Shown here: piece by piece, positions 1 to 64,000 of the stretch
How the letters are laid out: each line of letters opens with the position of its first letter
Position numbering within the stretch: the stretch's first letter is position 1
DNA from: Woeseiaceae bacterium
GTDB lineage: Bacteria; Pseudomonadota; Gammaproteobacteria; Steroidobacterales; Woeseiaceae
NCBI GenBank assembly: GCA_030065985.1
Contig: JASJCM010000002.1
Span: 1 to 64,000 of the forward strand
Reading direction: 5' to 3'
Length of the DNA: 64,000 bases
Position numbers and translations under genes: made by a program
The notes under the pieces: generated by a model
What the model was told of the DNA's origin: nothing
The model's database searches: none
The model's input: only the letters and a program-made list of their open reading frames with translations

Positions 1-960
1 AAAGTAACGCCGGTCAACGATCTGCAAGCAAAAGTCGTCATCGAGCCGTTCGAACGCGGCTTTGGTCACACACTCGGCAATGCGCTGCGGCGCATCCTGC
101 TGTCGTCCATGCCGGGCGCAGCGATTACGGAAGCCGAAATCGAGGGCGTACTCCACGAGTACACGAGCATCGAAGGCGTTCAGGAAGATGTCGTCGACAT
201 TCTCCTGAACCTGAAGCAGGTTGCTGTCACGATGAACACGCGTGACACGGCCGAGCTGCGTGTCTCGAAGAAGGGTCCTGGTGCCGTTACGGCCGGCGAC
301 ATCCAGCTGGACCATGATGTTGAGATCATGAATCCGGAACTGGTGATCGCCAACCTGACCAAGGTCGGTGAACTCAACATGATCCTCAAAGTCGAGCGCG
401 GCCGCGGCTACCGCCCGGCTACGCAGCGACCGTCGTTCGAGGAGCAGGCCGGCCCGATCGGTCGCCTGCAGCTCGACGCATCGTTCAGCCCGGTTGTCCG
501 TGTGACGTATAACGTCGAAGCGGCCCGCGTTGAACAGCGTACGGACCTCGACAAGCTGCTGATCGACATCGAGACGAACGGCACGATTGACCCTGAAGAG
601 GCGATTCGCCGTGCAGGCAGCATCCTCAAGGATCAACTGTCCGTCTTTGTCGACCTGCAGGGCCAGGAAGAGGGCGTTGGCGCCCAGGCCGAGAACCAGG
701 TGGACCCCATCCTGCTGCGTCCGGTCGACGAGCTCGAACTTACGGTTCGTTCCGCCAACTGCCTCAAGGCAGAGAACATCATGTACATCGGTGATCTCGT
801 GCAGCGCACCGAAGTTGAACTTCTGCGTACGCCGAACCTCGGCAAGAAGTCTCTGACAGAGATCAAGGAAGTTCTGGAAGGTCACGGTCTCGGTCTGGGT
901 ATGCACCTCGACAACTGGCCGCCGGCCAGCCTGCGTCCTGAGCACGAGCTCATGATGTAA
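1..960 (+). CDS. rpoA: DNA-directed RNA polymerase subunit alpha (5' end outside window)
   Basis: Alpha subunit of RNA polymerase; it dimerises to nucleate core assembly, and its C-terminal domain contacts UP elements and activators. The frame is open from base 1, so roughly the first 20-25 residues lie upstream. The N-terminal assembly domain shows the family signatures [26 protein letters not shown] and [15 protein letters not shown]. The C-terminal domain shows [19 protein letters not shown] and [16 protein letters not shown], followed by a NWPPAS end. rplQ starts 24 bases downstream, the standard end of the alpha operon. The CTD matters locally because two CRP-like promoters occur in this window. 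Identification is secure; only the start is missing. Confidence 0.98.
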
Positions 961-984
961 GAATCAGATACCAGGAATAGAACA

Positions 985-1368
985 ATGCGTCATAGAAAAT
1001 CCGGTCGTCGACTGGGTCGAAACAGCTCTCACCGCAAGGCCATGTTCCGCAACATGGCTTCGTCGATGATCAAGCACGAGACGATCCGTACGACGCTGCC
1101 CAAGGCGAAGGAACTGCGCCGTGTCGTTGAGCCGCTGATTACGCTCGCGAAGGAAGACAGCGTGGCGAACCGTCGCCTCGCGTTCAATCGCCTGCGCGAC
1201 AAGGAAGTGGTCGGCAAGCTGTTCTCGGAGATCGGCCCGCGCTTCAAAGAGCGCCCGGGTGGCTATCTTCGCATTCTCAAGACGGGACCGCGCCCGGGTG
1301 ACGCTGCGCCGATGGCCATCGTCATGCTGACGGAGCAGGCCGAGCAGGAAGTCGCGGCTGACGAATAG
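985..1368 (+). CDS. rplQ: 50S ribosomal protein L17
   Basis: Protein of the large ribosomal subunit near the exit tunnel, 127 residues and typical in length. It opens [20 protein letters not shown] and carries the conserved [17 protein letters not shown] and GGYLRILK segments. It directly follows rpoA, as in nearly all gammaproteobacteria, and is closed by a strong intrinsic terminator about 25 bases after the stop. It should be regulated with the ribosomal-protein operon upstream. Confidence 0.98.
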
Positions 1369-1392
1369 CCGGCAGTTTCAAGCTGTATCCGT

Positions 1393-1418
1393 AAAAGCCG
1401 GGCTATGCCCGGCTTTTT
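1393..1418 (+). terminator. Rho-independent terminator of the rpoA-rplQ operon
   Basis: Perfect 8-bp stem AGCCGGGC/GCCCGGCT around a TAT loop, preceded by AAA and followed by four to five T residues. The flanking A and T runs make it potentially bidirectional, but only rightward transcription reaches it. Confidence 0.93.
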
Positions 1419-1437
1419 CTTTGCCTACAATAACGAC

Positions 1438-2313
1438 ATGAACACATCGACCAACAAGACTGTATCCCTGGTCCTCGGTAGCGGCGGTGCCCGCGGGCTC
1501 GCCCATATCGGGATCATCCATGTTCTCGAAGAACGCGGTTATGAGATTCGCTCGATCGCAGGCTGTTCTGTCGGGGCGCTGATTGGCGGCATTTACGCGG
1601 CCGGCAAACTCGGCGAGTACGAGGAGTGGGTGCGAGGGATTTCGAAGCTCGACATGGTCAACATGATGGATATCGCCTGGGAGGGCGGTGGTCTCGTGCG
1701 CGGTGACCGTATCATCCAGAAAATGATTGATCTTGTCGGCGATCGCCAGATTGAGGAGTTGCCGATCCGCTTCACCGCTGTAGCCACCGAGCTCGACAGC
1801 GGGCGCGAGGTGTGGCTCAGCAAGGGACCGCTGTTCGATGCCATCCGTTCCTCCTGCTCGTTACCGCTGTTCTTCACCCCTGTGAAGTTCGGTGAGAACC
1901 TGCTGATCGACGGCGGAGTTGTCAATCCTGTGCCGATCGCCCCGACCTTTGACGACCATACGGACATTACGATAGCGGTTAACCTCGGCGGCAAGCCCGA
2001 GAAGCTCGAATCGAGCGAGCGCGCCCTGGTGCCGGTCGATGACCCGCCGCCATCGCCCGGTCGTTTCCGCCAGTGGATGAATCGCATGAAGACACGCCTG
2101 CCGTCTCGCAAACGCGTCGACGTCGGTGCCTACGACGTTGCCTACATGGCCTTCGATGCGATGCAGAGCACGATCGCTCGGCAGAAACTTGCGGCGTATC
2201 CGCCAGACCTGATTCTCGAAGTGCCGCGCGATGCTGCACGCACGTTCGATGTCGATCGTGCTGCCCAGCTGATCGCAATGGGACGCGAGCTGGCTGAGGC
2301 GAATTTGCCTTAG
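1438..2313 (+). CDS. Patatin-like phospholipase family protein (RssA/NTE type)
   Basis: Predicted cytoplasmic or membrane-associated serine acyl hydrolase of the patatin/RssA family, 291 residues. The oxyanion loop GSGGARG lies at residues 14-20, the nucleophile elbow GCSVG has Ser44, and the DGG motif has Asp158 of the Ser-Asp dyad. The ATG at 1438 is chosen because the in-frame ATG at 1405 lies inside the rplQ terminator hairpin and would add residues unlike the family. The C-terminal part (about residues 210-290) is basic and helical with no clear domain. It stands alone, followed by about 180 bases of non-coding DNA with a CRP-like site. Substrate unknown. Confidence 0.9.
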   Translation: MNTSTNKTVSLVLGSGGARGLAHIGIIHVLEERGYEIRSIAGCSVGALIGGIYAAGKLGEYEEWVRGISKLDMVNMMDIAWEGGGLVRGDRIIQKMIDLVGDRQIEELPIRFTAVATELDSGREVWLSKGPLFDAIRSSCSLPLFFTPVKFGENLLIDGGVVNPVPIAPTFDDHTDITIAVNLGGKPEKLESSERALVPVDDPPPSPGRFRQWMNRMKTRLPSRKRVDVGAYDVAYMAFDAMQSTIARQKLAAYPPDLILEVPRDAARTFDVDRAAQLIAMGRELAEANLP

Positions 2314-2417
2314 CCCGCGTGCGACAGGCGCCCGGTTTGTTCCCCCGAACGCGTCTCGCGGCCTTCGGGAAGCATGTAACCGTATGAAAAATATGGTTTA
2401 AAAGGGATTCCCGCATT

Positions 2418-2460
2418 TGTGAGTCCGCTCACAGCCAGACCGCTAAAAGAGGCATAACAT
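2418..2460 (+). promoter_or_regulatory. CRP/Vfr-like site and candidate class II promoter
   Basis: TGTGA-N6-TCACA at 2418-2433 matches the CRP core consensus at all ten positions, and the palindrome extends one more base on each side. A -10-like TAACAT lies at 2455-2460. If transcription starts near 2467, the palindrome centre is at -41.5, the class II activator position. A purine-rich GAGAGGA (2481-2487) follows as a ribosome binding site for the small gene at 2495. The match is seen in sequence; which CRP/FNR-family protein binds is inference. Confidence 0.6.
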
Positions 2461-2494
2461 ATTCCTCATGCTGCCGGTTTGAGAGGACAGGCCA

Positions 2495-2809
2495 ATTAGC
2501 AAGGACAACAAGGCATTTGACGACTGCGTCATCCTGTCGAAGGAAGCCTTCGATCCGGACGCTGTGTTTCTCGACGACATCGTTGACGACGAGGTGTTGC
2601 CTTATCTGAGTCTCTCGGTCGACGGTTTGACCACGACCAGCGAATGCAAGAAAGGCGCGCTCGAACTACGTCCGGAGGATGTGGCAGCCAACGACGCGCC
2701 GCCGCCTGACACATCGATTCCTGATACCACGCTTGGTTCCGAAGCGCTCGAGGTATACGGCTGGGAGTCGTCGCTGTGGAGAAAGATCAAGGGCTACCTG
2801 GGGTTCTGA
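2495..2809 (+). CDS. Small acidic protein of unknown function, probable ATT start
   Basis: I do not recognise this family. The frame is open after a stop at 2480-2482, with no ATG, GTG or TTG until the GTG at 2564. That GTG has no ribosome binding site and would cut off clearly coding-like sequence. An ATT at 2495 lies 7 bases after AGGA (2484-2487) and would give 104 residues beginning (M)SKDNKAFDDCVILSKEAF. The product is acidic, has a Pro/Asp/Thr-rich stretch (about residues 70-85) and ends in the amphipathic WRKIKGYLGF. It sits behind a CRP-like promoter and 12 bases before the SDR gene, so the two may be co-transcribed. If ATT is not used, the protein is 81 residues from 2564. Confidence 0.62.
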   Translation: MSKDNKAFDDCVILSKEAFDPDAVFLDDIVDDEVLPYLSLSVDGLTTTSECKKGALELRPEDVAANDAPPPDTSIPDTTLGSEALEVYGWESSLWRKIKGYLGF

Positions 2810-2821
2810 TACCATCCCCGC

Positions 2822-3655
2822 ATGATCTTCAAAGACAAGACCGTCATCATAACGGGCGGATCCGAGGGCGTGGGTGCGGCTGCCGCGCGCATGTTCGCCG
2901 AAGCTGGCGCCAACCTGATGCTCGTCGCGCGGAATAAGAAGAACCTCGAGGCGACGGCGGACGCACTCCGCGACAAAGCGCGTGTCGAGATATTCCCGAT
3001 GGACGTGTCCGATGAAGATGCCTGCGTGGATTTGTTCAAGAAAGCGCAGTTTGAGTTCGGGCGTGTCGATGTGCTCGTCAACAATGCGGGCTACCACGCC
3101 AGGGGCCTCGTCAAAGATGTGCCGGCGACCGATCTTGGCCGCATTATCGATGTAAACCTCAAGGCGCCCATAGTGCTGAGTCGCCTCGCGTTGCCGTATA
3201 TGCAAGAAGTCGGTGGTGGCGCCATTATCAATGTGGCTTCCTTGCACGGCCGACTTGCGAGCGTCGGCGCGACGACGTATTCAGCAAGCAAATTCGGTTT
3301 GCGAATATTCTCGCTCGCGATGCACGAAGAGATGCGTGACAGCGGCATCAAGGTGGCGGTCGTGTCGCCGGGTCCGATCGATACCGGCTTCATCATGGAA
3401 AATATCGACGACTCCGCCGACATCGTGTTCTCGCAGCCCATAAGCTCGGCGAACGATGTTGCGCAGGCAATTCTGGATTTGTGCGGCAACAACATTCGCG
3501 AGCAGGCGATGCCTGTATCAAGCGGCATCCTGACGACCGTTGCCTACATCGCGCCCTGGATCAGTAAGCTTCTGCGGCCCATGCTCGAAAAGAAAGGTGC
3601 GCGGGTCAAAGCCCGCCTCAAGGCCGACCGCAAGGCCGCGGCCTCCGGCGAATAA
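2822..3655 (+). CDS. SDR family NAD(P)-dependent oxidoreductase
   Basis: Classical short-chain dehydrogenase of 277 residues. It has a Rossmann TGGSEGVG cofactor loop near residue 11, an NNAG motif, and the catalytic set Ser140, Tyr153 and Lys157 (YSASK). The PGPIDTGF segment follows the active site as in classical SDRs. The arginine after the second strand (VARN) suggests NADP(H), which is inference. The C-terminal tail beyond residue 240 is basic (KARLKADRKAAASGE) and may lie near a membrane. The substrate cannot be read from sequence. The stop overlaps the A-run that forms the T-run of the leftward terminator of the opposing TPR gene. Confidence 0.9.
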   Translation: MIFKDKTVIITGGSEGVGAAAARMFAEAGANLMLVARNKKNLEATADALRDKARVEIFPMDVSDEDACVDLFKKAQFEFGRVDVLVNNAGYHARGLVKDVPATDLGRIIDVNLKAPIVLSRLALPYMQEVGGGAIINVASLHGRLASVGATTYSASKFGLRIFSLAMHEEMRDSGIKVAVVSPGPIDTGFIMENIDDSADIVFSQPISSANDVAQAILDLCGNNIREQAMPVSSGILTTVAYIAPWISKLLRPMLEKKGARVKARLKADRKAAASGE

Positions 3656-3688
3656 AAAAAGCGGCCCGACGGGGGAAGCCGGGCCGCT
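3654..3688 (-). terminator. Rho-independent terminator for the leftward LysR/TPR genes
   Basis: Read on the minus strand: stem AGCGGCCCGGC/GUCGGGCCGCU with one internal mismatch, loop UUCCCCC, then seven T residues. On the plus strand the A-run precedes the hairpin and no T-run follows, so it is directional. Confidence 0.88.
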
Positions 3689-3730
3689 TGGAGTCACGCT
3701 ACGTCGGGGGAAGACGCGCGCTTTCTGCCT
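3654..3730 (-). ncRNA. C-rich-loop structured RNA element, copy 1 (3' UTR of TPR gene)
   Basis: On the minus strand this segment follows the stop of the TPR-like gene by a few bases and forms two hairpins, each showing the same loop UUCCCCC. The first is a CGUC/GACG stem (with a GCG/CGC extension past an internal loop). The second is an 11-bp terminator stem. The 41 bases at 3690-3730 recur at 5410-5450 with one difference, and that difference keeps pairing (U-A becomes U-G). It may act only as a terminator or also yield a processed small RNA; C-rich loops that pair with G-rich ribosome binding sites are known in other small RNAs such as Xanthomonas sX13. Confidence 0.6.
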
Positions 3731-3736
3731 AAACCG

Positions 3737-4288
3737 TTAGTTTTCGGTACCCGCATCCGAGTCGAGGCGCTGCAGGTTGTTTGTCGCGAAAGTGGCATAT
3801 CGAGTGTCCAATTCCAATGCGGCATGAAAGTCGGCGCGGGCGTTCGAAGCGTCGCCAGAAACCGCACGCAGTACGCCGCGATTCGACAGGGCGACCGCGA
3901 GATCCGATCGATATGCTCGAGACTCCGTACTGCGTGGTGACTTTTTTGTTGCACGTTTCTCGCGCGCCTTCGATTCGTTCACTGCTGCATTGCAGGCAGC
4001 AGCGGCCTTTTCGAGATTTGACGTCTTGACGTAAGCGACGCAGAGATTATTTTGCGACGGGAACGCTCCGCGTGAGAACCGGCCGGGCCTGGTGAGCTTG
4101 CCGATGGCCAGTTCGTACTTACCGGACTGGATACTACGGCCATAGGCCTGGTCTTCCACGACACCCATCTGGAACGGCATTGCGGACTGGTCGTCGGCAA
4201 GCGTTGCAACGGGTGCCAGGATCGCGAGAGCAACGGCGCTCAGGACGCGACGGTAGCGTTTCGTTCGAAATTCAGTTCCATAGTTCAT
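3737..4288 (-). CDS. Secreted TPR-like repeat protein
   Basis: Predicted periplasmic protein of 183 residues. A signal peptide occupies residues 1-31 (basic KRYRR, hydrophobic VLSAVALAILAP, cleavage after ATLA). The body is helical with TPR-like periodicity: YGRSIQSGKYELAIGKL, then VAYVKTSNLEKAAAACNAAV, then LSNRGVLRAVSGDASNARADFHAALELD. A basic linker (KAREKRATKKSPR) separates repeats. The ATG at 4288 has GAGG about 9 bases upstream; a longer in-frame start would remove the signal peptide from the N-terminus. It lies downstream of a LysR gene on the same strand, with a 24-bp dyad between them, suggesting it is regulated by that LysR protein. Function unknown. Confidence 0.8.
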   Translation of the reverse strand: MNYGTEFRTKRYRRVLSAVALAILAPVATLADDQSAMPFQMGVVEDQAYGRSIQSGKYELAIGKLTRPGRFSRGAFPSQNNLCVAYVKTSNLEKAAAACNAAVNESKAREKRATKKSPRSTESRAYRSDLAVALSNRGVLRAVSGDASNARADFHAALELDTRYATFATNNLQRLDSDAGTEN

Positions 4289-4319
4289 GTCGGTTGCCTC
4301 AAAGCGAAATTCATTAATG

Positions 4320-4343
4320 CCGAGACAGATCGATCTGGCTCGG
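4320..4343. promoter_or_regulatory. 24-bp inverted repeat, operator-like
   Basis: CCGAG-A-CAGATC and GATCTG-G-CTCGG form an inverted repeat with 11 of 12 positions paired and no loop, 32-55 bases upstream of the TPR gene start. An uninterrupted dyad suits a dimeric regulator better than an RNA hairpin. LysR proteins usually bind T-N11-A dyads, so the neighbouring LysR is only one candidate. Confidence 0.5.
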
Positions 4344-4384
4344 TCGCAGCTGAATCTAGGGCGCGAAGCGGGCACTGACAAACG

Positions 4385-4403
4385 AAAAAAAATCGCTGCA
4401 GCG
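4385..4403 (-). terminator. Weak intrinsic terminator after the LysR gene
   Basis: The palindrome CGCTGCAGCG (4394-4403), followed on the minus strand by A and eight T residues, lies 11 bases past the LysR stop. The stem is only three to five base pairs, so termination is probably partial and read-through to the TPR gene is possible. Confidence 0.35.
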
Positions 4404-4414
4404 TCAAATATATT

Positions 4415-5311
4415 TCAGGACGAATCGCTGAACTCTTGTAATACCCACGAGGTGAATGCCTGCAAGTCCCTGTTTTCGCGATCATCTTTGCGACTGACAA
4501 TGTAATAGGCTTCGCTTGTTTCGAGTTCCTCGTCGAAGAGCTGTACCAGGCCGCCCGCATCGAACCAGGCCTCACAGAGGCGCCTCGGTATGAGCGCGGC
4601 GCCGAGCCCTCGCTCGGCCGCGCGCGCAACCGCGATCATCGAAGCCATTCGAATCGTGTTTTTCGGGTCGGGCAGGCGTAGCCGAGAGCGCTTAGACCAG
4701 TCGCGCCATGCGTTGGGCCAGGTGTCATGCAGGACGAGTGGGAAGTTGCTGACGATCCGACCCGCGCGCACCCTGATGCGGTCGTAAAACTCAGGGGACC
4801 CGGCTGGGACCAGACGAAGCGGGAACAGGCGTTCTGCCTCGAGTGAGGAGGGCGCTTTCGAGAACACACGAATCGACACGTCCGCGGAATCCGGATGTTT
4901 CTCGAGTGTTTCGTCGCTGGTATCCACGCGAATGTCGAGGTCCGGGTGTTGAAGAAGAAAGTCGTTCAGTCGTGGAACGAACAATTCGCTGGCAAAAAAC
5001 GGCTGCACAGAAATCCGTAGCGTGCGCATCGTCGACTGCGCCGAGTGTCGGGCAACCCCGGCTTCGAGTTCCTCGAGTAGTGGTTTGATGTCCTCGTAAA
5101 ATGCCTTGCCTTCGCTCGTCAGGCGCAATGAGCGAGGAGTTCGCTCGAACAGCTGTCGCCCAAGTGCAGTTTCGAGCTGCCTTATCTGGTGGCTAACGGC
5201 AGAAGCGGTCAGGTGAGAGGCTTCCGCGGCCTGGCGAAAACTCTGGTACCTCGCAGCTGAACAGAAGACTCGCAGTGCGCGCAGCGAATAGTTGGGGCGG
5301 CTTAGTACCAT
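4415..5311 (-). CDS. LysR family transcriptional regulator (GcvA-like)
   Basis: Transcription factor of 298 residues. The N-terminal winged HTH is at about residues 5-63 (LRALRVFCSAARYQSFRQAA, then LTASAVSHQIRQLE). The SAVSHQI recognition helix is typical of the GcvA subgroup. The substrate-binding-like effector domain follows from about residue 90. I prefer the ATG at 5311, which has GGTGAG about 10 bases upstream, over the GTG at 5326, which sits directly on its possible ribosome binding site. It lies between two copies of a repeated RNA/terminator element and upstream of the TPR gene. Ligand and targets unknown; the dyad at 4320-4343 is a candidate target. Confidence 0.9.
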   Translation of the reverse strand: MVLSRPNYSLRALRVFCSAARYQSFRQAAEASHLTASAVSHQIRQLETALGRQLFERTPRSLRLTSEGKAFYEDIKPLLEELEAGVARHSAQSTMRTLRISVQPFFASELFVPRLNDFLLQHPDLDIRVDTSDETLEKHPDSADVSIRVFSKAPSSLEAERLFPLRLVPAGSPEFYDRIRVRAGRIVSNFPLVLHDTWPNAWRDWSKRSRLRLPDPKNTIRMASMIAVARAAERGLGAALIPRRLCEAWFDAGGLVQLFDEELETSEAYYIVSRKDDRENRDLQAFTSWVLQEFSDSS

Positions 5312-5372
5312 AACCGGCAGACTCACCTTCCGTATCTGTTAGGCAGAGCGCGGGGCCGCGGCGCCCGGGAAG

Positions 5373-5408
5373 AAAAAAGTGGCCCGGATGGGGGAAATCC
5401 GGGCCACT
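5373..5408 (-). terminator. Rho-independent terminator downstream of pepQ
   Basis: Perfect 12-bp stem AGUGGCCCGGAU/AUCCGGGCCACU with a 7-base loop UUCCCCC, then six T residues on the minus strand. It insulates the LysR gene from transcription arriving from pepQ. Confidence 0.92.
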
Positions 5409-5491
5409 CGGAGTCACGCTACGCCGGGGGAAGACGCGCGCTTTCTGCCTTGCCAGACAGATTGCAGTTTCCGTGCCAGATCGGCTAGTTG
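5373..5491 (-). ncRNA. C-rich-loop structured RNA element, copy 2, possible free small RNA
   Basis: Same two-hairpin design as the element at 3654-3730: core at 5410-5450 (40 of 41 bases identical) followed by a perfect 12-bp terminator stem whose loop is again UUCCCCC. It lies about 110 bases beyond pepQ. A -10-like TATACT on the minus strand (5498-5503) would start a transcript near 5491 of about 119 nt, but no good -35 is present, so it could instead be the 3' UTR of pepQ. Confidence 0.55.
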
Positions 5492-5599
5492 CCCCGCAGT
5501 ATATAAGTCATTGAAAACAAAGAGTCTGAACATTGGCGCACCCGGTCGGGGACAACGGCCGTGCACCACATGATCGCAACGCTGCGAATGCGCGCACTA

Positions 5600-6949
5600 T
5601 TATGAAACGCGTGCAAACGCGTCGCGCGTCAGGTTCTCCTGCGTACCCGCCATCACCCGGACATCGTCTTCGATACGGATGCCGCCAAACGGCCGCAACC
5701 AATCCACGGTTTCCCAATTCACGTGGGATTCGGCCGGCGTGCCGCGCAGGTTCTCGAGCAGCATATCGATGACGTAAATGCCTGGCTCGATCGTGAGTAC
5801 CATGTCTTCCTCGAGGACGCGTGTCAGCCGCAGGAACGGATGACCGCTTGGCGGGTCAATAATGTTCCCTGCTTCGTCCTGTTGATGGCCGCCGACGTCG
5901 TGCACCTGGATGCCAAGCAGGTGACCAAGCCCGTGCGGAAAGAAAGCCGATGTAACGCCGGTCTCGAGCAGCGTGTCGGGCTCGCCGTGGGCGAGTCCGG
6001 CTTCGACGAGCACTGCGGCGATCATGCCGTGCGCGCCGACGTGCAAGTCGCGATAGTCGACACCGGCCTCCACGTTGCTGACGATCTCCAGTTCGAGCTG
6101 TTCCATACGCGCAATCAGGTCGGCAAAGCGCTGGTCGCCATTGGCGTAGGTGCGAGTGATGTCCGACGCATAGCCGTGCACCTGCGCGCCCGCGTCGATC
6201 AGGAAGGAACGCATGTCTGCGGGCGCCGTGCGATCCAGGTCGGTGTAGTGCAGAACAGCCCCGTGTTCGTTGAGCGCGATGATGTTGCCGTAAGGCAGCT
6301 CCGGATCTGTGTGGCTGACTGCCTGGCAGTATGCGCGGTGAATCTCGAATTCGGGCTGGCCATCGCGGAACGCCGCCTCGGCAGCGAGGTGCCCGGCGGC
6401 GCCTCGTTCGGCTGCCAGGCGCATGACGGCGAGTTCGTATTCGGTCTTCACGCCGCGTGCAAAGTGCAGGATGTTGATAGCCGTGTTCGGGTTGATGCGT
6501 TCGATACCGAATGCGAGCGTGTCGTCGTCAAACTCGCCGATGGCTATGCACTTCTCGCGGTCCTCGGGAAGATGACCAGCCGCCTCGTCGCTCTCGTTAA
6601 CCACGCGTATGTCGAAATGGTCCGTCCAGTAACCGGATGGGATGTCGGGCACTACGTGCCAGTAGTCACGAGGCTGGTAGTACACGAGCACAGGCGTCTC
6701 GCCCGGCGTGTAGACGATGTAGGAGTAGGGCAGTGCCGTCAGTGGAGCCCAGCCGACAAAGTGCGGGTTGGCTTTGAACGGGTGGTAGTAGTCGTCAAGG
6801 AAAGCGAGCTTTGGCGCTCCCGAGAATATGACGGCATGGCTCGCACCGGCTTGCTCAAGCGCGTGATCGTGACGAGCTTTGACGGTATCGAGATGGGCGC
6901 CGTAGAGTGCGCTGAGCGCCGCGTTGTTATCACTGTAATTGGCGTTCAT
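5600..6949 (-). CDS. pepQ: Xaa-Pro dipeptidase (prolidase)
   Basis: Cytoplasmic metallopeptidase that cleaves Xaa-Pro dipeptides, 449 residues and close to E. coli PepQ (443). The N-terminal creatinase-like domain (FSGAPKLAFLDDYYHPFKANPHF) is followed by the pita-bread catalytic domain. Dinuclear metal ligands are visible in FLIDAGAQVHGYASDITRTY (two Asp), FFPHGLGHLLGIQVHD (His), LTIEPGIY (Glu) and FGGIRIEDDVRV (Glu). Proteins of this family also include organophosphorus acid anhydrolases, an alternative activity. A -10-like TATGAT ends 6 bases before the ATG and no ribosome binding site is evident, so a leaderless or very short-leader mRNA is possible. Divergent from ggt. Confidence 0.93.
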   Translation of the reverse strand: MNANYSDNNAALSALYGAHLDTVKARHDHALEQAGASHAVIFSGAPKLAFLDDYYHPFKANPHFVGWAPLTALPYSYIVYTPGETPVLVYYQPRDYWHVVPDIPSGYWTDHFDIRVVNESDEAAGHLPEDREKCIAIGEFDDDTLAFGIERINPNTAINILHFARGVKTEYELAVMRLAAERGAAGHLAAEAAFRDGQPEFEIHRAYCQAVSHTDPELPYGNIIALNEHGAVLHYTDLDRTAPADMRSFLIDAGAQVHGYASDITRTYANGDQRFADLIARMEQLELEIVSNVEAGVDYRDLHVGAHGMIAAVLVEAGLAHGEPDTLLETGVTSAFFPHGLGHLLGIQVHDVGGHQQDEAGNIIDPPSGHPFLRLTRVLEEDMVLTIEPGIYVIDMLLENLRGTPAESHVNWETVDWLRPFGGIRIEDDVRVMAGTQENLTRDAFARVS

Positions 6950-7025
6950 AGCAGGATCATACCCTGTTGCCGCGGCATCCGGCGAGTGCCATCATTGGCA
7001 GCCCTCCCGCACCGCGGAGCACAGA

Positions 7026-8738
7026 ATGAAACGGTTGGTATGGCTGATTCTCGGCATTTCTCTAACTCTCACGGGCACGGCAATGGCTGCTGACCCGGGC
7101 TACGACCGCGTTGCCGGGCTCGCTCATGCATCGCGTTCCGAAGTCATAGCGCCACACGGCATGGCTGCGACGAGTCAGCCCCTGGCGACTCAAATCGCGC
7201 TCGACATCCTCAAGGCCGGCGGCTCTGCGGTCGACGCCGCGATCGCGGCGAACGCCGCGCTCGGGCTCATGGAGCCGACTGGCTGCGGTATCGGTGGCGA
7301 TCTGTACGCCATCGTCTGGGACGCCGAGAAGCAGGAACTCACTGGATTGAATGCCTCCGGGCGCTCGCCCAAAGCGATGACTCTCGAGTATTTCCAGGAA
7401 CAGGGTCTGGACAAGATTCCACCGTTCGGGCCGCTGCCTGTGAGCGTGCCTGGTGCCGTCGATGGCTGGTTTGAGCTGCACGGCCGCTACGGGCGCTTGC
7501 CGATGACCGACATACTCGCGCCGGCGATTCGCTACGCGCGCGAAGGCTTCCCGGTGTCCGAAGTCATCGCTATGTATTTCCAGAGTAACAAGCGACGCAT
7601 CGGCGAGTATCCGGGCTTTGCCGAGACGTTCATGCCTGACGGCGACGTACCGAAGAAAGGCGAGATGTTCAAGAACCCTCGTCTGGCAAACACCTACGAG
7701 GCGATCGCCGAAAAGGGTCGCGATGAGTTCTACAAGGGCGATATCGCGCGCGCTATCGACGCGTACATGGCAGAGCAGGGCGGGCTTCTGACCTACGACG
7801 ATCTCGCCGCGCATACTTCCGACTGGGTAACGCCCGTGTCGACCAGTTACCGCGGCTGGGATATTTACGAGTTGCCGCCCAACGGGCAAGGCATTGCGGC
7901 GTTGCAGATCCTGAACATCCTCGAAGGTTATGACATTGCGGCGATGGGTTTCGGCACCGCCGACTATATCCACACCTTCGTCGAAGCGAAAAAGCTCGCG
8001 TTCGAGGACCGGGGGAAATACTACGCCGATATGGATTTTTCCGACGTGCCCGTCGACTGGCTGATATCGAAAGACTATGCCGACGAGCGCCGCGAGCTCA
8101 TCTCTCCCGACGAGGCGGCTAAGGCCTACCCGGCAGGAGAGAGAAAGCTCGAGGAAGGCGACACAATCTACCTGACCGTGGCTGACAAAGACGGCAACAT
8201 GGTCTCGCTGATCCAGAGTAACTATCGCGGCATGGGGTCCGGCATGACGCCGGGCGAGCTCGGATTTGTCCTGCAGGATCGAGCAGAGCTGTTCGCCCTC
8301 GATGAGAACCATGCGAATGTCGTCGAGGGCGGCAAGCGCCCGTTCCAGACGATCATTCCCGCGTTCGTCATGAAGGACGGCGAGCCATTGATCAGCTTCG
8401 GCCTGATGGGCGGGTCGATGCAGCCACAGGGCCACGCGCAGATCATCGTGAACATGCTGGATTTCGGGATGAACCTGCAGGAAGCGGGAGATGCAGCGCG
8501 CATCAATCACGTGGGGTCGTCCAGCCCCACCGGCACGACGATGGTGACCGGCGGCGTGGTCCATCTCGAGACAGGCTTCAGCGATGAAGTACGTGCCGAA
8601 CTAGAGCGCCGCGGCCACACGCTCGGTCCTTCGAACGGAATCTTCGGTGGCTACCAGGCGATCATGTTCGACAAGTCGGAGGGCGTGTATTATGGCGCGT
8701 CCGAAGTTCGCAAGGACGGCCAGGCAGCCGGCTACTAG
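7026..8738 (+). CDS. ggt: Gamma-glutamyltransferase family protein
   Basis: Ntn-hydrolase of the gamma-glutamyltransferase family, predicted periplasmic, 570 residues. The signal peptide is MKRLVWLILGISLTLTGTAMAA. The heavy-chain region has ILKAGGSAVDAAIAANA and GCGIGGD. The family autoprocesses before a catalytic Thr; here the segment is EEGDTIYLTVADKDGNMVS, with Thr in place of the usual TTHxxVxD, so the motif is slightly divergent. The small-subunit part GSGMTPGELGFVLQDR and QPQGHAQI are present. It could act on glutathione or on another gamma-glutamyl or acylated substrate. Only 2 bases separate it from trpS. Confidence 0.88.
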   Translation: MKRLVWLILGISLTLTGTAMAADPGYDRVAGLAHASRSEVIAPHGMAATSQPLATQIALDILKAGGSAVDAAIAANAALGLMEPTGCGIGGDLYAIVWDAEKQELTGLNASGRSPKAMTLEYFQEQGLDKIPPFGPLPVSVPGAVDGWFELHGRYGRLPMTDILAPAIRYAREGFPVSEVIAMYFQSNKRRIGEYPGFAETFMPDGDVPKKGEMFKNPRLANTYEAIAEKGRDEFYKGDIARAIDAYMAEQGGLLTYDDLAAHTSDWVTPVSTSYRGWDIYELPPNGQGIAALQILNILEGYDIAAMGFGTADYIHTFVEAKKLAFEDRGKYYADMDFSDVPVDWLISKDYADERRELISPDEAAKAYPAGERKLEEGDTIYLTVADKDGNMVSLIQSNYRGMGSGMTPGELGFVLQDRAELFALDENHANVVEGGKRPFQTIIPAFVMKDGEPLISFGLMGGSMQPQGHAQIIVNMLDFGMNLQEAGDAARINHVGSSSPTGTTMVTGGVVHLETGFSDEVRAELERRGHTLGPSNGIFGGYQAIMFDKSEGVYYGASEVRKDGQAAGY

Positions 8739-8740
8739 GC

Positions 8741-9751
8741 ATGAGCAAGGACATCTACCTGACAGGCATCACGACGACGGGCACGCCGCATATTGGCAAC
8801 TACGTTGGCGCGATTCGACCCGGTATAGAGGCAAGCAAGGACCTCACAACAAAGCACTTCTATTTCCTGGCTGACTATCATTCATTGGCCAAGAACGAGG
8901 ATCCTGACCGGATCGTCCAGTCAACCCTCGAGATTGCGGCGGCATGGATGGCGCTTGGACTCGACACCGAACATGCCTATTTCTATCGGCAATCGGATAT
9001 TCCCGAGATCCTCGAACTGACCTGGATCCTCCACGGCATGACGGGCAAGGGACTGATGAACCGCGCGCATTCGTACAAGGCCTCGGTGCAGGCGAACGTC
9101 GAGAGCGGTAACAAGGACCCTGACAAAGGCGTCATGATGGCGCTCTACAGCTACCCGATCCTGATGGCGGCGGACATCCTGATGTTCAAGTCGACCAAAG
9201 TGCCGGTGGGTCAGGACCAGAAACAGCACGTCGAGATGGCGCGTGATATCGCGCAACGCTTCAATCACAACTATCGCGAGACGTTCGTGCTGCCCGAGGC
9301 CGTGATAGGCGAAAATACCGCCGTCCTCAAGGGGCTCGACGGCCGTAAGATGTCGAAGAGCTATGACAACACGATTCCGCTTTTCGCCCCCGAAAAACGT
9401 CTTCGCAAGCTGATCATGAAGATCAAGACGAACAGTCAGGAGCCTGGCGAGCCCAAGGATACCGAGGGCAATACGCTATTCGACATCTACAAAGCCTTCG
9501 CGACGCCCGCTGAAACTGCCGAAATCGCAGCGGCCTATGCGAACGGCATCGCATGGGGTGAGATGAAGCAGCGGCTGTTCGAGTACATTAATGAGCACAT
9601 CAAACCGGCGCGCGAGGAGTATGATCGACTCATTGCCGATCCGGGCGTGGTTGAGGCCGAACTGCAAAAGGGTGCTGAGCGCGCCCGCGAGATCTCGGTT
9701 CCCTACCTCGCCGAGATTCGCGATGCCGTTGGCATCAGGAAACTGGGATAG
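8741..9751 (+). CDS. trpS: Tryptophan--tRNA ligase
   Basis: Class I aminoacyl-tRNA synthetase charging tRNA-Trp, 336 residues. The HIGH-like motif is HIGN at residues 17-20, and the KMSKS loop is intact at 203-207. PVGQDQKQHVEMARDIA is the tryptophan-pocket and dimer region. The start ATG follows the ggt stop by 2 bases, so the two are probably co-transcribed. No leader peptide or attenuator precedes it. Confidence 0.97.
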   Translation: MSKDIYLTGITTTGTPHIGNYVGAIRPGIEASKDLTTKHFYFLADYHSLAKNEDPDRIVQSTLEIAAAWMALGLDTEHAYFYRQSDIPEILELTWILHGMTGKGLMNRAHSYKASVQANVESGNKDPDKGVMMALYSYPILMAADILMFKSTKVPVGQDQKQHVEMARDIAQRFNHNYRETFVLPEAVIGENTAVLKGLDGRKMSKSYDNTIPLFAPEKRLRKLIMKIKTNSQEPGEPKDTEGNTLFDIYKAFATPAETAEIAAAYANGIAWGEMKQRLFEYINEHIKPAREEYDRLIADPGVVEAELQKGAERAREISVPYLAEIRDAVGIRKLG

Positions 9752-9755
9752 TCAT

Positions 9756-10010
9756 ATGAGCAAGGAACGAGTCAAAGAACTTCTTGGTCAGTTGCGTGAG
9801 GAACTGCGCAAGACTGACGTTGATGAAGAACTCGACAGGATGATCGGCGAGCTCGATGATGAGGTTCAGGGGGTTGTCGATACGGACGCCGACGTGAATG
9901 ACCTGGTCGATCGGGCGAAGGGCCTCGAAGCAGACTTCGCGTCCAGGCATCCTGCGGTCGAGCGATTCATGCGCGAGGTGATCGATACACTGGTCAGGAT
10001 GGGTATCTGA
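9756..10010 (+). CDS. DUF4404 family small acidic protein
   Basis: Small helical protein of 84 residues with the DUF4404 pattern: VKELLGQLREELRKTDVDEE at the start, an acidic middle (ELDDEVQG, DTDADVNDLVDRAKGLEADFA) and a HPAVERFMREVIDTLVRMGI end. It is probably cytosolic and coiled. No function is known for the family. It starts 4 bases after trpS and opens a run of short tightly packed rightward genes. Confidence 0.82.
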   Translation: MSKERVKELLGQLREELRKTDVDEELDRMIGELDDEVQGVVDTDADVNDLVDRAKGLEADFASRHPAVERFMREVIDTLVRMGI

Positions 10011-10028
10011 AATAACAAGGGAGGTGAA

Positions 10029-10400
10029 ATGAAACTGGGAGCGTTCTCTGTAAGTCTTGCCGTCAAGGACCTGGCGGTGTCACGCGACTTTTACGAAAAG
10101 CTCGGGTTCGAGAAATTCGGTGGTGACCCGGAGCACAATTACCTGATCATGAAGAACGGTGACCATGTCATCGGTCTGTTCCAGGGCATGTTTGACAAGA
10201 ACATGCTGACCTTTAATCCAGGCTGGGACCAGTCCTGTGGCGAACTCGACGATTTCACCGACGTACGTGATCTGCAAAAGCACTTGAAAGAAAAGGGCAT
10301 AGCCCTCGACATGGAGGCGGACGAGTCCTCCGAGGGCCCGGCAAGCCTCATGATCACCGATCCGGACGGCAACCCCATCCTGATCGACCAGCACCGCTGA
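10029..10400 (+). CDS. VOC family protein (glyoxalase/bleomycin resistance fold)
   Basis: Single-domain or paired-module VOC protein of 123 residues. The first module has [23 protein letters not shown]; the second has [16 protein letters not shown], where the Asp/Glu and Gln-His end resembles the metal-binding edge. GGAGGTG immediately before the ATG is a strong ribosome binding site. The family includes dioxygenases, lyases and antibiotic-binding proteins, so no substrate can be assigned. Confidence 0.85.
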
Positions 10401-10407
10401 TCGGCAA

Positions 10408-10524
10408 ATGAAGTGGCTGGTCTATATCGTCTTGCTGATGTTGCTGGCTTCCGTGTTGAAGGCCGGCTTTGGCTCCGACAAGAAGAAGCCCAACGACGAC
10501 GACAAAGACGATTCCAGTGACTAG
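10408..10524 (+). CDS. 38-residue single-span membrane protein
   Basis: Short ORF starting 7 bases after the VOC gene and ending 2 bases before the next. It encodes one membrane helix (WLVYIVLLMLLASVLKAGF) followed by a charged tail of Lys then Asp/Ser (SDKKKPNDDDKDDSSD). Codon use resembles its neighbours and it fills the gap between two genes exactly, supporting it as real. It could be a subunit or regulator of the adjacent membrane PH-like protein. Function unknown. Confidence 0.6.
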   Translation: MKWLVYIVLLMLLASVLKAGFGSDKKKPNDDDKDDSSD

Positions 10525-10526
10525 GC

Positions 10527-10937
10527 ATGCGCTTTAATTCCAAGGTCGATGGCTGGTTGATACCGGTGATTGTCATTGCAATTGCCGGCATGCTTGCTGC
10601 GTTCGTCGCAGTCCTCATCGAAGACACGCCGCTGTGGTTAAAGCTCGTTGTCTCGTTCACGTCCGTACTCTTTTGCGGGTTCCTGTTCGCTGTTCTCATG
10701 AGCACGTATTACGTCGTCGCGGACGGTGTGTTGCGAATCGTGTCCGGGCCATTCCGCTGGAAAGTCGCGATTTCCGACATCGTCGAGATAACGCCGACAC
10801 GCAATCCCGTGTCGTCCCCGGCGCTGTCACTGGATCGTCTCAAGATTTCCTACGGTAATCGTCGCTTTGTGCTGGTGTCGCCGGCGGATAAGGACGGATT
10901 CAACCGGGCGATCGAGCTAGAGCGTTCGGTATCGTGA
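10527..10937 (+). CDS. Membrane protein with bacterial PH-like domain
   Basis: Protein of 136 residues with two membrane helices (about residues 9-32 and 38-58). A cytosolic beta-rich domain follows: YYVVADGVLRIVSGPFRWKVAISDIVEITPTRNPVSSPALSLDRLKISY. This matches the short bacterial PH domain (YyaB type), in which ALSLDRL-I-Y is conserved. It overlaps the next gene by GTGA. Role unknown, presumably envelope related. Confidence 0.78.
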   Translation: MRFNSKVDGWLIPVIVIAIAGMLAAFVAVLIEDTPLWLKLVVSFTSVLFCGFLFAVLMSTYYVVADGVLRIVSGPFRWKVAISDIVEITPTRNPVSSPALSLDRLKISYGNRRFVLVSPADKDGFNRAIELERSVS

Positions 10938-11557
10938 CTTTTACTGGCGCACAGCGTCACTGGGAGCATGTGTACGGGTCGAAGCAGAGTACCGAGGTTT
11001 CCTGGTATCAGCAGAAGCCGGAACGATCGCTGCAACTGATACGGGACGCTGGCGTTTCGTCCGATACACCGATCATTGATGTCGGGGGTGGCGCTTCCAC
11101 GCTTGTCGACCATCTGCTCGACGACGGCTATTGCGATATCACGGTTCTCGATATCGCTGCCAGCGCGTTCGAGCATTCTCACGCGCGCTTGGGTTCACGT
11201 GCCGACACGGTCGAGTGGGTCGTCGCCGACGTCACCCGATTCGAGGCACCGCGAGCCTTCGGGCTCTGGCACGATCGGGCTGTACTGCATTTCCTGACCG
11301 ACGCTGATGACCGGCAACGCTATCTGCAAGCCCTGGATAGAGCACTTGCGCCGGGGTCGTATCTTGTCTTGTCGACGTTCGGTCCCGAAGGACCGCTGAA
11401 GTGCAGCGGCCTCGATGTGCGCCGTTATGACACGGATATGATGAGCGAACTGGTCGGCGACCTTTTTGAGCTGCGAAGTGAGGAACTCGAAACGCATACA
11501 ACACCCGGTGGTTCGACGCAGCAGTTTCTTTACACGAGCTGGATCAGGAGGGGGTAA
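10934..11557 (+). CDS. Class I SAM-dependent methyltransferase
   Basis: Small-molecule-type methyltransferase of 207 residues. The motif I-like loop is IIDVGGGASTLVDHLL, the acidic ribose-binding residue is in ITVLDIA, motif post-II is VVADVTRF, and WHDRAVLHFLTD is a characteristic of this thiol/tellurite-type subgroup. It starts with GTG overlapping the previous stop, suggesting translational coupling. The stop TAA is embedded in TAATG with the next short ORF. Substrate unknown. Confidence 0.87.
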   Translation: MTFTGAQRHWEHVYGSKQSTEVSWYQQKPERSLQLIRDAGVSSDTPIIDVGGGASTLVDHLLDDGYCDITVLDIAASAFEHSHARLGSRADTVEWVVADVTRFEAPRAFGLWHDRAVLHFLTDADDRQRYLQALDRALAPGSYLVLSTFGPEGPLKCSGLDVRRYDTDMMSELVGDLFELRSEELETHTTPGGSTQQFLYTSWIRRG

Positions 11558-11628
11558 TGGCAGATATCAACATACTGGTCGTCTTCGTGGCGGCGGCATC
11601 GAGTATTCTACAGGGCGCCTGGCATTGA
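11557..11628 (+). CDS. 23-residue ORF with strong ribosome binding site, coupled to GNAT gene
   Basis: ATG overlaps the methyltransferase stop (TAATG) and is preceded by AGGAGG, the strongest Shine-Dalgarno match in this run. It encodes a hydrophobic peptide (MADINILVVFVAAASSILQG then AWH) and ends in TTGA, where the TTG is the probable start of the GNAT gene. It may be a translated leader that delivers ribosomes to the TTG start, a tiny membrane peptide, or the remnant of a frameshifted N-terminus. Confidence 0.45.
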   Translation: MADINILVVFVAAASSILQGAWH

Positions 11629-12152
11629 AGGACGACTGGCAGCTCGAAACCACGCGGCTGTTCCTGAGGCGAATTGCGTCTGACGATGCCAGCCTGATGC
11701 TGGCGGTGTGGAACGATCCCGCGTTCATCAAGCACGTTGGCGATCGCGGTGTTCGCACAGAACCCGATGCGCGCGCAGAGCTTGAGGCTGGTGCCCTGCG
11801 ACTCTTCGCAGAACACGGCTACGGTCCGTACAAGATGATACGCAAGGACGATGCAGCCGCCATCGGCATTTGTGGCCTGTTCAAGCGCGATAACCTGGAC
11901 GACCCGGACATCGGTTTTGCCGTGCTACCGGACTACTGCGGCAATGGATACGCTGGGGAAGCTGCTCGCGCAGTAGTCGCGCATGCTCGCGACGATCTTG
12001 GCATCCGCAACCTGACGGCGATTGTGTCGCCAGGCAACAAGGCATCGATCGGGCTGATCGAAAAACTGGGACTGACCTTTAGCGCCATGATTACAATGCC
12101 CGGGGAAGATGAGGCGATTCGCCTCTATGCGATGAGGCTGGACCAGGACTGA
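11625..12152 (+). CDS. GNAT N-acetyltransferase (RimJ/RimL type)
   Basis: Acetyl-CoA-dependent acetyltransferase of about 175 residues. It starts near WQLETTRLFLRRIASDD, the usual N-terminus of this subgroup. The acetyl-CoA-binding strand and loop are seen in DIGFAVLPDYCGNGYAGEAARAVV, and ASIGLIEKLGL is motif B. No ATG or GTG exists near the expected start; TTG at 11625, within the stop of the preceding 23-codon ORF, fits best. Substrate unknown; it could modify a protein N-terminus or a small amine. Confidence 0.85.
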   Translation: MKDDWQLETTRLFLRRIASDDASLMLAVWNDPAFIKHVGDRGVRTEPDARAELEAGALRLFAEHGYGPYKMIRKDDAAAIGICGLFKRDNLDDPDIGFAVLPDYCGNGYAGEAARAVVAHARDDLGIRNLTAIVSPGNKASIGLIEKLGLTFSAMITMPGEDEAIRLYAMRLDQD

Positions 12153-12153
12153 C

Positions 12154-12642
12154 ATGGACTTTTTGAAGACGGACGGGGCCCGGACAGGGCTGTTTTTCGG
12201 CGCAACGTCGGGCGTCATTACGACGATCGGCCTGATTGTTGGCCTGAATTCCGGAACCCAGTCGCTCACCGCGGTGCTTGGTGGCATTCTCGTAATCGCA
12301 GTTGCCGATGCGATGTCGGACGCGCTCGGCATTCACCTGGCGGAAGAATCAGATCCGGGAACCGATCACAGCCACGTGTGGGCTGCGACGATCACGACAT
12401 TCCTGACGAAGTTCATCTTCTCGATCAGCTTTGCAGTGCCGCTCCTGCTGCTGCCTCTCACACCGGCGGTAATTGTCTCAGTCGTCTGGGGCCTGCTGGT
12501 GATCGTAGTGCTCAGCTACTTCCTCGCGCGCGCGCAGAACGAATCTCCGTTGGCGATTATTACGGAACACGTTGGCATCGCGGTCCTCGTTATCGTGTTT
12601 TCGCATTACATCGGCGTCTGGGTTGCCGCTACCTTTGGATAG
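12154..12642 (+). CDS. VIT1/CCC1-like membrane protein
   Basis: Membrane protein of 162 residues with about five helices. The N-terminal GVITTIGLIVGLNSG resembles the first helix of the VIT1/CCC1 iron and manganese transporter family, and the next segment has LVIAVADAMSDALGIHLAEES, like the AxxDAxSmAxg(E) metal-site helix. It is shorter than plant or yeast VIT1 and lacks the long cytosolic metal-binding domain. It starts 1 base after the GNAT stop. A divalent-metal role is a family-based guess. Confidence 0.7.
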   Translation: MDFLKTDGARTGLFFGATSGVITTIGLIVGLNSGTQSLTAVLGGILVIAVADAMSDALGIHLAEESDPGTDHSHVWAATITTFLTKFIFSISFAVPLLLLPLTPAVIVSVVWGLLVIVVLSYFLARAQNESPLAIITEHVGIAVLVIVFSHYIGVWVAATFG

Positions 12643-12651
12643 GAGGAAGGG

Positions 12652-12750
12652 ATGGGACAGCCAGTTCAGCACGCATCGAACAATGACGGTGATGACATTA
12701 CTCACATGAATGCACCAGGCACGTTTGTTGTCGTTCCTTGCAAAGGCTGA
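12652..12750 (+). CDS. 32-residue small protein
   Basis: Short ORF preceded by AGGAGGAAGG, an excellent ribosome binding site 6-7 bases from the ATG. The product (MGQPVQHASNNDGDDITHMN, then APGTFVVVPCKG) is soluble and has a single Cys near the end. It fills most of the 110 bases between its neighbours and nearly abuts the next gene (stop at 12750, GTG at 12753). No family recognised. Confidence 0.5.
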   Translation: MGQPVQHASNNDGDDITHMNAPGTFVVVPCKG

Positions 12751-12752
12751 CA

Positions 12753-13148
12753 GTGGCAGATAGCGGCGACAAAACAGGATGGCGGGAGCTGCGCGAATTC
12801 GCGGACGTCGATCTGACGAAGTCCTATGTCCTGGCCTGGCAGTCCGAGGGCGACACCCTGCTCATCGATGTTGACCTGTACCTGGAGAAGGACCACCCGT
12901 TTTTCGAGCGGCCCCGCCCGGCTGAGAAAGTCTGCATACGTCCGGCACTGATTGAATTCCCGTATGTGGACGAATGCCGTCTGGGCGACTCATCGCCACG
13001 ACAACTATCTGAAATCATTGTGGATATTGGCATCGGTGCAATCGAGGACCTGAGCGTCTCGGGAGACGGATGTTACGAAATCCGCGGCGAATTTGGTACG
13101 GTGTCAGTGAGCGCTGAACGTCCCATATTAAGACTAAAAGGGCCCTGA
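12753..13148 (+). CDS. Hypothetical protein, 131 residues
   Basis: I do not recognise this family. The GTG at 12753 follows the 32-residue ORF by 2 bases; an in-frame TTG at 12738 is an alternative. The product is soluble, mixed alpha/beta and acidic (LREFADVDLTKSYVLAW, LLIDVDLYLEKDHPFF, EIIVDIGIGAIEDL). Its size and composition recall single-domain immunity or ligand-binding proteins, but no motif supports either. It is part of the same rightward run of short genes. Confidence 0.7.
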   Translation: MADSGDKTGWRELREFADVDLTKSYVLAWQSEGDTLLIDVDLYLEKDHPFFERPRPAEKVCIRPALIEFPYVDECRLGDSSPRQLSEIIVDIGIGAIEDLSVSGDGCYEIRGEFGTVSVSAERPILRLKGP

Positions 13149-13162
13149 GCCGGGAGTTGCCA

Positions 13163-13516
13163 GTGAGATCGGAAAACCGTATCGACTACGTCGAAATCCC
13201 CGTCACGGATATGAAGAAGTCACGTGCCTTCTTTGAGGCGATGTTCGGCTGGGAGTTCGTAGAGTGGGGCGACGAGTACTACAGTTTCAATGACGGGCGG
13301 CTTGACGGCGGAATGCGACTCGCCGCTGAACCCGCACCCGCCACCGGTGTCCTGCTTGTTTTTTATAGCGATGACCTGGAGCGCGACGTGGAACGCGTGA
13401 CCCAACTGGGCGGAACGATCTCCCAGGAGATATTCTCATTCCCGGGCGGACGTCGCTTTCATTTCGTCGATCCTGTTGGTACCGAGTTTGCCATCTGGTC
13501 GGAAATCCCAGAGTAA
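13163..13516 (+). CDS. VOC family protein (glyoxalase-like)
   Basis: 117-residue VOC protein. RIDYVEIPVTDMKKSRAFFEAMFGWEF is the first beta-alpha-beta module, and GGRRFHFVDPVGTEFAIWS ends the second with the Glu/Trp edge typical of this subgroup. GTG at 13163 is preferred because GGGAG lies 6 bases upstream; TTG at 13157 abuts that site. It differs strongly from the VOC protein at 10029, so the two are not recent duplicates. Substrate unknown. Confidence 0.85.
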   Translation: MRSENRIDYVEIPVTDMKKSRAFFEAMFGWEFVEWGDEYYSFNDGRLDGGMRLAAEPAPATGVLLVFYSDDLERDVERVTQLGGTISQEIFSFPGGRRFHFVDPVGTEFAIWSEIPE

Positions 13517-13528
13517 CGGAGTTGGTTT

Positions 13529-14155
13529 ATGGCAACCCTTGTCGATCATCCCTGCGTGCAGCACAAACTCGCGATCATTCGCGACGTGGAGACGGGCCAC
13601 AAGCGCTTCCGGGAGCTCGCTACGGAGATCACCAAATTTGTTTGCTACGAGGCGCTCAAGCACGTGCGCACGAAGGAAATAACGGTCGAAACGCCCGTGG
13701 CGCCGGCAGCGTGCCGCAAAATCGACACGGATCTGGTCGTTGTTCCAATTCTGCGAGCAGGTGTCGGTATGCTCGAAGGCATTCTCGAGCTCGTGCCGAC
13801 TGCACGCGTGGGCTTCGTCGGACTGTACCGCGATGAAGAGACGAAGCAGCCGGTAACCTACTACGAGCGTTTTCCTCCACAGATACGTGGCGGCACCTGT
13901 ATCGTGATCGATCCGATGCTCGCGACCGGCGGTTCCACCGTCGCGGCACTCGACCTGCTCAAAAACAGTGGCGCTGAGGACATCGTCGTCGTCTGCATCG
14001 TGACTTGTCCGGAGGGCGTCGAACTCGTCGAGGCCGCGCATCCCGACGTCAGAATCTATGCCGCCGCGATCGACGACAGACTGAACGAGAAGAAGTACAT
14101 CGTCCCCGGACTCGGCGATGCTGGTGATCGCTTGTTCGGGACCTCCCATCACTAG
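13529..14155 (+). CDS. upp: Uracil phosphoribosyltransferase
   Basis: Converts uracil and PRPP to UMP (pyrimidine salvage), 208 residues, normal length. The PRPP-binding loop is VIDPMLATGGSTVAALDLL, the uracil-binding C-terminal part is DRLNEKKYIVPGLGDAGDRLFGT, and VPILRAGVGMLEG is conserved. It lies inside the run of small accessory genes rather than beside uraA, so its co-expression is with unrelated genes. Confidence 0.97.
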   Translation: MATLVDHPCVQHKLAIIRDVETGHKRFRELATEITKFVCYEALKHVRTKEITVETPVAPAACRKIDTDLVVVPILRAGVGMLEGILELVPTARVGFVGLYRDEETKQPVTYYERFPPQIRGGTCIVIDPMLATGGSTVAALDLLKNSGAEDIVVVCIVTCPEGVELVEAAHPDVRIYAAAIDDRLNEKKYIVPGLGDAGDRLFGTSHH

Positions 14156-14165
14156 GGAGAAGCGT

Positions 14166-14588
14166 ATGGCCGACAACAAGACTACGAAGACCGGTGCGAG
14201 TGTCACCGAATTCCTGCGGTCGATCGAAAACCCGCAAATGCGATCCGACGCGAAGAGAGTCGCGTCGATAATGCGCCGTGTTACCGGCAAGCGCGCAAAG
14301 ATGTGGGGTAGCAGTATCGTTGGTTACGGCACGTACCATTACAAGTACGACAGCGGCCGCGAGGGTGACTTCATGGTCACCGGCTACTCGCCGCGCAAAC
14401 AGGCGCTGACCGTATATATCATGCCCGGCTTCAGCGAGTTTGCGCCGCTGATGAAAAAACTCGGCAAGTACAAGACCGGCAAGTCCTGTCTCTATATAAA
14501 GCGTCTTTCGGATATTAATGAGGACGTGCTCGAACGACTGATCGACCGGTCGGTTCAGCTAATGCGCAAGAAATACAAGACATGGTGA
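14166..14588 (+). CDS. DUF1801 domain-containing protein
   Basis: 140-residue protein with the DUF1801 (YdhG-like) fold. KAKMWGSSIVGYGTYHYKY and FMVTGYSPRKQALTVYIMPGF are typical, as is CLYIKRLSDINEDVLERLI near the end. The ATG follows GGGAGAAG. The family is small, soluble and of unclear function. A short N-terminal Lys/Thr-rich extension (NKTTKTG) precedes the domain. Confidence 0.85.
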   Translation: MADNKTTKTGASVTEFLRSIENPQMRSDAKRVASIMRRVTGKRAKMWGSSIVGYGTYHYKYDSGREGDFMVTGYSPRKQALTVYIMPGFSEFAPLMKKLGKYKTGKSCLYIKRLSDINEDVLERLIDRSVQLMRKKYKTW

Positions 14589-14594
14589 TTTGAC

Positions 14595-15065
14595 GTGAAT
14601 GACGAAATAACAGGCTCGCGTCTCGAAGGTAATCGCCTGATCATCGAGACGACGTCGGGCGAACAGGTCTACGACTCCAAGTTCCTGGTTGCGGCGCTGC
14701 TCGTTTTCGTTGCGCGCGGCAGCGGGCGCATCGAGCCCGAGGAGTCGGCGAAGATGATCGAGCTGATTGAGAAGCACTTCCACATGCAGGGCGCGGAGTC
14801 CCTCGAGCTCCTGACCTTCGCGATTTCCGAACTTGCGGACAAGCCGACCCTCGGCAATATCCTGCAGGATCTTGCCCTGACGCTTTCTGATGGGGACAAG
14901 GAGGACATCGCGCTCATGGGCCTCAAGGTTGCCGCAGCTGACGGCCGGCGCGACATTGCCGAGCTGGAGCAGTTCAGCGTTGTCATGCAGACCATCGGCG
15001 CGTCGCCCGAAATCGTGCATCGCGCATTCGACCGGTATTTCGCCGAAACGATGCCGCGGAAGTAG
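14595..15065 (+). CDS. TerB family protein
   Basis: 156-residue helical protein resembling tellurite-resistance TerB: LVAALLVFVARGSGRIEPEESAKMIELIEKHF, then a second half with ALMGLKVAAADGRRDIAELEQFS. The acidic residue clusters at helix starts are the family metal-binding candidates. It starts with GTG 6 bases after the DUF1801 gene. There is no ter operon nearby, so tellurite resistance should not be assumed. Confidence 0.75.
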   Translation: MNDEITGSRLEGNRLIIETTSGEQVYDSKFLVAALLVFVARGSGRIEPEESAKMIELIEKHFHMQGAESLELLTFAISELADKPTLGNILQDLALTLSDGDKEDIALMGLKVAAADGRRDIAELEQFSVVMQTIGASPEIVHRAFDRYFAETMPRK

Positions 15066-15074
15066 TTGACGAGC

Positions 15075-15584
15075 ATGGTCCGCGATGCGCCTGGTGGCGA
15101 TGACTGGACGCTCGAGCCAGCCACGGATCGGGACATCGATGAGATCATGGGCTGGTTTCCCGACGCCGACGCCGTCGACATCTGGGGCGGCCCCGTTTTT
15201 CGCTTTCCGTTCTCTGCGCAGAGTTTTCGCAAGGACCTGTACCTCGACAAGATGGCGAGCTGGGCACTAAGGAGGGCAGATACAGCACTCGCTGCTTTCG
15301 GCCAATCTTATGAGCGCGCGGGGCGCGGTCACCTCGCGCGCCTCGTCGTCAATCCCGAAATGCGAGGCCAGGGCGCGGGTAAGTTGTTGATTCAACGTAT
15401 AATCGCCGCGCTAGAGGCCTCGAATGATTACGACGAGTATTCGTTATTCGTGTATCGTCACAACGAGCCGGCGTACCGGTGCTACCGCTCGCTCGGCTTT
15501 GGCGTTGTCGACTATCCTGAAGATGCGGCGATGCCCGACAAGTGTTTCTTCCTGACCAAAAAAATAACAAGGAGAAAACCATGA
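15075..15584 (+). CDS. GNAT N-acetyltransferase
   Basis: About 169 residues. The GNAT core is clear: HLARLVVNPEMRGQGAGKLLIQRII (motif A, R/Q-x-x-G-x-G/A) and YSLFVYRHNEPAYRCYRSLGF (motif B). The start is uncertain: GGAAG at 15058-15062 is 3 bases from TTG 15066 and 12 bases from ATG 15075. The stop overlaps the MAPEG start (ATGA). Substrate unknown. Confidence 0.83.
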   Translation: MVRDAPGGDDWTLEPATDRDIDEIMGWFPDADAVDIWGGPVFRFPFSAQSFRKDLYLDKMASWALRRADTALAAFGQSYERAGRGHLARLVVNPEMRGQGAGKLLIQRIIAALEASNDYDEYSLFVYRHNEPAYRCYRSLGFGVVDYPEDAAMPDKCFFLTKKITRRKP

Positions 15585-15967
15585 CGAGTGAACTTACGAG
15601 CCTTACCTGGGTAGCCGCACTGTCGGCGGTCATCTGGATTCCCTACATTCTGAACACGATCATGGTTCGTGGCCTCGTGGATGCTGTTGGCTATCCCGAC
15701 GACCCGAAACGGCTGGCGCCGTGGGCGCAGCGCATGAAAGCGGCGCACTACAACTCGGTCGAAAACCTCGTCGTTTTCGCGGCGGCAGTGCTCATGTGCA
15801 ACGCGGTCGGCATCAGCAATGACACGACGGTCATGGCGGCGCAGGTCTATTTCTGGGCCCGGGTCGTACACGTTGGTTCGTACACGCTCGGGATTCCGTG
15901 GGTCAGGACACTGGCCTTTGCGGCTGGCTGGGTTTGTACGATCCTGCTGCTGCTCCAGCTACTTTAG
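15581..15967 (+). CDS. MAPEG family membrane protein
   Basis: 128-residue, four-helix integral membrane protein of the MAPEG superfamily (eicosanoid and glutathione metabolism relatives). RMKAAHYNSVENLVVFAAAV corresponds to the conserved ExxxNxxExxxxF-like helix, and YFWARVVHVGSYTLGIPWVRTLAF to the R-x-x-x-x-x-Y-helix. GGAG lies about 7 bases before the ATG. The last 9 bases overlap the convergent uup stop. Confidence 0.85.
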   Translation: MTSELTSLTWVAALSAVIWIPYILNTIMVRGLVDAVGYPDDPKRLAPWAQRMKAAHYNSVENLVVFAAAVLMCNAVGISNDTTVMAAQVYFWARVVHVGSYTLGIPWVRTLAFAAGWVCTILLLLQLL

Positions 15968-17860
15968 GAACGACTCCTGCAGCGTCTCGAGTTCACTCCA
16001 GCGCTCGATACGCTGCTCGAGCAGTTCCTCCGTGGAACTGAGCTCCTGCAGTTTCTGCTGCACGCGCTCGGCTTTCTGCGTATAGAAATCCGGTGCGGCG
16101 ATCGCCGCCTGGAGTGACGCAATGTCGGCCTCGAGCTGCTCGATCTCGGCCGGGAGCTGATCCAGTTCGCGTTGGTCCTTGTAACTGAGCTTGGTTGCTT
16201 TGCGATTCTTGCGCCGTTCGGCAGCCGCCTGCTTGCGGCGTTCCTGCTCGAACGGATTGTCGGTTACCGCAAGCTCATGGCCACGACGTAGCCAGTCGCT
16301 GTAACTGCCCACGTATTCCTGTAAGCGACCGTCCTGTTCGAACACGACCGTGCTCGTAACGACGTTGTCGAGGAATTCGCGGTCGTGACTGACAACGATC
16401 AGCGTGCCTGTGTACTCGCAGAGTTTCTGCTCGAGCACCTCGAGCGTCTCGATATCCAGATCGTTGGTTGGCTCGTCGAGCACGAGCAGGTTAGCGGGGC
16501 GCGTGAGCAACTTGGCGAGAATGACGCGATTTCGTTCGCCACCTGACAACGCTTTCACGGGCATCATCGAACGCTTCGGACTGAACAGAAAGCCTTTCAG
16601 GTAGCCGACCACGTGTCGGTCCTTGCCATTGAGGCGAATATACGTTCGACCCTCGCCGACGTTATAGGCGACGGACTTCTCGAGGTCGAGCTCCTGGCGA
16701 AGCTGGTCGAAGTAGCCAATCTCGAGCCCGGTGCCCATCTTGAGTGTGCCGGTCTGCGGTTCCAGTTCGCCGAGCAGCAGCCGTAGCAGCGTCGTCTTGC
16801 CGACGCCGTTGTTGCCGATCAGGCCAATACGGTCTCCGCGCATGATCTTGATTGAAAAATTCTCGATGACACTCTCGTCACCGTAGCTGTAACTGACGTT
16901 GCGCGCGCGAATGACTTTGCGACCCGACTGCTCTGCTTCCTCGATATGAATGCGTGCAGTGCCCTCACGCGCGACGCGCTCTTCACGTTCCTCGCGCATC
17001 TTCAACAGGGCGCGCACCCGGCCCTCGTTTCGCGTTCGTCGCGCCTTGATGCCCTGTCGGATCCAGGCCTCTTCTTCGGCGAGTTTCTTGTCGAATTTCT
17101 GTTCGGCGACCAGTTCGTCCTCGACGGCTTTTTCCTTGCGGCGCAGGAAATTCTCATAGTCGCCCGGCCAGCTGGTCAGCTTACCGCGATCGATCTCGAC
17201 GATACGTGTCGCAAGACGTTGCAGGAAGGCACGATCATGGGTAATGAACAGCACCGCACCGGGGTAGCTAAAGATGCGATCCTCGAGCCACCGGATCGTC
17301 GCGATATCGAGGTGGTTGGTCGGCTCATCGAGCAGGAGCAGGTCGGGCTTTTGCACCAACGCCTTGGCGAGCGCTACGCGACGTCGCCAGCCTCCTGAGA
17401 GCTGGTTCATCTTCTTGTCGGCGGGCAGATTCAGCTCGGTGATCGTCGTTTCAACGCGCTGCTCGAGGTGCCAACCGTCGTGGGCGTCGATCTTGGCGTG
17501 CAGTGTCTCCAGGTCGCGAAGACCGTGCTTGTCGAGATCCAGCTTCGAGCGTTTCTCGTACTCCTTGAGCAACGACTCAATCTGGGCAAGGCCGTCGCGA
17601 ATGACGTCGATGACTGGCTGATCCATCGCCTCGGGCAGCGTCTGCTCGAGCTGACTGACGATCAGGTCGTGCCGGGCTGTGATCTCGCCGCGATCGGGCT
17701 CGAGCGTGCCCATGATCAGCTTCAACGTCGTCGACTTGCCGGCCCCGTTGCGCCCGATGAGGCACACGCGTTCACCGGGTTCGATTGAGAACTCGGCGTC
17801 GCGGAGGATGAGCTGTTCGCCAAACTCGAGGCAGATATCGTCGAAGCGCAGCAGTGACAT
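15959..17860 (-). CDS. uup: ABC-F family ATPase, Uup-like
   Basis: Soluble twin-ATPase ABC-F protein, 633 residues, close to E. coli Uup (635), linked to ribosome function and suppression of transposon excision. Two cassettes are intact: GRNGAGKST, LSGGWRRRVALAKAL and LLLDEPTNHLD in the first; GNNGVGKTT, LSGGERNRVILAKLL and LVLDEPTNDLD in the second. A C-terminal coiled coil (about residues 560-633) with a basic stretch before it is the Uup DNA/RNA-binding domain. The start MSLLRFDD at 17860 matches the family; longer in-frame starts run into the slyX region. Divergent from slyX. Confidence 0.95.
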   Translation of the reverse strand: MSLLRFDDICLEFGEQLILRDAEFSIEPGERVCLIGRNGAGKSTTLKLIMGTLEPDRGEITARHDLIVSQLEQTLPEAMDQPVIDVIRDGLAQIESLLKEYEKRSKLDLDKHGLRDLETLHAKIDAHDGWHLEQRVETTITELNLPADKKMNQLSGGWRRRVALAKALVQKPDLLLLDEPTNHLDIATIRWLEDRIFSYPGAVLFITHDRAFLQRLATRIVEIDRGKLTSWPGDYENFLRRKEKAVEDELVAEQKFDKKLAEEEAWIRQGIKARRTRNEGRVRALLKMREEREERVAREGTARIHIEEAEQSGRKVIRARNVSYSYGDESVIENFSIKIMRGDRIGLIGNNGVGKTTLLRLLLGELEPQTGTLKMGTGLEIGYFDQLRQELDLEKSVAYNVGEGRTYIRLNGKDRHVVGYLKGFLFSPKRSMMPVKALSGGERNRVILAKLLTRPANLLVLDEPTNDLDIETLEVLEQKLCEYTGTLIVVSHDREFLDNVVTSTVVFEQDGRLQEYVGSYSDWLRRGHELAVTDNPFEQERRKQAAAERRKNRKATKLSYKDQRELDQLPAEIEQLEADIASLQAAIAAPDFYTQKAERVQQKLQELSSTEELLEQRIERWSELETLQESFLK

Positions 17861-17923
17861 GGGTCGGTCCGGGGTGTTGGCGTGTATCCTACCTGAATAC
17901 CCTCTATCAAACAGGTGACCGCG

Positions 17924-18130
17924 ATGAGCGAAGAACGCTTCATTGATCTCGAGACGCGGCTTGCGCACCAGGACCAGCTTCTCAACGATCTCAACGAGGT
18001 CGTGACCGGGCAGCAAGCGCGTATTATGGATCTCGAGGAGCTGTGTCGCGCCTTGCTCGAACGCGTGCGATCGCTCGGTGATGGCGTCGCGTCGGGTAAC
18101 CCGGTCGACGAACGTCCACCGCATTACTAG
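17924..18130 (+). CDS. slyX: SlyX family protein
   Basis: Short coiled-coil protein of 68 residues with the SlyX pattern: a heptad-rich EERFIDLETRLAHQDQLLND core, then QQARIMDLEELCRALLERV, and the final PPHY tail that defines the family. ATG at 17924 has AGGTGA 5 bases upstream; GTG at 17915 is an alternative. Function is unknown even in model species. Confidence 0.9.
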   Translation: MSEERFIDLETRLAHQDQLLNDLNEVVTGQQARIMDLEELCRALLERVRSLGDGVASGNPVDERPPHY

Positions 18131-18215
18131 CCCTCAGAAAACGCTCGGGAAACCCTCAGCAACCACTTGCGACGTTTGTCGTATAGTGAGAGTTACACAG
18201 CGTCGGAGAGTCGTC

Positions 18216-21200
18216 ATGCTGAAGAATTCCAGGCTTTTCGCTATCGCCCTGCTCGTTTTCGCGGGTTCCGCCGTCGGTCAGGACTACGTGCCCGACGAGC
18301 TCGCTGGCTGGCAGGATTGGGTACTTAAAGATCACGAGTATCGTGGTTGCCCGTTCTATTTCGACCGGGGCCCATCCGGGAGAGGGGATTATGTCTGCTC
18401 CTGGCCAAGCCGCTTGCAACTTGATGTCACGTCGGCTGGCGGTCGCTTCTCGCAGCAATGGACTGTGTATGGCGACGCACAATGGATCGTTTTGCCCGGC
18501 AACACCGAGCACTGGCCCGACCGCGTTACCGTCGACGGCCGCCAGGTCGAGGTCGTCGCGCGTAAGAGTCTTCCAAGCGTTCGACTCGATCCGGGTTCGT
18601 ACCGGGTAGCCGGCCGTTTCGTGTGGGATGAGCGCCCCGGAGTCCTGGCACTGCCGCACAAGAGCGCGCTTCTGACGCTGAGCGTCGACGGCAAGAGGGT
18701 GGAGCGCCCGGACTTCTCGGGTAGCGGCGTTTTCCTTGGCGAACGGCAGCGCGATACGCGCGCCGTCGATTCTGTGCGGCTGGTTGTCTATCGCCTGATC
18801 GCTGATGACGTACCGATGCGCATGCTGACGCAGCTGGAGGTCGACGTATCCGGTGCCGTTCGTGAGGAGCTTTTTGGTCCCGCATTGCCCGACGGTTTCA
18901 TACCGATTTCGCTACACAGCGAACTGCCGGCCAAACTCGAGGCGGACGGCAATCTGCGCTTGCAGGTGCGGCCCGGTCGCTGGGTTGTTCGACTGGCTGC
19001 GCGAGCGGAAGGTGTCCTTGATGACATCACGGCTGTGACTAGCGGCACGAATATGCCCGCAGAGGAAATCTGGAGCTATCGTGCCGACGATCAGCTGCGG
19101 GTTACTGCCGCCGAAGGACTGCCACCGGTTGACCCGATGCAGGTTGATGTTCCGCGGCAATGGCAGGAACTGCCGGCATTCAGGGTTGCATCGGGTGAGA
19201 GCCTGTCAATCGTCGAGCGCAGTCGAGGCGTCGTGTCTGCAAGCAACGAGTTGTGGCTGCAGCGCACGATGTGGCTTGACTTTGCAGGCGACGGCTTCGT
19301 CGTCGAGGACAACATAATCGGGCGGATGCGAGCCGACTGGCGCCTCGACATGAGTGGGCCGTACGCCTTGCTCGCGGCTTCCGAAGCTGAGGAAGATCTC
19401 CTGATTACCCGAGGTGATGAGGAGGGCAAGACCGGCATCGAGGTTCGCCAGAGCGATGTCGACATCGCGGCGCTCGGGCGTAGCGAGACTCGCGGCTCGA
19501 TGCCCGTGACGGGTTGGGATGCACGCTTCGGCCGGGTTAACGCCATTCTGAACTTGCCGCCAGGCAACAAGCTGCTGACGGCGCCAGGTGTCGACAGTGC
19601 CAATGGCAGCTGGACCGGCCAATGGCAATTGCTCGATTTCTTCCTTGTTCTGATCATCACTATCGCGGTTTGGCGGCTCTTCAACCCGGTTTCGGGAATT
19701 ATTGCGTTACTCGCATTGGTCCTGAGTTTCCACGAGTTTTATGCGCCCACCTGGCTGTGGCTCAACGTGCTTGCGGCGATCGCGCTCCTGCGTGTGACGC
19801 CGGAGGGCAGATTGCGCAGATGGGTGCGCAGCTACCAGCTGGTCAGCGCCGCATTGCTCGTGATCGCACTCATACCGTTCGTAGCAGGGCAGCTCACCAA
19901 TGCGATCTACCCACAGTTAGAGCCACAGTACCCCCGTGCAGGCCTGCTTTCTCCTGTCGTTAGCGCACCTGCAGATGAAGCACGGCAAGCGGAACTGAGC
20001 CTGCAGAGGGCGGCGAAGCCCCAGGTCTCAACGGCGGAACCGATGCTTGAAGAGATCATCGTTACCGCCGCAAAAGGGGCACCGGCGCCGTTCGCACGCT
20101 ACGCGCCAAATGCCATTGTGCAGGCCGGTCAGGGCATTCCGTCGTGGCGCTGGAATAGCTACGTCCTCGAATGGAGTGGACCCGTCGATGAAGAACAGGC
20201 TATGCGCCTGGTGATTCTGCCGCGATGGTTGGTCACGACACTGCGATTCGTGCAGGTCGTCCTGCTGTTGATATTCGCGGGCATCGTTGCCGCCGAGATC
20301 CTGAATCGGCAGTGGCGCATACCGGGTGGCCTCAAGCTCGGGCGCAGCCCGGCGACGAGCGTTTTGGCCGCAGGCGTCTGCGCATCGCTGTTGACGATCG
20401 GAGCTCCTGCCGAGGCCGAGATGCCGAGCAAGGAGTTGCTGCAACAGCTTGAACAGCGCTTGCTCGAGCCTCCCGACTGCGTGCCACGCTGCGCTGAGAT
20501 CGTGGCAGCCAGTGTCGATGTGGGTGATGCAGCGATCAGCATGACGTTGAACGTGCATGCGCACGAAAATGTTGCTGTGCCGCTGCCCGGCACACTTCGC
20601 GGCTGGTATCCGCAAGTAACCGCTGTCGATGGCGATTCAGATGCGCGTGTGTTCCGGGACCAGGGTTCGCGCCTGTGGTTGTACGTGACGCAAGGCATGC
20701 ACAGCGTGAGCTTACGCGGTGCAATTCCGGCGGCGGACAGCCTTGAGATCCCGTTTGCGGCGCCGCCAAGGGTGATCAATGTAAACAGTGACGGGTGGTT
20801 CGTCGCAGGCATCAGGGATCGGCGCCTGCTTTCCGGTTCGCTGCAGCTGACGCGACTTCAGGTGGAGGACGGTGGCGATACCGTACGCTGGGAAAGCAGC
20901 AGGTTCCCGCCCTTCGTGACGGTTCGGCGAACCGTTGAGCTTGAACTCGACTGGCGTGTGCGAACAACGGTGGAACGAGTCGCACCGCTGCAGGGCGCCT
21001 TGACGATTGAGCTGCCGTTGGTCGACGGCGAAGACATCGTCAGCGGTGATTTCACGGTCCGCGACGGTACCGTCCTCGTGTCGATGAATCCGCAGCAGGA
21101 AGAAGTGAGCTGGACGTCGAACCTGCCGCGCAAATCGCCACTTACGCTGACGGCTGGCGACGGTTCGCTGTGGTCCGAGCGCTGGCGTGTTGCGGTTGGG

Positions 21201-22253
21201 AGTTCCTGGAACGCCGTCTTTGAAGGCTTACCCGAAAGCAATACAGGTGCCGAGTTCGCGGATGTGCGTGTTGCGGAATTTGATCCGCGAGCTGGCGAAT
21301 CCCTGACGCTGACGGCCACTCGGCCAGAAGCGGCAGAGGGCAATACGCTCGCGTTCGATGCGGTTGATCTACAGGTCAACCAGGGAGACCGGAGTGCCGA
21401 CGTTGCGCTGCAGCTCGACTATCGCAGTACGCGCGGGGCACAACATGTCATACGCCTGCCTGACGGTATTGAAGTCAGACGGGTTGCAATCGATGGAGCC
21501 GAGCAAACCCTGCGAGCGGAAGCCGGTGAACTCACGCTGCCAATTCTGCCCGGTGAGCACCAGGTCGCCATTACGTGGCGCGCAACGGAGGACTCTGGCT
21601 GGCGCACGACGACACCGAATGTGGATCTTGGCGCACCGGCGAGCAACATAGAGCTTGGTATCGTGATGCCGAAGAATCGTTGGGTTCTCGGAGCATTCGG
21701 ACCGAAGCTCGGTCCAGCCGTCATGTACTGGTCGGAGCTCGCCGCGATGATTTTGTTCGCGTTGATTCTCGGTCGCATCGGGCTGACACCACTCTCGACG
21801 CGGCACTGGCTGCTGCTCGGCCTCGGCTTCAGTACGTTCAGTTGGGGGATGCTGGCGATTGTCGTCATCTGGCTCGTCGCTTGTGGCGCTCGCGAGAAGC
21901 TGAAGTCAGACGAACTCAGCTGGTGGCAATTCGACTTCGTGCAAATCGTTATCGGTGGTCTGACCGTCATCGCGCTCTTGGGCATCATCTCTGCTTTGCC
22001 GCAGGGGTTGCTCGGCACGCCGGACATGCACGTTGCTGGTCACGGTTCGTATGGCAACGACCTGAACTGGTTTGCGGATAGAAGCGATTCAGTGCTACCG
22101 GGTGCGTCCGTGTTGACCGTGCCCTTGTGGGTGTACAAGACGTTGATTCTGGCCTGGGCGCTGTGGCTCAGCTTCGCATTGCTGCGCTGGTTGCCTTGGG
22201 TGTGGCAGTGCTTCAGCAGTGACGGATTCTGGCGCAAGCGGGTGCGGGGATAG
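18216..22253 (+). CDS. Very large membrane protein of unknown function, possible two-part fusion
   Basis: I do not recognise this 1345-residue protein. It opens with a signal peptide (LFAIALLVFAGSAVGQ) and a long beta-rich extracytoplasmic region to about residue 465. Two to three membrane helices follow (about 470-565), a short loop carrying LEEIIVTAAKG near residue 611, another helix (about 670-695), then an internal signal-peptide-like stretch with SVLAAGVCASLLTIGAPAEA near 715-738. A second beta-rich extracytoplasmic region follows to about 1165, and about four C-terminal helices end the protein. This architecture reads as two similar precursors joined. The EEIIVTA sequence resembles the N-terminal signature of TonB-dependent receptors, but no plug or barrel is present. 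It leads a block with a DUF2238 gene and a hydrolase. Confidence 0.75.
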   Translation: MLKNSRLFAIALLVFAGSAVGQDYVPDELAGWQDWVLKDHEYRGCPFYFDRGPSGRGDYVCSWPSRLQLDVTSAGGRFSQQWTVYGDAQWIVLPGNTEHWPDRVTVDGRQVEVVARKSLPSVRLDPGSYRVAGRFVWDERPGVLALPHKSALLTLSVDGKRVERPDFSGSGVFLGERQRDTRAVDSVRLVVYRLIADDVPMRMLTQLEVDVSGAVREELFGPALPDGFIPISLHSELPAKLEADGNLRLQVRPGRWVVRLAARAEGVLDDITAVTSGTNMPAEEIWSYRADDQLRVTAAEGLPPVDPMQVDVPRQWQELPAFRVASGESLSIVERSRGVVSASNELWLQRTMWLDFAGDGFVVEDNIIGRMRADWRLDMSGPYALLAASEAEEDLLITRGDEEGKTGIEVRQSDVDIAALGRSETRGSMPVTGWDARFGRVNAILNLPPGNKLLTAPGVDSANGSWTGQWQLLDFFLVLIITIAVWRLFNPVSGIIALLALVLSFHEFYAPTWLWLNVLAAIALLRVTPEGRLRRWVRSYQLVSAALLVIALIPFVAGQLTNAIYPQLEPQYPRAGLLSPVVSAPADEARQAELSLQRAAKPQVSTAEPMLEEIIVTAAKGAPAPFARYAPNAIVQAGQGIPSWRWNSYVLEWSGPVDEEQAMRLVILPRWLVTTLRFVQVVLLLIFAGIVAAEILNRQWRIPGGLKLGRSPATSVLAAGVCASLLTIGAPAEAEMPSKELLQQLEQRLLEPPDCVPRCAEIVAASVDVGDAAISMTLNVHAHENVAVPLPGTLRGWYPQVTAVDGDSDARVFRDQGSRLWLYVTQGMHSVSLRGAIPAADSLEIPFAAPPRVINVNSDGWFVAGIRDRRLLSGSLQLTRLQVEDGGDTVRWESSRFPPFVTVRRTVELELDWRVRTTVERVAPLQGALTIELPLVDGEDIVSGDFTVRDGTVLVSMNPQQEEVSWTSNLPRKSPLTLTAGDGSLWSERWRVAVGSSWNAVFEGLPESNTGAEFADVRVAEFDPRAGESLTLTATRPEAAEGNTLAFDAVDLQVNQGDRSADVALQLDYRSTRGAQHVIRLPDGIEVRRVAIDGAEQTLRAEAGELTLPILPGEHQVAITWRATEDSGWRTTTPNVDLGAPASNIELGIVMPKNRWVLGAFGPKLGPAVMYWSELAAMILFALILGRIGLTPLSTRHWLLLGLGFSTFSWGMLAIVVIWLVACGAREKLKSDELSWWQFDFVQIVIGGLTVIALLGIISALPQGLLGTPDMHVAGHGSYGNDLNWFADRSDSVLPGASVLTVPLWVYKTLILAWALWLSFALLRWLPWVWQCFSSDGFWRKRVRG

Positions 22254-22255
22254 AC

Positions 22256-22864
22256 TTGCGGCTCGGCTGGATCACAATCTTCCTGGGTGTCCTGATCTGG
22301 TCCGGCATCGGTCCAAGGGACTTCATGACCTGGTGTCTCGAGGTTTCACCGGCCGTAATCGGTGGTGTCGTCCTGTGGTTTACGCGTGAGCGATTCCCGC
22401 TAACCGCGATGACCTACACGCTCATCCTGATCCACTGCGTGATCCTGATGGTCGGCGGTCACTATACCTACGCCGAAGTTCCTGTCGGTGAGTGGTTTCA
22501 GGAGACGTTCGATGGCACCCGCAATAATTACGACAAGCTGGGCCATTTCGTTCAGGGCTTTGTTCCGGCGATCATCACCCGCGAAATCATGGTCAGGCTC
22601 AGGGTGTTCAACTCCGTGCGCTGGCGCGATTTCTTTATTGTCAGCTTCTGCCTTGGTTTCAGTGCGTTCTATGAGTTGATCGAGTGGTGGGTGGCATTAC
22701 TCTCCGAAGAAGCCGCTGCGAGCTTTCTCGGCACACAGGGCTACGCGTGGGACACGCAATCCGACATGGGTTGGGCGTTGTTCGGCGCGGTGCTCGCGCT
22801 GTTGCTGTTGAGCCGCTGGCATGACCGGCAGATGCTTGAACGTGGATTCGTCAAAGGAGTCTGA
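22256..22864 (+). CDS. DUF2238 family membrane protein (YjdF-like)
   Basis: 202-residue integral membrane protein with about six helices. The family pattern is visible in YDKLGHFVQGFVPAIITREIMVR, SAFYELIEWWVALLS and GYAWDTQSDMGWALFGA, with conserved His, Glu and Asp in or near the membrane. TTG start 2 bases after the large membrane gene, with GGGGA just upstream, so the pair is probably translationally linked. Function unknown; the polar membrane residues suggest an enzyme or transporter. Confidence 0.87.
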   Translation: MRLGWITIFLGVLIWSGIGPRDFMTWCLEVSPAVIGGVVLWFTRERFPLTAMTYTLILIHCVILMVGGHYTYAEVPVGEWFQETFDGTRNNYDKLGHFVQGFVPAIITREIMVRLRVFNSVRWRDFFIVSFCLGFSAFYELIEWWVALLSEEAAASFLGTQGYAWDTQSDMGWALFGAVLALLLLSRWHDRQMLERGFVKGV

Positions 22865-22870
22865 GCTATT

Positions 22871-23581
22871 GTGAAGCGTGTAATCGTTGCTGGTTGTTTG
22901 CTGTCGTTTGCCGGGGTAGTACAGGCGAGCGAGTGCGTCGTGCTGCTGCACGGTCTCATCCGTTCCTCGACCGCGATGAACAAGATGCAGCGCGAACTCG
23001 ACGATGCCGGGTTCTTGACCGCGAACATCGATTATCCGTCGCGCGAGTACACGATCGAGGAGCTGGCGGATATGGCCGTTCCCGCCGGGTTAAAGGAATG
23101 TCGTAGTCACGAGAACGTCGAGCGGATTCACTTCGTGACGCATTCGCTCGGCGGGATCCTCGTGCGCCAGTACCTGAGTACTAACGAAATCCCGGAGCTC
23201 GGGCGCGTGGTCATGCTTGGGCCGCCGAACCAGGGCAGCATGGCGGCCGACGATATGGGCGGTGTGCCGGGATTCGAGTGGCTCAATGGTCCAGCCGGAC
23301 GACAGCTGGGCAAAGGCGATGACAGCCTGCCGCTCAAACTCGGTCCGGCCAATTTCGAGGTTGGCATCATCGCTGGTAATCGCACGATCGACCCGATCAC
23401 GTCGGCTGTTCTCGATAATCCGGATGACGGTCGTGTCTCGGTTGAAGATACCAAGCTCGAAGGGATGACGGACTTCATCGTCGTCGAGCACTCGCATGCC
23501 TTCATGATGCGCATGCGCCGACCGATCGAATTGACGATACACTTCCTGAAGAACGGCAATTTCGAACTCTCCGATGAATAA
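22871..23581 (+). CDS. Alpha/beta hydrolase, secreted lipase-like
   Basis: 236-residue serine hydrolase with a signal peptide (MKRVIVAGCLLSFAGVVQAS). CVVLLHGLIRSS is the oxyanion strand-loop, THSLGG the nucleophile elbow, PNQGS a lipase-type loop, and VEHSHAFMM holds the likely catalytic His. The PGAP1/triacylglycerol-lipase group is the nearest match. GTG start, 6 bases after the DUF2238 gene. It probably acts in the periplasm on an ester substrate. Confidence 0.85.
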   Translation: MKRVIVAGCLLSFAGVVQASECVVLLHGLIRSSTAMNKMQRELDDAGFLTANIDYPSREYTIEELADMAVPAGLKECRSHENVERIHFVTHSLGGILVRQYLSTNEIPELGRVVMLGPPNQGSMAADDMGGVPGFEWLNGPAGRQLGKGDDSLPLKLGPANFEVGIIAGNRTIDPITSAVLDNPDDGRVSVEDTKLEGMTDFIVVEHSHAFMMRMRRPIELTIHFLKNGNFELSDE

Positions 23582-23682
23582 CGATAGTGAGAAACCTCTT
23601 GCTTGTCCTTCACTACATCGCTCTCGAGCTTGTGGCACATTCGAGACCGCGGCCGTCCGACGCAGGACAATAGTGTTACGCA

Positions 23683-24825
23683 ATGGAAGCCGTTAAGGCC
23701 CTCGGAGGCTCACTCGGAGAGCTCAGGAATCTTCTGGATATTTCCGAAGAGGGCAGGCGGATTAGCCTGGACGGAAAGGACGAGCTCTGGCGTTTTTCCG
23801 AATCGGGTCTGGCAGCCTGGCTGGTCGACGGTCGCGTTACGTCAGTATTCCTCTATTCGGACAGCTACGAAGGGTTTAGCGAATTCCAGGGTGATACGGG
23901 GGGTCTGCGGCTCGATACTTCGAAGCAAATCGTGCGCTTCAAGTTTGGCTATCCAAGCAAGCATAGAGAAGGAGCGACAACGACCGTTCTGGACACAACG
24001 CCGAACTACGATCGCTACGACTACGAAGACTATTCGCTTCATTTTCAGTACGACGAGACAGGAAAATGGTTACGTATGCTGACCATCATGTCTCCGGATA
24101 CGGTCGCAAAATTCGATGGCCGTGTAACGGCAGAGACGAGTCACCCGGTCGTTTACGACAAGGCGAAGTATCACGCCGAGTCGGTGCAGGAACTGGATCT
24201 CCCGGAGGAGCAAGCGGCCGTACATACCGCGTTCTTCCTCGGGTGGCTGATGGACAATGACCTTTGCAGTTCAGAATTCGTTGAAGACCGGTATTCGAAC
24301 GTCGCGGCCTACCAGCGACGCGAGATAACCGCGCTGAGGGTCTACGCAATTTGGGATTATTGCCTCGTTGACGACATGCTGAGCGACGAGGGCAATGCTT
24401 TTGCGCAGGACTATTTCGACTTCAGCGTGGGCAAGTACATCGACGATTACGCGGCACTTCTGATTCGCAAGTTACCAAGCGAGTTTCACGTGCCGTACAC
24501 GTGGGAAAACCAGAAAAAGATCAACCACCAGATCAGTAAACGCTACAGCGACTGGAAGCGGTCGGGGAAAGCAGCTACTTCGCGTCCGAAGAAGAAGCGC
24601 GTGCCGCCCGTTGAACGGCCTCGGACCAGGAAGGCGCGGCCGGAAAAGCCCCCACTTCGGAAGCGGTCGGCTCGGAAAGCGCCGGCCAACCGATCAAGAA
24701 AACGCCGCGCCGCAAAGACGGCTCAGCGTTCGACCAAACTGTCGTGGCTCTTGAAGTTCGTGATCGGGCCGATACTCGCTGTCGCCATTGGCCTCGCGAT
24801 CATCATCCTCGCCGATTCTCTGTAG
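23683..24825 (+). CDS. DUF7832-containing protein with basic linker and C-terminal membrane anchor
   Basis: 380 residues in four parts. Residues 1 to about 155 are a soluble region I cannot assign. About 157-297 match the DUF7832 pattern as I recall it (KYHAESVQELDLPEEQAAVH, FFLGWLMDNDLCS, FAQDYFDFSVGKYIDDY, YTWENQKKINHQI), a domain often met as a stand-alone protein next to toxins. Residues 300-350 are a Lys/Arg/Pro-rich linker. The last 25 residues are one membrane helix (LLKFVIGPILAVAIGLAIIILA). No convincing ribosome binding site precedes the ATG. The anchored, basic-linker form is unusual. An immunity role is only a guess, since no toxin gene is seen nearby. Confidence 0.78.
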   Translation: MEAVKALGGSLGELRNLLDISEEGRRISLDGKDELWRFSESGLAAWLVDGRVTSVFLYSDSYEGFSEFQGDTGGLRLDTSKQIVRFKFGYPSKHREGATTTVLDTTPNYDRYDYEDYSLHFQYDETGKWLRMLTIMSPDTVAKFDGRVTAETSHPVVYDKAKYHAESVQELDLPEEQAAVHTAFFLGWLMDNDLCSSEFVEDRYSNVAAYQRREITALRVYAIWDYCLVDDMLSDEGNAFAQDYFDFSVGKYIDDYAALLIRKLPSEFHVPYTWENQKKINHQISKRYSDWKRSGKAATSRPKKKRVPPVERPRTRKARPEKPPLRKRSARKAPANRSRKRRAAKTAQRSTKLSWLLKFVIGPILAVAIGLAIIILADSL

Positions 24826-24828
24826 CGC

Positions 24829-25140
24829 TCAGAAGAGGATCTTGCCCACACTGAACACGGCGTATGCCACGACCCAAAACACAATGCCGCCGATCAGACC
24901 GTTCACCATTCCAGTCGACGCGCCGAGGCGGCCGTCAGAGAAGTCGGCCATTCTCCGTTCTCTCAGCGCTGCAATATCGGGCTCGACATCGAGGACCTCC
25001 GAGTCGATTCTCGCTTGAAATACACTCGATCTGGGCCTGGACTTGCGTGCTTTGCGACCCCAAGATTGGCGGGTCGTTGCTGCGGCATCGGCTGCAGCCT
25101 GTTGATGTGACGTAGTGCCCAGTGGATTTAAGCTACTCAT
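24829..25140 (-). CDS. Small tail-anchored membrane protein
   Basis: 103 residues, unrecognised. The N-terminal half is polar and basic (SWGRKARKSRPRSSVFQARI); the C-terminus is one hydrophobic helix (GMVNGLIGGIVFWVVAYAVFSVG) ending in KILF, so it is probably tail-anchored. AAGGA lies 8 bases before the ATG at 25140, which argues against longer in-frame starts. It converges on the DUF7832 gene with only 3 bases between stops; both encode C-terminally anchored proteins with basic linkers. Confidence 0.65.
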   Translation of the reverse strand: MSSLNPLGTTSHQQAAADAAATTRQSWGRKARKSRPRSSVFQARIDSEVLDVEPDIAALRERRMADFSDGRLGASTGMVNGLIGGIVFWVVAYAVFSVGKILF

Positions 25141-25310
25141 TGAGGGTTCCTTCCATCTACTCTGCCGCAGTTTGAATCTATCCAGTCCGCCGAAAAAGCA
25201 GAATATTTGATACTCAAACATCGGAAAAGCCGATGATAGGGCTCGATAGATCTGGAACTGCAGCAAGCTCGCCGACCCCGTTGAGAGGCCTAGGGGTAGC
25301 TCCGATTACG

Positions 25311-27362
<2,052 letters not shown>

Positions 27363-27487
27363 TCAGGTTGTTTGCCGTGAGGCGATGATACAGCGATCGT
27401 CAGGCATCTTCGCTAGTCATTTTCCGAGCAATATGACGGCAACGTGCCTATCCTAGAGCCGACAGGCGCCGCACCTGAAGGAGACGT

Positions 27488-28372
27488 ATGGCAGACAATA
27501 CGGTCGCATTTCTCGTCATGGACGACATGGGCGATTTCGTTACCGATTTCGACCTCTCGATTGCGCCGCTTGCCGAGCTAGGCTGGCAGGTCGAAACGGT
27601 GCCTTGGCGCAGTGGCCCTGACTGGAGTCGCTTTGACGCCGTGTACATCTGCACACCCTGGGACTACCCGCAGTATGCCGACGAGTTCCGGCGAGTCCTT
27701 GAGGCCATTGAAGCCAGCGATGCCGCGCTGTGCAACGCGTTGTCCACCGTGCACTGGAACCTCGACAAGTCGTACCTGCGGGATGTCGAAGCGCGAGGCG
27801 ACCGAATCGTGCCAAGTACCTGGTACGAACACTTTTCACGGGTCGATGTTTCAGGCTTTTTCGCCGAGCATGGCACGGACGCGGTGGTCCTCAAGCCAAA
27901 TGTCGGTGGCAACGCCGTCGACACGTACGTGCTTCGCGAGCCGGTGCCAGATGAGACGCTGGCGGCGCTCGAACGCCTGTTCGACAGGCGCCGCTTCCTG
28001 ATTCAGCCCTATATCGAGAGCATCACCACAGAGGGCGAGTATTCTCTGTTTTACATGAGGGGTCGATACAGCCACGCCATCGGCAAAGTGCCGGCGGCTG
28101 GCGATTTTCGGGTGCAGGAAGAACATGGTGCGGACATTCGTCCCATCGATCCACCGGCAGACCTGCGCGACATTGCCGAGCGCGTCTTCTCGCACATCGA
28201 GCCGCTCCCTGTTTACGGTCGTGGCGACTGGGTCCGCGGGCCCGATGGTGAGTTCCTGCTGATGGAGCTCGAACTCGTCGAGCCCTCACTTTATCTACGC
28301 ACTGACCCGGGCGCGCCCGCCCGATTTGCGCGAGCGTTTGACGAGTGGTTTCAGGAACTCGCCCGTGAATGA
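27488..28372 (+). CDS. ATP-grasp domain protein
   Basis: 294 residues resembling the RimK/glutathione-synthetase side of the ATP-grasp fold, and similar in outline to cycloserine-ligase-like proteins. [15 protein letters not shown] marks the domain start, [18 protein letters not shown] the ATP-binding Lys and Gly-rich loop, [23 protein letters not shown] the adenine-site strand, and [15 protein letters not shown] the metal-binding Glu pair. It is probably a carboxylate-amine or -thiol ligase; the substrates are unknown. Its last 78 bases overlap the 3' end of uvrA on the other strand. Confidence 0.82.
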
Positions 28373-31156
28373 ACCTTTCGTCGCAGCAACGTCCTCCGGC
28401 GTACCGGCCGCGATAATCTGACCACCACCGTCACCACCCTCTGGGCCAAGGTCGAGAATCCAGTCAGCCGTCTTGACGACGTCGAGGTTGTGCTCGATGA
28501 CAACAACCGTGTTGCCATGGTCGCGCAGGCGATGCAGGACGCCGAGTAGCTGCTCGATGTCGTGGAAGTGCAGGCCGGTAGTCGGTTCATCGAGGATGTA
28601 AAGGGTGTTACCGGTGTCGCGCTTGGACAGCTCCTTGGCGAGCTTGACGCGCTGTGCTTCGCCGCCTGACAGTGTTGTCGCGTTTTGGCCCAGGCGAATG
28701 TAGGTCAGGCCGACATCGGTCAGCGTCTGCAGTTTGCGGGCGACGACGGGAACGTTTTTGAAGAACTCGGCCGCATCCTCGACCGTCATGTCGAGGACTT
28801 CGTGGATGTTCTTGCCTTTGTACCGAATCTCCAGCGTCTCGCGGTTGTAGCGCTTCCCGCGGCAAACGTCGCAGGGCACGTAGACATCGGGCAGGAAGTG
28901 CATTTCGACCTTGATGACGCCATCGCCCTGGCAGGCCTCGCAGCGCCCGCCCTTGACGTTGAAGCTGAAGCGCCCCGGCATGTAGCCGCGCGAACGCGCT
29001 TCCTGAGTGCCCGCAAACAGTTCGCGAATCGGCGTGAACAACCCGCTGTAGGTCGCCGGATTTGAGCGCGGCGTACGACCGATCGGGCTCTGGCTGATGT
29101 CGATGACCTTGTCGATGTGCTCGAGGCCCTCGACCGCCTTGTGCGGTGAGGGGTTACGGCTCGTGCGGTGCAGTACTTCGGCGACCGACTTGTACAGGGT
29201 GTCATTGACGAGCGTTGACTTGCCCGAACCCGATACGCCCGTGACGCAGGTCATCAGGCCCACCGGTATCGACGCGTCAACTTCTTTCAAGTTGTTGCCG
29301 GTGGCGCCGAGGACCCTGATCTGTTTGTCCGCATCCGCCGGTGTGCGCGCTTCCGGAACCTCGATTTCGCGTTTTCCTGACAAGTACTGTCCGGTAAGCG
29401 ACTGCGCCTCTTTCTGGATCTCGGCGGGCGAACCTGCCGCAACGACGCGACCACCATGCACGCCTGCGCCGGGCCCGAGGTCGATGACATGATCAGCCGA
29501 AAGAATGGCTTCCTCGTCGTGCTCGACAACGATGACCGTGTTGCCGATATCCCTCAGGTGCGTCAGCGTCCCGAGCAGCCGCTGGTTGTCGCGCTGGTGC
29601 AGGCCAATCGACGGTTCATCAAGGATGTACATGACGCCGACCAGCCCCGAACCGATCTGGCTGGCCAGCCGAATGCGCTGCGCCTCGCCGCCCGACAGGG
29701 TTTCGGCACTGCGATCGAGCGACAGGTAGTCGAGCCCGACGTCGGACAAAAAGCCAACGCGATCGGCGATCTCCTTGAGGATCTTCTCGGCGATCGTCGC
29801 GCGCCAGCCTTCGAGTTTCATCTCGGTGAAGAATGCTCGGACATGGCCAACCGACAGGCGCGTGATCTCAGGCAACGAGTGATCGTTGATGAAGACATTG
29901 CGGGCGGCTTCATTGAGACGCGTTCCGTGGCAATCGGGGCAGGCCTGGCTGTTCAGGAATTTCGACAATTCCTCGCGCACCGCGCTCGACTCCGTCTCAC
30001 GGTAGCGGCGATCGAGGTTGGGCAGGACGCCTTCGAAGCGATGTGTCTTGCGCACCTGCATGCCGCGGGAGTTCGCGTAGAAGAAGTCGATCTTTTCCTT
30101 GCCGCTGCCGTAGAGGACGATCTTCTGCAGTTTCTCAGACAGCTCGTTGAATGGCGTCTCGATATCGAACTCGTAGTGCGCCGCGAGGCTCTGAATCATC
30201 TGGTAGTAATAAGTGGTCTTGCGATCCCACCCGCGGATAGCGCCTCCGGCCAGCGACAGACTCGGGTTAACGACGACGCGATCCGGGTCGAAGAACTGCT
30301 TCACGCCAAGACCGTCGCAGCTCGGGCACGCACCGGTCGGGTTGTTGAACGAGAAGAGCCGCGGCTCCAGTTCGGTCAGGCTGTAACCGCAGATGTTGCA
30401 GGCAAAGCGGTCGGAGAATGTGATTTCCTCGGCTTCCTCATCATCCATGTACGCAATGCGTGCCACTCCGTCGGCGAGTCGCAATGCCGTCTCAAACGAC
30501 TCGGCAAGCCGCAGTCGCAGATCTTCCTTGACCTTGAAGCGGTCGACGATCGCATCGATGCTGTGTTTCTTGCGCAGGTCCAGCTCAGGTGGCTGGTCCA
30601 GCTCGTAGATCTCGCCGTCAATGCGGGCGCGGATAAAACCCTGAGCCTGCAGGTCCGCCATGAGCTGCACGTGCTCGCCTTTGCGTTCAGTCACGACCGG
30701 CGCCAGCAGCATGAGCTTCGTGCCCTCGGGCAGCTCGAGAACGTGATCGACCATCTGACTGACGGTTTGTGCTTCGAGCGTGGTGCCATGGTCAGGGCAT
30801 TTCGGTGTCCCGGCGCGCGCGAACAGCAGGCGCAGGTAGTCGTAAATCTCCGTGACGGTGCCGACCGTTGATCGCGGGTTATGCGACGTCGACTTCTGTT
30901 CGATCGAGATGGCCGGCGAGAGGCCGTCGATGTGATCGATGTCCGGTTTCTCCATCATCGACAGGAACTGACGAGCGTAGGCGGACAGCGACTCGACGTA
31001 GCGGCGCTGCCCTTCGGCGTAAATTGTGTCGAACGCAAGCGACGACTTGCCCGAGCCGGACAATCCCGTGAAGACGATCAGCTTGTCGCGAGGCAACGAG
31101 AGATCGAGATTCTTGAGGTTGTGGGTCCTCGCGCCCCTGATGTCGATGGTTTTCAT
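28295..31156 (-). CDS. uvrA: Excinuclease ABC subunit A
   Basis: DNA-damage-recognition ATPase of nucleotide excision repair, 953 residues, normal for the family. The start [16 protein letters not shown] fits UvrA exactly; upstream in-frame sequence is unlike it. Two ABC ATPases are intact ([16 protein letters not shown] and [16 protein letters not shown]; both LSGGEAQR signatures). Zinc-finger cysteines occur in CNICGY...CPSC and in [15 protein letters not shown]...CDVCRG. The C-terminus runs past the usual KPL end by about 16 basic residues, overlapping the ATP-grasp gene. No LexA box (CTGT-N8-ACAG) is visible upstream. Confidence 0.97.
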
Positions 31157-31168
31157 GACGAACCTGCT

Positions 31169-31198
31169 AATATACGCCGCCGCGTATCCGCGGTGCAA
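31169..31198 (-). promoter_or_regulatory. Sigma-70-like promoter of uvrA
   Basis: On the minus strand TTGCAC (31193-31198) and TATATT (31169-31174) are 18 bases apart, and the uvrA ATG lies 12 bases beyond the -10. The leader would be very short. No SOS operator overlaps it. Confidence 0.5.
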
Positions 31199-31241
31199 AG
31201 GAACTCCAGTAGTGGAAACAGACGAACGGAAGGGCATAGCG

Positions 31242-32387
31242 ATGGATGCCAGCGAGCGCCGCTCCGTCGGCGTTGTGGCGCTGATCGCGATGATCCGGAT
31301 GTTTGGACTCTTCGCGCTGCTTCCAGTTCTGTCCTTGTACGCCGCCGAATTGCGCGAGGCGACTCCGTTGCTCATAGGCCTCGCTGTCGGGGCGTACGGC
31401 CTAACCCAGGCGGGCTTGCAGATTCCGCTTGGCGCGCTGTCGGACCGGATCGGCCGCGTTCCGGTCATTGTATGTGGATTGCTGATATTCGCAGCCGGCA
31501 GCGTTCTCGCTGCCATGTCGGATTCTATCTACGGCGTCATCGCAGGTCGGCTGCTGCAGGGTGCTGGCGCGATCTCGGCGACACTGTCTGCGCTCATAAC
31601 CGATGCCACGCGCAAGGAAGTCCGCACGCGCGGCATGGCCGTCTTCGGTGTCGGTATCGGCGCGTCTTTCATGATTGCGATGGTTCTTGGCCCGCTGATC
31701 GCATCTCGGTTCGGGGTTGCGGCCCTGTTCTGGATCGCCGCCGTGCTCGCGATTGTCGCCGCAGGGTTGTTGCGGGCGCTCCCCGACATTCCGCAGCCAA
31801 AGACCAGCGAGAGCTGGAGCATCGTGCCTGCCTTCCGCGCTGATCTGCTGCGCGTCGATGCTTACGTCTTCCTCCTGCACATGATCATGACTGCGACGTT
31901 CGTTGCGCTGCCATTTCTGCTGACGGATCGTCTCGACCTCGCGCTGACCGAGCACTGGAAGATGTATATCGGCGCCTTGCTGCTGTCGCTCGTCGTAGCC
32001 GTGCCCATGATTATGAATGATCACCACCAGGGTCGAGGCCGGCTGATCGGGCTCGCTGTGTCGATGGTCATTGCGGCCCAGCTTGCGCTGACCTTCCTCG
32101 GATTCTCGGTAATTCCCGTGTTCCTGGCGCTGACGCTGTACTTTGCCGGCTTCAATTTTCTCGAGGCCGGGCTGCCCGCTCGTCTGTCGGTACTGGCCGA
32201 TGATGCGGTCCGCGGCGCCTCACTCGGCGTGTTCTCGAGCGCCCAGTTCCTCGGTGCCTTCGTGGGCGGTCTGGTGGGTGGGCGGTTCCTTGGGCAGGGT
32301 CGACCGACCGACGTCTTCTTTGTCTGCGCGCTGCTTGGTGGCATCTGGCTGGCATTGCAGGGCTTTGGCCGGTTTCAGCGCTCCTGA
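31242..32387 (+). CDS. MFS transporter
   Basis: Inner-membrane transporter of 381 residues with about 11-12 helices. The signature loop [21 protein letters not shown] between helices 2 and 3 is the A-motif of drug:H+ antiporter-type MFS proteins. The first helix begins [30 protein letters not shown] at 31242 has GGAAGG 8 bases upstream; GTG at 31212 is possible. It sits between divergent uvrA and ssb, a position often held by a YajR/YceL-type MFS gene in gammaproteobacteria. Substrate unknown. Confidence 0.9.
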
Positions 32388-32486
32388 CCGAGAAATCGCG
32401 CTGGTATTTGGCGCGGCAGGCCCTACAATAGTGCCCCCTTGCCGCTGCGGCGGCGGGCACGAATAACGCATAAAACAGGAGCCGAA

Positions 32487-32960
32487 ATGGCCCGCGGAAT
32501 CAACAAAGTCATCATCGTTGGCAACCTGGGGCAGGACCCCGAGACGCGCTATATGCCGAGTGGCGCAGCGGTGACCAACTTCACGGTTGCGACGAACGAG
32601 TCGTGGAAGGACAAGCAGACTGGCGAGCAGAAGGAACGCACCGAGTGGCATAGGGTTGCGATGTTCAATCGCCTGGCCGAAATCGCGGCCGAGTATCTGC
32701 GCAAAGGCTCGCAGGTCTATATCGAAGGCAAGCTGCGCACGCGCAAGTGGCAGGGCCAGGATGGCCAGGATCGCTACACGACCGAGATTATCGCTGACGA
32801 AATGCAGATGCTCGGCGGCCGTGGTGGTGGCGGCGGTTCCTTCGGCGGTGGCGGAGGAGGTGGCTCCTTCGGCGGCGGTGGCGGTGGCCAGAAGGGCGGT
32901 GGTGGCAGTGCTCCTCCGCAGCCCGGCCCCGACGACTTTGACGACGATATTCCGTTCTAG
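32487..32960 (+). CDS. ssb: Single-stranded DNA-binding protein
   Basis: 157-residue OB-fold protein protecting single-stranded DNA and recruiting replication and repair partners. The OB domain (1 to about 110) shows [21 protein letters not shown] and [20 protein letters not shown] Gly-rich linker follows, and the tail DDFDDDIPF is the canonical partner-binding peptide. TACAAT at 32424-32429 is a likely -10. Its place near uvrA is the conserved gammaproteobacterial arrangement. Confidence 0.97.
32818..32914 (+). repeat. Gly-codon-rich low-complexity stretch in ssb linker
   Basis: Repeated GGN codons with two near-identical units encoding GGGGSFGG. Typical of the disordered SSB linker; a hotspot for small in-frame length changes. 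Confidence 0.8.
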
Positions 32961-33050
32961 GAATAGACGACAATTCGTTTTTGTAAGCCGCGTGGGGCCT
33001 TCGCTGGTCTGCGCGGCTTTCTCGATTTGGTACGCGAGGAAGTTTTTCCA

Positions 33051-34763
33051 GTGGGCGCGTTCAAGGAGCCGCATGGCGGCGAACTGAAGAACCTGTATCT
33101 CGACAATGGCGCCGCTGAGGCCGCCAAAAGAACGGCGGGTGACTTTCCTTCATGGGATCTGACGGAGCGCCAGGTCTGCGACATCGAGCTATTATTGAAC
33201 GGCGCGTTCTCGCCGCTCGAGGGTTTTCTCAACAAAGACGACTACGACGCGGTATGCAGCGGCATGCGTCTCGTGAGTGGCGTCCTGTGGCCCATGCCGA
33301 TCACGCTCGATGTCAGCGAAGAATTTGCGGCGGATCTCGAATCGGGTGACACCATCGCGCTGCGCGATCTTGAAGGCGTCATCGTCGCGACGCTGGAGGT
33401 TGGCGACGTCTGGACACCCGACAAGGAAACCGAGGCGCGGAATGTTTTCGGCACGACCGATGAGAAACACCCGGCCGTTCACTACCTGAATCGCATTGCG
33501 GGGCCTGTTTACGTCGGCGGCAAGCTGACTGGCATCGAGGCCCCGATGCACTACGACTTCAAGCACCTGCGTGAGAGCCCCGCCGAGGTGCGCGCGCGCT
33601 TCAAGAAGCTGGGCTGGCGCAAGGTGGTTGCGTTCCAGACGCGCAACCCGATGCACCGGGCGCACCAGGAGATCTCACATCTCGCGGCACGCGAAGTCGA
33701 GGCTAACCTGCTCATCCACCCGGTCGTCGGCATGACCAAGCCGGGCGATGTCGATCACTACACGCGTGTGCGTTGCTACGAGCACATTCTCAAATATTAT
33801 CCCGAGCAGACGACGTCGCTGTCGCTTTTGCCGTTGGCGATGCGTATGGGCGGCCCGCGCGAGGCCATGTGGCACGCGATCATCCGCAAGAACTTCGGCT
33901 GCACGCATCTCATTGTTGGCCGCGATCACGCCGGCCCGGGGAACGACTCGAACGGAGACCCGTTCTACGGACCCTACGATGCCCAGGACCTCCTCAATGA
34001 GTATGCCGAGGAGCTCGACATCTCGATGGTGCCGTTCCGCATGATGGTGTACTCCGAGAACAAGGCACAGTACATCCCGATCGACGAAAAGACAGACAAC
34101 GACCACGTTCTCAACATCTCGGGCACCGAGCTGCGCCGGCGTTTGCAGGAGGGTCTGGAGATTCCGGACTGGTTCTCTTTTCCTGACGTTATTACCGAGC
34201 TGCGTCGCACGCATCCGCCGCGCCACAAGCAGGGATTTACCGTGTTATTCACGGGACTGTCGGGGTCGGGTAAGTCAACGATTGCGCACGCACTGATGGC
34301 CAAGCTCATGGAAGTTGGCGGTCGGGCAGTAACGCTGCTTGATGGTGACATTGTGCGCAAGAACCTGTCGAGTGAGCTCGGCTTCTCGAAAGAGCACCGC
34401 GACATCAACATAGCGCGCATCGGTTTCGTCGCGGCGGAGATCACCAGAAACGGCGGTATTGCGATCTGCGCGCCGATCGCGCCCTACGCGCACAAGCGTC
34501 GGGTTGTTCGAGACGTTATCGAGCCGCACGGCGGTTTTGTCGAGGTACACGTCGCGACGCCGCTCGAAGTGTGCGAGCAGCGCGACCGCAAGGGTCTCTA
34601 CGCGCAGGCTCGTGCTGGTAAGATCAAGGAATTCACGGGTATCAGTGCCCCGTACGAGGTGCCCGAGAACGCCGAGATGGTCATCGATACGACCGATGTC
34701 TCGCCCGATCTCGCGGCGCACCGGATCTTCGTCAAGCTGGAAAGCATGGGCTTTATCAAGTAA
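33051..34763 (+). CDS. sat-cysC: Bifunctional sulfate adenylyltransferase / adenylylsulfate kinase
   Basis: 570-residue fusion doing the first two steps of sulfate activation: sulfate + ATP to APS, then APS to PAPS. The N-terminal homo-oligomer-type ATP sulfurylase (to about 390) has [11 protein letters not shown] near residues 197-207 and VGRDHAGPG. The C-terminal APS kinase has the P-loop GLSGSGKST at 402-410, [22 protein letters not shown] and the FVEVHV strand. Both active sites look intact. GTG at 33051 is preferred because GAGGAAG lies 8 bases upstream; TTG at 33027 has none. It is not the CysDN type common in Enterobacterales, and no other cys genes adjoin. Confidence 0.94.
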
Positions 34764-34771
34764 CGGACACT

Positions 34772-36106
34772 ATGAAGCTGTACATCAAGACAATGGGTTG
34801 CCAGATGAACGAGTACGACTCGGAGAAGATGGCGGACGTATTGCGAGAGTCGCACGGCTACGAGCTGACGGATTCGCCCGACAACGCCGACCTGTTGCTT
34901 GTGAATACGTGCTCGATTCGCGAGAAGGCACAGGAAAAGGTGTTCTCAGAGCTGGGACGTTGGCGGGCACTCAAGGAGAAGAACCCGAACGTCAAAATCG
35001 GTGTCGGCGGCTGTGTCGCGAGCCAGGAAGGTGACGGCATCACGAAACGCGCACCGTTCGTCGATGTCGTGTTCGGTCCGCAGACGCTGCATCGTCTGCC
35101 TGAGATGATCACGGACGCCGGCAGAAAGTCTTCGTCCGTCGTCGACGTGTCGTTCCCGGAGATTGAGAAGTTCGACCGCCTGCCAGAACCGCGAGCCGAA
35201 GGGCCTACCGCGTTCGTGTCGGTCATGGAGGGCTGCAGCAAGTACTGCAGCTTCTGTGTCGTGCCGTACACGCGCGGCGAGGAGATCAGTCGACCGTTCG
35301 ACGACGTGATCGCTGAAGTCGCCAGCCTGGCAGGGCAGGGCGTTCGCGAGGTGAACCTGCTGGGGCAAAACGTCAACGCTTATCGTGGTCCGATGCACGA
35401 CGGCGAGATCGCCGATCTCGCGACGCTCATCTATTACGTAGCGGCGATCGATGAGATCGAGCGTATCCGGTTCACGACTTCGCACCCGGTCGAATTCACC
35501 GACAGCCTGATCCAGGCGTACGCCGAAGTGCCCAAGTTGGCTAACTACCTGCACCTGCCCGTGCAGCACGGCTCCGATCGCGTGCTGGCCGCAATGAAAC
35601 GCGGTCACACGATCCTCGAGTACAAACAGAAGATTCGCAGGCTGCGTGAAGCTCGTCCCGATATTTCATTAAGCTCCGACTTCATCATCGGCTTCCCGGG
35701 GGAGACCGACAAGGACTTCGAGAAGCTGATGAACCTCGTTGCCGAGATCGGTTTCGACCAGTCCTTCAGCTTTATTTACAGTGCCCGACCCGGTACGCCG
35801 GCCGCATCGCTTGCCGACGATACTCCGCTCGAAGTAAAGAAAGAACGATTACAGATTCTGCAGGCGCGCATCAATCAGCAGGCAATGGAAATAAGCCGCG
35901 GAATGGTTGGCACCACGCAGCGTGTACTCGTAGAGAAGGTCTCGAAGAAGAGCGATCGCCAGGTGTCCGGCCGCACTGAGAACATGCGGTGGGTCAATTT
36001 CGACGCTGACCCGTCGATCATCGGCGAGTTTGTTGACGTTGTCATAACCGAGGCTTTGCCCAATTCCTTGCGCGGCCGACTTGCAGACAGCAAAGCTGCG
36101 GCGTAA
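34772..36106 (+). CDS. miaB: tRNA-2-methylthio-N6-dimethylallyladenosine synthase
   Basis: Radical-SAM methylthiotransferase modifying A37 of tRNAs that read UNN codons, 444 residues. The auxiliary cluster cysteines are at 10 ([11 protein letters not shown]), 47 (NTCSIR) and 81 (GGCVAS). The radical-SAM motif CSKYCSFC has Cys155, 159 and 162. A C-terminal TRAM domain follows (about 375-440). It starts 8 bases after sat-cysC and leads the miaB-phoH-ybeY-corC-lnt cluster conserved in gammaproteobacteria. Confidence 0.97.
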
Positions 36107-36212
36107 TCTCGGACTCAATGATCTATTGCCGAAATAGATTTATTGCCGCTTCCGGCACTTTCCCTGTCGTCCTGACAGGCGCTTTCCTACACAGAGGTTT
36201 CAGAAACAGATT

Positions 36213-37196
36213 TTGAGTGCTGTCCAGATATCTCGGGACGTAGTCCTCGAGCCCGCCGATAACAACCGCCTTGCCAATCTGTGCGGTCAGTTTGATGAAC
36301 ACCTGCGGCAGATCGAACGCCGCCTCAATGTCGAAATCGCCAGTCGCGGTAATCGCTTCAGGATTACGGGGCATCCTGGCGCGGCTGAGGTCGGCGGCGA
36401 CGTCCTGGCAAAGCTGTTCGAGATGACCGATCAGGAGCGGCTCGATCCGGAACGCGTGCATATGCTGTTGCAGGAGTCTTTTATGGACGATGTGCAAGAC
36501 GTCGACGTGCCTGCGAACGAGGACGATGGTGACGACGTCACGATCCAGACGCGTCGCAAACTGATTCGACCGCGTGGTGCCAACCAGACTGCATACATCA
36601 AAAGTATTCGGCAACACGATCTCGCGTTTGGTATCGGTCCCGCGGGCACGGGCAAAACATACCTCGCAGTTGCTGCGGCTGTTGATGCGCTCGAGTCGGA
36701 ACAGATTCGACGCATCGTTCTTGTACGTCCGGCTGTCGAGGCCGGCGAGCGCCTCGGTTTCCTGCCCGGTGACCTGTCACAGAAGGTCGATCCTTACCTG
36801 CGACCAATGTACGACGCGCTCTACGACATGATCGGCGCGGAACGCGTTACGCGACTCATCGAACGCAACGTCATTGAGATCGCGCCGCTTGCGTTCATGC
36901 GCGGTCGATCGCTGAACGAGTCGTTCGTGATCCTCGACGAAGCGCAGAATACGAGTGTCGAGCAGATGAAGATGTTCCTGACGCGTATTGGTTTCGGCTC
37001 GCGCGCCATCGTCACAGGCGATGTCACGCAGGTGGACCTGCCGAATGGTCAGATGTCCGGCCTCAAGAATGCCACCGAAGTACTTGGCGATGTCGAGGGC
37101 GTGGCGTTCACGTATTTCACTCGCAAGGACGTCGTGCGCCACCATCTCGTGCAGCGCATTGTGAAAGCCTACGAAGACAATGAACGTTCTGACTGA
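36213..37196 (+). CDS. ybeZ: PhoH family ATPase (YbeZ-like)
   Basis: 327-residue PhoH-like NTPase, a predicted RNA-linked ATPase partnered with YbeY. The N-terminal KH-like part (residues 1-110) precedes the P-loop GIGPAGTGKTYLAVAAAVDAL, RIVLVRPAVEAGERLGFLPGD, Walker B FVILDEAQNTS and sensor IVTGDVTQVDLP. TTG at 36213 is the first plausible start and gives a family-like length; the ribosome binding site is weak. The last 17 bases overlap ybeY. Confidence 0.93.
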   Translation: MSAVQISRDVVLEPADNNRLANLCGQFDEHLRQIERRLNVEIASRGNRFRITGHPGAAEVGGDVLAKLFEMTDQERLDPERVHMLLQESFMDDVQDVDVPANEDDGDDVTIQTRRKLIRPRGANQTAYIKSIRQHDLAFGIGPAGTGKTYLAVAAAVDALESEQIRRIVLVRPAVEAGERLGFLPGDLSQKVDPYLRPMYDALYDMIGAERVTRLIERNVIEIAPLAFMRGRSLNESFVILDEAQNTSVEQMKMFLTRIGFGSRAIVTGDVTQVDLPNGQMSGLKNATEVLGDVEGVAFTYFTRKDVVRHHLVQRIVKAYEDNERSD

Positions 37197-37662
37197 CGTT
37201 CAGCTGGCCTGTAGCGACGACACAACTCCCGAAGCCGACACTATCACCGCCTGGGTCAGCCGTGCCGTTGCCGCCACCGGCGTCTCGCGTGATCATGAGG
37301 TTTCTGTGCGCGTAGTGAGCAAAGAGGAGATTCGGCAACTCAATCGCGATTATCGCGATAAGGACCAGCCGACCAATGTGCTCTCGTTTCCATCCGGACC
37401 GATCGAAGGCCTGCCCGACGACGAGCCGGTGCCGCTCGGCGATATCGTCGTCTGCGCGTCGGTTGTTGCCGCGGAAGCCGCAGCGCAAGGCAAACGGCTG
37501 CAGGATCACTGGGCGCATATGCTCGTGCATGGGACGTTGCATCTGATGGGGTTCGACCATCAAGAAGAATCGGAGGCGGCCGAAATGGAAGGTAAGGAGA
37601 CGAAAATCCTGACCGGGCATGGGCTCCCGGACCCATATGGAGAGCCTGCGCATAACTGCTAG
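37180..37662 (+). CDS. ybeY: Endoribonuclease YbeY
   Basis: Zinc-dependent RNase for 16S rRNA maturation and ribosome quality control, 160 residues. The zinc motif HMLVHGTLHLMGFDH supplies three His. The upstream NRDYRDKDQPTNVLSFP and LGDIVVCASVV segments are diagnostic. Translationally linked to the PhoH gene by a 17-base overlap. Confidence 0.96.
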   Translation: MNVLTDVQLACSDDTTPEADTITAWVSRAVAATGVSRDHEVSVRVVSKEEIRQLNRDYRDKDQPTNVLSFPSGPIEGLPDDEPVPLGDIVVCASVVAAEAAAQGKRLQDHWAHMLVHGTLHLMGFDHQEESEAAEMEGKETKILTGHGLPDPYGEPAHNC

Positions 37663-37674
37663 AATGGCAAGACT

Positions 37675-38520
37675 ATGAACGAAAAACCTCCCAGTACCAG
37701 CGGCTCGGGCGCCCCCGGCCTGGTCGCGCGCATCCGCCGCGCGTTCAGTGGCGAACCCTGGAGCCGAGACGAAATCCAGACCTTCATCGAATCGGAAGTC
37801 GAACTCGACGCCGAAGAAAAGAGCATGCTCACCGGGGTCCTCGAAGTATCCGAGACCCAGGTTCGCGACGTGATGATCCCGCGTTCGCAGATGGTGGTCA
37901 TCAACATCGAAGATGAATTTGACGAGACGCTGAAGACCATCGTCGAGTCCGGCCACTCCCGCTTCCCTGTGATTGGCGAGGATCGGGACGAGGTGCTTGG
38001 CGTCCTGCTCGCGAAGGATCTGTTGCGGTACTTCGGCAGTGACGACGAAATCACGATTCGCAAGCTTCTGCGTCCCGCCGCCGTGATTCCGGAGTCGAAG
38101 CGTCTGAACGCGCTGCTCAAGGAGTTTCGCGCCAGCCACAATCATATGGCCATTGTCGTCGACGAATACGGCGGTGTTGCGGGCCTGCTGACCATCGAGG
38201 ACGTGCTCGAGGAGATCGTGGGCGAGATCGAGGACGAGCACGACGACGAAGAGGCCGAGTTCATCCGGCCGGATGGGGATCGCAATGGCAAGCCGAGTTT
38301 CGCTGTGCGCGCGCTGACGCGCGTCGAGGACTTCAACGAGTATTTCGAGTGCGAGCTCGCGGACGAGGAATACGACACGATCGGCGGTCTCGTAATGCAT
38401 GAACTGGGTCGCTTGCCACGCCGCGGCGAAAAGGTACACTTCGGCGGCTTCGAGTTCGCCGTCATGAAGGCGGACAAGCGGCGCATTGACGCGCTCCAGG
38501 TACAACGAATCAACGGCTGA
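37675..38520 (+). CDS. corC: CorC/HlyC family transporter-associated protein
   Basis: 281-residue cytosolic protein without a DUF21 membrane domain, as in E. coli CorC. A CBS pair spans about residues 60-190 (VRDVMIPRSQMVVINIEDE, then HNHMAIVVDEYGGVAGLLTIEDVLEEIVGEIEDE). The CorC/HlyC domain follows to the end (YDTIGGLVMHELGRLPRRGE). Associated with Mg/Co homeostasis; ligand unproven here. Confidence 0.94.
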   Translation: MNEKPPSTSGSGAPGLVARIRRAFSGEPWSRDEIQTFIESEVELDAEEKSMLTGVLEVSETQVRDVMIPRSQMVVINIEDEFDETLKTIVESGHSRFPVIGEDRDEVLGVLLAKDLLRYFGSDDEITIRKLLRPAAVIPESKRLNALLKEFRASHNHMAIVVDEYGGVAGLLTIEDVLEEIVGEIEDEHDDEEAEFIRPDGDRNGKPSFAVRALTRVEDFNEYFECELADEEYDTIGGLVMHELGRLPRRGEKVHFGGFEFAVMKADKRRIDALQVQRING

Positions 38521-38524
38521 ACCG

Positions 38525-43020
<4,496 letters not shown>

Positions 43021-43024
<4 letters not shown>

Positions 43025-43512
43025 ACAGTGTTCTTACCGTCGCCGACACAGGCGTCGGCGTGCTTGGCGAGCTCCTGGAGCGGTACGGCCTCGAGCTCGT
43101 CCTCGAGCCGCGGGGGGCAGAGATCACGGGTAGTTTCTGGGGCGAATCGGAAGCGGGCGTCGTCGGGCGCAGCGTATTCGTTCGCGAAGACACGCCTGTA
43201 CATTCCTTCCTGCACGAGACCTGCCACGTCGTCTGCATGGATGAACGACGTCGGGCTGGTCTCGATCGTGACGCGGGTGGGGATGATCTCGAAGAAGCGG
43301 CAGTCTGTTACCTGCAGGTGCTGCTGGCCGATTACATTGCGGGTGCGGGTCGCGATCGTCTCATGCAGGACATGGATGCCTGGGGTTACAGTTTCCGGCT
43401 TGGGAACACGCGTGACTGGTTCGAAGGCGATGCCGGCGATGCGCGAGAGTTCCTTTTAAATCATAAGCTTATAGACGACAGCAACATCCCGACATTTGCC
43501 CTGCGGGCCTGA
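43021..43512 (+). CDS. Putative zinc metallopeptidase-like protein with HExxH
   Basis: 163 residues, no family recognised with certainty. TTG start overlaps the lptE stop (TTGA). The motif VHSFLHETCHVVCMDERRR gives His65-Glu66-x-x-His69, and LEEAAVCYLQVLLADYI about 25-35 residues later has a Glu that could be the third ligand. No signal peptide is seen, so it is probably cytosolic. It sits where holA would normally follow lptE. Confidence 0.7.
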
Positions 43513-43536
43513 GCCTGGGCGGGTGTATAGTTTGGT

Positions 43537-44235
43537 ATGGCCTGGCTGCGCTACCTTGTCTACTTCATAGCGATCGCGTTCGTAACGTGGGCACTGACAG
43601 CGCTTGAGCTCGCTTCACCGGGAAGCCTCAGGCTCCACGTCCTCGTCAATCCAACCGATGTGTATGGCACAAGTGAATTCTCGCCCGTCGAGATCATACA
43701 GGCGATCGTGCTCCTGGCATGCGGTGGGCTCATGGCCTGGGTTGCGTGGTGTTGCCCGACCCAGCGACCGCTGGCAATTCCGTTTGGCGGGCTGGCACTG
43801 GCGTTCCTGATTCGCGAACTCGATTATTTCCTGGATCGATATATCGCAGATAATTTCTGGCAGGTTGTGATTGCCATCACTGGCGCGCTCGTGATCGCGT
43901 ACACGTATCGCCATCGGCGTCGCTTGCGCATTGCGCTGGCGAGGCTCTGGCCGTCGCCCGGACTGACGTTAATGTTCGCAGGCGCTGTCATCCTGTTTGC
44001 GTTTGTGCGCCTCGTCGGTCATGAGCCCCTGTGGATGTCGATTCTCGGTGATGACTACCGGCGAGTCATCAAGCTCGCCATTGAAGAATTCATCGAGCTG
44101 GTTGGGTACTTCCTGTGGATGATCGGCACGATCGAATATGCCTTGCAGGCGCGGGCCATCGCATACCGTCCGCCTCAACCGGCGGCGAGACGTCTTCGGG
44201 ACAAGCGTCGTCAGGATGCGGCTGGCCGCTTCTAG
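43537..44235 (+). CDS. Six-helix membrane protein of unknown function
   Basis: 232 residues with about six membrane helices (near residues 4-22, 50-72, 80-100, 108-128, 145-168 and 185-208). A short basic tail (ARRLRDKRRQDAAGRF) implies a cytosolic C-terminus. RELDYFLDRY and EEFIELVGYFLWMIGTIEY place acidic residues in or beside helices. No family recognised. It converges on hisI with 3 bases between stops. Confidence 0.75.
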   Translation: MAWLRYLVYFIAIAFVTWALTALELASPGSLRLHVLVNPTDVYGTSEFSPVEIIQAIVLLACGGLMAWVAWCCPTQRPLAIPFGGLALAFLIRELDYFLDRYIADNFWQVVIAITGALVIAYTYRHRRRLRIALARLWPSPGLTLMFAGAVILFAFVRLVGHEPLWMSILGDDYRRVIKLAIEEFIELVGYFLWMIGTIEYALQARAIAYRPPQPAARRLRDKRRQDAAGRF

Positions 44236-44238
44236 ATA

Positions 44239-44736
44239 TCAGAGAATCGTGGGGTTCGGTGCGTCGCCGTAGACCTCTTCTGGATCGAAGACTTTTTCGG
44301 TCTCGGTCCACTCGAGATCGACGTGGCCCTCTGCCTGCTTGGTATCGAAGTCGCCGCCCACCGGCACCTTGCGATAGAAACATGAGCGGTACCCGACGTG
44401 GCAGCTTGCGCCGCCGGCGACATCGACGCGCAGCCAGACGCAATCCTGGTCGTCATCGATCAGGAGTTCGCGCACCGTTTGCACGAGACCACTCGTCGCG
44501 CCCTTGTGCCAGAGCACCTGGCGGCTGCGGCTCCAGTAGTGGGCCTCGCCGGTGGCAATCGTGAGCTGCAGCGCCTCGGCGTTCATGTAGCCCTGCATCA
44601 GCACTTCGCCGCTGTCAGCATCGGTCGTGACGACCGTGATCAGGCCGCGGTCGTCGAATTTGGGGGCGAGGTCGTTGCCTTCCTCTACCTGCTCGATTGT
44701 CTTGCGGGCTTGAAACTTCACCGGAGCGACAGACAT
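44239..44736 (-). CDS. hisI: Phosphoribosyl-AMP cyclohydrolase
   Basis: Third step of histidine synthesis, opening the adenine ring of PR-AMP; 165 residues without a HisE domain. [30 protein letters not shown] and LWHKGATSG are signatures, and the zinc cysteines are in [17 protein letters not shown] and CFYR. A C-terminal extension of about 35 residues ([15 protein letters not shown]...) follows. It lies alone, away from other his genes, and its leader has a terminator-like hairpin. Confidence 0.94.
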
Positions 44737-44748
44737 CGTGATATCTCG

Positions 44749-44778
44749 AAAAAAACGGGGCCCGGAAGAATACCGGGC
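44749..44778 (-). terminator. Terminator-like hairpin in the hisI leader
   Basis: On the minus strand GCCCGG-TATTCTT-CCGGGC is followed by CCCG and seven T residues, ending 13 bases before the hisI ATG. The four-base gap before the T-run weakens it as a terminator. Since no minus-strand gene lies upstream, premature termination of hisI itself is the natural reading. Confidence 0.4.
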
Positions 44779-44798
44779 GTAGCGGTCCCCGGCAATAT

Positions 44799-44807
44799 TG
44801 CTATGAT
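44799..44807 (+). promoter_or_regulatory. Extended -10 promoter of cysS
   Basis: TGC-TATGAT is an extended -10 element about 31 bases before the cysS ATG. The palindrome GCAATATTGC (44792-44801) overlaps its upstream edge and could be a regulator site. No -35 match is evident. Confidence 0.5.
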
Positions 44808-44838
44808 TGCGTCCTTTGGCCGACAGACTCGAGACACG

Positions 44839-46218
44839 ATGACCATTCAGCTACACGACACACTGCAGGGCAGGAAGATTCCCTTCGAGCCCCTCGTCGA
44901 GGGCCAGGTGACGATGTACCTGTGTGGACCGACGGTCTACAACTTCGCGCATATCGGTAATGCCCGTCCTGCCGTCGTTTTCGACCTGCTGGCGCGCCTC
45001 CTCAGGCGCCGGTACACGCTGAAGTTCGCGCGCAACATTACTGACGTCGACGACAAGATCATCGCGGCTTCACTCGAGACCGGTGAGCCGATTGAGGAGA
45101 TCACGGCCAAGTACGCAAAGATCTACAACGACGATATGGGCGCGCTCGGCGTTCAGCCTCCCGATATCGAGCCCTACGCGACGCAGCACATCGACGTCAT
45201 GGTTGCGATGATTGCCAGGCTGGTCGAGGACGGACATGCCTACGAAGCCGAGGGCCACGTGCTTTTCGATGTCGAAACGCACCCGAAGTATGGCGAACTT
45301 TCGAAACGGGACTTGCGCGAGATGATCGCGGGCTCGCGCGTTGAAGTGGCGCCATACAAAAAGGCCGCACAGGATTTCGTTCTGTGGAAGCCCTCGACCG
45401 ACGAGCAGCCCGGATGGGATTCGCCCTGGGGCCGCGGCCGGCCGGGCTGGCATATCGAGTGCTCGGCCATGGCTGAGAAACACCTCGGCGAGACGATCGA
45501 TATCCATGCCGGTGGACAGGACCTCGTCTTCCCGCATCATGAAAACGAGTGCGCCCAGTCGAGCTGCGCGCACGGTGGTGCGCCGATGGCACGCTACTGG
45601 CTGCACAACGGTTTCCTCTCGCTCGACCAGACCAAGATGTCGAAATCGCTCGGCAACGTACTGCTGGTCCATGACCTGATCGAAACGATCCCGGGCGAAG
45701 TGATTCGCCTCGCGCTGCTGGGCGCGCATTATCGCCAGCCGCTGGACTGGTCCGCCGAGACGATCGAGTCGGCTCGACGCATGCTCGATCGCCTGTACGG
45801 CGCGGTGAGAGGAGTCGACGTGTCAGCGGAGGCGTGTGCGGCTGCTGACGTACCGGAAGCCCTGATAGCGGCGCTCGAAGACGACCTCAACACGCCCAAG
45901 GCGCTGGCAGAGTTCTTCGCGCTCGCACGCGCGCTGAACAAAGCCAGCGACCCGGCCGAGATTGAGAGCCTTGCCGCACAGATGTTTGCGGCCGGCGACC
46001 TGATGGGCATTTTGCAGAACGACCCCGAGGAGTGGTTTGCCGGGCACGTCGAGGGCGACATGCCGGCTGACGAAATCGAGGCGCTCATCGCGAAACGCAA
46101 TGAGGCGCGCGCGGCGAAGGATTTCCAGGCCGCGGACGCAATTCGCGACCAGCTCAAGGACGCCGGCGTAATCATCGAGGACGGTGCGGGCGGCACAACC
46201 TGGCGCCGCGGCGGGTGA
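44839..46218 (+). CDS. cysS: Cysteine--tRNA ligase
   Basis: Class I synthetase of 459 residues. [19 protein letters not shown] has the zinc-ligand Cys and the HIGN motif (38-41). Further zinc ligands are in [13 protein letters not shown] and [16 protein letters not shown] is at 266-270. The C-terminal DALR/anticodon region ends [19 protein letters not shown]. The ATG at 44839 fits the family start; a much longer in-frame extension upstream is antisense to hisI. sufE follows 4 bases later, putting two cysteine-using genes together. Confidence 0.97.
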
Positions 46219-46222
46219 CAGG

Positions 46223-46642
46223 GTGAGCAGCGAGGTACGGGCAGCGCAGCAGGAAGTCATCGAGGAGTTTGCGCTCTTCGATGACTGGATGGATCGCTAC
46301 CAGTACATCATCGATATGGGCAGGCGACTGCCGGAGTTTCCGGACGAGCTACGCATCGACGAGAATCTCATTCGGGGCTGTCAGTCGCAGGTATGGTTCG
46401 TCGCTGAGCAACGCGATGGTCGGCTGTACTTCCAGGCGATCAGCGATGCTGCAATCGTCTCGGGTCTGATCGCTATCCTGCTGCGTCTCTACAGCGGTCG
46501 CGATCCCAGGGATATTCTCGATTCACCGCCGGATTTCGTCGAAGCGCTGCAGCTGCAGAGCCACCTGAGTCCGACGCGCAGCAACGGTCTCGGTTCGATG
46601 CTCGATGCGATACGCCGGTTTGCTGCGGAGGCTGCCGCCTGA
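46223..46642 (+). CDS. sufE: SufE family sulfur-acceptor protein
   Basis: 139-residue Fe-S biogenesis protein accepting persulfide sulfur from a cysteine desulfurase. [22 protein letters not shown] and [12 protein letters not shown] are characteristic, with the active Cys53. GTG start 4 bases after cysS. No sufS is adjacent; it may serve a desulfurase encoded elsewhere. Confidence 0.93.
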
Positions 46643-46643
46643 C

Positions 46644-46907
46644 ATGCCAAACGCGATCAGCCGGGCACTGGCCAAACCGCTGATCTGGCTGGTCCGCTTT
46701 TATCGCGTTGCTCTCTCGCCGTGGCTTGGCTTCAACTGCCGCTACCAGCCGACCTGTTCGAGTTACGCGATTGAAGCGCTGCAGGTGCACGGCGTGCTGA
46801 AAGGCAGCTGGCTTGCGGCAAAGCGCATTGGCCGATGCCATCCCTGGGGCGGCTCGGGATACGATCCTGTGCCGGGAACGGAAGGGAGGAAAGATGACGC
46901 CCGCTAA
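46644..46907 (+). CDS. yidD: Membrane protein insertion efficiency factor YidD
   Basis: 87 residues. [24 protein letters not shown] and [18 protein letters not shown] are the YidD signature with three conserved Cys. An N-terminal amphipathic helix ([12 protein letters not shown]) binds the inner membrane. Usually next to rnpA and yidC; here it is displaced between sufE and a membrane-protein gene. Confidence 0.94.
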
Positions 46908-47928
46908 ACTGTTCCAGGCCGTTCTGTATCCGTTGACGTCATCTGCCGTGCTGGTACCGCTGATCGTGTTCTGGTTGCTGACGTCGTTCGCGGCGTGGGG
47001 CGGATTGCTGGGCCTGTTCCTGTTGGCCTTTGTCCTGATGGCCACGGTTCGCTTCCTGATGATGGTGCTCGAGGCGCGGGCACGTGGCAGAGAACCCGAA
47101 ACGCCGGGCATCGAGTTCTTCAGTCTGTTCGGCGACGGCTGGAACCTGTTTCCTGCGGCACTGATCGTGCTGTCGGCGTTGCTGATCGATGTGACAGGCG
47201 ACAATTTCGGTATCGTCGGGGCAACGGTGGTTTCGGTCATCGTATGCGTCGCGTTTCCTGCTTCCCTTGCCGTGCTGGCGATCACGCGTTCGCCACTGCA
47301 GAGCATTAATCCGGTAGCCATAGCGAGACTGATCGCTCGCTGCGGTGGCACGCTTTGGATCGCAGTTGCGTTTGGCCAGGTAGCGGGCTGGCTTGCTTTC
47401 CTGAGCAACGAACTGCCTTCTCTTCTCGCAAGCTTCGTGCAGATGTACCTGTATTTCGCCTATTTCTCGTTGCTCGGGAGCCTGATCGAGCCCTACAACC
47501 TGTTCGAAGAGGTCGGCATTCCCGCGCCGTTGGAAAAAGACGACGCTGAGATCAGCGGAGACCTGGAGAAGCACCGTGTTGGCGTCCTCGGTCACGCGTA
47601 CGGGTTTATCAGCCGCGATAATCGGGAAGGAGGTTTCCGACACATTCTTGGCGAGATCGACCGTGACCCCGATCCGGTGCAGGCGTGGGCCTGGTACTTC
47701 GGCAAAATGCTGGATTGGGAAAACCAGCAACATGCGCTGTTTTTTGCGCAGCACTATATCCGGGATGCGCTGCAGCACGGTGACGATATCGTGGCGCTGA
47801 AGGTGATCATGCGTTGCCGATTAATCGACGAGCGCTTCAAGCCCGCTCGGGAAGACATGCCGGCCGCGATAGAGGCGGCCGAACGCCAGGGAAATACTGA
47901 GCTTGCGGCCGTGCTGAACCGCATGTGA
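46894..47928 (+). CDS. Membrane protein of unknown function, 344 residues
   Basis: About four to five membrane helices in the first 190 residues (for example [20 protein letters not shown] and [20 protein letters not shown]), then a soluble helical domain (about 200-344) with TPR-like spacing ([40 protein letters not shown]). GGGAGGA precedes the ATG, and the start overlaps yidD by 14 bases. No family recognised. The coupling to yidD hints at envelope biogenesis, an inference only. Confidence 0.75.
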
Positions 47929-47946
47929 GGCGCTACAATACGGTGC

Positions 47947-48201
47947 ATGGATAAACGCCTGCTCACCATCCTGCGCTGCCCTGTGACTCATAAGGGCTTG
48001 TCTGTGCTGAGAAAAGACAAGCTCGAGAAGATCAACGCAGCGATCGCCAACGGCGAGATAGAGACGCACGAGGGCGTTCGACTCGAAACGCCGCTCGCCG
48101 AGGCACTCGTGACCGACGACGGCAAGCGCGTCTACCCGGTGAATGACGGGATCCCGGTGCTGCTCGAAGGCGAATCGATCCATGTGGAGCAGATTGTTTG
48201 A
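47947..48201 (+). CDS. Trm112/YcaR-like small protein
   Basis: 84 residues with the Trm112 fold pattern: LLTILRCPVTHKGLSVL at the start and RVYPVNDGIPVLLEGESI at the end. Most bacterial members have CPxC; here only CPVT is present, so zinc binding is probably lost. It carries an insert of about 20 residues (KINAAIANGEIETHEGVRLE). Its stop overlaps the holA start (TTGA). Confidence 0.85.
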   Translation: MDKRLLTILRCPVTHKGLSVLRKDKLEKINAAIANGEIETHEGVRLETPLAEALVTDDGKRVYPVNDGIPVLLEGESIHVEQIV

Positions 48202-49202
48202 AGATTCGCGCCAATCAGCTCTCGTCACACCTCAAGAATTCGCTCGCTCCCTGCTACCTCGTCACCGGTGACGAGCATTTGCTTGTCGCCGAGGCACTGG
48301 ACGATATCCGCAAGGCCGCACGCGAGGGTGGTTTCAGCACGCGCGAGCTGCACGTTGCGACGACCGGGTTCGACTGGAACCAGCTGACTGCATCGAGCGG
48401 CAACATGTCACTGTTCGCCGAGCAGCGCATCGTTGAGCTACGATTGCCGACCGGAAAGCCAGGTCGAACCGGTGGGCAGGCCATTGTCGATCTCGTCGAG
48501 CAGGCCGGACCGGAGCTCCTGTTTATCGTGACAGCGCCGAAGCTCGATCGGAGCGCCGCCGCGTCCAAGTGGGCCAAGACCATCGAGGCCAAGGGCGTTG
48601 GTCTGCAGATCTGGCCGATCGGCCTGCGCGAACTGCCGGGCTGGATTGCCAATCGCATGCGCCAGGCAGGTTTGCAGCCCGACAGGGACGCTGTCGCCCT
48701 GATCGCCGATCGCGTCGAGGGCAACCTGCTGGCCGCTGGTCAGGAAATCGAAAAGCTCCGGCTGTTGCTGGGTGAGGGCAAAGTTACCGCCGAAGACGTC
48801 AACGAGGCCGTCGCGAACAGCAGTCGGTACGACGTTTACAAGCTCACCGATGCGGCACTGGCCGGCGATGCGCCGCGCGCGGTGCGTATTCTGGGTGGCC
48901 TCAAGGCCGAAGGCGTCCAGCCCGTCATCGTCATGTGGGCGCTGACGCGCGAACTGCGCACGCTGGCGACGCTCGATGACGCGGTTCGCCAGGGTACCGA
49001 CCTCGGCAGCGCGATGCAGGCGGCGCGCGTCTGGAATAACCGCCAGGGACTTATGCGTTCGTGCATCAGTCGGCACCAGCACGGCGATTTCCACCGCATG
49101 CTCAAGGCGAGCGGCCGCGCGGATGCGGCGGCCAAGGGCCAGCGCTATGGCGACCCCTGGCAGATGGCCGCGGACATCGTCGTCGGGATGGCGCGCGCAT
49201 GA
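48198..49202 (+). CDS. holA: DNA polymerase III subunit delta
   Basis: Clamp-loader subunit that opens the beta clamp, 334 residues. PCYLVTGDEHLLVAEALDDIRKAAR is the typical N-terminus, FAEQRIVELRLPTGKPG the domain I strand, and the collar domain follows from about 215. TTG start overlaps the previous stop. It leads the conserved holA-nadD-rsfS-rlmH order but is separated from lptE by 5 kb. Confidence 0.94.
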   Translation: MKIRANQLSSHLKNSLAPCYLVTGDEHLLVAEALDDIRKAAREGGFSTRELHVATTGFDWNQLTASSGNMSLFAEQRIVELRLPTGKPGRTGGQAIVDLVEQAGPELLFIVTAPKLDRSAAASKWAKTIEAKGVGLQIWPIGLRELPGWIANRMRQAGLQPDRDAVALIADRVEGNLLAAGQEIEKLRLLLGEGKVTAEDVNEAVANSSRYDVYKLTDAALAGDAPRAVRILGGLKAEGVQPVIVMWALTRELRTLATLDDAVRQGTDLGSAMQAARVWNNRQGLMRSCISRHQHGDFHRMLKASGRADAAAKGQRYGDPWQMAADIVVGMARA

Positions 49203-49837
49203 AGCCGATCGGTGTTTTCGGCGGCACGTTCGACCCGATTCACTATGGCCACCTGCGTTCGGCGTTCGAGATGCTACAGGCGCTCGACTTTGAAGAGGTG
49301 CGATTTATTCCCTGCAGTGACCCGCCGCACCGCGGCGTTACCTACGCTACTGCAGCGCAGCGTTATCGCCTCGTCGAGGTGGCAATAGCAGAGCAACCGG
49401 GCTTTGTGGCCGATGACCGTGAACTCGAGCGCGGCGGGCCTTCCTACACGGTCGACACACTGGCGACGCTGCGCACGGAATTTCCGGACCGCTCGCTGGG
49501 TCTCATTGTAGGAATGGACGCATTCCTCGGGTTGCCGGACTGGTATCGATGGGATGAGATTCTCGACACGGCACACATCGTTGTCGCGCATCGACCGGGA
49601 TGGAAAGCCCCCGACATCGGCGTACTCGGTGACATGATCAGTGAGCATGGGACGCACCGCGTCAGCGATCTGCACGAGACCACACACGGACGAGTCCATA
49701 TACACGCGGTGACGCAGCTTGAAATTGCGTCGACCGAGATAAGAGATTTGATCGCCGCCGGGCGGGACCCGCGCTTCCTGATGCCCGATGCGGTACGCGA
49801 CGAGATTCTTGAATTGGGACTTTATAAAGGAGAATGA
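49199..49837 (+). CDS. nadD: Nicotinate-nucleotide adenylyltransferase
   Basis: Makes NaAD from NaMN and ATP, 212 residues. The nucleotidyltransferase signature [16 protein letters not shown] has the HxGH-type motif, and [21 protein letters not shown] has the second. ATGA overlap with holA and with rsfS. Confidence 0.96.
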
Positions 49838-50217
49838 CGCTTGATGAACTGCGAGAGCCACGCATGAACAGCGAGACTTTGACCGACCTCGTCGTCGACG
49901 CGCTCGACGACGTCAAGGCCAAGGACATTGTGCGCCTCGATGTCCGCGACATGACCACGGTCACGGATTACATGGTCGTTGCGAGCGGCACGTCGAATCG
50001 GCACGTCAAGGCGCTGGTCGACAACGTCGCCGAGAAGGCCAGGGAAGCCGGACACCGGGCGATCGGTATCGAGGGCGAAGAGGGCGGCGAGTGGGTCCTG
50101 CTGGATCTGCAAGACACGCTCGTCCACGTCATGCTGCCCAAAGTGCGTGAGTTCTATAACCTGGAGAAGCTCTGGTCGATTTCCCCGACAGGGGATGCGA
50201 CGGCCACCGACGGTTAA
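49834..50217 (+). CDS. rsfS: Ribosomal silencing factor RsfS
   Basis: Binds L14 and blocks subunit joining in starvation, 127 residues from the overlapping ATG (an ATG at 49864 would give 117). [38 protein letters not shown] and [18 protein letters not shown] are the family pattern. Follows nadD as in most bacteria. Confidence 0.96.
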
Positions 50218-50220
50218 GTC

Positions 50221-50691
50221 GTGCACATTCGACTACTGGCCGTTGGCGATCGCCAGCCGTCGTGGGTGGACGAAGCCTTCGGCGCTTACACAACGCGCCT
50301 GCCGCGTGAGTGGAAGTTCCGGCTCGATCTGATCCCGACGGTGCGCCGCCAGAAAAACGACAAGTCCGCTCGGGCAATGGAGGCAGAGGGCGAATTGATC
50401 CTCTCGAAGCTCCAGCCTGCAGAGCAAGTCATATTGCTCGACGAACGTGGGCGACAGCTCGACAGCAAGGGTCTGGCCGGCAAACTGTCAGACTGGCAGA
50501 CCGACGGCCGGGACCTCTGTTTCGTGATCGGTGGCCCCGATGGCTTATCTGACGCGTGCAAGCAGCGCGCACATTTCTCCTGGTCGCTGTCGAAGCTGAC
50601 GTTGCCGCACGGGCTGGCGCGTGTGCTGTTCGCCGAGCAGCTCTATCGCGCATGGTCACTGCAAACCGGCCATCCGTATCATCGCGCGTGA
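50221..50691 (+). CDS. rlmH: 23S rRNA pseudouridine-1915 N3-methyltransferase
   Basis: SPOUT methyltransferase, 156 residues. VILLDERGRQLDSKGLA, FVIGGPDGLSDACKQRA and LTLPHGLARVLFAEQLYRAW, ending HPYHRA, are the trefoil-knot SAM site and signature tail. GTG start 3 bases after rsfS. Confidence 0.96.
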   Translation: MHIRLLAVGDRQPSWVDEAFGAYTTRLPREWKFRLDLIPTVRRQKNDKSARAMEAEGELILSKLQPAEQVILLDERGRQLDSKGLAGKLSDWQTDGRDLCFVIGGPDGLSDACKQRAHFSWSLSKLTLPHGLARVLFAEQLYRAWSLQTGHPYHRA

Positions 50692-50700
50692 TTGACCCAC

Positions 50701-51291
50701 ATGAACGCCACTTCCGAACTGTTGCTTGCCTCAACGTCGCCGCGTCGTCGCGAAATCCTCAGCGCGTTGCGGTTGGAATTCGATGTCTGCCATGTGGACA
50801 TCGACGAGACGCCGCTGCCGGCAGAGTCCGCCGAGGCGATGGTGCTGCGGCTTGCCTCGGCGAAAGTCGAAGCCGCTGATAGAGGTCCGGCGACGCTGGT
50901 ACTTGGCGCCGATACAGCAGTGGTCATCGGTGACCAGATACTGGGCAAGCCCGTCGACGAAGCGGACTGCCTGGCGATGCTCGATATGCTTTCCGGCCGG
51001 CCACATCGCGTGGTGACCGGCGTTGCGTTGCACACACCCGCAGGGACTGAAACTGCCGTGTCCACGACCGATGTGTATTTTCGCGAAATCGGTCGCGACG
51101 AAGCGCTCGCTTACTGGCAAAGTGGGGAGCCCTGCGACAAGGCGGGCGCCTACGCCATTCAGGGCCTGGGTGGCGCATTTGTTACACGGATCGACGGAAG
51201 CTACTCCGGCGTAGTCGGACTGCCCGTTTTCGAGACCTTACAGCTGCTCAGCGCGGCAGGTCTCACAGTTCTGGCAAGCGACAAACAATGA
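50701..51291 (+). CDS. maf: Maf-family nucleotide pyrophosphatase
   Basis: House-cleaning NTP pyrophosphatase of the dTTP/UTP or m7GTP type, 196 residues. LLLASTSPRRREILSAL and LGADTAVVIGDQILGKPVDE are signatures, as is SGEPCDKAGAYAIQGLGGAFV. ATG at 50701; the stop overlaps the rng start. It joins the holA-rlmH cluster to the rng-yhdP-tldD cluster. Confidence 0.94.
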   Translation: MNATSELLLASTSPRRREILSALRLEFDVCHVDIDETPLPAESAEAMVLRLASAKVEAADRGPATLVLGADTAVVIGDQILGKPVDEADCLAMLDMLSGRPHRVVTGVALHTPAGTETAVSTTDVYFREIGRDEALAYWQSGEPCDKAGAYAIQGLGGAFVTRIDGSYSGVVGLPVFETLQLLSAAGLTVLASDKQ

Positions 51292-52766
51292 CCGACGAGT
51301 CCCTCAAAGAGGAAATCCTGATCAACGTCACGCCGAGCGAAGTGCGGGCGGCACTGCTCGAGAACGGAGTGCTGCAGGAGGTCTACGTTGAGCGGGCTGC
51401 GCGCCGCGGGTTGATCAGCAATATCTACAAAGGTCGCGTTCTGCGCGTGCTGCCAGGTATGCAGGCCGCGTTCATCGACATCGGCCTCGAAAGAACGGCA
51501 TTCCTGCATGCCTCCGACATTGCTCGCAACGGCGGCGGGGAAAATGGCGAGGACGTTCCCAATATCCGCGACCTCGTGCGTGAGGGCGAGGACATCATGG
51601 TGCAGGTCGTCAAGGACCCGCTCGGGAACAAGGGCGCAAGACTCACGACCTATATCACGCTGCCATCCCGCCACCTCGTGTTGCTGCCGCGCAGCAACAC
51701 GGTCGGCATCTCGGCGCGCATTGAAGACGAAGAGGAGCGCGAGCGCCTGCGATTGATCGTCGAGGAGATGCTCGCCGAGCGGGATCTCGCCTGTGGCGCG
51801 ATCGTCCGCACCGTCGCAGAGGGCATGGAGCGCGACGCGCTTGAATCCGACCTGCGATATTCCCTCAAATTATGGGATGTCGTTCAGGAACGGTGCAGCA
51901 AGCGTTCGGCAAAATCATTGGTACACGAGGACCTGTCACTGCCGCTGCGCGTTCTGAGGGACATGGTAACGGCGGACGTGGAACGGGTGCTCGTCGATTC
52001 GCAAAGCGATTACGAGGCAATGCTGGAATTTGGCGAAACCTACCTGCCCGATACGAGCCCGGCGATCGAGCTGTATAAGCGCCGCCGGCCGATCTTCGAC
52101 CTGCACGGCATAGAGGACGAGATTCACCGCTCGCTGGACCGCAACATACCGCTGAAGTCGGGTGGGTATCTCATCTTCGACCAGACTGAAGCTATGACGA
52201 CGATCGACGTCAATACCGGCGGCTATGTCGGGCACCGCAACCTCGAGGAGACTATCTACCGGACGAACCTCGAGGCGGCAGTAGCTATCGCACGCCAACT
52301 GCGGCTACGCAACCTCGGTGGCATCATCATCATCGACTTCATCGATATGGAAGAGGCGGACCATCGCAGCAACGTCCTGCAGGTCCTCGAGCAGGCGCTG
52401 TCACGCGATCACGCGCGCCACCAGATTACCCCGGTGTCACCGCTTGGCCTGGTTGAGATGACCCGCAAACGGAGCCGCGAGAGTCTGCAGCACGTTCTGT
52501 GCGAGGACTGTCCGTCGTGCGACGGTCGAGGTTTTGTCATGACCGCAGAGACGGTCTGCTTCGAGGTCTTTCGCGAGATCATCCGGCAGGCGCGACAGTT
52601 CGAATTCGACGAGGTTATGGTGCTCGCCAACGAGGGCGTCATCGAACTGTTGCTGGACGAACAGGCCGACAGTCTAGCGGAACTCGAAGAGCAGACAGGC
52701 AAGTCGATTCGTTTGCAGACCGAGTCCCTGTACCAGCAGGACCAGTTCGATGTGGTGCTGATGTAG
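51288..52766 (+). CDS. rng: Ribonuclease G
   Basis: Endonuclease maturing 16S rRNA 5' ends, 492 residues. The S1 domain is near 35-125 (NIYKGRVLRVLPGMQAAFIDIG). The catalytic DNase-like core has MTTIDVNTGGYVG and IIIIDFIDME with the magnesium Asp pair. CEDCPSCDGRG is the zinc-link. It lacks the long C-terminal scaffold of RNase E. ATGA overlap with maf. Confidence 0.96.
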   Translation: MTDESLKEEILINVTPSEVRAALLENGVLQEVYVERAARRGLISNIYKGRVLRVLPGMQAAFIDIGLERTAFLHASDIARNGGGENGEDVPNIRDLVREGEDIMVQVVKDPLGNKGARLTTYITLPSRHLVLLPRSNTVGISARIEDEEERERLRLIVEEMLAERDLACGAIVRTVAEGMERDALESDLRYSLKLWDVVQERCSKRSAKSLVHEDLSLPLRVLRDMVTADVERVLVDSQSDYEAMLEFGETYLPDTSPAIELYKRRRPIFDLHGIEDEIHRSLDRNIPLKSGGYLIFDQTEAMTTIDVNTGGYVGHRNLEETIYRTNLEAAVAIARQLRLRNLGGIIIIDFIDMEEADHRSNVLQVLEQALSRDHARHQITPVSPLGLVEMTRKRSRESLQHVLCEDCPSCDGRGFVMTAETVCFEVFREIIRQARQFEFDEVMVLANEGVIELLLDEQADSLAELEEQTGKSIRLQTESLYQQDQFDVVLM

Positions 52767-52778
52767 GCGACCGATGCG

Positions 52779-55700
52779 ATGAAGAGCCTCCTCCAGAAAC
52801 TGCTGAAGATCGTCGCTTACTCCGCGGCTGCGGTCGTTATTCTGCTCGCCATCGCCGTCGGGCTATTCCGCCTGTTCCTGCCGCGGCTGCCCGAGTACCA
52901 GGAGGAGATCAAGACCTGGGCAAGTGAAGCGATCGGTATGCACGTCGAGTTCTCGGGCATGGACGCGCGCTGGGGCCTCAGTGGACCGGAATTGGAATTC
53001 TACGATACTGAGCTGGTTCGCCCCGACAATAACAAGCGAGCGATCGCGGCCGAAGTAGTAAGCGTTGGTATCTCGCTGACGAACCTGATCTTCGATCGTT
53101 CGTTCGTTGTTGACCGCGTCGCGATCCAGGACACGGCGATCGAGGTCCGCCAGCTCGACGATGGTGGCTGGTGGATCCAGGGCACGGAGCCAGGCGATCT
53201 GAACCGCGCACAGGGCGATGGACCACAACGCCTGCTCGATATGGAAATCGTGGGTGAGGATATCGAGATTCGCTTCCTGCAACCCGGCGACCAGCGACCG
53301 CGGCGTTTCCAGGTACGCAGCGCTCAGGTCAGCATCGACGAGAGGCGTATCGCGTTCGATGCGGACGTGAGGCTGCCCGACGATCTTGGCCGTCAGATGG
53401 CCGTGTCGGCAACCCAGGTTCTTAGCCTGCCGCCGGAAGAGCGTGGATGGGACGTCTCACTCGAGATGGATGACGTCGATCTCGCTGGCTGGTCGGACTT
53501 GCAATGGGCGACGGAACGGGAGATCTATTCCGGCCAGGGCGATCTGGACCTGGCGCTCGTAGTTAACGGCCGCAAAGTGCGCAGCGCCGCGGCCGAAATT
53601 GATTTTGAGGACGTTGTGCTCGAAGAGGGCCAGCCATTCGACGTCGCAGGCCGTCTCGAACTCGATCTTGCCGATGATGGCTGGCTGGCGGCGGCCGAGG
53701 AATTCACCCTGACCACGACTGAGCACGAGTGGCCGGAGACCTCCATTCGTGTCGAGGCGAGCACCGATAGCGAAGGTGCGATTTCGATCCTCGACGTGCG
53801 CGCGTCCTACCTGCATCTTGCAGACGCAGCGATGGCGATGCCGTTGCTCACGCCGGAGCAGAGATCGCAACTGGATGCTTTCAGCCCAAGCGGTGTGGTT
53901 CGCGACCTCGATGCGACGTTCTCCAACCTGAATGCCGACAACCGGTATTTCGAGCTGTCTGTGGATCTCGAGGACGTTGGTTTTGCTGCGGGCGAGAAGC
54001 GTCCCGGCGTGCGTGGTTTCACGGGACGCGTTCGCGGCGACCTGAGTGGCGGGCGGATCGAGATCGACGCGGCCAACATGTCGCTCGACCTGCCGGCTGT
54101 CATGACCACGGCGATTCCTATCGAGACACTGCAGGGCATGCTGATCTGGCGCAGCAGCGGTGAGTTGACGCGACTGACGACCGACAGCGTCTATCTGCTG
54201 TCGCCGGTTATGGAAATGCGTGGCAGCGGCGAGCTGTCTCTGTATGCGGATCGGCCGGCGCCTGAAATCGACTTCAATGGGAGCTACAGCATCGGCGATG
54301 TCTCGCAGGTGTATCCGTACCTGCCGCACAAGATCATGAAGCCCAAGCTGCGCAACTGGTTCGAGACCGCGCTTGTTGCAGGCACTATCCCACGCGGAAC
54401 AGTACGCATGCGCGGGCCCGTCGACAAGAATTTCTTCAAGGGGGATGACGGCCGTTTGCTGGTCGAGGGCTCAGTGCGCGGGCTAACGATGAAGTTTCAG
54501 CCGCAGTGGCCGGCCATTGTTCGCGGCGATGTCGAAGTCGTATTGGATCACAGGCGGCTTTATTCCGTTCGCAATCGCGTGGCGACGGCCGGCAATATCG
54601 CGGTCGACTCGCACGTTGAGATCGCCAATCTGCGCGAGGGCGTTCTGACCATCAAGGCCCTGACGACCGGCACCCTCGAGACGTTCAGGCAGTACGGCCT
54701 GCAAAGCCCGCTCAACAACCTGATGGGCGGTAATCTCGAGCGGCTCACGATGGACGGCGATGCGTCGTTCCAGTTTGACCTGATGGTGCCGCTCAAGCGC
54801 GCGAAAGAAACCACGATCAACGGCGTCCTGCGCAGCAACAATGGCTCGCTCGTAATCGAGGGTTTCCCGGCGCCGCTCGAGGACCTGATTGGTGAGGTAC
54901 AGGTTACGCGCGACACGCTCACCAGCGAGAATCTCGGTGCGCGCTTTCTTGGCGAGGACATCAGCATCCGACTGGGCCCGAACGACGACCCGCGAGTGTT
55001 CACGGTAGCCAGCGCAACCGGCGTTGCAACTGCCGAGGCTGTCGTCAACGAGCTTGGTCTGCCCCTCGAAGGCATCATCGAGGGTGCGACGCCCTACGAG
55101 GCGCGCATCCTGTTCCCGCGCGGCAAGCAGGAACCAAAGCAACCACTGACCGTCGAGGTCGATTCAGACCTCGAGGGTCTTGCGTTACAACTTCCCGATC
55201 CCGTGGGCAAGGCGGCCGACGAACTACTGCCGCTGCGCGGCGATCTACGATTCGTGCCGGACGTCGATGTGCTGGAGACCACGGGCATGGCAGGGGATCA
55301 GATTGCCTGGCAGGCCGCCTTCAACAAGCCCGAGAACGATGCCTGGGACTTCGATCGTGGCGTCATCACGCTTGGCGAAGCGGCTGTCGAACCTGCTGAA
55401 ACGCGAGGTTTGCACATCCGAGGCAACACGACGACTGTGCGCCTCGAAGACTGGCTGAATCTCTCGCGAAGCGGTGCCGAGGAGATCGGCGCTGCTGATC
55501 GCATCCGCTCCATCGAACTCGTCGTCGATGACCTGTTCGCGGTCGGACAGCATCTCAAAGGGCATTACGTCAGGCTCGACCGAAGTGCGCGCGACTGGTT
55601 GGTGCAGATCGAGGGCGAGAACATCGTTGGTTCGGTATTCGTGCCGTATGATTTCGATGCCGATCGAGCGATGGTCATCGAGGCACAGCGTATGCGCTTG

Positions 55701-56618
55701 CCCGGTGACGAGGTATCGCCAGAGAGCGTATCCACGCTTGACCCGCGCAGCCTGCCGCCGATCACACTGGTTGCTGAAGAGTTTGCGCTCGGCGATCGCA
55801 ACCTTGGGAGCGTGGAGGCTGTACTCAATCGCACGGAGTTCGGCCTGGAGAGCGAGACGCTGATTGCGAAAGACGAAACCTTCGAAATTGTCGGCGACGG
55901 TCGCTGGGTGGCCGACGAGAATGAGGAACTCGGCAGTCGTACCTACCTGACGGCCACGCTGACGAGTCTCGACGTGCGCACGACGCTGTCCCGTCTCGAC
56001 TTTGCCCAGGGCATCAGTGGCAAGTCGATGGGATTGTTGTTTGACCTGAGCTGGGGAGGCGGCCCCCGCGCGAACTTCCTTGATGTGCTTGACGGCGAGG
56101 TACAGCTGCGACTCGAGAACGGCTCGCTCGAGGAAGTCGAACCCGGAGCCGGGCGCGTGCTCGGTCTGGTCAGTTTCGTTGCCCTGCCGCGACGCTTGTC
56201 GCTCGATTTCCGAGATGTGTTCAGCAAGGGTTTCCGCTACGACACCATCGCCGGTACGTTCAATGTCGAGGACGGCATTGCGAAGACTTGCGACATGTTC
56301 ATGGAGGGAACCGCGGCCGACATCGGTATCGTCGGCCAGGTGAATATGGCAACCGCCGAATACGAACAGGGCGCAGTCATCAGTGCCAAGGTCGGCAATA
56401 CATTGCCGATTGTCGGTGCCGTTGTCGGCGGACCGCCGGGCGCTGCGGCCATGCTTATTTTCTCGCAGATCTTCAAGAAACCGCTGCAGGAAGTTGGCCA
56501 GGTCTTCTATGGCATCAGTGGTCCCTGGGAAGAGCCCGTGATCGAATCGGTAGGCTCCGACGGCTTCGTTCGCTACGGCGAACTTGCAGGATGCCTGCCA
56601 GTCGAAGAGCAACAGTGA
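52779..56618 (+). CDS. yhdP: YhdP family AsmA-like intermembrane protein
   Basis: 1279 residues, the usual size of YhdP. One N-terminal inner-membrane helix (YSAAAVVILLAIAVGLFRLFL), then a very long periplasmic beta-strand-rich rod typical of bridge-like lipid transporters moving phospholipids to the outer membrane. WGLSGPELEFYDTELV, YLPHKIMKPKLRNWFETALVAG, and the C-terminal GAVVGGPPGAAAMLIFSQIF match the family. Directly follows rng as in E. coli. Confidence 0.94.
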   Translation: MKSLLQKLLKIVAYSAAAVVILLAIAVGLFRLFLPRLPEYQEEIKTWASEAIGMHVEFSGMDARWGLSGPELEFYDTELVRPDNNKRAIAAEVVSVGISLTNLIFDRSFVVDRVAIQDTAIEVRQLDDGGWWIQGTEPGDLNRAQGDGPQRLLDMEIVGEDIEIRFLQPGDQRPRRFQVRSAQVSIDERRIAFDADVRLPDDLGRQMAVSATQVLSLPPEERGWDVSLEMDDVDLAGWSDLQWATEREIYSGQGDLDLALVVNGRKVRSAAAEIDFEDVVLEEGQPFDVAGRLELDLADDGWLAAAEEFTLTTTEHEWPETSIRVEASTDSEGAISILDVRASYLHLADAAMAMPLLTPEQRSQLDAFSPSGVVRDLDATFSNLNADNRYFELSVDLEDVGFAAGEKRPGVRGFTGRVRGDLSGGRIEIDAANMSLDLPAVMTTAIPIETLQGMLIWRSSGELTRLTTDSVYLLSPVMEMRGSGELSLYADRPAPEIDFNGSYSIGDVSQVYPYLPHKIMKPKLRNWFETALVAGTIPRGTVRMRGPVDKNFFKGDDGRLLVEGSVRGLTMKFQPQWPAIVRGDVEVVLDHRRLYSVRNRVATAGNIAVDSHVEIANLREGVLTIKALTTGTLETFRQYGLQSPLNNLMGGNLERLTMDGDASFQFDLMVPLKRAKETTINGVLRSNNGSLVIEGFPAPLEDLIGEVQVTRDTLTSENLGARFLGEDISIRLGPNDDPRVFTVASATGVATAEAVVNELGLPLEGIIEGATPYEARILFPRGKQEPKQPLTVEVDSDLEGLALQLPDPVGKAADELLPLRGDLRFVPDVDVLETTGMAGDQIAWQAAFNKPENDAWDFDRGVITLGEAAVEPAETRGLHIRGNTTTVRLEDWLNLSRSGAEEIGAADRIRSIELVVDDLFAVGQHLKGHYVRLDRSARDWLVQIEGENIVGSVFVPYDFDADRAMVIEAQRMRLPGDEVSPESVSTLDPRSLPPITLVAEEFALGDRNLGSVEAVLNRTEFGLESETLIAKDETFEIVGDGRWVADENEELGSRTYLTATLTSLDVRTTLSRLDFAQGISGKSMGLLFDLSWGGGPRANFLDVLDGEVQLRLENGSLEEVEPGAGRVLGLVSFVALPRRLSLDFRDVFSKGFRYDTIAGTFNVEDGIAKTCDMFMEGTAADIGIVGQVNMATAEYEQGAVISAKVGNTLPIVGAVVGGPPGAAAMLIFSQIFKKPLQEVGQVFYGISGPWEEPVIESVGSDGFVRYGELAGCLPVEEQQ

Positions 56619-56619
56619 T

Positions 56620-57435
56620 ATGCGTGTAGCTGCGATACAGATGAACAGCGGACCGGAGGTGCCGGCCAATCTCGAGCTCGCCGGCAAGCTGCTCGGCGAG
56701 GCGGCAGCCGATGGCTGCACGCTCGCCGTGCTCCCGGAGAACTTCGCCCTGATGCCCGAACGGGGCAAGGACAAGGCGACAGTGGCTGAGGAAGAGGGCG
56801 ATGGGCCAATTCAGGACTTCCTGTCGCGCACGGCGGCGCAGCATGGTCTGTGGATCATTGCAGGAAGTATGCCGTTAGTCTCACCCGAGATCGCCAACGG
56901 ACGTGTTTATGGTGCGTGCCCGGTCTACGATGCGGGCGGCGTGCAGCAGGCCGTGTACCGGAAGATTCACCTGTTCGATGTGGACCTCGTTGAGAAGCAG
57001 GAGTCTTACCGCGAATCGGATTCAATGTACCCGGGCGAGGACGTCGTCGCCGTTGATACGCCAATAGGTCGGGTCGGACTAACGATCTGCTACGACTTGA
57101 GGTTCCCCGAGATGTTTCGGCGGCTCGTCGACGATGGGGCGACTGTCTTCACAGTACCTGCTGCATTTACCGTGACCACCGGAGCCGCGCACTGGCACAC
57201 GTTGCAGCGTGCCCGCGCCATCGAAAATCTGGCATATGTGATCGCGCCGGGGCAATATGGCCTGCATCCCGATAATCGTTCGACGTACGGGCATTCGCTG
57301 ATCTGTGACCCATGGGGTCGGGTCCTTGCCGAGTCGGCAGAGGGTGACTGCGTGGTTGCTGCAGACATCGATCCGGAGCTGCCGGCGCGCCTGCGCAGTG
57401 AATTTCCCGCACTGTCCAATCGTCGACTGAAATAA
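56620..57435 (+). CDS. Carbon-nitrogen hydrolase (nitrilase superfamily, Nit type)
   Basis: 271 residues with the full Glu40-Lys115-Cys157 triad ([25 protein letters not shown]). The [12 protein letters not shown] and [21 protein letters not shown] runs place it in the Nit/omega-amidase branch, whose best-known member deaminates damaged glutathione. Starts 1 base after yhdP; this yhdP-nit-tldD order is common in Pseudomonas relatives. Confidence 0.92.
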
Positions 57436-57457
57436 AAGACCACCGAAAGAAACGCCA

Positions 57458-58909
57458 TTGAGTAACACAACCAACACTTCCCTCGACGCGGTCATGCACC
57501 GCGTACTCGAGCCAGCCGGGCTCTCGGAGCTGCAGCTCTCCAGAACGCTGGGCTCAGTCATGTCAGGCGGCGTCGATTACGCCGATCTGTATTTCCAGGT
57601 CAGCCGCCAGGAAAGCTGGACCCTCGAGGACGGCATCATTCGCGAAGGCAGCTTCAGCCTCGACCAGGGCGTTGGTGTGCGTGCAAACAGCGGCGAGAAG
57701 ACCGGCTTCGCGTATTCGGACGAATTCGTGTTGCCAGCCCTGCAATCCGCGGCCAGCGCGGCGCGGGCAATCGTCCGCCAGGGGCAGGAGAACACCGTCC
57801 AGGCCTGGCAGCGCGATCAGGCTGCTGCGTTGTATTCGTCGTCGGACCCGACGACGAGCATCAGCGATGAACAGAAGACGCGTCTGCTGCTCGAGCTCGA
57901 CGCCGCGACGCGTGCGCTCGACAAGCGCGTCGAGCAGGTCATCATCAGCCTGGCCAGTAGCCAGGACCTCGTGCTCGTTGCGGCATCGGACGGTACGATG
58001 GCGGCCGACGTCAGGCCGCTCGTGCGTCTCAACGTTAGCGTCATCATGGAGCAGGACGGCCAGCGGGAGCAGGGTTATGCCGGTGGCGGCGCACGCGCCG
58101 ATCTCAACTACTTTATCGATGGCGATCTGCCCATGGGCTTTGCGCGCGAGGCCGTACGTCAGGCCGCGGTGCAGTTTGAGGCGCAACCGGCACCTGCGGG
58201 CACGATGCCTGTAGTACTTGGTAACGGCTGGCCCGGCATCCTGTTGCACGAAGCGGTTGGCCACGGACTTGAGGGTGACTTCAATCGCAAGGGGGTTTCC
58301 GCGTTCAGTGGCAAAGTCGGCCAGAAGGTCGCTTCCGAGCACTGCACGATTGTCGACGATGGGACGATCGAGAATCGCCGTGGTTCCCTGACCGTCGACG
58401 ACGAAGGTACCGGCACCCAGAACACGTTGCTCGTCGAGAACGGCATTCTGCGCGGCTACATGCAGGACAAGCTCAACGCGCGCTTAATGGGCGTAACGCC
58501 GACTGGCAATGGCCGCCGAGAGTCGTTTGCACACGTACCGATGCCGCGAATGACCAACACCTGCATGCTGGCAGGAATCCACGAGCCCGAAGAGATCATT
58601 GCCTCAGTCGATAAGGGTATTTATGCACCCAACTTCGGCGGTGGGCAGGTGGACATTACCTCGGGGAAATTCGTGTTCTCTGCCAGTGAGGCCTACCTGA
58701 TCGAAAACGGTAAGCTGGGCGCGCCGGTCAAGGGCGCCATGCTGATCGGTGACGGTCCCGAAGCGCTGCACAAGATCTCGATGGTCGGCAACGACCTCGA
58801 ACTCGATACCGGCGTAGGGACCTGCGGCAAGGAGGGCCAGTCGGTCCCGGTCGGGGTTGGTCAGCCGACGCTCAAGATCGATGAATTGACGGTCGGCGGC
58901 ACCGCCTGA
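57458..58909 (+). CDS. tldD: Metalloprotease TldD
   Basis: Catalytic half of the TldD/TldE (PmbA) protease that processes peptides such as microcin precursors and CcdA, 483 residues. The zinc site is [16 protein letters not shown] with His264, Glu265 and His269, and the later [18 protein letters not shown] gives the Cys/Gly-rich C-terminal ligand region. TTG start. Its partner pmbA is at the right end of this window, about 4 kb away. Confidence 0.96.
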
Positions 58910-58936
58910 TTTCACATAAGTCGTAAAATTTCGAGT

Positions 58937-58992
58937 TCACACGCCACAGTGTGAGGTGCCTCACTTCATTCAACATATGGCTGCAGTAAAGT
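58937..58992 (+). promoter_or_regulatory. CRP-like site and candidate promoter of the 55-residue gene
   Basis: TGTGA-N6-TCACT at 58950-58965 matches the CRP core at nine of ten bases. TAAAGT (58987-58992) is a -10-like element. The centre-to--10 distance is 29.5 bases, identical to the site at 2418. An overlapping dyad TCACAC-N6-GTGTGA (58937-58954) adds a third half-site. Confidence 0.5.
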
Positions 58993-59018
58993 CTCTGCAT
59001 CTCACGGAGGGATTGACA

Positions 59019-59186
59019 ATGGCATTCGAAAGTACAATTACAGAAAAGGACATGGACGCGAACTCGCAGCAATTTGTGCAGAGTTTCCGAGACGATGCCG
59101 GTGACCAGGAACCCGATTTGGCCGTTGACGGCCTGTCGCCGTCGATTCTCTCGCGCATTCTGGGCATCTTCGGCGTCGGCCACTAG
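59019..59186 (+). CDS. 55-residue small protein
   Basis: Small unrecognised protein with GGAGGG about 8 bases before the ATG. The N-terminal part is acidic and polar (STITEKDMDANSQQFVQSFR); the C-terminus (LSPSILSRILGIFGVGH) is hydrophobic and amphipathic, suggesting membrane contact or a partner-binding helix. It is a stand-alone unit: CRP-like promoter upstream, two hairpins downstream, the second an intrinsic terminator. The frame extends upstream to 58956 but lacks a ribosome binding site there. Confidence 0.65.
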   Translation: MAFESTITEKDMDANSQQFVQSFRDDAGDQEPDLAVDGLSPSILSRILGIFGVGH

Positions 59187-59194
59187 CCTCAGCG

Positions 59195-59257
59195 GCGGGC
59201 CGAGAGCCCGCAAAGTCAGGGACTTGCACGTATAGACCCGGCCTTTGGCCGGGTTTC
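59195..59257 (+). terminator. Double hairpin with Rho-independent terminator
   Basis: First hairpin GCGGGC-CGAGA-GCCCGC (59195-59211) without a T-run. The second, ACCCGGCC-TTT-GGCCGGGT (59236-59254), is followed by TTCTT and is the functional terminator. The first may protect the 3' end or be a regulatory stem. Confidence 0.82.
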
Positions 59258-59332
59258 TTGCGTTTCGAGGTTTTGACAAGTGCCCCGCGCTATGGAGAAT
59301 GAATCGGCCACGGAGCAAAAAACGATAACGAT

Positions 59333-59551
59333 ATGTGGGTCTCGAAGCCGATTTACGAAAGTCTGCCGTACTTCTACCTGCTGGCCGGAGCGATCTCGCT
59401 GGGTGCGTCGATGTACCTGGACCACGGTTACTGGCCCACCGCCTGCTTCATTCTGGGGTTGATTTGCCTGGTCGCCGGACTCGTGGTGCTTCTCAAGCGT
59501 CGCGATTATCGGGAGACTGACCGGCGCGTCGGCCAGCGACAAGACTACTAG
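59333..59551 (+). CDS. Small two-helix membrane protein
   Basis: 72 residues: a short polar start (MWVSKPIYESLPYF), two membrane helices (about 12-30 and 36-54) and a charged tail with KRRDYRETDRR. Unrecognised. It has no clear ribosome binding site but is bounded by a terminator on the left and the convergent ATPase gene on the right. A weak hairpin CGGCCT/AGGCCG (59557-59575) follows its stop. Confidence 0.68.
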   Translation: MWVSKPIYESLPYFYLLAGAISLGASMYLDHGYWPTACFILGLICLVAGLVVLLKRRDYRETDRRVGQRQDY

Positions 59552-59567
59552 AGCAGCGGCCTAACTT

Positions 59568-60824
59568 TCAGGCCGTTTCCTGTTCGTCAACGTTCTCGTC
59601 GTCCTGGACCGAGTCTTCGTCGTCGTCCTCGAGCTGGTCCTCGATGAACTCGTCGGCCTGGCGCAGGTCGCGGTAAACAAGCTCATGCACGCCCAGTGAG
59701 ATGACATCGCCGTCACGCAGGCGATACTTCTTGATCTGCTTTTCACCCAGGAACACGCCATTCGTGCTGTTGAGGTCTTCGATGACGGCACCGTCATCGT
59801 CACTGATCAGCTGGGCGTGGTGGCGGCTGACAAACTTGCTCTTGATGTAGACCTCATTGTCGGGCGAGCGGCCGATGATGATGCGCCCGGGTGGGAAAGA
59901 CTGCTCCGATACTACGGCTCCCTCAGAGTGAACCTCGAGACGTGTGACATTGCCATCCTGCTCGCGGTCCTGGATCTGCTGCAGTTTCTGGTGGATACCC
60001 GTTGTGCTCTCGTGCTCCTCCCAGTTCAGCTCGGCAACGGCAGCCATGACGTCGTCGTGGCTTACGCCAGTCTTCTCGTCCGCAAATGCGCACAACAGCG
60101 CCGTATCGCACAGTGTGTTAATGAGTCGAGGCACGCCACCCGTGTATTTGTGAATGATGTCGAACGAGTCGTCACCGAACAGGCCTCTATCGGGCGCGCC
60201 GGCCACCTGGAGCCGATGCTCGATGTACTCGCGCATCTCGTGCCGGTCGAGCGGTCCGATGTGAAACCGCAGGCGCACGCGCTGTACGAGCTGCTTGAGG
60301 CTTGGCGAATCGAGTGTGTCGCGCAGTTCCGGCTGACCGGCCAGGATGATGCGCAGCACCTTTTCCTTGTGTGTCTCGATACCCGACATCAGGCGTATTT
60401 CTTCGAGTACCTTGCGGGACAGATTCTGCGCCTCGTCGACAATGAGCACGACCTTCTTGCCGTTCGAGTACTGCTCGATCAGGTACATGTTGAGCATGTC
60501 GAGCAGCTCGACCTTGCGCTTGTTGAACGGCTTGAAGCCAAATTCGGTAAGCACGGCCTGCAGGAACTGGGTCGGCGTCAGCTGGGTCTGGGAGACCACT
60601 GCGTAGACGACATCGTCTTCGAGCTCCGACAGAAACGATTGCAGCAAGGTCGTCTTGCCCGAACCGATCTCGCCGGTTATGACAACAAAGCCGTCCGCGA
60701 GCCAGATGGTCGATTCCATGTAGGCTTTGGCACGGGCGTGTTGCTTGCTCCAGTAGAGGAACTCTGGGTCCGGCGTCAGCCGAAACGGTTGCTCCTGCAA
60801 ATTGAAATGCTCGAGGTACGACAT
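59568..60824 (-). CDS. ExeA/GspA-type AAA+ ATPase fused to an FHA domain
   Basis: 418 residues. The AAA+ part (1 to about 275) is of the ExeA/PEP-CTERM-associated type: FRLTPDPEFLYWSKQHARA, P-loop ITGEIGSGKTTLL, Walker B VVLIVDEAQNLS, and GGVPRLINTLCDTALL. ExeA normally continues to a membrane helix and peptidoglycan-binding domain; here an FHA domain follows (about 300-390) with IIIGRSPDNEVYI, SRHHAQL and LNSTNGVFL, then a very acidic tail. FHA binds phospho-Thr, so ATPase activity may respond to Ser/Thr phosphorylation. No secretin or GspB gene adjoins. Confidence 0.9.
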   Translation of the reverse strand: MSYLEHFNLQEQPFRLTPDPEFLYWSKQHARAKAYMESTIWLADGFVVITGEIGSGKTTLLQSFLSELEDDVVYAVVSQTQLTPTQFLQAVLTEFGFKPFNKRKVELLDMLNMYLIEQYSNGKKVVLIVDEAQNLSRKVLEEIRLMSGIETHKEKVLRIILAGQPELRDTLDSPSLKQLVQRVRLRFHIGPLDRHEMREYIEHRLQVAGAPDRGLFGDDSFDIIHKYTGGVPRLINTLCDTALLCAFADEKTGVSHDDVMAAVAELNWEEHESTTGIHQKLQQIQDREQDGNVTRLEVHSEGAVVSEQSFPPGRIIIGRSPDNEVYIKSKFVSRHHAQLISDDDGAVIEDLNSTNGVFLGEKQIKKYRLRDGDVISLGVHELVYRDLRQADEFIEDQLEDDDEDSVQDDENVDEQETA

Positions 60825-60878
60825 ACTGAATCGAGTGTACCTGCTTTTGGCGCCCCCGGGCTATGCCGCGTTCCCGGC

Positions 60879-61967
60879 TCAGCACGAGGACTGCGTCACA
60901 ATCCGATAGACAGTGTCGAGAAATTTGTCACGTTCGGCGGGGGCCTCGCCGATCACGGTAATGTGCCCAAGTTTGCGGCCGGGGCGTGGCGATTTGCCAT
61001 AGTCATGGACGTGAGTTTCATCGATTTCCAGTGCGGCAGCCGGGATGTCCCCGATCAGGTTGACCATACCTGCATGACCGACGCTTGCCGTCGAGCCAAG
61101 CGGGCGATTGAGGATCGCACGCAGGTGGTTCTCGAACTGGCTGGTCGCAGAACCCTCGATCGACCAGTGGCCGGAATTATGGACGCGTGGCGCGAACTCG
61201 TTGGCCAGCAATTCGTCGCCGCATACAAACAGTTCCAGCGCGAGTGTGCCGACATAGTCGAGGTGCTCGAGCATGGTTCGAACATACTGTTCGGCGGTTT
61301 CGGCAAGCGCTGGCGCGTCCACCGGCGATCTCGAGGTCCGCAATATGCCGCCCTCGTGAACGTTGTGGCTAAGCGGATAGATGACGATGTCGCCATCCAC
61401 ATTGCGCACGCCGATACAGGAGACTTCGTAGTCGAACGGGACCCATTGCTCGGCGATCAGGTCGTTCCCACCCAGGGTTTGCCAGGCCGTGTCGATATCA
61501 GCCTGCTCACGAAGGACGAACTGGCCTTTGCCGTCATAGCCGAGGCGTCGTGTTTTGATGACGAGCGGCAGGCCGAGTTTGTCGACCGCGGCGTCCAGAT
61601 CATTGCGAGTATCAATCACATGGTAGCCCGGCAACGGGATACCGAGCCGGTCGAACAGCTTCTTTTCGGCGAGCCTGTCCTGGGAGTGCTGCAGCGCACC
61701 GGCAGGCGGGTAGATTGCGACTTTGTCCTCGATCCGATGTAACGCCTCGACGGGCACGTTCTCGAATTCGTAGGTCACAACGTCGCAGGTGGCCGCGAGT
61801 TCTGAGAGGGCCATAGTATCGTCAAACGGTCGCTGGATGACGTGGCCACAAGCTGCCGCCGGTGGTTGATCAGACGGATCGAGGAATACGCACTCAACGC
61901 CGAGATCGCGAGCGGCGAATCCGAGCATCTGGCCGAGTTGGCCGGCGCCTATGATGCCAATGCGCAC
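60879..61967 (-). CDS. purK: N5-carboxyaminoimidazole ribonucleotide synthase
   Basis: ATP-grasp enzyme making N5-CAIR from AIR and bicarbonate, 362 residues. RIGIIGAGQLGQMLGFAARD is the N-terminus, with VIKTRRLGYDGKGQFVL and LALELFVCGDELLANEFAPRVHNSGHW in the ATP-grasp core. GTG at 61967 follows the purE stop by 4 bases; the much longer in-frame extension would run through purE and is rejected. Operon purE-purK. Confidence 0.95.
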   Translation of the reverse strand: MRIGIIGAGQLGQMLGFAARDLGVECVFLDPSDQPPAAACGHVIQRPFDDTMALSELAATCDVVTYEFENVPVEALHRIEDKVAIYPPAGALQHSQDRLAEKKLFDRLGIPLPGYHVIDTRNDLDAAVDKLGLPLVIKTRRLGYDGKGQFVLREQADIDTAWQTLGGNDLIAEQWVPFDYEVSCIGVRNVDGDIVIYPLSHNVHEGGILRTSRSPVDAPALAETAEQYVRTMLEHLDYVGTLALELFVCGDELLANEFAPRVHNSGHWSIEGSATSQFENHLRAILNRPLGSTASVGHAGMVNLIGDIPAAALEIDETHVHDYGKSPRPGRKLGHITVIGEAPAERDKFLDTVYRIVTQSSC

Positions 61968-61971
61968 AGGA

Positions 61972-62460
61972 CTACTTGCGAGGGTCGCTATCGGCCAGGA
62001 CCTTGTCGGTCTGGTTCTTGCGGAACATGTCGAGCGCCTCGGCAACGGCGGCGTCGTTGTTGGCGAGTATGGCAGCGGCAAGCAGGGCAGCGTTAACAGC
62101 GCCGGCCCGGCCAATGGCCATGCTGCCGACCGGGATACCGGCAGGCATCTGGGCAATCGACAGTAGTGAATCCATGCCGCTCAACGCTTTCGACTGCACC
62201 GGCACACCAAGCACGGGAACTCGCGTTTTCGATGCTGCCATGCCAGGCAGGTGCGCAGCGCCGCCAGCGCCCGCGATGATGACCTTGAGACCGCGCTCGA
62301 CCGCAGAACCGGCGTACTCGAACAGCAGGTCCGGCGTACGGTGCGCGGACACTACCTTGACCTCATAGGAAACGCCAAGCTCATCCAGCGTTTCACTGGC
62401 ATGGCGCATCGTCTCCCAGTCGGAGCGCGAGCCCATGATGATGCCGACATCATTACTCAT
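61972..62460 (-). CDS. purE: N5-carboxyaminoimidazole ribonucleotide mutase
   Basis: Class I PurE converting N5-CAIR to CAIR, 162 residues. [35 protein letters not shown] and [24 protein letters not shown] are the active-site loops. First gene of the purEK pair, downstream of the short darP gene on the same strand. Confidence 0.97.
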
Positions 62461-62482
62461 TGTAGATTCCTGGCAAACACTT

Positions 62483-62749
62483 TCACTTGCGGCGCAGGCG
62501 TTCGAGCGCCTGGCGAATCGGTTCCGGATCGTCTAGTCGTCCCATCAGTTTACCGATGTACTGCTTCTGGCGCCGCAATGCGCCGTGTTTCTTCATGCGG
62601 CGCGCCTCGTGAACGGCCTCGAGCAGATCCTCGTCGAGCGGCACAGTCGCCAGGTCAGTCTCACGTAGCATGATCAGCTCCTCACCGAGCTTTTGCAGGG
62701 CGAGATAGGCGCGTTTCCGCGCGCTTTTGCTGGGCTTTGTTTCGTCCAC
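62483..62749 (-). CDS. darP: Half-length DarP/YjgA (DUF615) protein
   Basis: 88 residues aligning with the N-terminal half of YjgA/DarP, a 50S-assembly factor normally about 180 residues: [24 protein letters not shown]-like [17 protein letters not shown] and [30 protein letters not shown]. It stops after LERLRRK where full-length proteins continue with a second helical domain. Only 22 bases separate its stop from purE, so the missing half is not in another frame. Synteny with divergent pmbA, as in E. coli, supports the identity. Confidence 0.88.
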
Positions 62750-62822
62750 CGGCTAAAGTACCTTCCGCGGTCCACCCGCGATCCGGGGGGCGCAGTCTAC
62801 CACGCAAGGAACACATCGAAAC

Positions 62823-64000
62823 ATGGGAACACTCGCGAAACGCGAATCGCTGGGGCGCGACGAGCTGGAGAAGCTGGTCACGCTGGCGCTTGATGAGGCG
62901 AAATCGCTTGGCGTGGACCAGGCGGAGGTCGCCGCCAGCCAGGACATCGGTCTGTCGGCAACGGCTCGTCTCGGTGAGGTTGAGAGCCTTGAGTACACGA
63001 ATGACCGTGGCATCGGCATTACCGTGTACAAAGACTCGCGCAAGGGTAACGCCAGCACATCAGACATCACGGAAGCGGCTATTCGCGAGGCGGTAACCAA
63101 GGCGTGCTCATTTGCGGAACTGACCGCGGCTGACGAGTTTGCCGGGCTCGCCGAGGCCGACCTGATGTGTACCGACATCAAGGATCTGGATCTCGATCAC
63201 CCTTGGGACCTCGATGCCGATGCGGCTATCGCGCTTGCGATCGACTGCGAGAATGCCGGCCGTGCGGTCGATACGAAGATCAGTAATTCCGAGGGTGCAA
63301 CCGTTGCGACGAATCGCGGCGTCCGTGCCTACGGCAATTCCCACGGTTTCGTCGGCAGCTATGCCCGTACCAGTCACAGTATCACTTGCGTCCTGCTCGC
63401 CGACGCCGACGGTGTCATGGAGCGCGATTATCACTATACGTCGGTGCGCTGCGCTGATGATCTGGAAGAGGCGTCACACGTCGGGCAGCTGGCCGGTGAG
63501 AAGACGGTGCGGCGGCTTGGCGCGCGCAAGATCAAGACGACCCGCGCACCGGTGCTTTTCGTCCCCGAGCTCGCAAGAGGATTCATCGGTCACGCGATGA
63601 GCGCAATCGCGGGTGGCGCACAGTACCGACGTGCCTCATTCCTGCTCGACGCAGCGGGCGAAAAACTGTTCCCGGATTTCATGAGCATCCACGAACGACC
63701 GCACTTACCTCGCGGAATGGCCAGCGCGCCCTACGACAGCGAGGGTGTTACGACCTACGACCGCGATATCGTCACCGACGGCGTGCTGCAGGGATATATC
63801 CTGAGCAGTTACTCCGCACGTCGACTTGGCCTGGCAAGCACAGCCAATGCAGGTGGCGCCCAGAACCTGATCGTGCCAGGCGGCGGTAAAGGCAAGAATG
63901 AACTGATTCGCGAGATGGGCACAGGGTTCCTCGTGGAGGAACTGATCGGTCATGGCGTCAACGGCGTCACGGGAGATTACTCGCGGGGTGCTGTCGGCCA
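62823..64000 (+). CDS. pmbA: Metalloprotease PmbA/TldE (3' end outside window)
   Basis: Non-catalytic partner of TldD; open to the window edge, so about 393 of the expected 450 residues are seen. The start MGTLAKRESLGRDELEKLVT is followed by RLGEVESLEYTNDRGIGITVY, KISNSEGATVATNRG, FIGHAMSAIAGGAQYRR and YSARRLGLASTANAGGAQNL, all family hallmarks. The His-x-x-His zinc motif of TldD is absent, as expected for PmbA. Divergent from darP. Confidence 0.96.
   Translation, partial: MGTLAKRESLGRDELEKLVTLALDEAKSLGVDQAEVAASQDIGLSATARLGEVESLEYTNDRGIGITVYKDSRKGNASTSDITEAAIREAVTKACSFAELTAADEFAGLAEADLMCTDIKDLDLDHPWDLDADAAIALAIDCENAGRAVDTKISNSEGATVATNRGVRAYGNSHGFVGSYARTSHSITCVLLADADGVMERDYHYTSVRCADDLEEASHVGQLAGEKTVRRLGARKIKTTRAPVLFVPELARGFIGHAMSAIAGGAQYRRASFLLDAAGEKLFPDFMSIHERPHLPRGMASAPYDSEGVTTYDRDIVTDGVLQGYILSSYSARRLGLASTANAGGAQNLIVPGGGKGKNELIREMGTGFLVEELIGHGVNGVTGDYSRGAVG

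What the first reader, a model, noticed from the sequence alone, without database searches (positions are those of the whole stretch)
18216..22253. 1345-residue membrane protein that looks like two precursors fused
It has a normal N-terminal signal, a beta-rich domain and membrane helices, then near residues 715-738 a second signal-peptide-like segment ending in PAEAE, followed by another beta-rich domain and four helices. I know no family with this layout. The internal segment may be a membrane anchor or a cleaved signal producing two proteins.
Basis: partly seen in the sequence, partly recalled or inferred. Interest (0 to 1): 0.6.

Follow-up and report, generated by a model that had tools for sequence, protein, structure and literature searches.

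The report
Bacterial two-in-one membrane protein precursor
One bacterial gene appears to make a long chain with a second export signal in its middle, so that it can be cut into two related membrane proteins whose outer parts have the fold of a protein that animals and yeast use when attaching sugars to proteins.

Summary
P0001 (18216-22253, 1345 aa) has no significant Pfam, NCBIfam, PADLOC or PDB sequence match, yet relatives occur in 38 of 274 sampled genomes of its class (own included), 32 of them with both halves in one frame. Three results support 'two precursors fused'. (1) Residues 697-734 look like a signal peptide: within ten residues before the mature C-half, 31 of 34 aligned sequences have [AVST]xA (elsewhere mean 5.8, maximum 30 inside a conserved helix), while the segment itself is nearly as variable (17% mean pairwise identity) as the N-terminal signal (19%). 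(2) The halves are homologous (profile E 4.6e-15; reversed and shuffled controls 0.04-0.8) and share one layout. (3) One genome, G032, carries the halves as separate genes on different contigs, the C-half gene with its own signal. Models of both halves best match the OST chains I take for Ost1/ribophorin I, and the M1-aminopeptidase N-terminal domain. None of the 38 carriers has STT3, so a glycosylation role is unsupported. Most likely signal peptidase I cuts at A734|E735, giving two equimolar subunits that stay paired in the inner membrane. Cleavage, pairing and function were not tested.

The parts
18205..18209 (+). Shine-Dalgarno-like GGAGA
   Evidence: sequence
18216..22253 (+). gene of the 1345-aa precursor (P0001)
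   Evidence: dN/dS 0.11 against the 80% identical relative L214
18216..18278 (+). N-terminal signal peptide, residues 1-21 (likely AVG|Q)
   Evidence: sequence; cut site inferred
18399..19610 (+). N-half periplasmic beta domains (A about 62-180, DN1-like 185-336, DN2-like 341-465)
   Evidence: model; fold matches; domain limits approximate, domain A hardly tested
19629..19907 (+). N-half four-helix membrane bundle, residues 472-564
19923..20105 (+). variable periplasmic linker 570-630 (14% mean pairwise identity)
20148..20219 (+). strands closing the N-half DN2-like domain, residues 645-668
   Evidence: M1 matches span 341-668; inference from ranges
20223..20306 (+). N-half fifth helix, residues 670-697, leading into the cytoplasm
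   Evidence: direction inferred
20307..20417 (+). internal signal-peptide-like segment, residues 698-734: basic n-region, h-region 712-730, AEA at 732-734
20418..22250 (+). predicted mature C-half, residues 735-1345 (cut A734|E735)
   Evidence: motif; split gene L035; cut inferred
20493..21698 (+). C-half periplasmic beta domains, residues 760-1161
   Evidence: fold matches
21726..22013 (+). C-half four-helix membrane bundle, residues 1171-1266
22059..22124 (+). strands closing the C-half DN2-like domain, residues 1282-1303
   Evidence: M1 matches span local 330-592; inference from ranges
22125..22217 (+). C-half fifth helix, residues 1304-1334, then basic tail
22256..22864 (+). downstream DUF2238 protein; follows in 6 of 9 same-genus loci with flanks
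22871..23581 (+). downstream alpha/beta-hydrolase (lipase-like); follows in 6 of 9 same-genus loci with flanks

Best explanation
P0001 is a bacterial polyprotein. Shown here: two homologous membrane-protein precursors are fused head to tail, and the second keeps a signal-peptide-like segment at residues 697-734. Inferred: the N-half is exported by its N-terminal signal, threads five helices and reaches the cytoplasm; the internal signal re-opens export for the second periplasmic domain; signal peptidase I cuts at A734|E735; two equimolar inner-membrane subunits result, which stay together as a pseudo-symmetric heterodimer. The cut signal would stay on the end of the N-half as a sixth helix unless it is trimmed; in the split genome G032 the N-half lacks it. 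Each subunit presents a row of ribophorin-I/M1N-like beta sandwiches to the periplasm on a five-helix anchor whose four-helix bundle is inserted into the last sandwich. With no catalytic domain found, the most likely job is a non-catalytic platform that holds an exported polypeptide or partner enzyme at the membrane; that last step is a guess from the fold.
For: Motif: in 10 residues before P737, [AVST]xA in 31 of 34 rows, AxA in 24; elsewhere mean 5.8 and 2.3. The three misses (L025, L029, L037) have LRA|Q at the site or TYA / VSA further upstream before a longer linker. n+h region 17% mean pairwise identity, N-terminal signal 19%, membrane parts 28-49%, mature C-half start 48%. Halves homologous: hhalign E 4.6e-15 over 479 columns; rerun 1.5e-14, beta parts alone 1.5e-13, reversed 0.12 and 0.24, six shuffles 0.037-0.83; the N profile alone finds the C half in 23 of 33 carriers of one family at E 1e-9 to 7e-4. 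Natural split: G032 has N-half (L036:6443-8584, ending just after helix 5) and C-half (L035:5852-7909, own signal ending LTYAES) as separate genes on two contigs. No in-frame ATG, GTG or TTG at residues 690-716 of P0001, so no internal initiation there. Models of mean pLDDT 81.2 and 86.7 with one layout. dN/dS 0.11.
Against: Cleavage is predicted, not measured. The motif count is only just the highest: two conserved helices (ends near 526 and 1322) reach 29-30 of 34 for the loose motif, and the second has AxA in 27 of 34, more than the 24 here. The wider-window count of 34 of 34 leans on rows with insertions. The linker is as variable (14%), so variability alone is not proof. In the four close pairs compared, the internal segment is better kept than the N-terminal signal (identity 0.77 against 0.57, 0.46/0.33, 0.59/0.24, 0.41/0.29). 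Net charge before the h-region is 0 in 4 of 34. In other homologues an in-frame ATG occurs in the n-region in 14 of 34 and a start with a Shine-Dalgarno-like stretch in 2 of 34. One clear split among 93 carriers, in a draft genome of a family otherwise fused: it looks like a secondary fission. The C profile finds the N half in only 2 of 25 carriers. Helix parts of the halves show no profile similarity (E 0.17). pTM about 0.5, so domain orientation is unknown. No heterodimer was modelled.
Confidence: 0.72

Rival explanations
1. The internal segment is not cut: it is an extra membrane helix that returns the chain to the periplasm, and the protein works as one 11-helix chain with two similar periplasmic parts.
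For: Most carriers keep one chain: 80 of 93 have a single long frame. The topology works either way. The segment is hydrophobic enough for a helix. Among close relatives it is better kept than the N-terminal signal.
Against: Over the whole family it is at 17% against 28-49% for the helix parts, and what is kept is the small residues of a cleavage motif. In G032 the halves persist as separate chains.
Confidence: 0.22
2. It is a bacterial member of the ribophorin I family, a helper of a protein glycosyltransferase.
For: Chains of OST entries, which I take for Ost1/RPN1 (recalled), are the top Foldseek hits of both halves (E 1.3e-7 and 8.9e-9) and rank first or tie for first by VIA Z (11.7 tied with M1; 15.8); domain order followed by a helix agrees.
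Against: No STT3 in the 38 carriers (5 of 274 genomes have it), although with so few STT3 genomes about one at most was expected by chance, so the absence only shows that STT3 is not needed; Ribophorin_I model finds nothing in 7 carrier genomes; OST alignments have rmsd of 15-25 A, so only single domains superpose. O-linked transferases were not tested.
Confidence: 0.1
3. The fusion is ordinary and the halves are unrelated beta-plus-helix proteins joined by chance.
For: No BLASTP similarity between halves; helix parts show no profile similarity.
Against: Profile homology with clean controls, matching domain by domain, same order of strands and helices.
Confidence: 0.03

Closest known systems
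Ribophorin I / Ost1 (OST subunit, PF04597)
   Same: M1N-like beta domains followed by a membrane helix; best fold match of both halves. The tool names only the OST entries; that the chains are Ost1/RPN1 is recalled and fits their lengths. PMC7226087 (passages) describes two similar luminal beta domains in Ost1.
   Different: No sequence match; extra N-terminal beta domain; four helices inserted in the last domain; two copies in one chain; no STT3 in the 38 carriers.
M1 aminopeptidase N-terminal domain (PF17900)
   Same: Last beta domain of each half: Z 11.7, 143 residues, 3.2 A (N, 3q7j_A) and Z 14.5, 151 residues, 3.1 A (C, 4qhp).
   Different: No sequence-profile link to 24 M1 N-terminal stretches (best E 0.038); no peptidase domain found; a helix bundle interrupts the domain.
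Bradyrhizobium FbcH, cytochrome b/c1 precursor cut at an internal signal peptide (recalled; not seen in the listings)
   Same: One bacterial gene, a polytopic first part, an internal signal, two membrane subunits.
   Different: There the two products are unrelated respiratory subunits of known function; here they are duplicates of unknown function.
CreD (PF06123)
   Same: Inner-membrane protein with a periplasmic part and helices (recalled).
   Different: No Pfam match; no profile similarity to 20 CreD sequences; of 23 CreD genomes and 38 carriers in the same 274, six have both.

Membership tests
Ribophorin I (PF04597) | sequence match to the family model | tested here: not met
   0 families for P0001, not among members' matches; 0 of 7 carrier genomes at E 10
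Ribophorin I (PF04597) | two M1N-like luminal beta domains followed by a membrane helix | tested here: met
   fold level only; extra domain and inserted helices differ; chain identity recalled
Ribophorin I (PF04597) | works with an STT3-type transferase | tested here: not met
   STT3 in 5 of 274 class genomes, in none of the 38 carriers; some genomes incomplete
M1 aminopeptidase | N-terminal saddle beta domain | tested here: met
   fold level only; no sequence link
M1 aminopeptidase | zinc peptidase domain | tested here: not met
   no such Pfam match in P0001 or in the 35+35 member halves
Polyprotein cut at an internal signal peptide | internal hydrophobic run with small -3/-1 residues, kept in type while letters vary | tested here: met
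   31 of 34 at the site, basic loop absent (net charge 0) in 4 of 34
Polyprotein cut at an internal signal peptide | halves exist as separate precursors elsewhere | tested here: met
   one genome, G032
Polyprotein cut at an internal signal peptide | cleavage by signal peptidase I | not testable with these tools
   needs protein work
CreD | sequence match to PF06123 | tested here: not met
   hhalign E 0.041 to 0.55

The most novel reading that the evidence does not exclude
A widespread, unnamed proteobacterial family is a self-paired polyprotein whose two products are true prokaryotic relatives of ribophorin I/Ost1, giving a possible source for a eukaryotic glycosylation subunit without a known prokaryotic homologue, and an ancestral role of that fold at the Sec exit site that does not need N-glycosylation.
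Probability: 0.12. Interest if true: 0.85.

Novelty: new variant of a known kind. Interest (0 to 1): 0.62.

Why it matters
Bacterial polyproteins cut at an internal signal peptide are rare exceptions (recalled: FbcH). Here the arrangement is kept in one long frame in about 80 genomes, with one natural split as a control, in a family that Pfam and NCBIfam do not hold. It gives a ready system to ask why cells make two duplicate membrane subunits from one chain (fixed ratio, paired insertion). The fold link to ribophorin I bears on an open question: PMC4973528 (passages read) reports that BLASTP found no prokaryotic sequence similar to the non-catalytic OST subunits and that profile searches gave no promising candidates.

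Tried and rejected
Sequence searches gave nothing significant: Pfam for P0001 none, NCBIfam one hit at E 0.22, member halves in Pfam only single-member weak hits (31, 32; best E 0.0016, CemA, in one of 35), in NCBIfam none, PADLOC none, PDB by sequence only E 0.24 or worse. Profile homology to M1N and CreD was looked for and not seen. STT3 does not accompany the gene. Neighbourhood: over 31 loci (window included; in one, L058, the script lost the focal gene) no neighbour family is in more than 9, that one being ABC ATPases, and the rest in 4 or fewer. Only within the genus do Uup (9 of 9 loci with flanks), DUF2238 (6 of 9) and a lipase (6 of 9) stay alongside (79; L249 repeats L031 and is counted once). 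Frame breaks near residue 760 in G232 and G623 were suspected as programmed shifts or splits; they look like simple indels, and no second signal precedes the C frame. Breaks near residue 575 in G640 and G605 (73) were not examined. Of 93 carriers have a single frame of 1300 aa or more (in judged by frame length), 1 is split, and 12 are incomplete or frame-broken, most at contig ends; not all 12 were looked at. Internal initiation: no start codon at residues 690-716 of P0001; an ATG at 736 with a purine run before it exists, but would give a C-half without a signal, and residue 736 varies. A wider check of 55 C-half loci (45) used a loose pattern: 47 were anchored, 46 passed, 6 were not anchored, 2 had no long frame; I give it little weight, as some passing motifs lie in the preceding helix. 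The TonB-box-like EEIIVT in the linker is in 1 of 34 and was dropped. Papers: searches found none; others gave listings (in several only the first 12 to 15 rows of more); no paper on this family or on the Bradyrhizobium case was seen in them; passages only were read in PMC4973528 and PMC7226087.
Full report
THE OBSERVATION. An intact frame of 1345 codons lies at 18216-22253, with GGAGA at 18205-18209 before the ATG. A Kyte-Doolittle scan finds the N-terminal signal, helices around 470-560 and 678-696, the segment 712-734, and helices from 1168 to the end. The models refine this: N-half helices 472-488, 491-504, 512-527, 532-564 and 670-697; C-half helices, counted in P0001, 1171-1187, 1195-1206, 1210-1228, 1236-1266 and 1304-1334. 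Each half therefore has five helices after its beta part. The alternation of sides fits the basic stretches after helix 3 and helix 5 of each half, and leaves the internal segment running outwards from the cytoplasm, as a signal peptide must (inference).

DISTRIBUTION. The gene is single in its own genome, whose completeness is estimated at 84%. Relatives, own genome counted, are in 38 of 274 genomes of the class, in 25 of 299 of a phylum-wide draw with the C-half profile, in 33 of 42 of the family of G032 and in 32 of 60 close relatives. Named carriers are two Woeseiaceae MAGs, another gammaproteobacterial MAG, Teredinibacter waterburyi, and Azoarcus sp. KH32C, where it is a 'hypothetical protein' on a large plasmid. 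Over there are 93 different carrier genomes: 80 have one frame of 1300 aa or more (in the presence of the N-half is judged by frame length or), 1 has separate genes, 12 are incomplete or frame-broken, most at contig ends, not all examined. Against the nearest relative compared (80% identity) dN/dS is 0.11 overall, 0.07-0.14 in the parts other than the N-terminal signal (0.41); dS is near or above 1 in most parts, so these are rough.

THE INTERNAL SEGMENT. The alignment has 34 rows: P0001 and 33 loci (L028 was left out because its frame is broken; L033 and other partial loci were not used). Within ten residues before the position of P737, [AVST]xA is present in 31 of 34 and AxA in 24; at 1269 other positions the means are 5.8 and 2.3, the maxima 30 and 27, both in the conserved fifth helix of the C half. 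The three misses have a leucine at -3 (L025) or a signal that ends further upstream, before a longer linker (L029 TYA, L037 VSA). In 15-column windows, which let insertions in, all 34 pass and no other place reaches 33. The true N-terminal signal gives 14 strict and 21 loose of 34 by such a window, partly because its position varies. The contrast in rates matters more: the n- and h-region (697-731) has a mean pairwise identity of 0.17, the N-terminal signal 0.19, the linker 0.14, the helix parts 0.28-0.49, the residues just after the predicted cut 0.48. So hydrophobicity and a peptidase motif are kept while the letters are not, as in a signal peptide. Against this, in four close pairs the internal segment is somewhat better kept than the N-terminal signal, so some of it may have a further role, for example as a helix that remains on the N-half.

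A NATURAL SPLIT. G032 carries the N-half as a 713-aa gene (L036:6443-8584) that stops right after helix 5 (WRRTT), and the C-half as a 685-aa gene on another contig (L035:5852-7909, minus strand) that starts with its own signal (LTYAES). Both have open frames of other genes on either side. The assembly is a draft, but a wrong join would hardly make a stop and a new signal-bearing start. As 28 of 33 carriers of its family have one long frame, I read it as a late fission. The frame breaks examined in G232 and G623 are not of this kind.

THE HALVES ARE RELATED. hhalign of the 35-row alignments A1 and A2 gives probability 98.4, E 4.6e-15, 479 columns, 17% identity. My rerun gives 1.5e-14; beta parts alone 1.5e-13; reversed 0.12 (whole) and 0.24 (beta parts); six shuffles 0.037 to 0.83; helix parts alone 0.17, that is, no signal. 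Domain by domain the matching pairs are A-A 6.8e-10, DN1-DN1 6.7e-5, DN2-DN2 1.6e-5; some unlike pairs are also better than the CreD and M1N comparisons (N_A with C_DN2 7.3e-6, C_A with C_DN2 8.9e-6, N_DN1 with C_A 2e-4), others are not (0.004 to 0.13), so the beta domains of a half may themselves be repeats. As an outside check, the N profile alone finds the C half in 23 of 33 carriers; the C profile finds the N half in 2 of 25.

THE FOLD. Models: N-half mean pLDDT 81.2, pTM 0.52; C-half 86.7, pTM 0.50. Foldseek puts chains of OST entries first for both (N: the four best rows, 6ezn_A E 1.3e-7; C: the seven best rows, 6c26_1 E 8.9e-9), then M1 aminopeptidases, integrins and others. The tool names the entries only; that these chains are Ost1 or RPN1 is recalled and fits their lengths. 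VIA: N, OST chains and M1 tie at Z 11.7; C, 8agb_E Z 15.8 over 307 residues, M1 4qhp Z 14.5 over 151 residues at 3.1 A. The OST alignments have rmsd of 15-25 A over two domains, so they show domain order and not a shared overall shape. Ranges for M1 run from about 341 to 668 (N) and 330 to 592 (C, local) with only about 150 residues aligned, which means that the four-helix bundle sits inside this domain and the strands after it close it; this is inference from ranges and strand lists. The first beta domain of each half was hardly tested by these searches.

FUNCTION. Nothing here shows it. No peptidase domain was found, no STT3 in the 38 carriers (with STT3 in only 5 of 274 genomes this shows that it is not needed, not that the two avoid each other), no general neighbour. 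Within the genus the order Uup (divergent), this gene, DUF2238, lipase-like gene is common. [quoted passage not shown] a holding platform is the natural guess for a non-catalytic pair with this fold.

VERDICT. It is a new, unnamed family and a conserved bacterial case of two duplicate precursors in one chain. Known in kind: internal signal peptides, M1N/ribophorin fold. New in this form: the duplicate pair, the inserted helix bundle, the breadth of conservation. No paper on the family appeared in the rows listed (searches found none), which cover open-access papers only.

Noticed in passing
window 20049-20069 (residues 612-618): EEIIVTA, like the TonB-box/plug start of outer-membrane receptors (motif recalled), in the variable periplasmic linker; EE[IV][IV]VT is found in 1 of 34 sequences.
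   Followed up: partly
L039 about 2470; L243 about 3320: Two draft genomes (G232, G623) have a frame break at nearly the same place, about residue 760, just after the CxxxC of the C half; both look like small indels.
   Followed up: partly
G593 contigs C278 and C166: Two C-half-like copies, one incomplete, in one genome of the G032 family: possible paralogue or pseudogene.
   Followed up: no
L213 5911-10005: In Azoarcus sp. KH32C the gene lies on a 738-kb plasmid near a replication initiation gene and overlaps an isoaspartyl peptidase gene by four bases.
   Followed up: no
P0001 C45, C61 and C755, C759: Each half begins with two cysteines that are invariant in the 35-row alignments, a likely disulfide in each mature subunit.
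   Followed up: no
window 25311-27353: Old-yellow-enzyme/FadH-type flavoprotein; best NCBIfam models are mycofactocin-system, bile-acid and bilirubin reductase types, all below their cut-offs.
   Followed up: no
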